Origin: Pseudomonadales bacterium
Lineage (GTDB): Bacteria > Pseudomonadota > Gammaproteobacteria > Pseudomonadales > Azotimanducaceae
DNA: 44,119 nucleotides
Assembly (NCBI GenBank): GCA_021295875.1
Contig: JAGWBN010000001.1
Coordinates: 1 to 44,119 of the forward strand
Direction: 5' to 3'
The notes below the pieces were generated by a model. The model was not told where the DNA came from. It did not search any database and worked only from the letters and a program-made list of their open reading frames with translations. The translations under genes and the position numbers were made by a program. Below, one piece after another: positions 1 through 44,119 of this stretch. Positions within the stretch are counted from its first letter, which is position 1; each line of letters starts with the position of its first letter.

Positions 1-1471
1 CCGTCTGAAGCGGAGCCTCGCTGGTCGATGGCTTCGCGCAGGAGTTCGTTGACCCGCCGGGGATTGGCTTGGCCGCCGCTGGCCTTCATCACCTGGCCGA
101 CGAGGAAGCCGAGGACGCGGGTCTTGCCGGCACGGACCTGCTCGACCTGCTCGGGGTGGTTCGCAAGCACGTCGTTGACGATCGTCGCCAGTTCCCCGGC
201 GTCGCTCACCTGCTTGAGGCCCCGGCTCTCGATCGTCGCGTCCACGTCGACGGTGCGCCCGGCGCCGCCGTCATCCCACAGCGACCGGAAAAGGGACTTC
301 GCGATCTTGCCGGAGATGGACCCGTCCTCGATGCGCGCGATGAGCCGGCCGAGCTGTTCCGCCGGTACCGGAATGTCGGACCATGCCGTGTCCTCGCGCC
401 GCGCCGCCGCGGCGACATCGCCCATGATCCAGTTGGCCGCCTTCTTCGGTTCGCCGCAGGCTGCGGTGGCGGCGTCGAAGTAGGCTGCCGCGTCGGGTTC
501 GTCGGCGAGCCAGGCGGCGTCGTAGTCGGGGAGTCCGAGGCCCGCCATGTAGCGCCGGCGCCTGGCGGCGGGCAATTCGGGCAGCGCCGCCCGTGCGGCA
601 TCCACCATGGCAGGCGTGACCACTACCGGAAGCAGGTCGGGATCGGGGAAATAGCGGTAGTCCTCGGACAGTTCCTTGCCCCGCATCGACCGCGTTTCAT
701 GCCGCTCGTGGTCGTACAGCAGAGTCTCCCGGACGACTTCCCGACCGGATTCCAGGACCTCGATCTGGCGGTCGATTTCGAAGCGGAGCGCCGCCTCGAG
801 GAAACGGAACGAGTTGAGGTTCTTGATCTCGGTGCGCTGTCCGAGCGCCGTTTCGCCTCGGCGGCGTACCGAGACGTTGGCATCGCAGCGCATCGAACCC
901 TCGTTCAGGTTGCCGTCGCAGATACCGAGCGTACGCACCAGGGTGTGCATGGTACGGAAGTAGCGTCCGGCCTCCTCCGGGGTTGCGAGCTCGGGCTCGC
1001 TGACCACCTCGAGCAGCGGTGTTCCGGCGCGGTTGAGGTCGATTCCGGTCTGCCCCGCGTAGTCTTCGTGCAGCGACTTCCCGGCATCCTCCTCGAGGTG
1101 GGCACGGGTCAGGCAGACACGCTTGGTGGTGCCGTTCGCCATGTCGATGTCCAGGTGCCCGCCGCTGACGATGGGCTCGTCGAGCTGGCTGATCTGGTAA
1201 CCCTTCGGCAGATCGGGGTAGAAGTAGCTCTTGCGGTCGAAACGGCAGCGCTCGGCGATGCGGCCGTCGACGGCGAGGCCGAACACGACGGCCATGCGCA
1301 CGGCTTGCGCGTTGAGCACCGGCAGCACGCCGGGCAGGGCGAGATCCACGGCGCACGCTTGGGTGTTGGGCGGGGCGCCGTACGCCGTGGTGGCCCCGGA
1401 GAAGATCTTCGAGCGCGTCTTGAGCTGAACGTGGACCTCGAGCCCGATGACGCTCTCCCAGGACGGTGCGC

Positions 1472-1475
<4 letters not shown>
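1..1475 (-). CDS. gatB: Aspartyl/glutamyl-tRNA amidotransferase subunit B (C-terminal end may be cut by window edge)
   Basis: Reverse frame from GTG at 1475 reads [34 protein letters not shown]...; near the window edge reads [30 protein letters not shown], typical GatB C-terminus. Start overlaps the gatA stop (GTGA). Confidence 0.95.
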
Positions 1476-2917
<1,442 letters not shown>

Positions 2918-2945
2918 CGAACGCTATCTTTGTTACACGGCGCCG

Positions 2946-3341
2946 TCAGGCACGCTTCCCGGGTCGCGCCCGGCGGGGAGCGTTCGCGGAGCGAATTCTC
3001 GGGGCGCCTGCGGACGCGACCGCGTCGACGACCCGAGGGACGAGATAGAGCCCGTCGCGCGCGGCGGGTGCCAGGCCCTGGAAGCGGTCCCGATCGATGT
3101 CTTCGGTGACCTGATCGGGACGTAGCGGCTGCACACCGTCCAGCGGATGGTCCAAGGGTTCGATCCCGTCGGTGTCGGCCGACCGCATGGCGTCGATGAG
3201 CGCGACGATCCTGTCCAGGTTGTCCTTGAGCATTTCCCGCTCGTCGGCTTCCAGCTTCAACGCGGCCAGGCGCATGAGTTTGTCGATCATGTCCGAGGCG
3301 GCGGCACGACGCTCGGTAGGGGTCGAATCGCTTTGCGGCAT
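2946..3341 (-). CDS. gatC: Aspartyl/glutamyl-tRNA amidotransferase subunit C with about 25-aa C-terminal extension
   Basis: 131 aa ORF directly upstream of gatA; ends ...LAPAARDGLYLVPRVVD (usual GatC end) followed by AVASAGAPRIRSANAPRRARPGKRA. Confidence 0.92.
   Translation of the reverse strand: MPQSDSTPTERRAAASDMIDKLMRLAALKLEADEREMLKDNLDRIVALIDAMRSADTDGIEPLDHPLDGVQPLRPDQVTEDIDRDRFQGLAPAARDGLYLVPRVVDAVASAGAPRIRSANAPRRARPGKRA
2983..3003. repeat. Second copy (inverted) of the 21-nt palindromic element core, inside gatC
   Basis: TTCGCGGAGCGAATTCTCGGG is the exact reverse complement of 43574-43594 CCCGAGAATTCGCTCCGCGAA. Confidence 0.85.
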
Positions 3342-3468
3342 GGGAACTCCCGTCGGGCAGGCGCGCGGATATTACGCCACTTCCCATGCCGCCACAGACC
3401 CCGAGTTCCGTTTTCACTCCGGTTTTAGTGCGTTGTTTGTCCTGCGGTTGCGGCGGGCAGCGTGGTAG

Positions 3469-4539
<1,071 letters not shown>

Positions 4540-4546
4540 CGGGCGG

Positions 4547-4604
4547 CACAAGGATGTGATCCTGATCAAGCCCATGGACGGGTTTGATCAGAGGATGCCT
4601 TGTG
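4547..4604. repeat. Long imperfect inverted repeat between mreB and mreC
   Basis: CTGATCAAGCCC-ATGGAC-GGGTTTGATCAG (12-bp stem, one G-T) flanked by CACAAGG/CCTTGTG outer arms. Confidence 0.8.
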
Positions 4605-4680
4605 TTCTCATCGGAAACGCTTGACCGAAGAAGAATTTGGGGCTAGACCGAGGCGATAGAACAACGGGTCACCATCGAAA

Positions 4681-5562
4681 TTGGCTCAACCGGCAACGCC
4701 AAACGCCCGCCACCTGCTCGCCCTGGCGCTGGCGTCGTTTGTGCTGTTGGCGTTCGAACAGGCGGAGTTGAGCTTGGTGGTGCCGGTGCGTTCGGTGTTG
4801 ACCACTGCGGTGAGCCCCATCCTGCACCTGACCGAGTCGCCGTACCGCGCCGGTGCGTATCTCGGTGAGTTCTTTTCGTCGCACGCCACCTTGAGGCGCC
4901 GCAATGCCGAACTCGAGCGCGAATCGCTCCGCCTGCAGGGACTGGCGACGCGCTACGAGGCGGTGCTCGAGGAAAACGACCGCTTGCGGCGCCTGTTCGA
5001 CTCCCGGACCCGGCTGCGCAGCGATGTGCTCATCGCGGAGTTGATCGAGATCGTGCCGGATCCCGCACGCCACGAAGTTGTCATCGACAAGGGCGGCGCC
5101 AACGGCGTCGCCGTGGGCCAGGCGGTGGTCGACTCCACCGGCGTGGTCGGGCAGATCGTCGAGGCCTCGCTGGTGACGAGCCGCGTGCTGCTGATAACCG
5201 ACGTGCGACACTCGTTGCCCGTCGAGGTGCTGCGCAACAACCTGCGCACCATCGCCGCCGGTACCGGTTCACCGGACAGGCTCGTCCTGAAGGACGTCCC
5301 GGTCACCGCCGGCATCCGCGAAGGCGACCGGCTGGTGACTTCCGGACTCGGACAACGTTTCCCCTTCGGCTATCCGGTGGGCGTGGTCGTATCGGTGGTC
5401 ACCGATCAAATGCAGGGCTTCGCCGAGGTCGAGGCCGAGCCCGACGCACTGCTCGACCGATCCCGACACCTGCTGGTGGTGTTTCCGACCGAGGCCGAGG
5501 CGAATCCGCAGCAAGCGCCCATCGCCGCCCCGACCTCGGGCGCGCCGGAGGAGCCGACCTGA
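4681..5562 (+). CDS. mreC: Rod shape-determining protein MreC (TTG start)
   Basis: 293 aa ORF after mreB; N-terminal TM, coiled coil, NGVAVGQAVVDSTGVVGQIVEASLVTSRVLLITD typical of MreC. Confidence 0.93.
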   Translation: MAQPATPNARHLLALALASFVLLAFEQAELSLVVPVRSVLTTAVSPILHLTESPYRAGAYLGEFFSSHATLRRRNAELERESLRLQGLATRYEAVLEENDRLRRLFDSRTRLRSDVLIAELIEIVPDPARHEVVIDKGGANGVAVGQAVVDSTGVVGQIVEASLVTSRVLLITDVRHSLPVEVLRNNLRTIAAGTGSPDRLVLKDVPVTAGIREGDRLVTSGLGQRFPFGYPVGVVVSVVTDQMQGFAEVEAEPDALLDRSRHLLVVFPTEAEANPQQAPIAAPTSGAPEEPT

Positions 5563-6056
5563 ATCCCCTGCGCGGCGGTTGGCTGATCTTCCTCACGGTG
5601 CTGGTCGCCTTGGCCCTGGCGGCTGCGCGGCCACCCGCCGACGCCCCGGACTGGCTGGGATGGTGGCGGCCCGACTGGACGCTGGCGGTGTTCTTCTTCT
5701 GGGCGGTGGCGGCACCGGAACGCATCGGCACATTCTGCGCCTGGATCGCGGGTCTGTTTCTCGACGCGATTCTCGGGACGCCCTTGGGCTTGAACGGCAT
5801 CTGCCTCGCGCTTGCGACCTACCTGGCGCGGCGCTTCAACAGCCGCCTGGTGATGTTCACGCTCCTGCAGCGTACGCTGGCCGTCCTCGTGCTGGCGGAA
5901 GCGGCGCAGGTGATGCATCGCTCGGTACTGACCATCGTCCACGATGTGGATTGGCTGACGCCCGCCCTCTACGCACCCGCCGTGGCCACTGCGGTCGTCT
6001 ATCCCGCGATCTCCCTGGGACTGGAGGCGCTCAACGTCCGGTTCGTGGTCCGCTGA
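5559..6056 (+). CDS. mreD: Rod shape-determining protein MreD; likely non-AUG start upstream of the listed GTG 5598
   Basis: Hydrophobic small protein after mreC; in-frame codons upstream of 5598 read NPLRGGWLIFLT and complete the first TM helix; CTG at 5559 overlaps the mreC stop. Confidence 0.85.
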   Translation: MNPLRGGWLIFLTVLVALALAAARPPADAPDWLGWWRPDWTLAVFFFWAVAAPERIGTFCAWIAGLFLDAILGTPLGLNGICLALATYLARRFNSRLVMFTLLQRTLAVLVLAEAAQVMHRSVLTIVHDVDWLTPALYAPAVATAVVYPAISLGLEALNVRFVVR

Positions 6057-6145
6057 CAGGGGCCACGTGGGCGGCGGCAGGGGTTACGGCAGGGGGCATC
6101 GGCGTTATATTGCGCGTCGGCACGGTGCGACGAATTTGATGCGCG

Positions 6146-7618
6146 ATGGCGGAACAGATCCTCATCGACGTGAACGTCTTCGAGACGCGCGTCGCGGTCC
6201 TTGCCGACGGCGAGCTTCGCGAGCTGCATCTGGAACGCGGCGGCAACTACACCCTGACGGGCAATCTCTACCGCGGCAAGGTCGCCCGGGTGGTGCCCGG
6301 TGTGCAGGCCGCGTTCGTCGACATCGGCCTCGACCGCCCGGGCTTTCTGCACGTCCGGGATGTACACGGGTTCCGCCCCGACGCCAAGCCACGGGATATC
6401 GCCGAGTTGGTCGATGCCGGCCAGCATCTGCTCGTGCAGGTGGCGAAGGATCCGCTGCACGGCAAGGGTGCCCGGCTCACCACCAATCTCGCCGTCGCTG
6501 CGCGCCATGTCGTGCTGTTGCCCCTGGACAGCCACGTCGCGGTGTCGACGCGGATCGTCGACGAAGACGAACGCGAGCGCTTGAAGGGGCTGGCGGAGAG
6601 CGCGCGCGACGAGTTGGGACAATCCTACGGCTGCATCGTTCGAACCGCGGGGCGGGTGGCGACCCAAGACCAGCTTCGTGCCGACCTTGTGGTCCTCGAC
6701 CGCCTGTGGCGGCGCATTGTCGAGCGCCGCGACAGCCAGGGCGACTGCGGCTTGGTGTTCGAGGAGTTGCCCGCGCCGATGCGCATCGTCCGCGACATGG
6801 CCGGGCCGTCGGTGGAGTCGGTGGTGGTTAACGACACCGACACGTTCGCACGGCTCGTCGACTACGTCGGACGTTACCTGCCGGAGTACACCGAGCGGAT
6901 CGTCCACTACGATGGCCGCTCTCCGCTGTTCGACCTGCACGACCTCGAATCGGCCATCGCACGCGCCCTGGAACCCCGTGTGTCGCTGCCGTCGGGGGGG
7001 CACCTGGTGATCGAGCAGACCGAGGCGATGACCACCGTCGACGTCAACAGCGGAGCGTACGTGGACTCGGCGAACCTGGAGGACACGGCCTACCGCACCA
7101 ACCTGGAGGCCGCCCGGGCGATCCCCGGTGAGTTGCGCTTGCGCAACATCGGCGGCATCGTCGTCGTTGATTTCATCGACATGGACCGGGAGGACCACGG
7201 CGACGACGTCGTCGGTTCCCTGCTCGATGCCGCCGCAGGGGATCCAGCGCGGTTCCACGCTTCCGGATTCTCGGAACTCGGCTTGGTCGAGATCAGCCGG
7301 CGCCGCACGCGGGCGAGCCTGTTGCAACAGATGTGCGAGCCCTGCGGTCGATGCGCGGGCCACGGTCATGCCCGTTCGCCGCAGAGCGCATGCTACGACA
7401 TCTTCCGCACCGTGGAGCGGCACGACCGCAACGGCACGGACTTGGGCGCGTCCGAATACCTCGTCTGCGCGGGCCAGGAGGTCGTCGACCGACTGCTTGG
7501 TGAGGATGCGGACCACCTGTCGGTGTTGGCGCGTGCTGTGGGCCGGCCCATCCGGCTCCAGGTGGAGCCGGGCTACCACACCGATCAGTTCGACGTCGTA
7601 CCGCGCGGGCGGCATTAG
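6146..7618 (+). CDS. rng: Ribonuclease G
   Basis: 490 aa; MAEQILIDVNVFETRVAVLADGELRELHLER..., S1-like domain, CEPCGRCAGHGHARS Zn-link motif. Confidence 0.95.
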   Translation: MAEQILIDVNVFETRVAVLADGELRELHLERGGNYTLTGNLYRGKVARVVPGVQAAFVDIGLDRPGFLHVRDVHGFRPDAKPRDIAELVDAGQHLLVQVAKDPLHGKGARLTTNLAVAARHVVLLPLDSHVAVSTRIVDEDERERLKGLAESARDELGQSYGCIVRTAGRVATQDQLRADLVVLDRLWRRIVERRDSQGDCGLVFEELPAPMRIVRDMAGPSVESVVVNDTDTFARLVDYVGRYLPEYTERIVHYDGRSPLFDLHDLESAIARALEPRVSLPSGGHLVIEQTEAMTTVDVNSGAYVDSANLEDTAYRTNLEAARAIPGELRLRNIGGIVVVDFIDMDREDHGDDVVGSLLDAAAGDPARFHASGFSELGLVEISRRRTRASLLQQMCEPCGRCAGHGHARSPQSACYDIFRTVERHDRNGTDLGASEYLVCAGQEVVDRLLGEDADHLSVLARAVGRPIRLQVEPGYHTDQFDVVPRGRH

Positions 7619-7623
7619 GGCCC

Positions 7624-10600
7624 GTGCGATTCCTGCGCACGATCTTTGTCCTTGCGACGGTGGTGGTCGCGACCGTGGCCGCCTTGGAGTGGACGGGGCG
7701 CGCGGTGTTCTCGCAGTTGCCGCGGCTCGAGGGTGTGATAAACGACCTGCTCGCCGACCAGGGAATCGTCGTGGAGGGTCTCGAAGGACGTTGGCGTGGC
7801 ATCAACCCGGGGTTCTTCGCCGAGCGAGTGCGTTTCCCGGCCGGCGAATTGGCCGGCATTGACTTTCGCCTGGACCTCATCGAGAGCCTGGGCAGGAACC
7901 GGGTGGTGGCGCGCCGGATGACCGTCGTCGATGCGCGCCTTGTCGTCGAGAAGACACCGGCCGGATGGCGGCTCAAGGACACCGGCGGCGGTTCGGGATT
8001 ATCTGCCGGGGCCTTCCTGAGGTACAGCGACGAGATCTGGGTCCGCGGGCGGCTTGTCGCGGAACGCGAGGGCCGGTCGGCCTCCCTGCACGTGGAATCG
8101 GTGTTGCTGAACAGCGACGGTCGGCATCAATTCTCGATTCGGGCACAATCCGAACCGACCTGCGCCGATTGTGCGCTCACGGTGGAGGGCGACGTCGCCA
8201 CCGATGGCCCGGGGGCCATCCGCCTTGCCGCCCGATCCTTCACCCTGGGTGCGGAGCTGGCGGAAATTCTCGGTGTCCCGGGCTTCGAGGCGGCGCTCGA
8301 CGGGGACTGGCGGCGTGACCCGGGCGGCACCGCCGAGGCACGCCTGGAAGTCGGCGTCACCGGACTGGTGACCCCGGGAGGGACCGCCGACATCAGTGCC
8401 CGGCTCACCGGCTGGAATGAGCGCGGTGGCTATCGCGGCAGCCTCGAACGACTGGAGATCGTCACCGGCGGTCGTGAGATCCAGCTCGCCGGGGGTGGCC
8501 TCCGGGTTCCCGATATCTGGACCGATGACGAACCGTTCGCGGAGTTCTGGGTCCGACCCATCGCGATTGCGGACCTCGCGTCGACGGCGGTCGCGCTCGC
8601 GGGCACCGACCACCTGGTGGGACGCTGGCTCGTCAATCTCGCGCCGGAAGGGCGCATCGAGCACCTCGGCGTGCGGGTCGACCGCGCCGGCGTGGCGTTC
8701 GTCTCAAGCGGGTCGGACGCGGCCGTGTTCGCGTACAACGGCGTGCCGGAGGTCGACAACGTGTCGTTCCGGGTGGTCGGCCACCCGCAGGCGCTACGGG
8801 CCGACCTGCAGGCGGCGAACCACCAGCTGGCGTTCCCGGACTTCGTCACCGCCACCGGCATTCGCGACCACAGCAGCGGTTCCCTCACCGTCGTGCGCGG
8901 CTCGGACCACTACGGCATGCGTGGCGATTGGCAGATCGAAAGCGAGGACACTCGAGGCCGCGTCGGTCTTGCCCTGGCCCGTTCCGCCGACGTGGACGAC
9001 GTGAGGGTCACGGCCGACGCCGTGTTGGATCGAATCGCCATGGACTCCGCCAGCGACTACCTGCCGTTGGATCTGGCACCCCAACTGCGCCAATGGCTGC
9101 TGAAGGGGCTCGTCGACGGCCAACTCGCCCGCAGTCGTTTGCTCTATCACGGTGACGTCAAGACATCGCCGGGCCAGGCCGCGCGTCGCTTCGAAATGAC
9201 CGCCGACATCGAGGGCGGCGTAATCGTCTACCACCCGGACTGGCCGCGCGCGAGCGGTGTGGAGGGTTCTCTGGTGGTGACCGGGAGCGAGACGCGCATG
9301 CAGGGCGGGGGGCGGGTTTTCGACACCGACGTGTCCGCCTTGACGGTGCGCGTGCCGGCGAGCGGTGAACGCGTCGAGGTGAATCTTCGGGCGGAGGCGA
9401 CGGTCGACCGGCTGATCGACTTCGCCTGGCAGACCCCGGTGCACGAGGCCATGCCCTTTCTCTCCGAAGCCTGGGTAGGGTCTGGCCGGGCGGGCGTTGT
9501 CGCCGATCTGGTATTGCCACTGCGGGGACAGTCGCTTCGGCCAGCCGACATGCGGCTGGACCTCACGTTCCGGGATGCAAGCATCGACCTCGTTGATCTC
9601 GGCCTGCACATCGACGCCATGGACAACCGGGTGGGCTTCGAGTGGCCGGCCGCCGTGGCGAGCGATGCCTCCGAAGGCACCTTGTTCGGTTCACCGGTGC
9701 GCATCGCCATTGATTCCGACAACGACCGGGTGACCTTCGCCCTGGACGGATCGGCGACCGCGGCCGACGCCTACCGCCTGCTCGACCTCGTCGACCCGGG
9801 CATCGCCACGGGAAGCTTCGACTTCAACGCCCGGTTCACGGTGTTTCCGGGCTCCGGCCGGGCGTCCGAGTTGCGCGTCGAGAGCGACCTCGTCGGCGTT
9901 TCGGTGGCCCTGCCGTCGCCACTGGGAAAGACGGCGGATGACAGCCGCGAACTCGCCGCCACCTTGCAGTTTCTCGACGACTACACCGCGGTGTCGTTGC
10001 GCTACGGCGCGGCGAGCGGCTGGGTACATGCTTCGGAATCGAGCATCCGGGCCGCGTCGCTGGGCATCGGCGCGCCCATTCCGATGGCGGATGCGAGTGT
10101 CGGCCGGGTGGTCATCGGCGGGGGTCTCGACCACGTCGACGGCACCGACATCACCGCCTTCATCGGGGGTTTCAATGACGGTGGCGCCGGGGATGCCGGC
10201 AACGAGTCCGCGCCGGCCGATCAGCTCGCTTGGGAACTCCGGCGATTCCGAATCGGCAAGATTGTCCTGGATGCCGTCGAACTCGACGATCTGGTCCTCG
10301 ATGGCTTCTCGGACCGGGGCGAGGTCAGCTTCTCCATCACCTCGGAGGCGGTCAAGGGTCGTGTCGCACGCTCGGGCAACGAGCCCTGGCAGGTGAGGCT
10401 GACCGACGTCTCGCTGGATGCCCCCGCCGCCGAGGGCGACCCGCTCGATCCCGCGTTGATCGACAGTCTGATCGCCGCCGACGTGGTTCTCGACCGCGTC
10501 CGGGTGGGCGACGCCGACTACGGCAGCTGGCGGTTCGGTCTGCGCCCGGTAGCGGACGGCGTACGCCTGGTGGAGGTTGCGGCGGACCTCCGCGGACTGC

Positions 10601-11391
10601 GCATCGAGAGCACGGCACCGGCACTCTGGTCGGCAACCGGCCGGACGTATTTCCAAGGTACGGTCACCGCCGCCGACCTCAGGGATGTGCTGCCATTGTG
10701 GAACTTCGCACCGAGCGTGGAGTCGGAGCAGTTCACCTCGGGCGGTAGTCTCAGTTGGCCGGGCTCGCCCATGAACTTCGAACTGGCGGGGCTGTCCGGC
10801 GAGGCCGAGTTGCGGTTGTTGAACGGCCGCTTCCTGGATGTCGAGCAGGGTGCCGGTGCGACCCGCATCATGAGCCTCATCAACTTTTCCACGATCGTCA
10901 AACGCATGAGTCTCGACTTCTCCGACGTGTTCGGACGTGGCGTGAGCTTCGACGAGGTGGTCGCGCCGTTGGCCCTGGTGGACGGTCGGGCGTGGTTCAC
11001 CGAGCCGGCGAGAATCAAGGGTACGGGGTTGCGTTTCGAGATCAGCGGCGACGTCGACCTCGCCAACGGCACGCTCGACAACGAGATGGTGGTGACGCTG
11101 CCGGTGAACGCGAGCCTGCCTTGGTACGCGGCCGTTCTGGCGATGTCCAACCCGGCAGCGGCCGCAGGCGTCCTCGTCGGCCGACAGGTGTTCAAGGATC
11201 CCATCGAGCGGCTATCGAGCGGCATGTACCGGCTGGGCGGCACGATCGACGAACCGGACGTGCAGTTCGTGCGCATGTTCGACAATGCCGTGGATGCCAT
11301 GCCCGATGAAGCACCGCTCGCGCCCCCCGATGGCGGGACGGGCTCAACGGACGTGGTGGAGGACGAGGGCGTGGAGGCGAATGACGACTGA
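7624..11391 (+). CDS. yhdP: YhdP/AsmA-like (DUF3971, TamB/YhdP superfamily) envelope protein
   Basis: 1255 aa with N-terminal TM and AsmA-like C-terminus, located between rng and tldD as in many gammaproteobacteria. Confidence 0.85.
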
Positions 11392-12826
11392 CAACCGAAT
11401 CGAGAACGCAAGACGTGCCCTGTGGGATCCCGGGCAACTCAGCGAAGGTGATGTCTCCGGCCAGCTGGCCCGCTTGACGGGGACGGGCATCGACACCGGG
11501 GAGCTCTTCTTCCAGCTTTGCCGGGACGAGTCCTGGACCCTGGAGGACGGCACCGTCAAGGGCGGGTCCTTCAACGTCGACCGAGGTGTCGGCGTGCGCG
11601 CGATCAGCGGCGAGAAGACTGGTTTCGCCTACGCCGACGACATCGGCCCGCGTGCCCTCAGCCGTGCCACCGACGCGGCGCGCAGCATCGCCCGCACGCG
11701 CCACGGCGGCGCACCGGTCCTGACCCGGGCGCGCGCCACCGCCCGCTACGCCGACGTCGATCCGCTGACGTCGTCGGCCGAGGGAGACAAGGTCGCCCTG
11801 CTGCGTCGCATCGATGCCTATGCCCGCAGCCTGGATTCCAGGGTCAGCGAGGTCACGGTGCGGATTTCCATGAGCCGGGAGACCAACCTCGTGGTGGCCA
11901 CGGACGGTACCCTGAGTGGCGATGCGCGACCGCTGTCGCGGTTCGACGTGTCGGTGATCGCGCAACAGGACGGCCGGCGGGAGCGCGGTTTCGACGGTGG
12001 GGGCGGCCGTTTCGACACGGCGTGGCTGTTCGACGGCGATGCCGCCGAGGGCTACGCGAGAGAGGCGGTGCGGGTGGCGCTGTTGAATCTCGAAGCCGTC
12101 GATGCACCTGCCGGCACCTTCCCCGTCGTGCTGGGTCCCGGCTGGCCCGGCGTACTGCTGCACGAAGCCGTGGGGCACGGTCTCGAGGGTGATTTCAACC
12201 GCCGGGGCACATCCGCGTTCGCCGGGCGGCTGGGCGAAAAGGTGGCCTCGGAGTTGTGCACGGTGGTCGACGACGCAACCCTGCCGGACCGCCGGGGATC
12301 GCTCAGCGTCGATGACGAGGGTACGCCTGGACAACGTACCGTGCTAATCGAAGACGGCATCCTGGTGGGCTACCTGCAGGACAAACACAACGCCCACCTG
12401 ATGGGCGTCGAGAGCACCGGTAACGGTCGACGCCAGTCGTTCGCCCATCTGCCGATGCCGCGCATGACCAACACCTTCATGCTGGCGGGCAGCAGCGACC
12501 CCGGCGAGATCATCGCCAGCGTCGACAAGGGCGTCTACGCGGTGAGTTTCGGCGGTGGCCAAGTGGACATCACCTCGGGCAAGTTCGTGTTCTCCGCCAC
12601 CGAGGCCTATGTCATCGACAAGGGCAAGGTGGGTCCGCCCATCCGCGGTGCCACGCTGATCGGCAACGGACCCGAGGTGATGGGCCGGGTCTCCATGGTG
12701 GGCAACGACCTCAAACTCGACGCCGGCGTCGGCGTTTGCGGCAAGGAGGGCCAGACCGTGCCGGTGGGCGTGGGTCAGCCGACCTTGCGCATCGACGGGA
12801 TCACGGTCGGGGGAACGAGCGCGTGA
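11381..12826 (+). CDS. tldD: Metalloprotease TldD
   Basis: [25 protein letters not shown]...; [29 protein letters not shown] (HExxxH motif). Start taken as ATG 11381 overlapping yhdP stop. Confidence 0.95.
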
Positions 12827-14190
12827 GTGCGAATGGCGTCGTCGAGGCCGCCCCAGGCGAGCGGCACGGAGGCGACCTCGGCGCATCCCTCAAGGACCTG
12901 GTCGCGGGCATCCTGGACGAGGCCAGACGCCAGGGCGCAAGTGCCGCGGAGGTATCGGCCGGCGACTCCACCGGCGTCGTCGTATCGGTCCGCAAGGGCG
13001 ACTTGGAGACCGTCGAGTTCACCAACGACCGGGGCTTCGGCATCACCGTCTACCTCGGCGCCAGGACGGGCTCGGCGAGCACCACCGACGCGGGATCCGA
13101 CGCGATGCGCGAAACCGTGCGCGCCGCCATCAACATCGCGAAATTCACCGAGGAGGACCCCTGCAACGGTCTCGCCGACGCCGAACTGATGGCGCGCGCG
13201 CTGCCGGACCTCGATCTGGATCATCCCTGGGAACTCGACGTTCACGAAGCCACCGAACGCGCGCTGGAAGCCGAGGCCGAGGCGCTCGCCCACGACTCAC
13301 GGATCGTCAACTCCGAAGGCGCCAACGTCGCCACCCATCGCGGCTTCCACGTCTACGGCAACTCCCACGGCTTCCTCGAGGTGTCGTCGGGTACGCGCCA
13401 TTCGACGGCCTGCAGCGTGATCGCCGAAGACGCGGGGGGCATGCAGCGGGACCACTGGTACACGGTGAGCCGCGTCCCGGAGCATCTCGAGGACCCCGTC
13501 GACGTGGGTCGCGAAGCCGGGCGCCGTGCGGTGGCCCGACTCGGTCGGCGGCCGGTTGCCACGGGTTCCTACCCGGTGCTGTTTGCGCCACCGGAAGCCG
13601 GAGGGCTGATCGGCAACCTGCTGGCGGCGATCAGCGGCGGCGTGCTCTACCGCAACGCCTCCTACCTCGTGGGTGCCCTGGGACGGCGGGCTGCGGCCGC
13701 CGGCATCACCCTGGCCGAAGAACCGCACCGTCGGCAGGGTCTCGGCAGCGCCTCCCATGACGGCGACGGCGTGGCCACCCGTGCCAAGGCGTTCATCGAC
13801 GACGGCGTGGTCGCGAACTACATCCTCGGCAGCTACTCCGCGAGGCGCCTGGGGATGACCACCACCGGTAACGCCGGCGGCGTCTTCAACCTCGACTTGA
13901 AGGCCGAGATGCGTTCGCCGGCGGCGTTGATGCGCGACATGGGAACCGGACTCCTGGTCAACGGCCTGATCGGCCAGGGCGTCAACCTGGTGACCGGCGA
14001 CTACTCCCGCGGCGCGTCGGGAATCTGGATCGAGAACGGCGAGCCGCAGCATCCGGTGGACGAGATCACCATCGCGGCCAATCTCGACGACATGCTCAAG
14101 GGTATCGTCGGCTGCGGCGACGACATCGACCGGCGCGGCAACATCCACACCGGCTCGCTGCTGATCCGGGAGATGACGGTCGCCAACTGA
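12823..14190 (+). CDS. pmbA: Metalloprotease PmbA/TldE
   Basis: GTG at 12823 overlaps tldD stop; reads [37 protein letters not shown] ... [14 protein letters not shown]. Confidence 0.93.
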
Positions 14191-14225
14191 CGCGCCGCAC
14201 AGGAAGTCTCGCGAATGGGCTGAAT

Positions 14226-16136
14226 CTAGCCCTCGGACCCGTGCAACCTAAGAATCTCTCCGCGCTTGGGCACGCGCGACAGGGCTTCGGCGATGTCGAC
14301 GCCGTCGAAGAGGTCGGCGAGGAGCCGGTCGATGGTGTCGTAGTCGAAGGCGTTGCAGGCGGACTCGAGGTTGGCCAGCGCCGGGCGAAGCTCGGACCAC
14401 GGCATCCGGGACTCCACGGCGCGGAGGATCTTGCGGTGTTCGGTGCCCATGGCGCCCTCGCCGACGAGCAGTTCCTCGGTGAGCTTCTCGCCGGGCAGCA
14501 GCCCGGTGAAGTGGATCTCGATGTCGCCCTTGGGATTGTGCTCGTCGCGCACGTTGTAGCCCTTCAAGCGGATCATCTTGCGGGCCAGTTCGTGGATCTT
14601 CACCGGCGCGCCCATGTCCAGCACGAAGACGTCGCCGCCGGTGGCCAGGCTGCCGGCCTGCAGCACGAGAGCCACGGCTTCCGGAATGGTCATGAAATAG
14701 CGCGTCACCTTGGGGTGGGTGACGGTGACGGGCCCGCCCTTGTCTATCTGCTCGAGAAACAGCGGCACCACGGAGCCGGACGAGTCGAGGACGTTGCCGC
14801 AGCGGACCATGCAGAACCGGGTGGAGTCGTTCTCGTCGTCGAGCGCCTGCAGAATCATCTCCGCGAACCGCTTGCTGGCACCGAGGACGTTTCGCGCCCG
14901 CACCGCCTTATCGGTGGAGATCAGGATGAAGTTGGACACCCCGGCCGCGATCGCCGCCTGCGCGGTGTGCAGGGTTGCCAGGGTGTTGTTCTCGATGACC
15001 TGGATGATGTTCTGCTGCGCCAGGCTGACGTGCTTGTAGGCGGCGGCGTGGTAGACGGTCTCGACGCCGTCGCGTCGCATGGTGCGTTCCACCAGGGCAC
15101 GGCTTACCAGCGATCCGAGGACCGTCACGATGGATGAACCGATGCCCTCGGCCACGGCGATGCCGCGCAGCTCACGCTCGATCTCGAACAGGGCGTACTC
15201 GGACTGGTCCAGGACGACGAGACGCGAGGGTCCGAGGCGCAGGATCTGGCGGCACAGCTCCGAACCGATGGAGCCTCCGGCGCCGGTCACGAGCACGCTG
15301 CGGTGGGTGACCGACTTGCGCAGCAGGTGGGGCAGGGGCGGTACCTCGTCGCGGCCGAGCAGATCGGCGATTTCGACGTCCCAGGAGGTGGCGGGCTCGG
15401 CACCGGCGACCACCGCCTGGATGTCGGGGATCAGGCGCACCCGCACCGGGTAGGGTTCGAGCTTCTCGATGATCCGTCTGCGGTCTTCGGCGGAGGCGGA
15501 GTCGACGGCGACGAGCACTTGGGCGATGCCGTGGCTCGCGACCAGCTCCGCCAGCGCGGTTACCGGAAACACCTCGAGCCCATGGACGATGCGGCCGATG
15601 GCCTGTTGGTTGTCGTCGATGAATGCCACCGGATGGTAGTTGCCGCTGCGCCGCATCTGCAGCACCAGGTGTGCACCGGCGTCGCCGGCGCCGTAGACGG
15701 CCACCGACTTGCGTACCAGGTTGGCCGGTGCCGCATCGGCGTAGGCGCGCACGAGGAAACGGGTGCCCGCCGTGCCGCAGAACGCCAGCAGCGCGAAGAT
15801 CACGGGTACCGACCGGGGGAAGTCCTCCAGTTGGACCATGTAGGCCAGCGCGGTCAGCGCCACGGCCGTCAGCAAGATGCCCTTGACCAGGGTCCAGATC
15901 ACCGCCGGACCCAGGTAGCGCATGACGTGGCGGTACAGACCCAGGTGGGCGAACACGGGTATGCACGCCAGGGTGACCGCGAAGCCGGGCCAGAAAGGCA
16001 CGACATCGAAGCTCCAGTGGCCGTGACGCAGCACCAGGGCGACCCACAGGGCACCCGGGATGATCATGCAGTCGCTCGCGATGGCCAGGGCGAGCTTCTG
16101 CGGGCGGGTCAGCCAGCGGATCGCTTCACGGTTCAT
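14226..16136 (-). CDS. Nucleoside-diphosphate sugar epimerase/dehydratase, CapD/WbpM/FlaA1-like polysaccharide biosynthesis protein
   Basis: MNREAIRWLTRPQKLALAIASDC...; N-terminal TM region, VLVTGAGGSIGSELCRQILRLGP Rossmann motif, ISTDKAVRARNVLGASKRFAEM. Confidence 0.9.
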   Translation of the reverse strand: MNREAIRWLTRPQKLALAIASDCMIIPGALWVALVLRHGHWSFDVVPFWPGFAVTLACIPVFAHLGLYRHVMRYLGPAVIWTLVKGILLTAVALTALAYMVQLEDFPRSVPVIFALLAFCGTAGTRFLVRAYADAAPANLVRKSVAVYGAGDAGAHLVLQMRRSGNYHPVAFIDDNQQAIGRIVHGLEVFPVTALAELVASHGIAQVLVAVDSASAEDRRRIIEKLEPYPVRVRLIPDIQAVVAGAEPATSWDVEIADLLGRDEVPPLPHLLRKSVTHRSVLVTGAGGSIGSELCRQILRLGPSRLVVLDQSEYALFEIERELRGIAVAEGIGSSIVTVLGSLVSRALVERTMRRDGVETVYHAAAYKHVSLAQQNIIQVIENNTLATLHTAQAAIAAGVSNFILISTDKAVRARNVLGASKRFAEMILQALDDENDSTRFCMVRCGNVLDSSGSVVPLFLEQIDKGGPVTVTHPKVTRYFMTIPEAVALVLQAGSLATGGDVFVLDMGAPVKIHELARKMIRLKGYNVRDEHNPKGDIEIHFTGLLPGEKLTEELLVGEGAMGTEHRKILRAVESRMPWSELRPALANLESACNAFDYDTIDRLLADLFDGVDIAEALSRVPKRGEILRLHGSEG

Positions 16137-17113
16137 TGGCGGTTCCGCCCGGCTGTGGCCGTTTCGGCAAGGCCGGCCCGATACGCCACGCACGCGGCGG
16201 CCACGGGCAGGCAGGCGGCGGCGAGCGCGGCGAAGCGCCACGCCGGCCAGGCGATGGCAACGCCGGCCATCGGCCACAGCCACGCCACGGTGTAGAGCCA
16301 GAAAACGCCGGCGGTCGCGCCGTGGCCGCGGCGGGCGCCGATAATCTGGTAGAGATGTGTGCGATGCGCTCGCGCGAACGCTTGGCGGGTGGCGACTCTC
16401 ATGAGCAGGGTGTAGCTGGCATCGAGCCAGAATGCTACCAACAGGATCAAACTCGCCACAAACGGCAATTCACCGCTCTGCCAGAGCCACAACGCGGTCA
16501 CGCCGGTCGCGAGACCAAGGAACAGCGACCCCACGTCGCCCATGAAGACCCGGGCGGGGGCCCAGTTGAAGCACAGGAAGCCCGCCGTCGCGGCGAGCAG
16601 GATCCAGGCGAACGACGCCGAGTCCTGCAGGTCGCCGAATATCAACGCGCCGCCCGCGTAGGCGATGGCCTGGGAAGCCGCCAGGCCGTCGGTGCCGTCC
16701 ATGAAGTTGTAGAGGTTGACCCACGCCGTCACCCCGACGATGGCGACGACGGCAAGGGCCAAAGGCAGATCGAAGAGCCAGAGCACGCTCGTCGCGCTTA
16801 AGGCCAGGTAGCAGCCGAGGCGGACGTCGCGCCGCAGGTCGCGGGCGTCGTCGGCGAGTCCGACAGCCGCGATCGCACCGCCACACGCGGCGAGTACCAC
16901 GGCGGGCGGGTAGTCTCTTGCCACGACCGCGAGCCACACGACGACGGGTACGACGAAGCCGATGCCGCCCGAGGTGGTCGTTGGCCGGTCGTGGGAACTG
17001 CGTTGGTTGGGCAGCGCGACGAGTCCGAACCGTGGACCCTCGCGCCACACCAGGGCGGTGATCGCCGCCGCCGCCACGAAGGCGGCGGCGGCTTCCATCG
17101 GCGTCCCGATCAA
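16133..17113 (-). CDS. Glycosyltransferase family 4, undecaprenyl-phosphate sugar-1-P transferase (WbpL/WecA-like)
   Basis: Multi-TM; SSHDRPTTTSGGIGFV, LADDARDLRRDVRL, VNLYNFMDGTDGLAASQA, FLCFNWAPARVFMGDVGSLFLG. Confidence 0.9.
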   Translation of the reverse strand: MIGTPMEAAAAFVAAAAITALVWREGPRFGLVALPNQRSSHDRPTTTSGGIGFVVPVVVWLAVVARDYPPAVVLAACGGAIAAVGLADDARDLRRDVRLGCYLALSATSVLWLFDLPLALAVVAIVGVTAWVNLYNFMDGTDGLAASQAIAYAGGALIFGDLQDSASFAWILLAATAGFLCFNWAPARVFMGDVGSLFLGLATGVTALWLWQSGELPFVASLILLVAFWLDASYTLLMRVATRQAFARAHRTHLYQIIGARRGHGATAGVFWLYTVAWLWPMAGVAIAWPAWRFAALAAACLPVAAACVAYRAGLAETATAGRNRQ

Positions 17114-17224
17114 GATGCGACCGCCTCCGGCTGCTGCCTCGGCTGCTGGCCCCGTGGTGCCATCGCTTCGCGCCGGAAAAACTCACGCAACGTCTCGGGG
17201 CGAAGGCTAAGCCGTCGCATCCCG

Positions 17225-17248
17225 GGCGCCGCGGTCATCCGCGGCGCC
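17225..17248. repeat. Perfect hairpin GGCGCCGCGG-TCAT-CCGCGGCGCC between comEA-like and wbpL-like genes
   Basis: 10-bp perfect stem with 4-nt loop in intergenic DNA. Confidence 0.7.
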
Positions 17249-17299
17249 GAGTCGGAACCGGGTTCATGCAACCAACGCGTCCAAGAAGAGCACGCCGGA

Positions 17300-17617
17300 T
17301 TATTCGCTCGCGGCTGGAGGCTTTTCAATCGGCGATTTACCGGGCGAGCCGCTGACGACGATCTTCGCCTCGTTCTTCTCAACGATTGATGGGCCGATTC
17401 CCTTGACGCGGGTCAGGTCCGAAGGCGAGTCGAAGCGGCCGTGGGTCTCGCGGTAGCGCACGATCGCCTCGGCCTTCTTCAGTCCGACGCCGTTCAGCAC
17501 CTGCGCGATGGTCTCCGCATCCGCAGTGTTGATGTTGACCTGTTCGACGCTCTCGGCGGCGGCGATTCCGGTCCAGGCCAGCGCCAGGATGGCGAGTAGG
17601 GTTCGTAGTGAGGGCAT
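17300..17617 (-). CDS. ComEA-like helix-hairpin-helix DNA-binding protein
   Basis: Signal-peptide-like MPSLRTLLAILALAWTGIAAA then VNINTADAETIAQVLNGVGLKKAEAIVRYRETHGRFDSPSDLTRVKGIG. Confidence 0.88.
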   Translation of the reverse strand: MPSLRTLLAILALAWTGIAAAESVEQVNINTADAETIAQVLNGVGLKKAEAIVRYRETHGRFDSPSDLTRVKGIGPSIVEKNEAKIVVSGSPGKSPIEKPPAASE

Positions 17618-17866
17618 GGCTAGTCTCCAGCTGGTTTTGGTTTGAGGACTGCGGAACATACCCCTTGGAACACGCCGGCCCTGTGCGACATCGCCCATGC
17701 TTGATGTACGAAATCCCATGAATTTCGCAATCTCCATCTCGCCGCGCGGGACCAGGGTCTCAGTCGGCCATCAGAGGAGCCGTTCGACAAGCCGCTGAAG
17801 AACTGTTCGACCGTCTCGTCGATGAGCGGATCCGGCGTCGCGCCGCCACGACGATGTACCTTCACC

Positions 17867-18961
17867 TCAGCCGGACGGATCCGGAACGAGCGAGTCGGCC
17901 GACGCCAACCGTGCCCAGAAGTCGGCTTCGTTCGAGCAGCCCGCGGCCGCGGCCAGTAGCGCCTCTCGCGTGGCCGTCGTCGCGGCCAATCGCTCCTCGG
18001 CATCGCCCGACAGCGCAATGCCGCGTAGACGCAGCACTTCCACCGCTGCGGACGCCACAGCTTCACGGCGACCGGCGGCCATTCCCTCGGCATGACCTTG
18101 TTCCCGCCCCTGGGCGAATCCCGTTCGTTGGCCGACGTCGTGCGCGCGTCGCATATAACCCGCGATCTGCGTGTCGTTCATCGGGCCGGTGCCATCGAGG
18201 TCGCCCAGTTGCCGACCGGCGCGCACGAGATGTCCGATCGTCTCTGGCGACGACGACGGTTCGTTCAGCGCGAGGTGGATTTCGTGAGCCTGCCAGGTGG
18301 GCAAAGCCGCGCTCACGGGCTGTTCGCGGTAGTCGTCGTCTTCGAGAACATAGATCGACACTCCGGGGACGACGCGACGCGGACGGCTCGGCGACGAGGC
18401 GTCCGGCGTCTCCACCCAGACCTCGGGAAACCGCCACCGCCGATAGATGCCGAGCTTCTTAACGCGCACATCCGTGGTGTGGTCGACTTCCAGAACGACG
18501 TCGGGTCGCGGATCTCGACAGATCACCGTTTCGCGACCACCCGGCGTCCAGACGTCGGGACGCAGGTAGACGGACTGGTCCGGGTGCATCGCCTCGCTTG
18601 CCCGTCCGGCGCGGTCGACGACGACCATCCGCAATGCGCCCCAGCAGCGGATCGGCGAACCGCGTTCCAACGCGATCCGCATCAGCAATGCCGGCAGGTG
18701 GCCGCCTGGGTTCTCGTGGTCCGGGCCGCCCTCGCGCAGCACCCAGGCCACTGCTTGTTCGCGGCTCCAGTACTCGACGCCCCCGTCGTAGTCCAGGAAC
18801 TGCTCGGCGGTCATGGGAATCGGCACGCAGCCGGGAAAGTCGGCATCCTCCGGACCGTCGTAGCGCATGACGTAGTCCAACACCGCATCCCTTTCCAACG
18901 GCCCGGAATAGACCGCATGACACCGGCGCTTCGAACCTGGCGTCAGTTGAACCTCGGCCAC
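17867..18961 (-). CDS. Uma2-family (PD-(D/E)XK nuclease superfamily-like) protein with extended C-terminal region, GTG start
   Basis: 364 aa; core RPDVVLEVDHTTDVRVKKLGIYRRWRFPEVWVETPD resembles the Uma2/DUF820 catalytic core; C-terminal GFAQGREQGHAEGMAAGRREAV stretch like that of Rpn/Uma2-type proteins. Confidence 0.75.
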   Translation of the reverse strand: MAEVQLTPGSKRRCHAVYSGPLERDAVLDYVMRYDGPEDADFPGCVPIPMTAEQFLDYDGGVEYWSREQAVAWVLREGGPDHENPGGHLPALLMRIALERGSPIRCWGALRMVVVDRAGRASEAMHPDQSVYLRPDVWTPGGRETVICRDPRPDVVLEVDHTTDVRVKKLGIYRRWRFPEVWVETPDASSPSRPRRVVPGVSIYVLEDDDYREQPVSAALPTWQAHEIHLALNEPSSSPETIGHLVRAGRQLGDLDGTGPMNDTQIAGYMRRAHDVGQRTGFAQGREQGHAEGMAAGRREAVASAAVEVLRLRGIALSGDAEERLAATTATREALLAAAAGCSNEADFWARLASADSLVPDPSG

Positions 18962-19028
18962 GGTTGCCTACCCGTTGCTGCATTGCCGAAGGGAAAAAGC
19001 ATAACATGTACAAGGGCTTAGGGGATTT

Positions 19029-19051
19029 CGTACACGAGTGTACGCTCGTGT
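19029..19051. promoter_or_regulatory. Operator-like overlapping palindromes upstream of the Uma2-like gene
   Basis: CGTACAC-GA-GTGTACG (19029-19044) and overlapping ACACGAG-TGTACG-CTCGTGT (19032-19051). Confidence 0.4.
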
Positions 19052-19186
19052 CCGAGTCAGGGGGCGTACCGGCGTGTGCGTCGACAGCGGTCCTCGCCGT
19101 GTTCGGCGAACGAGCTTCGAGTCAGTCGGCGCGGGTCACCACCTGGCGGTGTATTTCCGGCTGCGGCACGGGAACAGAGCCCTCGG

Positions 19187-19471
19187 CTACCTGCGGCCCC
19201 GCCGTAGGGCACGGTGACCGAGACAGGCGACGAGTCCGGCGACCGCGCCGCTTGCGAAGGCGAGTGCCATCCACCAGGACACGGGCCAGGGAGGGCTGAC
19301 GAGGTGCAGGAACCGCAGGCTGACGGGCGTCTGGTTGTCGATGGTGAGCAGGATGCTGGCGGCGACCGTGACGATGAGAACCATGGCGAAGGTTAGCCGT
19401 CGTGCGGTCCGCCGGTAGCGCCCGCCCGAACGCGTGGCGGTTGGGGATGACGACGTCGGCGTTGATGCCAC
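19187..19471 (-). CDS. lapA: LapA/DUF1049 family membrane protein (start uncertain)
   Basis: Two TM helices with DNQTPVSLRFLHLVSPPWPVSWWMALAFASGAVAGLVACLGHRALRR; adjacent to ihfB as usual for lapA. Confidence 0.7.
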   Translation of the reverse strand: MASTPTSSSPTATRSGGRYRRTARRLTFAMVLIVTVAASILLTIDNQTPVSLRFLHLVSPPWPVSWWMALAFASGAVAGLVACLGHRALRRGRR

Positions 19472-19800
19472 TAGTGTGTCGCGTCTGCAGCCTCGCGACC
19501 TTGACCCGTCTCCGCTTCTCGGCCTGCGTTGACGCGGTCGCGCAGCTGCTTGCCGGGCTTGAAGTGGGGTGCGTACTTGCCGCCGACGCCAACCGCCTCA
19601 CCGGTCTTCGGATTGCGGCCGACGCGCGCAGGACGGTAGTGTAGCGAGAAGCTTCCGAAGCCGCGTATCTCGATGCGCTGGCCACTCGCCAAGGCATCGG
19701 ACATCCGGTCGATCATGACTTTCACTGCGAGTTCGACGTCCTTCGCCGTCAAGTGCCGCTGGCCCATCGCAATCCGGTCGATGAGTTCGGACCTGGTCAT
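19471..19800 (-). CDS. ihfB: Integration host factor subunit beta
   Basis: [70 protein letters not shown]. Confidence 0.96.
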
Positions 19801-19827
19801 GAAATCCCCGTCCGGCGACCCACCGGA

Positions 19828-21579
19828 CTACTCCTTCCCCTCCATCTGCGCCTTGATGAGGTCGCCGAGGGTGGTTGGTCCCGGGCGCTCGGGTTGGGAC
19901 TTCTGGTATTCGCGATGCGCCTGACGTTCGTCGTCCTTGTCACGCGCCTTGATGGACAGCCCGATGGTTCGGTTCTTGCGGTCGATGCTGACGATCTTGG
20001 CGGTTACCTCATCGCCGGCGGACATGGCGGAGCGCGCATCCTCCACGCGGTCTGCGTAGATATCCGACGCCTTCAAGGTGCCGTGGACATCCTCGGCGAG
20101 CCTGATGACCGCCTCCTTGGCTTCGACGCTGACCACGACGCCGCCGACCACGCTGTTGCGGTCGTTGGCGGTGATGTAGTCGTTGAAGGGATCGTTGTCC
20201 AGCTGCTTGATGCCGAGCGCGATGCGTTCGCGGTCGGGGTCGACCGAGAGGATGACGGTGTCGATCTCCTCGCCCTTGCTGTATCGGCGTACCGCCGTCT
20301 CACCGGCTTCCTTCCACGAGATGTCCGACAGGTACACCAGGCCGTCGATGCCGCCGTCGAGGCCGATGAAGATGCCGAAATCGGTAATGGACTTGATGCG
20401 GCCGCGTATCCGGTCGCCGGCCGAGTTGGCCGCCGCGAACTCGTCCCAGGGATTCATCCGGCACTGCTTGATGCCGAGCGAAATGCGCCGCCGGTCCTCG
20501 TCGATGGACAGCACCATGACTTCCACCACGTCGCCGACGGCGACCATCTTGGAGGGATGCACGTTGCGATTGGTCCAATCCATTTCGGAGACGTGAACCA
20601 GGCCTTCGACGCCTTCCTCGATCTCGGCGAAGCAGCCGTAGTCGGTGAGGTTGGTAACCGTCGCCTGCACCCGCGTGCCTTGCGGATAGCGGCGGCCGAT
20701 GTCCACCCACGGATCGTCCCCGAGCTGCTTCATGCCGAGGGACACCTTCTTGCTCTCGCGGTCGAAACGCAGGATCTTGATCGCCACTTCGTCGCCGACG
20801 TTGACGATCTCGCTCGGATGGCGGACCCGGCGCCAGGCCATGTCGGTGATGTGCAGCAGGCCGTCGACGCCGCCGAGGTCGACGAACGCGCCGTAGTCGG
20901 TCAGGTTCTTGACGATGCCTTTGGTCTCCTGGCCCTCGTGCAGTGAGGCGAGCAACGCTTCCCGTTCGGCACTGTTCTCCTCCTCGAGCACCGCGCGACG
21001 CGACACCACGACGTTGTTGCGCCGCTGGTCGAGCTTGATCACCTTGAACTCCAGGGCCCGGCCTTCGAGGTGCGCGGTCTCGCGCAACGGCCGGATGTCC
21101 ACCAGGGAGCCGGGTAGGAAGGCGCGGATGTCGTTGATGTCGACAGTGAAACCGCCCTTGACCTTGCCGTTCAGCACACCCTTGACGACATCGCCGGAGC
21201 CGAACGCCGTTTCGAGCATCTGCCACGACTCGGCCCTCTTGGCCTTTTCGCGGGACAGCCGGGTCTCTCCCCAGCCGTCGTCGACGGTCTCCATGGCGAC
21301 CTGCACCTGGTCGCCGATGGACAGTGCGAATTCACCGTTCTCGTCGTTGAACTGATGTCGCGGAATGACGCCTTCCGACTTCAGTCCGGCGTGGACGATG
21401 ACGAAGTCCTTGTCGATCTCGACGACCGTGCCGGTGATGATCGAGCCCGGCTCCATCTCGACCGTGGCGAGGCTTTCCTCGAAGAGTTGGGCGAAGTTCT
21501 CGTCCATCTCGCCGGACGCGAACAATGCCTCGGTGGCGACGTCCGTCGCCGCTGTTTCCACTTCCAGTTCTTCCGCCAT
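19828..21579 (-). CDS. rpsA: 30S ribosomal protein S1
   Basis: Repeated S1 domains; ATG at 21579 gives [37 protein letters not shown]. Confidence 0.96.
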
Positions 21580-21635
21580 ATCGTCCCAGTCGCCGCCTCT
21601 TCGCGCGGTCGCCCGCGCCGCGTGCACCGCATCCT

Positions 21636-22406
21636 CTACCGGTCCAGCCCTCGCTTGCGCACCAGCGCCATGACCTCGGTCATCACGCTGTCGATCGACA
21701 GGGCCGTGGAATCGATCGTCACCGCGTCGGTCGCGGGCACCAGGGGGGACACGTCGCGTGTCCGGTCCCGCTGATCCCGCGCCTCGGTTCTGGCTCGCAC
21801 GGCGGTCAACGCCGCCGCGCTATCCCCGCGAGGGGCGCGCAGACTATCACCGGCGTGTTGATCCTTCAACCGCCGGCGGTCTGCCGCCAGCTGCCGCATG
21901 CGGCGTTCGGCGCGGACCCCGACGCTCGCCGTGAGGAAGATCTTGAGCCGCGCATCGGGGAACACCACCGTGCCCATGTCGCGGCCGTCGGCGACCAGCC
22001 CGGGGGGCCGGCGGAAGCTCCGCTGGACGTCGCCCAGCACGGTCCGCACATCGGTGACGGCGGCCACCCGGGAGGCGGGATCTTCCGCCTCGGCCGCGCG
22101 AATCGCCGACGTCTCGTCGGTGCCGTCGACGACAACCGCCACGGACACCGCGTCGTCGGTGACCGACTCCGTGAAGGCGATGTCGAGACCTCGGGCCATG
22201 TCGGCCAGGGCGTCGGCGTCGGCCAGGTCGACGCCCCGTCGCTCGGCGACCACGCCGACCACCCGGTAGAGCGCGCCGCTGTCCAGCAGATGCCAACCGA
22301 GGCGAGCGGCGAGAAGCCCCGCCACGGTGCCCTTGCCCGCACCGCTCGGACCGTCGATGGTGACGACATCGGCAAGCCCAGGGTTCGGAGAATCGGCATT
22401 GCCCAT
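21636..22406 (-). CDS. cmk: Cytidylate kinase
   Basis: [72 protein letters not shown]. Confidence 0.96.
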
Positions 22407-23221
22407 CAGTGGTCCTTGGCGTCGAACGACCGCTTGTTTTCGACGACCTTGGCGAGCCGTTCGCGCAATTTGTCCGGGTCGTCCGCCATCATGGCTGCAT
22501 AGGAACGCAACGTGTCCACCAGTTCGTCGAGATGGGCTCTCACTTCCCCGACGTTGGCCTGCAGGATGTCGGTCCAAACGTCCGGGTCGGCTCCGGCGGT
22601 GCGCACGAAGTCGCGAAAGCCGTTGCCGACGATGTCGAGGGGCGCGCCCGAGGCCGTCTCCATGAACGCGAACGCGACGAGATGCGGCAGATGGCTGACC
22701 AGGGCGAAGCGCCGGTCGTGGTCGGCGGGATCCTCGGTGACCACGCGGGCACCGACGGCCTCCCAGTAGCCCGCGACCGCGGCGACGGCGTGCGGATCGG
22801 TGGCCGCCACGGGAGTCAGTACGACCGCTCGGTCCTCGAACAGGTCGGCACGCGCCTCGGCTGGCCCTCGGCGTTCGGAGCCGGCGATGGGGTGGCACGG
22901 AACGAAGTTCGGCGGCACCGGCCGGAGGGCCTCCACGATGGGAGCCTTGACGCTGCCGACATCGAACACCGGCGCGCCGTCGTCCACCGCGTCATGCACG
23001 CACGCGGCGATGCCGGCCACCGGGACCGCGATGCAGACGGCAGCGTGGCCTGTGAAGGAATCCGCCGGCGCATCGACCACCCCGAGACGCACCGCCTCGG
23101 CGAGGACCGCCGGGTCGCGGTCCATGCCGACGACTTGCTGGAACACCCCCCGGGCCCTGGCCGCGCGGGCGAAGGAGCCGCCGACGAGACCCGTGCCCAC
23201 CAGCAACAGGCTGCCGCTCAT
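22406..23221 (-). CDS. Prephenate dehydrogenase family protein (TyrA-like), not fused to AroA
   Basis: MSGSLLLVGTGLVGGSFARAARARGVFQQVVGMDRDPAVLAEAVRLGVVD...HPIAGSERRGPAEARADLFEDRAVVLTP. Confidence 0.92.
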   Translation of the reverse strand: MSGSLLLVGTGLVGGSFARAARARGVFQQVVGMDRDPAVLAEAVRLGVVDAPADSFTGHAAVCIAVPVAGIAACVHDAVDDGAPVFDVGSVKAPIVEALRPVPPNFVPCHPIAGSERRGPAEARADLFEDRAVVLTPVAATDPHAVAAVAGYWEAVGARVVTEDPADHDRRFALVSHLPHLVAFAFMETASGAPLDIVGNGFRDFVRTAGADPDVWTDILQANVGEVRAHLDELVDTLRSYAAMMADDPDKLRERLAKVVENKRSFDAKDH

Positions 23222-24348
23222 AGGGCGTGCGACAGCGCCTTCAGGAAACGCTCGTTCTCGTCGGCCAGTCCGACCGTGACGCGCAGATGTTCCGGCATGC
23301 CGTAGTTGGCCACCGGGCGGACGATGACCCCTTGGTCGAGCATGGCTTCGTAGACGGCCATCGCGTCGCGGTCCGGGCCCACGCGAAAGGTCACGAAGTT
23401 GCCTACCGATGGTATCCACTCCACCGACAGGGCCTCGAAACCTCGCGTCAGCCGATCCATGCCCTCGTCGTTGAGACGCCGGCTCTCGGCGGCATAGTCG
23501 GTGTCCCCGAGCGCCCCTTCGGCGGCGGCCAGCGCCAGGCTGTTGGCGTTGAACGGCTGGCGGACGCGGTTCAGCAGGTCGGCGAACGCCGGCGAACTCA
23601 CCGCGTAGCCGATGCGCAGCGCGGCCAGCGCATGGATCTTCGAGAACGTCCGCGTGACGATCAGGTTCGGATGTTCGTCGAGCAGCCGGATGCCGTCCGG
23701 GTACCGTCCGCCGTTCCCCACCGGGCCGCCGACGTACTCGGCGTAGGCCTCGTCGAGCACCACCCAGACCCGTCGTGGCACCGCCTCGAGGAAGCGCCGC
23801 AACGCGGTCTCGTCGAAACAGGTGCCGGTGGGGTTGTTGGGGTTGGCCAGGAAGACGATGCGGGTCGCGTCGTCCACGGCCGTCGCCATGGCGTCGAGAT
23901 CGTGGCCCCAATCGACCGACGGCACGGTGACGATCTCGCCGCCGGCGGCGGTGATCGCCATCGGATACACGACGAAACAGTGGGCGTCGACGACGCCGCG
24001 GGTGGCGGGCGAGATGGCCACCCGGGCGGCGAGGTCGAGGACATCGTTGGAACCGTTGCCCAGGGTGATCCATGTAGGTTCGACCCCGAGATGCTCGGCC
24101 AAGGCCGCCTTCAGGCGGAAGCCGTTGCCGTCCGGATACCGGGACAGCTCGGCCGTCGCCACCGCCAGTGCCTTACGGGCCCTAGGTCCCGGGCCTCGCG
24201 GGTTCTCGTTGCTGGCGAGTTTGACGATGTCCGCGATGCCGCGTTCCCGGCTCAACTCCTCGATGGGCTTGCCGCCCTGGTACGGCACCAGTCCGGTGAC
24301 GCTCTGATTGATGTTCGCGGGCGTGTCGTCCCGCCGCAGTGCCGTCAC
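23218..24348 (-). CDS. hisC: Histidinol-phosphate aminotransferase
   Basis: 376 aa PLP fold-type I; KLASNENPRGPGPRARKAL, ITLGNGSNDVLDLAARV, VTRTFSKIHALAALRIGY. Confidence 0.94.
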   Translation of the reverse strand: MTALRRDDTPANINQSVTGLVPYQGGKPIEELSRERGIADIVKLASNENPRGPGPRARKALAVATAELSRYPDGNGFRLKAALAEHLGVEPTWITLGNGSNDVLDLAARVAISPATRGVVDAHCFVVYPMAITAAGGEIVTVPSVDWGHDLDAMATAVDDATRIVFLANPNNPTGTCFDETALRRFLEAVPRRVWVVLDEAYAEYVGGPVGNGGRYPDGIRLLDEHPNLIVTRTFSKIHALAALRIGYAVSSPAFADLLNRVRQPFNANSLALAAAEGALGDTDYAAESRRLNDEGMDRLTRGFEALSVEWIPSVGNFVTFRVGPDRDAMAVYEAMLDQGVIVRPVANYGMPEHLRVTVGLADENERFLKALSHAL

Positions 24349-25448
24349 GGTGTGGCCCGCGGATACGACCCGAGGTGCTTCACGTCCGTGGCGACCGTCT
24401 CAAGTTCGGCCAGGACCTTGGTGATGGTGCGATCGCTGCGGTGACCTTCGAAGTCGATGAAGAACACGTAGTTCCAGGACGAGGTCTGCGACGGCCGCGA
24501 CTCGATGCGCGACAGGCTGATGTCGTTTCGTTTGAAGGGCGCGAGCAGCTTGTAGAGCGCGCCCGGTTCGTTGCGCGTGGACACCAGGATGGACGTGCGG
24601 TCCCTGCCCGAGGCCTCCACCTGCTGCTTGCCGACGACGAAGAAGCGTGTCTTGTTGCCGGGCTGGTCCTCGATGTTGGCGTGAACGAGGTCCAGACCGT
24701 AGCGGTCGGCCGCGGACTCGCCGGCGATGGCGGCGACGCGGTCCGCTTCGGCCGCGAGCCGGGCCGCCTCCGCGTTGCTCGACACCGGTCGTCGCGACAC
24801 CGTGGGGTAGTGCAGGTCCAGCCAGTGGCGGCACTGGGCCAGCGACTGCTCGTGCGAACAGATCTCGCTGACCGTCTGCGGATCGATACCGCGTTTGACC
24901 AGCAACGCGTGGTGGATCGGCAACTCCACCTCGGCGCAGATGCTGAGATCGGAACCGACGAAGCAGTCGAGCGTGTGCTTGACCATGCCGTCGGTGCTGT
25001 TCTCGACCGCGACCACGCCGTAGTGCGCGGCGCCGGACTCCACCTCGCGGAACACCTCGGCCACCGACGCCAGGGCGCGGATCTTCGCGAAGTGGCCGAA
25101 CTGCTTGATCGCCGCGGCCTCGGTATAGGTCCCGGCGGGCCCGAGGCAGGCGACGGTCAGCGGCTGCTCCAGCGACAGGCAGCAGGAGATGATCTCCTTG
25201 AACAGGCGTTCGATGTGCTCGTCCGGCAGCGGGCCTTCGTTGTCCGCGCGCAGCTGGGCGAGGATCTGCGCTTCGCGTTCCGGGCGGTAGTACACCGGCG
25301 GCTCGTCCTCGTCGCTGAGGCCCTTCACGCGTGCCACCTCCTGGGCGAGCGCGGCGCGCTCGTTCAACAGCGCGCGGAGCTTGCGGTCGATGCCGTCGAT
25401 GCGCTCCCGCAGCGCGGCGAGATCCTCTTTGGTCTGTCGTTCAGCCAT
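24345..25448 (-). CDS. pheA: Bifunctional chorismate mutase/prephenate dehydratase
   Basis: 367 aa; N-terminal chorismate mutase, CLGPAGTYTEAAAIKQFG, C-terminal ACT domain with SRIESRPSQTSSWNYVFFID. Confidence 0.96.
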   Translation of the reverse strand: MAERQTKEDLAALRERIDGIDRKLRALLNERAALAQEVARVKGLSDEDEPPVYYRPEREAQILAQLRADNEGPLPDEHIERLFKEIISCCLSLEQPLTVACLGPAGTYTEAAAIKQFGHFAKIRALASVAEVFREVESGAAHYGVVAVENSTDGMVKHTLDCFVGSDLSICAEVELPIHHALLVKRGIDPQTVSEICSHEQSLAQCRHWLDLHYPTVSRRPVSSNAEAARLAAEADRVAAIAGESAADRYGLDLVHANIEDQPGNKTRFFVVGKQQVEASGRDRTSILVSTRNEPGALYKLLAPFKRNDISLSRIESRPSQTSSWNYVFFIDFEGHRSDRTITKVLAELETVATDVKHLGSYPRATP

Positions 25449-25460
25449 AGGGTTGGTCCA

Positions 25461-26537
25461 TCAGCCGTGGTCGGCCTCGAATGCCGCCAGGTACTCGATC
25501 AGGGTGTCGACCGCCTCTTCGCTGACCGCATTGTAGAGACTCGCACGCATACCCCCAACGCTACGATGGCCCTTCAGGTTCAGCAGCCGCCGTTCCTCGG
25601 CACCGTCCAGGAAGGCCTGGTCCAAGGCCGGGTCGGCCAGGGTGAACGGCACGTTCATGATCGACCGGTCGGGCGTCTTCACGGGCGAGTGGTAGAAGTC
25701 GCTGGCGTCGATGGCCGCGTAGAGCTTGGCCGCCTTGCGGCGGTTGACGCGGTCCATCTCGGCGACGCCGCCGGCGTGCTTCAGCCACTTCAACACCAGC
25801 CCGGCGAGATACCAACTGTAGGTCGGCGGAGTGTTGAACATCGAGCCGTTCTCGCCCTGCACGGCGTAGTCGAGGATGCGCGGCGTGCCGGGACGGGCGC
25901 GGCCGGCGAGATCCCGGCGCACGATCACCACGCAGAGCCCGGCCGGGCCGACGTTCTTCTGCGCGCCCGCGTAGATGACGCCGAACCGGGTCACGTCCAC
26001 GGGCCGGGACAGCAGCTCCGAGGACATGTCCGCGACCAACGGTGCGTCCGTCTCCGGAAACTCGTGGAACTGCACGCCGCCGATGGTCTCGTTGGCGACG
26101 ATGTGGCAGTACGCGGCGTTCGCCGACAGCCGCCAGGTCTCCCTTGCCGGTACGCGGTCGAAGTTCGTCTCCTCCGAGGACGCCGCGACGTTCACCATGG
26201 CGAGGCGCTGGGCTTCGGCAATGGCCTTGGTGCCCCAGGAACCGGTGTGCACGTAGTCCACGGTGTCCTCGGCGCGGCACAGGTTGAACGGCACCATGGC
26301 GAACTGCATGGATGCGCCGCCCTGCACGAACAGCACGTGATAGTCGTCGCCGATGGCGAGAAGCTCGCGCAGATCTGCCTCGGCGCTCTGGGCGATGTCG
26401 ACGAACTCCTTGGAACGATGGCTCATCTCCATGACCGAGAGACCCCGGCCCCGGTAGTCGAGGAGCTCGTCGCGCGCCTGTTCGAGGACGGCGTCGGGCA
26501 GCGCGGCCGGGCCCGGCGAGAAGTTGAAGGCGCGCAT
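25461..26537 (-). CDS. serC: Phosphoserine aminotransferase
   Basis: MRAFNFSPGPAALPDAVLEQARDELLDYRGRGLSVMEMSHRSKEF. Confidence 0.97.
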   Translation of the reverse strand: MRAFNFSPGPAALPDAVLEQARDELLDYRGRGLSVMEMSHRSKEFVDIAQSAEADLRELLAIGDDYHVLFVQGGASMQFAMVPFNLCRAEDTVDYVHTGSWGTKAIAEAQRLAMVNVAASSEETNFDRVPARETWRLSANAAYCHIVANETIGGVQFHEFPETDAPLVADMSSELLSRPVDVTRFGVIYAGAQKNVGPAGLCVVIVRRDLAGRARPGTPRILDYAVQGENGSMFNTPPTYSWYLAGLVLKWLKHAGGVAEMDRVNRRKAAKLYAAIDASDFYHSPVKTPDRSIMNVPFTLADPALDQAFLDGAEERRLLNLKGHRSVGGMRASLYNAVSEEAVDTLIEYLAAFEADHG

Positions 26538-26585
26538 GTCTTTTCGTCGATTGCGTTGAGTGGCTTGCGAGTCGCCCGGTGGTCG

Positions 26586-29318
26586 TCAGGCGTCCACGTC
26601 CGGTTGCCCGTCGTCGACCGGGACGTCGCCGTCCGGGGTCTGGTCGTCGGTTGAGCCGCCGTTCTCCGTCTCGACGATGCGCTCGACGCCGACGAGCTTG
26701 GCGTCCTCGGACAGCCTGATGAGGCGTACGCCTTGGGTATTGCGGCCGGTCTCGGAGACGTCGGCGGCGTGGGTGCGCACCAGGGTGCCCTGGTCGCTGA
26801 TGAGCATGATCTCGTCGTCTTCGAAGACCTGCACGGCGCCGATGAGATCGCCGTTGCGCTCGCCGGTGCGCATGGCGATGACGCCCTGAATGCCGCGGCC
26901 TTTGACGGGAAACTCGTCGAGGGCCGTGCGTTTGCCGTAGCCGCGTTCGCTGGCGGTGAGCAGGAAACCGTCGCTCTCGGGCACGATCAGGGCGATCAAC
27001 CGCTGCTCGCCGCTCAGGCGAATGCCGCGGACACCCCGAGCGGTTCGTCCGGTGGCGCGTACCGCCGCCGCCTTGAAGCGTGCGGCCTTGCCAGAATTGG
27101 CCACCAGCATGATGTCGCTGGCGCCGTCGATGATGGCCGCGCTCACCAACGTGTTGCCGGGTTCGAGCCCCAGCGCGATCAGTCCGCTGGGCCGCGGCCG
27201 GGAGAATCGTTCGAGCGGCGTCTTCTTGACCGTGCCGTTTGCGGTCGCCATGAACACGAAACTGCCCTCGTCCGTCGCCCCGTCGTCGATCTCCGCCTCG
27301 TCCGCCTCGTCGACATCGGCCGATTCGTCGAGACTCTCCAGGGCGTCCTCCACTTCGTCGTCCGTGGACTCCCTCGGCAGCGGCAGGATGGCGGTGATGC
27401 GCTCGCCCTCGTCGAGCGACAGCATGTTGACCAGCGGCCGGCCCTGAGCGCTGCGCGAGCCCTGGGGGATCCGGAACACGCGCAGCCAGTAGACCTTGCC
27501 GGCGTCGGAGAAGCACAGCAGCGTGTCGTGGCTGTTCGCGGTCAGCAGGTGTTCGACGAAGTCCTCGTCGCGCAGCCCCGTGGCCGCCCGGCCGGTGCCG
27601 CCCCGGCGTTGCGCCTGGTATACGGTGAGCGGCTGGGTCTTGGCGTAGCCCCGGTGCGAGACGGTGACCACGACGTCCTCCTCGGCGATGAGATCCTCGT
27701 CGGAGAGGTCGAGTTGGGAACTCAGGATCTCGGTCCTGCGCCCGTCGCCGTAGCGTTCGCGGATGTCCTCGAGTTCTTCGCGGATGATCCCCTTCTGCCG
27801 TTCCTCCGAGCCGAGGATGTCCATCAGGGCCTGGATCTCCGTCAAGACCTCCTCGTAGTCCGCGATGAGCTTGTCCTTCTCCAACGCGGTCAGGCGGTTC
27901 AGGGTCATCGCGAGAATCGCCTGGGCCTGTTCCTGGGACAGATGGTAGAGGCCTTCCTCGTCGAGTCCGAACTCCGGTCCCAGATCCTCCGGGCGGCAGG
28001 CATCGACGTCGGTGCGCTCGAGCAACGGCTTGATGGTCTCCGCTTGCCAGCCCTTGGCCATCAGCCCCGCACGGGCCTCGGCCGGAGACGGCGACGAACG
28101 GATCAGCGCCACCACCTCGTCGATGCTTTCCAGGGCGACGGTCTGGCCTTCCAGCAGGTGGCCCTGGCGACGCGCCCGGGCGAGCAGGTAGGTGGTCCGC
28201 CGGACCACGACCTCGCGGCGGTGGCGGAGGAACGCCGCCAGCATCTCGCGCAGGTTGACGGTGCGCGGCTGGCCGTCCACCAGGGCGACGCAGTTGATGC
28301 CGAACACGGTCTGCAGCTTCGACAGGGCATAGAGGTTGTTGAGCACCACCTCGCCCGGCTCGCCGCGGCGCAGTTCGATGACCACGCGCACGCCGTCCTT
28401 GTCGGACTCGTCGCGCAATTCGGAGATGCCCTCGATGCGCTTTTCCTTGACCAGTTCGGCGATCTTCTCGACTAGCCGCGCCTTGTTCACCTCGTAGGGC
28501 AGTTCGGTGACGACGATGGTTTCCTTGCCGCTGCCGGCACCCTCCACGTGGGCCCGGGCGCGGACGTAGATGAGCCCGCGGCCGGAGCGGTAGGCGCGCA
28601 CGATGCCGGCGCGGCCGTTGATGATCGCGCCGGTGGGAAAGTCGGGACCCTGGATGTACGCCATCAGGTCTTCGACCGACAGACCGGGCTCGTCGAGCAG
28701 GGCCAGACAGCCGTTGATCACCTCGGTCAGGTTGTGCGGCGGAATGTTGGTCGCCATGCCGACGGCGATGCCGGACGAACCGTTGACCAGCAGGTTGGGC
28801 ACCCGGGTCGGCAGCACCACCGGGATGTCCAGCGTCTCGTCGTAGTTGGCAACGGAGTCGACGGTCTCCTTGTCGAGATCGACGAGCAACTCGGCGGTGA
28901 TCCGCTCCATGCGGACCTCGGTGTAGCGCTGCGCCGCCGGCGGGTCGCCGTCCATGGAACCGAAGTTCCCATGGCCGTCGACGAGGGGATAGCGCATGGC
29001 CCAGGGCTTCGCCATGCGCACCATGGTTTCGTAGATGGCGCTGTCGCCGTGGGGGTGGTACTTGCCCATCACCTCGCCGACGACGTACGCGGACTTGCGG
29101 TGCGGCCGGTTGAAGGTGATGCCGAGTTCGCTCATCGCGAACAGCACGCGTCGATGCACGGGTTTGAGACCGTCGCGAATGTCCGGCAGCGCACGGCTGA
29201 CGATGACGCTCATCGCGTAGGCGAGGTAGGACTGGCGGAGTTCGTCCTCGATGCTGCGCGAGAGGATTCCCCGCGGTGCCGGCGGCGGCGAATACCCACC
29301 GGAATCGACGTCGGACAT
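26586..29318 (-). CDS. gyrA: DNA gyrase subunit A
   Basis: 910 aa from ATG 29318 ([57 protein letters not shown]); GyrA CTD blades with repeated R[10 protein letters not shown] motifs. Confidence 0.97.
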
Positions 29319-29349
29319 GGATCGAAGAACGCTTCGGAGTAAACCGCGC

Positions 29350-29355
29350 ATTCTA
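29350..29355 (-). promoter_or_regulatory. Candidate -10 element (TAGAAT) for gyrA
   Basis: Reverse strand TAGAAT (plus-strand ATTCTA) about 32 bp upstream of gyrA ATG; no clear -35. Confidence 0.4.
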
Positions 29356-29364
29356 GCACGGACG

Positions 29365-29370
29365 TATAAT
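29365..29370 (+). promoter_or_regulatory. Candidate -10 element (TATAAT) for the mtaD-like gene
   Basis: Perfect TATAAT 6 nt before ATG 29377 in an otherwise GC-rich region. Confidence 0.5.
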
Positions 29371-29376
29371 CCACCC

Positions 29377-30726
29377 ATGTCCGATTCGCCGTCCGAGTCC
29401 ACGTCCCGAGCCGTTTCCCAAGGCGTCGAACTGGTGCTCTCGCCGCGTTGTCTGCTGCCCGTCGCGCCGGTCAACGAGGTGCTCGAGGGATTCAGCGTCG
29501 CGCTTACGAATGGACGGATCGTGGCCGTCGGTCCCCATGCGGAAGTCGCCGCGAACCACCCGCGCGCAGACCGGATCGTTCTCGACCGACACCTCCTGAT
29601 GCCGGGACTGGTGAACGCCCACGGCCACTTGGCGATGGCCCTGCTGCGCGGTCTCGGGGAGTCGCAGTCCCTCGAGACCTGGCTCGCCGAGACCATCTGG
29701 CCACTGGAAGCGCGCTGGATGGACGCCGGGTTCGTGGCCGACGGCACGCGACTCGCCGTCGCCGAGATGGTCGCCTCCGGCACCACCACGGCATCGGACA
29801 TGTACTACTTTCCGGAGACGGCGGCGCTGGTCTGCCGGGAGGCGGGGTTCCGGTTCCAGGCGGCCTTCCCGCTGATCGGCAATCCGAATGCCTATTCCTC
29901 GGGCTTCGACGACTGCCTCACCAAGGGCCTTGCGCTCCTCGACCGCTTCCGCGACGACGACCTGGTCACGACCTGTTTCGGCCCCCACGCCCCGTACACG
30001 GTGGAAGACGCCCAACTCGCCAAGGTGGCCATGCTCGCCGACGAGGTCGATGCGGACGTGCACATCCATCTGCACGAGACCCAGGCCGAAGTCGACGACG
30101 CGCGGCGCACCCACGGCGGCACCTGGATCAAGGTGCTCGAGACGCTCGGCCTGTTGACCGAGAAGCTCCAGGCGGTGCACATGACCGTACTCACCGACGC
30201 CGAGATCGAGTTGGTGGCGGAACGCGGCGTGCGCGTCATCCACTGTCCCCACTCCAACATGAAGCTCGGCAGCGGCGTCTGCCCCGTGACGAAGCTCCTC
30301 GACGCCGGTGTCGCCGTGGGCCTCGGCACCGACGGCGCGGCCTCCAACAACGGCCTCGACCTGTTCGCCGAAGCGCGTCTGGCTTCACTCCTGGCGAAGA
30401 GCACGGCCGCCGACCCGACCCGGCTCCCGGCACCCGACATGGTCGAGATGGCGACCCTCGGCGGCGCGCGCGCCCTCGGGCTCTCAGACCGCATCGGCTC
30501 CATCGAGGTCGGCAAGTGCGCGGATCTCGTCGCCGTCGACCTGGATCACCCGTCCATGCAGCCCCTGCACGACCCCCACGCCCAACTGGTCCACGCCGGC
30601 GCCGGCGGCCGCGTCACCCACACCTTCGTCAACGGCCGCTGCGTCTACGACAACGGCGCCTGGCCCACCCTCGACATCGACGAGACCCTCTCCCGCGCCG
30701 CGTCTTGGCGCGCCCGTCTCGCGTAG
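29377..30726 (+). CDS. TRZ/ATZ family amidohydrolase (5-methylthioadenosine/S-adenosylhomocysteine deaminase-like)
   Basis: [23 protein letters not shown] metal-binding motif; [39 protein letters not shown]. Confidence 0.92.
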
Positions 30727-30789
30727 GGGCGTGGCACATCGCCGCCCGGCTGCAACGCGACCGTGCGTTGTCCTGCGGCGCAACGCTCT

Positions 30790-30957
30790 CGCTGGTCAGC
30801 CAGATCCGCGCCGACGTGGCGGCGGGAATCCGCTCGTGAGCCCATCGATGTGCTCGTTCAGGTCGGGCGGGACATTCTGCCAAAGCGGGTCGAGGACAAA
30901 CCTCACACCCTCCCGGCGCGCCAACTTCGCCGCAGACACGAAATCGGTGTAGTTCAA
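30790..30957 (-). pseudogene. Possible decayed coding remnant of unknown family
   Basis: Reverse frame reads FLNYTDFVSAAKLARREGVRFVLDPLWQNVPPDLNEHIDGLTSGFPPPRRRGSG then stop, protein-like composition but no start codon or intact ORF. Confidence 0.25.
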
Positions 30958-31161
30958 AAAGCAAGCCCTCGGGCTCGGCCTCGCTTTCGATCACCGACCC
31001 CGGTTAGAGGGACGGAAGCGAGACGTACTGCCGAGGGGCGTATATCCGTACTCTAAGTCCACCCTCCCAACGCGGTCAAGGGGGACTGGAGTCTTGGGGG
31101 AGTCGGGGTGCCGCGTTGGCCGCGTTGGGGATACCCACGGGGTGGTAGGCTTGCGCACGAC

Positions 31162-31887
31162 ATGACGGACTCACGCCCAACCATGATCAACGTCGATGCC
31201 GACGAGGTCGCCAAATTCGAGTCCCTGGCGCACCGCTGGTGGGATGCCGACGGCGACTTCAAGGCGCTGCACGACATCAACGGACCCCGCGTGGACTACA
31301 TCGTCCGCCGATGCACCGTGCCCATGAAAGACGTTCGCGCACTCGACGCCGGTTGCGGCGGTGGCCTGCTCACCGAGCCGCTCGCCGATCTCGGTGCCGA
31401 CGTAACCGGGATCGATGCGGGGGATGCGCCGTTGGCGGTCGCCCGCCTGCATGCGGCGGAACGCGGCGTCGAGGGGATCGACTACGTCAAGGCCACGCCG
31501 GAGAGCTTTCTCGAAACCGGGCCCGGCGAATTCGCCCTGGTGACCTGCCTCGAAACCTTGGAGCATGTGCCCGACGTGGCGTCCACGGTGGAAGCCCTGG
31601 CGGCGCTGACCGCTCCCGGCGGCGACGTCTTCCTCGCCACCATCAACCGCACCCCGAAGGCCTTCGCCCTCGCCATCGTCGGTGCCGAGTACGTCCTCAA
31701 CATCCTGCCCAAGGGCACCCACACCTACGAGAAGCTGATCCGCCCTGCGGAACTCTCGCGCGCCTGCCGGGACGCCGGCTTGACGGTGGAGGACATCGTC
31801 GGCGTCGCCTACAACCCCTTTACCCGGAGTTGCCGCTTCGGCGCCGACGTGGGCGTCAACTACATGCTGCATGCCCGCAAACCCTGA
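31162..31887 (+). CDS. ubiG: Ubiquinone biosynthesis O-methyltransferase
   Basis: MTDSRPTMINVDADEVAKFESLAHRWWDADGDFKALHDINGPRVDYI...LDAGCGGGLLTEPLADLGADVTGID. Confidence 0.95.
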   Translation: MTDSRPTMINVDADEVAKFESLAHRWWDADGDFKALHDINGPRVDYIVRRCTVPMKDVRALDAGCGGGLLTEPLADLGADVTGIDAGDAPLAVARLHAAERGVEGIDYVKATPESFLETGPGEFALVTCLETLEHVPDVASTVEALAALTAPGGDVFLATINRTPKAFALAIVGAEYVLNILPKGTHTYEKLIRPAELSRACRDAGLTVEDIVGVAYNPFTRSCRFGADVGVNYMLHARKP

Positions 31888-32626
31888 GCGCGACTACCAG
31901 CCCCGCCCCGGTCTGCTCGACGGCCGCGTGATCCTGGTCACCGGCGCCGGCGACGGCATCGGCCGGGCTGCGGCGCTGGCCTACGCGGAGCACGGTGCGG
32001 ATGTCGTCCTGCTTGGCCGCACGGAGGAGAAGCTGGAGGCGGTCTTCGACGACATCGAGTCACGCACCAAGACCCGACCGGTGGTAGTCCCGGCGGATCT
32101 CCTCCACGCCAGCGAGGATGCCGTAACGACCCTCTATCACGCCATCCGCCGCGAATACGCGCGCCTCGACGGCATACTCCACAACGCCGGCCTGCTGGGA
32201 CCGCGGGTGCCCATCGCCGACTACCCGATGCAGGACTGGCTGGACGTGATGCAGGTCAACGTCAACGCCGCCTTCCTGCTCACCCGGGGCATGATGCCGC
32301 TCCTCGAAGAGGCGCCGGACGCCTCAATCGTGTTCACCTCTTCCGGCGTCGGTCGCCGCGGTCGCGCCGACTGGGGCGCCTACGCGGTCTCCAAGTTCGC
32401 CGTCGAAGGCCTCGTCGACGTCCTCGCCGACGAACTGGCCGCGGCCGGCCGCATCCGCGTGAACTCGTTGAACCCGGGCGCGACCCGAACAGCAATGCGC
32501 GCCGCCGCCTACCCGGACGAAGACCTGGCCACGCTGCCGTGTGCCGAGGACCACATGCCGCTGTACCTCTACCTCATGGGCCCGGACTCCAAGGGTGTGA
32601 CCGGCCAACGGTTCGATACCTCCTGA
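31871..32626 (+). CDS. YciK-like SDR family oxidoreductase
   Basis: GRVILVTGAGDGIGRAAALAYAEHGADVVLLGRTEEKLEAV; GAYAVSKFAVEGL; position after ubiG. Confidence 0.88.
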   Translation: MPANPERDYQPRPGLLDGRVILVTGAGDGIGRAAALAYAEHGADVVLLGRTEEKLEAVFDDIESRTKTRPVVVPADLLHASEDAVTTLYHAIRREYARLDGILHNAGLLGPRVPIADYPMQDWLDVMQVNVNAAFLLTRGMMPLLEEAPDASIVFTSSGVGRRGRADWGAYAVSKFAVEGLVDVLADELAAAGRIRVNSLNPGATRTAMRAAAYPDEDLATLPCAEDHMPLYLYLMGPDSKGVTGQRFDTS

Positions 32627-32821
32627 CCTGTCCGCCGACGCGCCCGCAGGGCGGACCGTCACCCATGAGACACGTACGCCATCAGCTGTCGCTGCGCGAT
32701 ACATCGAATACGCAAACGGACACCTGACGCGACCCCGCCGTCGAGCCCGGTGAGCAAGGCCAACACCCGTCCGACGGGCAGTCCGTCGTCGATTAGTTAG
32801 GCGAGCCAGATGGCGGCCGTG

Positions 32822-33634
32822 CTACGGGGCCAGGCTGGGGTAGGGGATCAGGACGGAGCGGGAAGTGCCGCGCTGGTTGCGACGCCGTTCGTGGCGCGGC
32901 CTCCCGGGCATGCCGAGAATCTTCCGCAACTGCACGATGTCCTGGGTGCCGACTTCCTCCCACGCGCCCCGTGGCAGCCACGGGGGCAGGATCACCGGTC
33001 CGTAGCGGACACGCTTCAAGCGCGAGACGGTGACCCCCTGGGTCGCGAACAGTTCGCGCACCTCGCGGTTGCGGCCCTCCATCAGCACGACGTGGTACCA
33101 GTGGTTCGCGCCGCTGCCGTCGTAGTAGCGGATGTCGGTGAACGCCTCCACCCGGCCGTCGACGACCACGCCGGCTTTGAGCGTCTCGAGCGCCGCGTCT
33201 TCGAGCCTGCCGAATACGCGAACCGCGTATTCGCGGTCGATCCCGGTGCTCGGATGCGCCAGCTTGTTGGCCAGTTCGCCGTCGTTGGTGAACAGCAACA
33301 ACCCCGTCGTCTGCAGGTCCAGGCGACCGACCGAGATCCACCGTCCGCTGCGCAGGCGGGGCAGGTCGTCGAACACCGAAGGCCGACCTTCGGGATCCCG
33401 GCGGGACACGATGACGCCGGCCCGCTTGTTGGCGATCAACATTCGCGTGTGCGTCACCACGGCCTTGCCGAGGGGTCGCCCGTCGACCGCGACATCGTCG
33501 GTGGGGTCGACGCGCAGGCCGATGCCGGCCACCTCGCCGTTGACCACCACCCGCCCGGCGGCGATCCACCGCTCCATCTCCCGCCGAGAGCCCAAGCCCC
33601 GATCGGCGAGGATCTTGTGCAGCTTCTCAGTCAT
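32822..33634 (-). CDS. rluB: 23S rRNA pseudouridine synthase RluB-like
   Basis: S4 domain MTEKLHKILADRGLGSRREMERWIAAGRVVVNG; SVGRLDLQTTGLLLFTNDGELANKLAHPS. Confidence 0.9.
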   Translation of the reverse strand: MTEKLHKILADRGLGSRREMERWIAAGRVVVNGEVAGIGLRVDPTDDVAVDGRPLGKAVVTHTRMLIANKRAGVIVSRRDPEGRPSVFDDLPRLRSGRWISVGRLDLQTTGLLLFTNDGELANKLAHPSTGIDREYAVRVFGRLEDAALETLKAGVVVDGRVEAFTDIRYYDGSGANHWYHVVLMEGRNREVRELFATQGVTVSRLKRVRYGPVILPPWLPRGAWEEVGTQDIVQLRKILGMPGRPRHERRRNQRGTSRSVLIPYPSLAP

Positions 33635-33753
33635 GGTGGCGTTGGCCGCAAGGAAGGAGTGGTGACAGGTTCCGCTGAACCGTGTCGATGACCGCGGCGA
33701 ACCGGTGTTCGGCCTCGGACGCAGACACGTAGCGCATAGCTTACCCGCGCCCG

Positions 33754-34431
33754 TTAGGGCGTGCGATCTGCCGTCGGCAACCTGTCCGTCGGCAACGGAA
33801 TCACCTCGGCGACGGGCCTTGGATCCGCATCTTCCTGCCCATCGGCCGGTGCTTCCGGCGACGGCTCATCCGAGTCGCCCGCCAGGGTGCGTTCCGCCAG
33901 CGACACGAGTTCGGCCATTGGCGGCAATTCGTCGAGGCTCGCCAGGTTGAAGTAGTCGAGGAACGCCCGCGTGGTGCCGTAGAGCAGCGGTCGTCCCGGC
34001 GTCTGGCGCTGACCCACGGTGCGTATCCAGCCCCGCTCCAGCAGCGTGCGCATGATCGACGGACTCAGGGAGACGCCGCGGACCTCCTCGATGTCGCCAC
34101 GGGTCATCGGCTGCCGGTAGACGATCAACGCCAGCGTCTCCAGGAGCGCGCGCGAGTATCGCGGCGGCCGTTCCTCGAACAGCCGGCTCACCCACGGGCT
34201 CATCTCCTGGTTCACCTGGAAACGGAATCCGCTGGCCACCCGGACAAGTTCGAAACCGCGTCCCGCGACGCGTTTGCCGATCTCGTCGAGGGCTGCCCGC
34301 ACCATCGCGCGCGGATTGTCGGCCGGCAGTTCCCCGGGAGCGAAGACGCCGGCGAGGCGGTCGATGCTCAACGGCTCGTGGGCCGCCAGCAGGGTCGCCT
34401 CGACGATGCGTTCTATCTGCTCAGCGTCCAT
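33754..34431 (-). CDS. scpB: Segregation and condensation protein B
   Basis: MDAEQIERIVEATLLAAHEPLSIDRLAGVF...YSRALLETLALIVYRQPMTRGDIEEVRGVSLSPSIMRTLLERGWI. Confidence 0.94.
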   Translation of the reverse strand: MDAEQIERIVEATLLAAHEPLSIDRLAGVFAPGELPADNPRAMVRAALDEIGKRVAGRGFELVRVASGFRFQVNQEMSPWVSRLFEERPPRYSRALLETLALIVYRQPMTRGDIEEVRGVSLSPSIMRTLLERGWIRTVGQRQTPGRPLLYGTTRAFLDYFNLASLDELPPMAELVSLAERTLAGDSDEPSPEAPADGQEDADPRPVAEVIPLPTDRLPTADRTP

Positions 34432-34435
34432 CCAC

Positions 34436-35317
34436 CTAGTCCGCGTTGGGCTCGTCGGCTTGTGCACGGGGTGCGCAGACGTGGATCGGCGCGAACGGCC
34501 GACTCTGGACCAGGTCGATCAGGCCCTCGCGAACCAGTTCCATCAGTGCCAGGAAGGTCACCACGACACCTTCGCGTCCTTCGGACGGATCGAACAGCGC
34601 GTCGAACGGCACGAACCCGGTGTCGGCGCCTACACGGGCCAGCACGCGGGACATCCGCTCGCGCACCGAAAGACCTTCGAACTCGACGGCGTGGTGTTGC
34701 TTGAACTCGGCCCGGCGCAGCACGTCGCCGAGGGCCAGGAGGACCTCCTTGAGGTCCACGGACGGCTCGGCGTGTCGCCGCACCAGTTCCGGCTTGGCGG
34801 CGTGCACGGTGTGCAGGTCGCGTTCCAGCCGCGGCAGTTCGTCGAGCCGCTCGGCGGCCAGCTTGACCCGTTCGTAGTCCTGCAGGCGGCGAATGAGCTC
34901 GGCCCGGGGATCGTCGGCCTCCTCGTCTTCGCCGGCCGGTTGCCGCAGCAGCAGGCGCGACTTGATCTGCGCCAGAGTCGCCGCCATCAGCAGGTACTCG
35001 CCGGCGAGTTCGAGCTTCAGCGTCTGCATCAGCTCGACGTATTGCATGTACTGGTCGGTGATCTCGGCAACCCGGATCTGCTCGATGTCGATGTTCTGGC
35101 GTCGCGTCAGGTACAGCAGCAGGTCCATGGGACCCTCGAAGGCGTCGAGGAAGACCTCGAGCGCGTCCGGGGGAATGTAGAGGTCGCGGGGCGGCTCGCT
35201 GACCACCTTGCCACCGACCACGGCGACGACGTTGTCGTCCCGGCGGCGGGCATCGCTGAGACGGCCCGTCGGTTGTTGGTACGGCGGGGCACCGTCGGCT
35301 GGCGGCGTTTCGGTCAT
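34436..35317 (-). CDS. scpA: Segregation and condensation protein A
   Basis: ATG 35317; LEVFLDAFEGPMDLLLYLTRRQNIDIEQIRVAEITDQYMQYVELMQTLKLELAGEYLLMAATLAQIKSRLLL. Confidence 0.94.
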   Translation of the reverse strand: MTETPPADGAPPYQQPTGRLSDARRRDDNVVAVVGGKVVSEPPRDLYIPPDALEVFLDAFEGPMDLLLYLTRRQNIDIEQIRVAEITDQYMQYVELMQTLKLELAGEYLLMAATLAQIKSRLLLRQPAGEDEEADDPRAELIRRLQDYERVKLAAERLDELPRLERDLHTVHAAKPELVRRHAEPSVDLKEVLLALGDVLRRAEFKQHHAVEFEGLSVRERMSRVLARVGADTGFVPFDALFDPSEGREGVVVTFLALMELVREGLIDLVQSRPFAPIHVCAPRAQADEPNAD

Positions 35318-36525
35318 CGTGACAGGCCCACGGCCGCCTTCACCTCGTCCAGCGTTTCGCGGGCCTCGGCGCGGGCCGCCTCGGCACCGTCGAGGATGAT
35401 CGAACGCACCAGGTTCGGGTCGTTGTCGAACTGTTCGGCGCGTTCGATGAACGGTGCCTGCTCGCGGTTGATGGCATCGATCAACGGCCGCTTGCAGTCG
35501 ACGCAGCCGATGCTCGCCCCCCGGCAGCCGTCGGCGGCCCAGGTCTTGACGTCGTCGTCGGAGTAGAGCCGGTGCAGGTCGAACACCGGACACTTGCTCG
35601 GATCGCCCGGGTCGGACCGGCGGACGCGTGCCGGGTCGGTGACCATGGTCTTGACCTTCTGCTCGACCGAGTCGGGGCTCTCGCGCATGCGGATGGTGTT
35701 GTTGTAGGACTTCGACATCTTGCGGCCGTCGATGCCGGGCACGACCGGGGCCCCGGTCAACAGGGCCTTGGGCTCCGGCAGGATGATGCGGCCGCTGCCT
35801 TCCAGGTAGCCGAAAAGCCGCTCGCGGTTGCCGATGGACAGGTTCTGCTGTTCACCGAGCAGCGCCTGGGCGCGGGCCAGTGCGTCCGTGTCGCCCTGTT
35901 CCAGGTAGTCGCGGCGCGCCTGCCGGTAGAGCCGGGCGGGCCGCTTGCCCATCTGGTCGATGGCCTGTTCGGCGGTGGTCTCGAACTGCGGCTCGCGACC
36001 GAAGATGTGGTTGAAGCGGCGGGCGATCTCCCGGGCGAGCTCCAGGTGCGCGACTTGGTCGGCGCCCACGGGTACGTGGCCCGCGCGGTACATCAGCACG
36101 TCGGCCGCCTGCAGCACGGGATAGCCGAGAAAGCCGTAGGTGCCGAGATTCCGGTCGGCGATGTTGGCCTGCTGGTCCTTGTAGCTCGGCACGCGCTCGA
36201 GCCAGGGCACCGGCGTGATCATCGACAGCAGCAGGTGGAGTTCCGCGTGTTCGGGCACCTTGCTCTGCACGAAGATCGTCGCGGCGCCCGGACTCAAACC
36301 CGCAGCGAGCCAGTCGACCACGGTGTCGAACGTGTACTGCTCGAGGTCCGCGGTGTCCTGGTAGTGAGTCGTCAGGGCGTGGAAGTCGGCGACGAAGAAG
36401 TAGCAATCGTACTGATGCTGGAGCCGAATCCAGTTCTTCAAGGCACCGTGGTAGTGGCCAATGTGCAGGCGGCCGGTGGGCCGCATTCCTGACAGAACCC
36501 GTTGATCGGAGTCGCTGCTGCTCAC
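35314..36525 (-). CDS. trpS: Tryptophanyl-tRNA synthetase
   Basis: VLSGMRPTGRLHIGHYHGALKNWIRLQ HIGH motif; KMSKSYNN motif. Confidence 0.97.
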   Translation of the reverse strand: MSSSDSDQRVLSGMRPTGRLHIGHYHGALKNWIRLQHQYDCYFFVADFHALTTHYQDTADLEQYTFDTVVDWLAAGLSPGAATIFVQSKVPEHAELHLLLSMITPVPWLERVPSYKDQQANIADRNLGTYGFLGYPVLQAADVLMYRAGHVPVGADQVAHLELAREIARRFNHIFGREPQFETTAEQAIDQMGKRPARLYRQARRDYLEQGDTDALARAQALLGEQQNLSIGNRERLFGYLEGSGRIILPEPKALLTGAPVVPGIDGRKMSKSYNNTIRMRESPDSVEQKVKTMVTDPARVRRSDPGDPSKCPVFDLHRLYSDDDVKTWAADGCRGASIGCVDCKRPLIDAINREQAPFIERAEQFDNDPNLVRSIILDGAEAARAEARETLDEVKAAVGLSR

Positions 36526-36554
36526 CTCAGGGATTCGCTGTTCCCGACGCGACG

Positions 36555-36560
36555 AAGTAT
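36555..36560 (-). promoter_or_regulatory. Candidate -10 element (TATACT) for trpS
   Basis: Reverse strand GGGTATACTTCG about 30 bp upstream of trpS ATG. Confidence 0.35.
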
Positions 36561-36614
36561 ACCCTCAATCACCGAGCACGGTCCCGCGCATGCGGCGATG
36601 CGCCCGTGGCTCGA

Positions 36615-37229
36615 TCAGTCGTCGATGACGCCGAGGCCCGCGCGGGTAACCGCCAACGCGCCGCCGGTCAGGTCCACGACGGTGGTCGGCTGCACGCCGC
36701 CGCTGCCGCCGTCGACGATGACGTCCACCGCGTGTTCGAGTTCGGGGCGCCTGGCATCCACGTCGGTCACCGGCAGATCCTCTTCCGGCAGCTTGAGGGT
36801 CGTCGACATCATCGGTTCGCCCAGCGCCGCGAGGATCGCCTGGGCGATGGGGTTGTCGGGGACGCGCAGACCGATGGTGCGGCGTCGCCGGTGGACCAGC
36901 CGGCGGGGAACCTCGCGGGTGGCCGACAGCACGAAAGTGAACGGTCCCGGCAGGTAGCGCTTGATCACCCGGTAGCTTTGGTTGTCGACCCGCGCGTACG
37001 CCGCGAGCTCGGAGAGATCCCGGCACACCAGGGTCAGGTAGTGGTCGCGCCCCAGGCGCCGGATCGCGCGGATCCGATCCGCCGCGTCCTTGTCGCCCAG
37101 GTGGCAGCCGAGGGCGTAGGTGGAGTCCGTGGGATAGACGATGACCCCGCCTTCGTGAACCATCTCCGCCGCGCGGCTGACCAGCCGCGGCTGCGGGTGC
37201 GTGGGGTGGACGACGAGATACTGGCTCAC
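36615..37229 (-). CDS. L-threonylcarbamoyladenylate synthase / YciO-TsaC-Sua5 family
   Basis: GTG 37229; VSQYLVVHPTHPQPRLVSRAAEMVHEGGVIVYPTDSTYALGCHLGDKDAADRIRAIRRL. Confidence 0.9.
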   Translation of the reverse strand: MSQYLVVHPTHPQPRLVSRAAEMVHEGGVIVYPTDSTYALGCHLGDKDAADRIRAIRRLGRDHYLTLVCRDLSELAAYARVDNQSYRVIKRYLPGPFTFVLSATREVPRRLVHRRRRTIGLRVPDNPIAQAILAALGEPMMSTTLKLPEEDLPVTDVDARRPELEHAVDVIVDGGSGGVQPTTVVDLTGGALAVTRAGLGVIDD

Positions 37230-37395
37230 GGCTTCGCCTTCAGCGGACGCGGACGCGGTCGAAGTGCCCCGGGGCCGGTGCCCCGGTATGATGCGCGCGC
37301 CATGATACGCCATGCGGTCCGGCCGCCCATGCGGTCGCGCCCGGCCGCCGCCTGGCGGACGCGCCAGCCTGGCGGGACGCGACGGCGCGGATTCT

Positions 37396-39231
37396 ATGCT
37401 CCAACTCATCGACATCACGCTGCACCGCGGTGACCGACTGCTGTTCGACGGCCTGAACCTGACGATGCACGCTGGCCACAAGACGGGCGTGGTCGGCCGC
37501 AACGGCATCGGCAAGTCGACGTTGTTCGAACTGGTTCGCCGCCGCCTGGCCCCGGAGGAGGGACAGGTCGTGCGTCCGGACGCCTGGCGGCTCGCCAGCC
37601 TGGAGCAGAACGTCGCGCCGTCGAACCGCCCGGCGCTGGAGTTCGTCCTCGACGGCGATACCCGGTTGCGCGGCGTCGAACGCGCCATCGCGACCGCGGA
37701 GCGGGACGGCGACGACCATGCGCTCGGCACGCTCTACGCAGACTACGAGGATGCGGGCGGCTACGAGGCCCGCGCCCGCGCCGGCGAGGTCCTGGGTGGC
37801 CTGGGTTTCGCCACGGCGGATTTCGACAAGCCGCACAAAGCCTTTTCGGGAGGTTGGCGGATCACGCTCAATCTGGCGAGGGCGTTGTTCGCGCCGTCCG
37901 ACCTGCTGCTCCTCGACGAGCCCACCAACCACCTGGATCTCGATGCCACGCTGTGGCTGGAGACGTGGGTGCGGCGCTACCAGGGGACGCTGCTGGCGAT
38001 CGCCCACGACCGCGACTTCCTCGACCGCACCATGGGCGGGATCGTCCACCTCGAAGATGCCCAGGCAAAGGTCTACACGGGCAACTACAGTGCGTTCGAA
38101 CGTCAGCGCGCCGAAGCGCTGGAACGGCGGGCGGCGCAGTACAAGAAGCAGCAGCGTCGGGTTCGCGAGATCCACGCCTTCGTCGACCGGTTCCGCGCCA
38201 AGTCGAGCAAGGCGCGCCAGGTGCAGAGCCGCCTCAAGGCCCTGGAACGAATGGACCGCGCCGCGCCTGTGCACGCCGAGCTGCCGTATCGTTTCTCGTT
38301 CGCGGATCCGAAAAAGATCTCCAACCCGACGTTGTCGTTGGATGACGCCGCCATCGGCTATGACGGCCAGGCGGTGCTGGAGGACGTGACGCTGCGCGTC
38401 TACCCCGACGACCGCATCGGTGTCCTCGGCGCCAACGGCGCGGGCAAGACGACGCTGTTGCGTTGCCTGGCCGGCGAATTGACGCCGCTGGACGGCTCGA
38501 TGACCCCCGGACGGCACGTGTCCGTGGGCTACTTCGCCCAGCATCAGTTGGAGTCTCTCGACCTCTCCCGCACGCCTCTTGAGCACCTCGCCGACCTCGG
38601 TTTCGCGGAGCAGGATGCGCGCGACACCCTCGGCCGCTGGGGATTCGGCGGCGGCGATGTGCAGCGGCGCGCGCAGACGTTCTCCGGCGGCGAGAAGGCA
38701 CGCCTCGTGCTGCTCCTGATCGCCTGCCGGCAGCCTGCGGTGCTGGTTCTCGACGAGCCTACCAACCACCTCGACCTGGACATGCGCCAGGCGCTCGCCT
38801 TCGCCCTGCAGGAATACCGCGGCGCCGTGCTGCTGGTGTCCCACGACCGTCACCTCCTGCGGCAGTGCGCGGATCGGTTCTGGCTGGTGGGCGACGGTAT
38901 GGTGAACCGCTTCGACGACGATCTGGACGCCTACACCGCCTTGCGCCAGCCCCGTGCAACGCGTGCCGTCAAGCCCAAGAGCACCCGCCGTGCGGGCCCG
39001 TCCGGCACGGAACGACGGCTCCGCCAGCAGCAACGCCGACTCGAAGGCCGGATCGAGGAACTGACCCGCCAGGTCGACGAGGTCGACCGTTGCCTCGGCG
39101 AGCCCGGCGTCCATGAACAGCCCGACGAGATGTCCCGCCTGGTGGCGGCGCGGCGCGGCGCCATCGCCGACCTCGAGCGTCTTGAGCAGGCATGGCTCGC
39201 CGCCGAGGAGGAACTGGCCCGTCTCCCGTAG
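37396..39231 (+). CDS. ABC-F family ATP-binding protein (YheS/Uup-like)
   Basis: Two ABC domains: VVGRNGIGKSTLF and VLGANGAGKTTLL; two DEPTNHLDL Walker B motifs; linker rich in basic residues. Confidence 0.93.
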   Translation: MLQLIDITLHRGDRLLFDGLNLTMHAGHKTGVVGRNGIGKSTLFELVRRRLAPEEGQVVRPDAWRLASLEQNVAPSNRPALEFVLDGDTRLRGVERAIATAERDGDDHALGTLYADYEDAGGYEARARAGEVLGGLGFATADFDKPHKAFSGGWRITLNLARALFAPSDLLLLDEPTNHLDLDATLWLETWVRRYQGTLLAIAHDRDFLDRTMGGIVHLEDAQAKVYTGNYSAFERQRAEALERRAAQYKKQQRRVREIHAFVDRFRAKSSKARQVQSRLKALERMDRAAPVHAELPYRFSFADPKKISNPTLSLDDAAIGYDGQAVLEDVTLRVYPDDRIGVLGANGAGKTTLLRCLAGELTPLDGSMTPGRHVSVGYFAQHQLESLDLSRTPLEHLADLGFAEQDARDTLGRWGFGGGDVQRRAQTFSGGEKARLVLLLIACRQPAVLVLDEPTNHLDLDMRQALAFALQEYRGAVLLVSHDRHLLRQCADRFWLVGDGMVNRFDDDLDAYTALRQPRATRAVKPKSTRRAGPSGTERRLRQQQRRLEGRIEELTRQVDEVDRCLGEPGVHEQPDEMSRLVAARRGAIADLERLEQAWLAAEEELARLP

Positions 39232-39289
39232 CGCCCCAGGGCTCTGGGCCGGAGGCGAATCCGGCGCACAGCGAAGCGCAGGGTCGCCG

Positions 39290-40159
39290 CTACGAGATGA
39301 GCTTGCGGAGTTCGTCCGCCACGAGGTCCGGCCGCTGCATGGGGATGAAGTGGGAGAGCTCGGGGTGGTGGATGTCGCGCCCGTTCGGGAACGCCGCCGC
39401 CAGCCCCGGCCAGGTCGGCGATCGGGCGAAGTCCATGGTGCCGGTGTTGCGGGTGTCTGGATCCCGCCCTTGGGCGCGGAGCACGACCGCCGGGTGGGGA
39501 AGGGTGCGGATGGCATCGCCGATGTCGCGGCCAGCGCTGCCCTGGTAGATCGACGCTTCGACCAGCGGCGGGCAGGCGAGTACCAAGCCGTCGCCGTCGG
39601 GGAGAAGGCCGAAGCGGCAGTAGTCGCGAAGCACCGCCGGATCCCACAGGTTGAACGGGTGGCGGTCGGCGAAGCGGTCGTACATCTCCTCGGTCGACCG
39701 CCAGTGGTTGCGCCGCCGGGCCACCGGATGCGCCTCCGGCGAGGCGAACATCGCGTGATCCGCATAGGCGGAGGGGTCGAGGATCACGGGGTCGACGAGC
39801 AGCAGCGCGCGGAAACGATGGGCACGCTGCGCGGCGGCCTGGGTCACCGCATGACCGCCCATGGAGTGGCCGAGCCCGATCACGGCGTCGAGGTCGAGTT
39901 CGTCGACGAGAGCGGCGGCGTCGGCACCGAATTCGCTCCATTCGTAGGGTCCCCGCTTGGCCGATCTGCCGTGGCCCCGCTGGTCCACGGCGACCAGTCG
40001 GCAGCCCTCGCCGACGTCGCCGAGCGATCGTACGACGCCATCCCAGCAACGCGCATGGAAACCGGTCGCGTGCAGCATCAGGATCGTCTGCCCCGACGGG
40101 TTGCCCCATTCGAAGTAGGCGAGATCGACGCCGCGAACGGTTACGCGCTGTTCGCGCAC
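39290..40159 (-). CDS. Alpha/beta hydrolase
   Basis: GLGHSMGGHAVTQAAAQRAHRFRALLLVDPVI nucleophile elbow; VAVDQRGHGRSAKRGPYEWSEFGAD. Confidence 0.88.
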   Translation of the reverse strand: MREQRVTVRGVDLAYFEWGNPSGQTILMLHATGFHARCWDGVVRSLGDVGEGCRLVAVDQRGHGRSAKRGPYEWSEFGADAAALVDELDLDAVIGLGHSMGGHAVTQAAAQRAHRFRALLLVDPVILDPSAYADHAMFASPEAHPVARRRNHWRSTEEMYDRFADRHPFNLWDPAVLRDYCRFGLLPDGDGLVLACPPLVEASIYQGSAGRDIGDAIRTLPHPAVVLRAQGRDPDTRNTGTMDFARSPTWPGLAAAFPNGRDIHHPELSHFIPMQRPDLVADELRKLIS

Positions 40160-40162
40160 CGG

Positions 40163-41446
40163 TCAGGCGGGTCGTAACGCCATGGGTTGGCGTCTGCCGT
40201 AGGTGAGCGACCGCCACAACCATTCCAGCGGGCCGAATCGGTACCGGTCGAGCCACCACAGGCTGAAGGCGATCATGACGAACCATTGTCCGGCCACCAC
40301 GTAGTAAAGCTCGTGACGGTCGAGGTCGTTCCACAGCCCGAGCCCGAGGTCGCGAAAGATCAGAAAGCCGAACACGCTTTGCAGGATGTAGTTGCTGAGC
40401 GCCATGCGGCCGACCGCCGCCAGGCCGTGGCGCAGCCGGGCGAGCCAGCCCCGTCGGTAGGCGATCATGGTGAGCGACAGGAAGCCGATGGCCATGGCTA
40501 CCCGGCCGATGTCGTAGGTGATGACCGTCCCGCCCGTCACCCATTGCGGGGCGTAGCCGCTACCGATTTTCATGGCCAGTTCGAAGGCGTTGGTGGCGAC
40601 CCCGATGGCCAACGCGAGGATCGCCGTGACGGTGTAGAAACGCACGCTGCGCTGCCCCGTGAGAACGCCGGTCCGGTAGAGCGCCATGCCGAGGAGCATG
40701 CACGCCATGGCATCCCAGATGAACAGCACCGGCAGGCCGTAGACGAGGAGTCCGCGGAGTTCCTGGGCGTTGGCGACGAAGGCCTCCGCGTAGGTTCCCT
40801 GGAACTTCCTCGCCTCACGTTCGAGGAGGTACGTCGGCGGCTGCAACTGCACGTCGACCTGGCCCCAGGCGTCGACGACGGCCTGGTCCTGTGGCGATGG
40901 CGCCTCGGCTGCGGCGATTCGCGCCGCGGCCGCGGCAGCCTGGTCGGGCATGAAGTTGACCGTGGCGAAGGTCGCCGTGTAGAGCACGATCAGGTAGGCG
41001 AACATGCACCCGGCGGCGGTCAAGAGGCTCCGCGCCCGCCAGTTGCGGCAGAAATACAGCACCATGCCGGCCATCGCGTAGATGGTCAGGATGTCGCCGG
41101 TCCACAGCAGCAGGAAGCCGTCGACCAGCCCGAAGGCGAACAGCAGCAGTTGTCGGCGGTAGTGGAACGCGCCACCTTTGCCGCTGGCCGCGAACATGGC
41201 GATGCCGACCCCGAACAGCATGGAGAACAGCGCCCGCATGGAACCTTCGAAGAGCAACTCGATGGTGAAGAAGACGCCGAAGTCGACGCCTTCAACCGCG
41301 CCGTCCACGGTGGGGTTGGTGTATGCCCGGAACGGCAGTCCGAAGGCCAGGATGTTCAGTAGCAGGATGCCCAGCAGGGCGAAGCCGCGGATGGTGTCGA
41401 TCGCCTCGATTCGTTCGCGCGGTTCGGCCGGGGCGAGTTCGATCAT
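40163..41446 (-). CDS. DUF418 domain (YeiB-like) membrane protein
   Basis: Multi-TM; IEAIDTIRGFALLGILLLNI start and RMALSNYILQSVFGFLIF...FSLWWLDRYRFGPLEWLWRSLTYG ending typical of DUF418. Confidence 0.88.
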   Translation of the reverse strand: MIELAPAEPRERIEAIDTIRGFALLGILLLNILAFGLPFRAYTNPTVDGAVEGVDFGVFFTIELLFEGSMRALFSMLFGVGIAMFAASGKGGAFHYRRQLLLFAFGLVDGFLLLWTGDILTIYAMAGMVLYFCRNWRARSLLTAAGCMFAYLIVLYTATFATVNFMPDQAAAAAARIAAAEAPSPQDQAVVDAWGQVDVQLQPPTYLLEREARKFQGTYAEAFVANAQELRGLLVYGLPVLFIWDAMACMLLGMALYRTGVLTGQRSVRFYTVTAILALAIGVATNAFELAMKIGSGYAPQWVTGGTVITYDIGRVAMAIGFLSLTMIAYRRGWLARLRHGLAAVGRMALSNYILQSVFGFLIFRDLGLGLWNDLDRHELYYVVAGQWFVMIAFSLWWLDRYRFGPLEWLWRSLTYGRRQPMALRPA

Positions 41447-41453
41447 GACCGGC

Positions 41454-41459
41454 ACTATA
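41454..41459 (-). promoter_or_regulatory. Candidate -10 element (TATAGT) for the DUF418 gene
   Basis: Reverse strand GCTATAGTGCC 7 nt upstream of ATG 41446. Confidence 0.35.
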
Positions 41460-41594
41460 GCACCCGGCTAAACTGTCGCCGTTGACCCCTCTCGGTTCCT
41501 TGAGCGGCGCTGATGTTCACACGCAGGTTGCCTTTCGAACAACGCTTGGGATCGCTCTTGGACGGCTCCCGAAGGGAGGCGCGCTAGGCGTTCC

Positions 41595-42167
41595 ATGGCC
41601 ACGGATCTCGCGACCAAGTCAGACATCGTCTCCAGCGAGGACGAACGGCTGATCCTCGTGGACTCCGAGGACCGGGTGGTCGGGTCTCTCGGCAAGGCCG
41701 TCTGTCACGACGGCCAGGGCATCCTGCACCGCGCCTTCTCGCTGTTCGTGTTCAACGGCGCCGGCGAGACCCTGCTGCAGCGTCGCCACCCGGACAAGCG
41801 CCTGTGGCCGGGCTACTGGTCCAACAGCTGCTGTTCGCATCCGCGCCGGGGCGAGGCCGTGGGGGATGCGGTCCTGCGCCGCGCCGGGGACGAGCTGGGC
41901 CTCGCGTTGACCGGCGTCGAGATGCTCTACAAGTTCGAATACCGGGCGGCGTATGCCGATGTCGGTTCGGAATTCGAGCTGTGTTCGGTGTTCGTCGGCC
42001 ACACGGATACCGAGCCCCGCATCAACACCACCGAGATCGCCGAGTGGCGCTGGATCCGCCCGGACGACCTCGACCACGACCTCGAGTCCAACGCGCAGGA
42101 CTTCACGCCGTGGTTGAAGCTCGAGTGGTCACGGCTGCGGTCCGAGTTCGCCCACCGATTCCCGTAG
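41595..42167 (+). CDS. idi: Isopentenyl-diphosphate delta-isomerase, type I (Nudix fold)
   Basis: LHRAFSLFVFNGAGETLLQRRHPDKRLWPGYWSNSCCSHPRRGE ... RRAGDELGLAL; type I IDI signature (W-x-N-S/T-C-CSHP). Confidence 0.9.
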   Translation: MATDLATKSDIVSSEDERLILVDSEDRVVGSLGKAVCHDGQGILHRAFSLFVFNGAGETLLQRRHPDKRLWPGYWSNSCCSHPRRGEAVGDAVLRRAGDELGLALTGVEMLYKFEYRAAYADVGSEFELCSVFVGHTDTEPRINTTEIAEWRWIRPDDLDHDLESNAQDFTPWLKLEWSRLRSEFAHRFP

Positions 42168-42227
42168 CGACGCGATCGCCCGTGTTCGACCACTAGGCTC
42201 GTCAGAAAGGCAACGTCGGCAACGGCT

Positions 42228-42959
42228 TCACCCGCCTTCAACGACCCGAGGTCTGACCCGTGGCCCCGACGCGAGGTTCGTCACCCGGTCGAACCAGGCG
42301 TCCGCCGGCTCGTCGTTGTACGCGCGCAGCAGCCGCTTGATGCGCACGGCCGCGCCGTCGGGAAAGCCGGCCAGTTCTTCGACGAGGCGTCGTGCCGCGA
42401 GGACGACCTGGTCATCCGCGACCACCTCGTGGGCGACGCCCATGGCGTCGAGTTCGGCACCGGCGAAACGCCGGCCGGTGATGGCGAGGCGGGCGGCGAC
42501 GGACTCGCTGTGGCGCAGGCGTAGCCAAGCCATGTTGTACGGCGCCGCCATGCCTTGGCGGACCTCGCCGACCTGCACGAACGCGGTCTCGCCGACGACC
42601 AGCAGGTCCGCCGCCAGTGCCAGTGCCGCGCCGCCGTTGATGGCGAACCGTTCCAAGGCCGCGACGATGGGCTTGCGGCATTCGTAGACCGACTTGTGCG
42701 CGGCCCGCCAGATGCCGCCGAACCGGGGCATCCAGTCGGGTGGCGGTTCGGCATTGAACGCCTTCAGATCCAGTCCCGAGCAGAACGCCCCGTCGGCACC
42801 GCGGAGCAGCACGGCCTGGACCCCGTCGTCCCCGTCGGCACGGCGGATCACCGCGGCGAGTTGCTCCCCCAAGGGCCCGTCGATGGCGTTGCGACGCTTC
42901 GGGCGGTTCAGCACGACCTCCGCCCAGTGCCCGTGCTCGACGAACTCCACTTCCGCCAT
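42228..42959 (-). CDS. Enoyl-CoA hydratase/isomerase family protein
   Basis: MAEVEFVEHGHWAEVVLNRPKRRNAIDGPLGEQLAAVIRR...AFCSGLDLKAFN crotonase fold. Confidence 0.9.
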   Translation of the reverse strand: MAEVEFVEHGHWAEVVLNRPKRRNAIDGPLGEQLAAVIRRADGDDGVQAVLLRGADGAFCSGLDLKAFNAEPPPDWMPRFGGIWRAAHKSVYECRKPIVAALERFAINGGAALALAADLLVVGETAFVQVGEVRQGMAAPYNMAWLRLRHSESVAARLAITGRRFAGAELDAMGVAHEVVADDQVVLAARRLVEELAGFPDGAAVRIKRLLRAYNDEPADAWFDRVTNLASGPRVRPRVVEGG

Positions 42960-43013
42960 GGTGCACCCCGTTTTGTCCGGCCAGCAGCGCAGCATAGCGC
43001 CAGACGCTCGCGT

Positions 43014-43019
43014 TATACT
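43014..43019 (+). promoter_or_regulatory. Candidate -10 element (TATACT) for rubrerythrin
   Basis: CGCGTTATACTCGC about 43 nt upstream of GTG 43062; no convincing -35. Confidence 0.35.
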
Positions 43020-43061
43020 CGCTCATCCTTCAGTCACCACAGCGAAAAGGGAGCGCAAGAC

Positions 43062-43478
43062 GTGGATCTGACCGACAGCAAAACTCTGCAGAACCTCAAG
43101 GACGCATTCGCCGGCGAGTCGCAGGCCAATCGCAGGTATCTCTACTTTGCCGCCAAGGCGGACGTCGAGGGGGAAAACGACGTCGCGGCCGTGTTCCGCT
43201 CCACGGCGGAAGGCGAGACCGGCCACGCCCACGGGCACCTGGAACACATGGAAGGGGTCGGCGACCCGGCCACCGGACTGCCGATCGGCACGACCAGCGA
43301 CAACCTCAAGGCCGCCATCGCCGGTGAGACCTACGAATACACGGACATGTACCCGGGCATGGCGAAGACCGCGCGCGACGAAGGCTTCGACGAGATCTCC
43401 GACTGGTTCGAGACGCTCGCCAAGGCCGAGCGGTCCCACGCCAACCGGTTCCAGAAAGCGCTCGACGCAATGGAATAG
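43062..43478 (+). CDS. Rubrerythrin (ferritin-like diiron domain only), GTG start
   Basis: [63 protein letters not shown]; ExxH repeats; ends QKALDAME with no rubredoxin CxxC module. Confidence 0.92.
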
Positions 43479-43510
43479 GCCGGCGCGGCCAAGGCGAGCG
43501 ATCGCCCGGC

Positions 43511-43540
43511 GAAGGGCCTTGCTTGAGCGAGGCCCTTTTC
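43511..43540 (+). terminator. Rho-independent terminator after rubrerythrin
   Basis: AAGGGCCT(TGCTTGAGCG)AGGCCCTT perfect 8-bp stem followed by TTC. Confidence 0.75.
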
Positions 43541-43554
43541 GTTCTAGCCCGTAC

Positions 43555-43599
43555 GCGACCGCTTTCGCGGTCGCCCGAGAATTCGCTCCGCGAATTCTC
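43555..43599. repeat. Double-hairpin palindromic element (two adjacent perfect inverted repeats)
   Basis: GCGACCGC-TTTC-GCGGTCGC (43555-43574) and GAGAATTCGC-TCC-GCGAATTCTC (43577-43599); core 43574-43594 recurs inverted at 2983-3003. Confidence 0.85.
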
Positions 43600-43673
43600 C
43601 CGGTGATTGGCGTCGATGATGCTGCCGAAGCAAGACCCAGCAACAGCGCCGAGCGACAAGGGAGGTTGGTTCA

Positions 43674-44119
43674 ATCAGAGAAGGTAGTCTCGAAGCGCCG
43701 AGGCGCGAACCCATCGACTGGCAGAGCGCCGACTTCCACGACCGCGACGCCGTGGATGCCGAGCTCGCCCGGGTGTTCGACGTCTGCCACGGGTGCCGCC
43801 GGTGCGTGAACCTCTGCGAGGCGTTTCCGACCCTGTTCGATCTCATCGACGAGTCGGACACGATGGAGGTGGACGGCGTTGACCCGGCGGCCTACGGCAA
43901 GGTCGTCGAACACTGCTTCCTGTGCGATCTCTGCGCCGAGACCAAGTGCCCCTACCTGCCGCCCCACGAGTGGCGCATCGACTTTCCCCACCTCATGCTC
44001 CGCGCCAAGGCCGCCCGCTTCAAGGAGCAGCGGCCGCGTTGGCGCGACCGCCTGATCACCAGCACCGACTCCGTATTCAGGACGCTGTCCGCGCCGGGTG
44101 TGCGCCAGCTCGCCAACGG
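43674..44119 (+). CDS. GlpC/heterodisulfide-reductase-like 4Fe-4S protein, truncated by window end; putative ATC start
   Basis: REGSLEAPRREPIDWQSADFHDRDAVDAELARVFDVCHGCRRCVNLCEAFPTLFDLIDESDTMEVDGVDPAAYGKVVEHCFLCDLCAETKCPYLPPHEWRIDFPHLMLRAKA; two Cys clusters. Confidence 0.85.
   Translation, partial: MREGSLEAPRREPIDWQSADFHDRDAVDAELARVFDVCHGCRRCVNLCEAFPTLFDLIDESDTMEVDGVDPAAYGKVVEHCFLCDLCAETKCPYLPPHEWRIDFPHLMLRAKAARFKEQRPRWRDRLITSTDSVFRTLSAPGVRQLAN

Follow-up and report, generated by a model that had tools for sequence, protein, structure and literature searches.

We found that gatC, an essential translation gene, takes its last codons from a decayed repeat in the stretch of DNA analyzed here (the window, 44,119 nucleotides of an Azotimanducaceae genome, G000). 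In the reading that we favor, with a probability of about 88%, the shared ancestor of G000 and its sister species G008 received a single insertion of a multi-hairpin repeat (~104 bp, specific to the genus) at the overlap between the gatC stop and the gatA start; the copy has since decayed, and the C-terminal tail of GatC that it encodes is likely a passenger. The sister species give a before-and-after view of a repeat becoming coding sequence of such a gene, with the insertion also resetting the start of the operon partner, gatA. Repeats are known to become protein, and the gatC case adds a well-dated example; the tail shows no sign yet of doing anything. Several other conserved proteins of the genus are tagged by the same repeat, and the question of whether repeat-born peptides gain function or are just tolerated is made testable outside Rickettsia, where they are best known.

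The C-terminal end of GatC in G000 reads ...LYLVPRVVD, followed by the tail AVASAGAPRIRSANAPRRARPGKRA. This tail is extra because the family models and the solved chains cease matching at residue 105-106: the TIGR00135 match aligns GatC residues 18-106 to model positions 5-93 of 93, and matching stops at residue 105-106 in five of five solved GatC chains. The claim of the first-pass annotation that GatC runs 25 aa past its usual end is thus borne out by the reading frame and by the model ending at residue 106. The same annotation had described an exact 21-nt inverted copy of positions 43574-43594 in the DNA of the tail, and this copy is indeed present on the minus strand; its equation with the codons for PRIRSAN holds for 20 of the 21 bases, the codons being offset by one base. 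Such a match had been called improbable by chance, in agreement with the ~4e-4 exact 21-mer pairs expected in window-sized DNA under equal base frequencies. Throughout the G000 genome, the 18-mer core with up to two mismatches has 28 matches, whereas the reversed pattern, used as a control, has 0.

The 21-mer belongs to a longer multi-hairpin element of ~104 bp, whose core it forms. The sequence flanking the core matches delineates one hairpin (GCGACCGC..GCGGTCGC) and then another (GAGAATTCGC..GCGAATTCTC), followed by an optional module of ~20 bp; the conserved 3' part of the element ends near TTTGTTCCATGGAAG. We built a 104-position profile of the element from 13 copies, leaving out the gatC copy. 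The consensus folds into four hairpins (z -3.7), and a search of the window against Rfam found no known RNA family. In the 3.14-Mb draft genome of G000, there are 58 element matches at E<=0.01, a few of which represent one copy read on both strands. Matches were found in each of the 16 genomes of the genus (at least one per genome, up to 79 in one congener), those in several of these genomes being few and weak, and a single weak match was found among 58 genomes sampled from other genera of the family. Judging from these matches, the element is genus-restricted within the genomes sampled. The window itself contains a second copy and a probable third (Table 1); the latter is flanked by minus-strand ORFs at 16133-17113 and 17300-17737 and lies upstream of the former.

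Table 1. Genes and element copies discussed in the text. Coordinates are those of the window unless a locus is given.
Feature	Position	Strand	Remarks
gatA	1472..2917	-	ATG at 2915-2917, within the element's final ten bases
Full-length, decayed copy of the palindromic element (~104 bp)	2911..3026	-	CM positions 1-104; from the D106 codon into gatA codon 3
gatC coding sequence, 131 aa including the 25-aa C-terminal tail	2946..3341	-	ORF; Pfam GatC E 2e-14; TIGR00135 E 2e-20
25-residue tail AVASAGAPRIRSANAPRRARPGKRA and TGA stop	2946..3023	-	Wholly within the element; not present in 12 congeners or in the inspected relatives from the family and order
Exact 21-nt element core CCCGAGAATTCGCTCCGCGAA	2983..3003	-	Identical to 43574-43594 (+)
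Probable third copy of the element, strongly decayed, intergenic	17121..17221	-	CM E 5e-4; nhmmer E 5e-6
Second copy of the element, well preserved (hairpins 1 and 2), intergenic after rubrerythrin gene	43552..43603	+	CM E 3.5e-16, match given as 43552-43680; nhmmer
RbfA ending in a tail of two element copies in tandem (DDATAKRSPRESAARIL twice)	L077:1081-1614 (G000 contig 161)		Tail missing from congeners
ABC transporter with in-frame element in the linker that joins the membrane and ATP-binding domains	L087:2-1186 (G000 contig 137)		Orthologues at 86-88% identity without the insert
Solute-binding protein whose C-terminal tail comprises about four element units in tandem, same frame	L081:1-1656 (G000 contig 262)

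At the gatC-gatA junction, the CM, which was likewise built without the gatC copy, matches with E 7.5e-8 genome-wide and 1.5e-9 across the 18 gatC loci searched (nhmmer E 3e-9), and the junction score is reached by none of 1000 dinucleotide shuffles and by none of 12,628 control windows. When the 21-mer core is removed, the right arm retains z 6.7, with 0/2000 shuffles reaching its score, and the left arm is weak (p 0.013). The profile covers the junction end to end, and the element contains the gatC tail and stop, the spacer and the start codon of gatA. The annotation was therefore right that the frame has been extended to just before gatA, and its proposal that the 3' end of gatC received a repeat, which became coding and extended the frame, also stands, and more firmly than put forward, because the element is present as a whole and is larger (~104 bp) than was proposed.

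GatC ends with VVE* in 12 congeners (VLE* in G012), which have neither the tail nor the element, and at VVE* or near it in the family and order relatives inspected. An ancestral tail is ruled out by these tail-less congeners and by the more distant relatives. Seven congener junctions compared with the element show no resemblance (z -0.4 to 2.2). The only other tail was found in the sister species G008, with a different sequence, DAAATGASANPPIAAARTGKRA. The first-pass annotation had held that its reading would fail if relatives lacking the repeat carried the same tail; G008, at whose gatC junction the 21-mer core was not found, seemingly is such a relative, but its junction is a decayed full-length element. 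Only one of the 18 gatC loci matches the element better; the G008 match runs from end to end (E 3e-4; z 6.8 against shuffles, p<1/2000), and the G008 gatA start lies in CATGGAAG, the usual terminus of the element; in a general nhmmer search, the match is weak (5.7 bits), with 2/1000 shuffles reaching its score. The GatA tree places G000 and G008 as sisters (support 100/99); therefore, a single insertion in their common ancestor explains both tailed junctions, and the comparison of the junctions locates it at the gatC-stop/gatA-start overlap. It should be noted that the draft genome of G000 is fragmentary (81% complete) and that G000 and G008 are separate genomes that agree. Decay has affected the central hairpin of both copies, with the 3' arm altered in G000 and the 5' arm missing in G008, and the two gatC copies fold no better than shuffled sequence (z ~0). 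The gap between gatC and gatA (2918-2945) is 28 nt in G000 and 27 nt in G008; in several congeners, the gatC stop overlaps the gatA start by 4 nt, ATGA. Upstream of the gatA ATG, GAGG occurs nine bases before it in G008, and the Shine-Dalgarno sequence of G000 is poor.

The old gatC stop has been lost, and the likely course of events can be outlined as follows. The element would have inserted at the 4-nt overlap (ATGA in congeners); because this insertion removed the ancestral stop, translation of gatC would continue for ~75 nt into the element, to a TGA. The insertion would also have parted gatC from gatA by 27-28 nt and moved the gatA start to the ATG at the far end of the element. During the subsequent decay, the folding advantage would have been lost, with the reading frame staying open; translation of the tail is predicted from this frame.

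The element also occurs inside other proteins. We screened 128 element copies for open frames, applying a codon-composition filter, and found five events in which the copy, on its forward strand, shares the frame of a coding-like ORF that lies upstream of it. Four of the five are supported by Pfam domains (RbfA, an ABC transporter, a solute-binding protein and a CBS-domain protein). All three forward frames of the consensus are open, and the five events share one frame, reading DATAxRSPRxxAxRxL, for which the chance expectation is (1/3)^5 = 0.004. The gatC copy begins in this preferred frame and is then shifted out of it by an indel. The tagging of unrelated proteins points to tolerance of the element rather than to a role specific to GatC.

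Several alternatives to the single insertion of an element were considered. Short matches are inflated in GC-rich DNA (68% GC here), but a chance similarity is hardly credible: shuffles and control windows never attained the junction score, the reversed pattern had no match, and, together with the congener junctions, these controls rule out a chance match for G000. That the tail came first, through ordinary loss of the stop codon, and that the element inserted or converged later, in G000 only, would explain why G008 has a tail without the 21-nt core. We consider this sequence of events very improbable, given that the full element aligns with the G008 junction at this very place, down to the terminal CATGGAAG supplying the gatA start, and that the right arm beyond the core also matches in G000.

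A different question is whether the tail, once acquired by insertion, has a selected role, for example in tRNA binding or in holding GatCAB to a synthetase. The tail frame is open in both species, with indels that keep the frame overall, the second codon positions of the tail are 90% identical between G000 and G008, and the tails are basic (pI 12.0 and 10.8) beside an acidic GatC body (pI 4.5); the open frame and the second positions make some constraint on the tail possible. Conversely, amino-acid identity between G000 and G008 is 93% in the body compared to 71% in the tail, the latter over 21 aligned codons and with further gaps in addition; the tail extends 26 residues past VV in G000 compared to 22 in G008, a difference of four codons; and G008 has three K+R compared to seven, so that the tail, described as basic in the first-pass annotation, is strongly basic only in G000. 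The tail (67%) and gatA (70%) have lower identity at four-fold sites than the gatC body (83%), and this pattern, from a comparison of only two sequences, fits weak constraint. The tagging of unrelated proteins by the element also weighs against a selected role, which we regard as unlikely, and the term "exapted", used in that annotation, is not borne out, the tail having diverged much faster than the body and differing in length between sisters. The solved structure 3al0_C is a GatC-linker-GluRS chain, which suggests that additions to the GatC end are compatible with the complex. Because the tail is poorly conserved, the hairpins of the element are decayed and additions at the GatC end can be accommodated, we prefer "passenger" to "exapted": most likely, the tail is tolerated as an exposed passenger at the C-terminus of GatC rather than selected as a functional part.

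The element parallels two known classes of repeats, although membership in either stays a likeness. Rickettsia palindromic elements (RPE) are 100-150 bp long, dispersed in one bacterial group and found in frame in unrelated genes, with a conserved peptide (PMC10969869; PMC3733652). By description rather than by sequence comparison, our element resembles them in being in frame within conserved proteins and missing from orthologues (GatC, the RbfA tail and the ABC-transporter linker), and in favoring, across five events, one reading frame that encodes a conserved peptide; it differs from RPE in belonging to one genus of another lineage, in being a string of separate hairpins and in its tendency to end with CATG. 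REPs (GTAG- and CGTC-tagged), including intragenic REPs, which provide a parallel case of repeats in proteins (PMC3733652), are also hairpin repeats close to gene ends. However, a REP is a single palindrome of 20-40 bp, compared to ~104 bp and four hairpins here, and the far end of our element supplies start codons, not stops. The first bases of the element, GACG, are the reverse complement of the CGTC tag, but the final G already belongs to the first stem. The RAYT transposase (PF01797) was not detected in the draft G000 genome (81% complete), and a REP moved by a RAYT of this genome was rejected; counted by presence only, flanking elements aside, PF01797 occurs in 10 of the 16 genus genomes. 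Because CGTC REPs are reported without a dedicated transposase (PMC3733652), its absence from G000 counts only against a GTAG-type REP. In its size, within the 70-300 bp of MITEs (such as ERIC, RUP and NEMIS), and in its insertion beside genes, the element recalls these repeats, but terminal inverted repeats, sought at the element ends, were not found, and a MITE with inverted ends was rejected.

In full-length copies, CATG tends to occur at both ends, and the two ends of one copy are more alike than in shuffles (p 0.008), rarely exactly, which is a weak sign of target duplication. Element ends coincide with apparent gene starts in 17 of 99 cases, compared to 4 of 100 CATG sites drawn at random from these loci (Fisher p 0.003), where a gene start was counted when the Pfam domain of the gene started no later than model position 7 (one control-site ORF was unscanned). 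This excess was spotted post hoc and may partly reflect selection because insertions within genes get purged; it agrees with the insertion at the gatA start codon. We tentatively suggest, as a possible though doubtful generalization, that the element is mobile and non-autonomous, with a preference for CATG at start codons and a single frame kept open, and that it systematically rewrites operon junctions. If so, the upstream protein would be lengthened and the downstream gene given a new leader and start codon, gatC-gatA being the clearest case. Our literature search found no report of repeats targeting CATG or start codons, within the terms tried. Start codons of real genes are found at element ends on either side of the element and on either strand: 3' ends at L063, L091, L146, L147 and L149 (PIN domain, sulfate permease, SDR, DUF427 and DUF4340), and 5' ends at L082, L151 and L120 (DUF255, SmpB and M50 peptidase).
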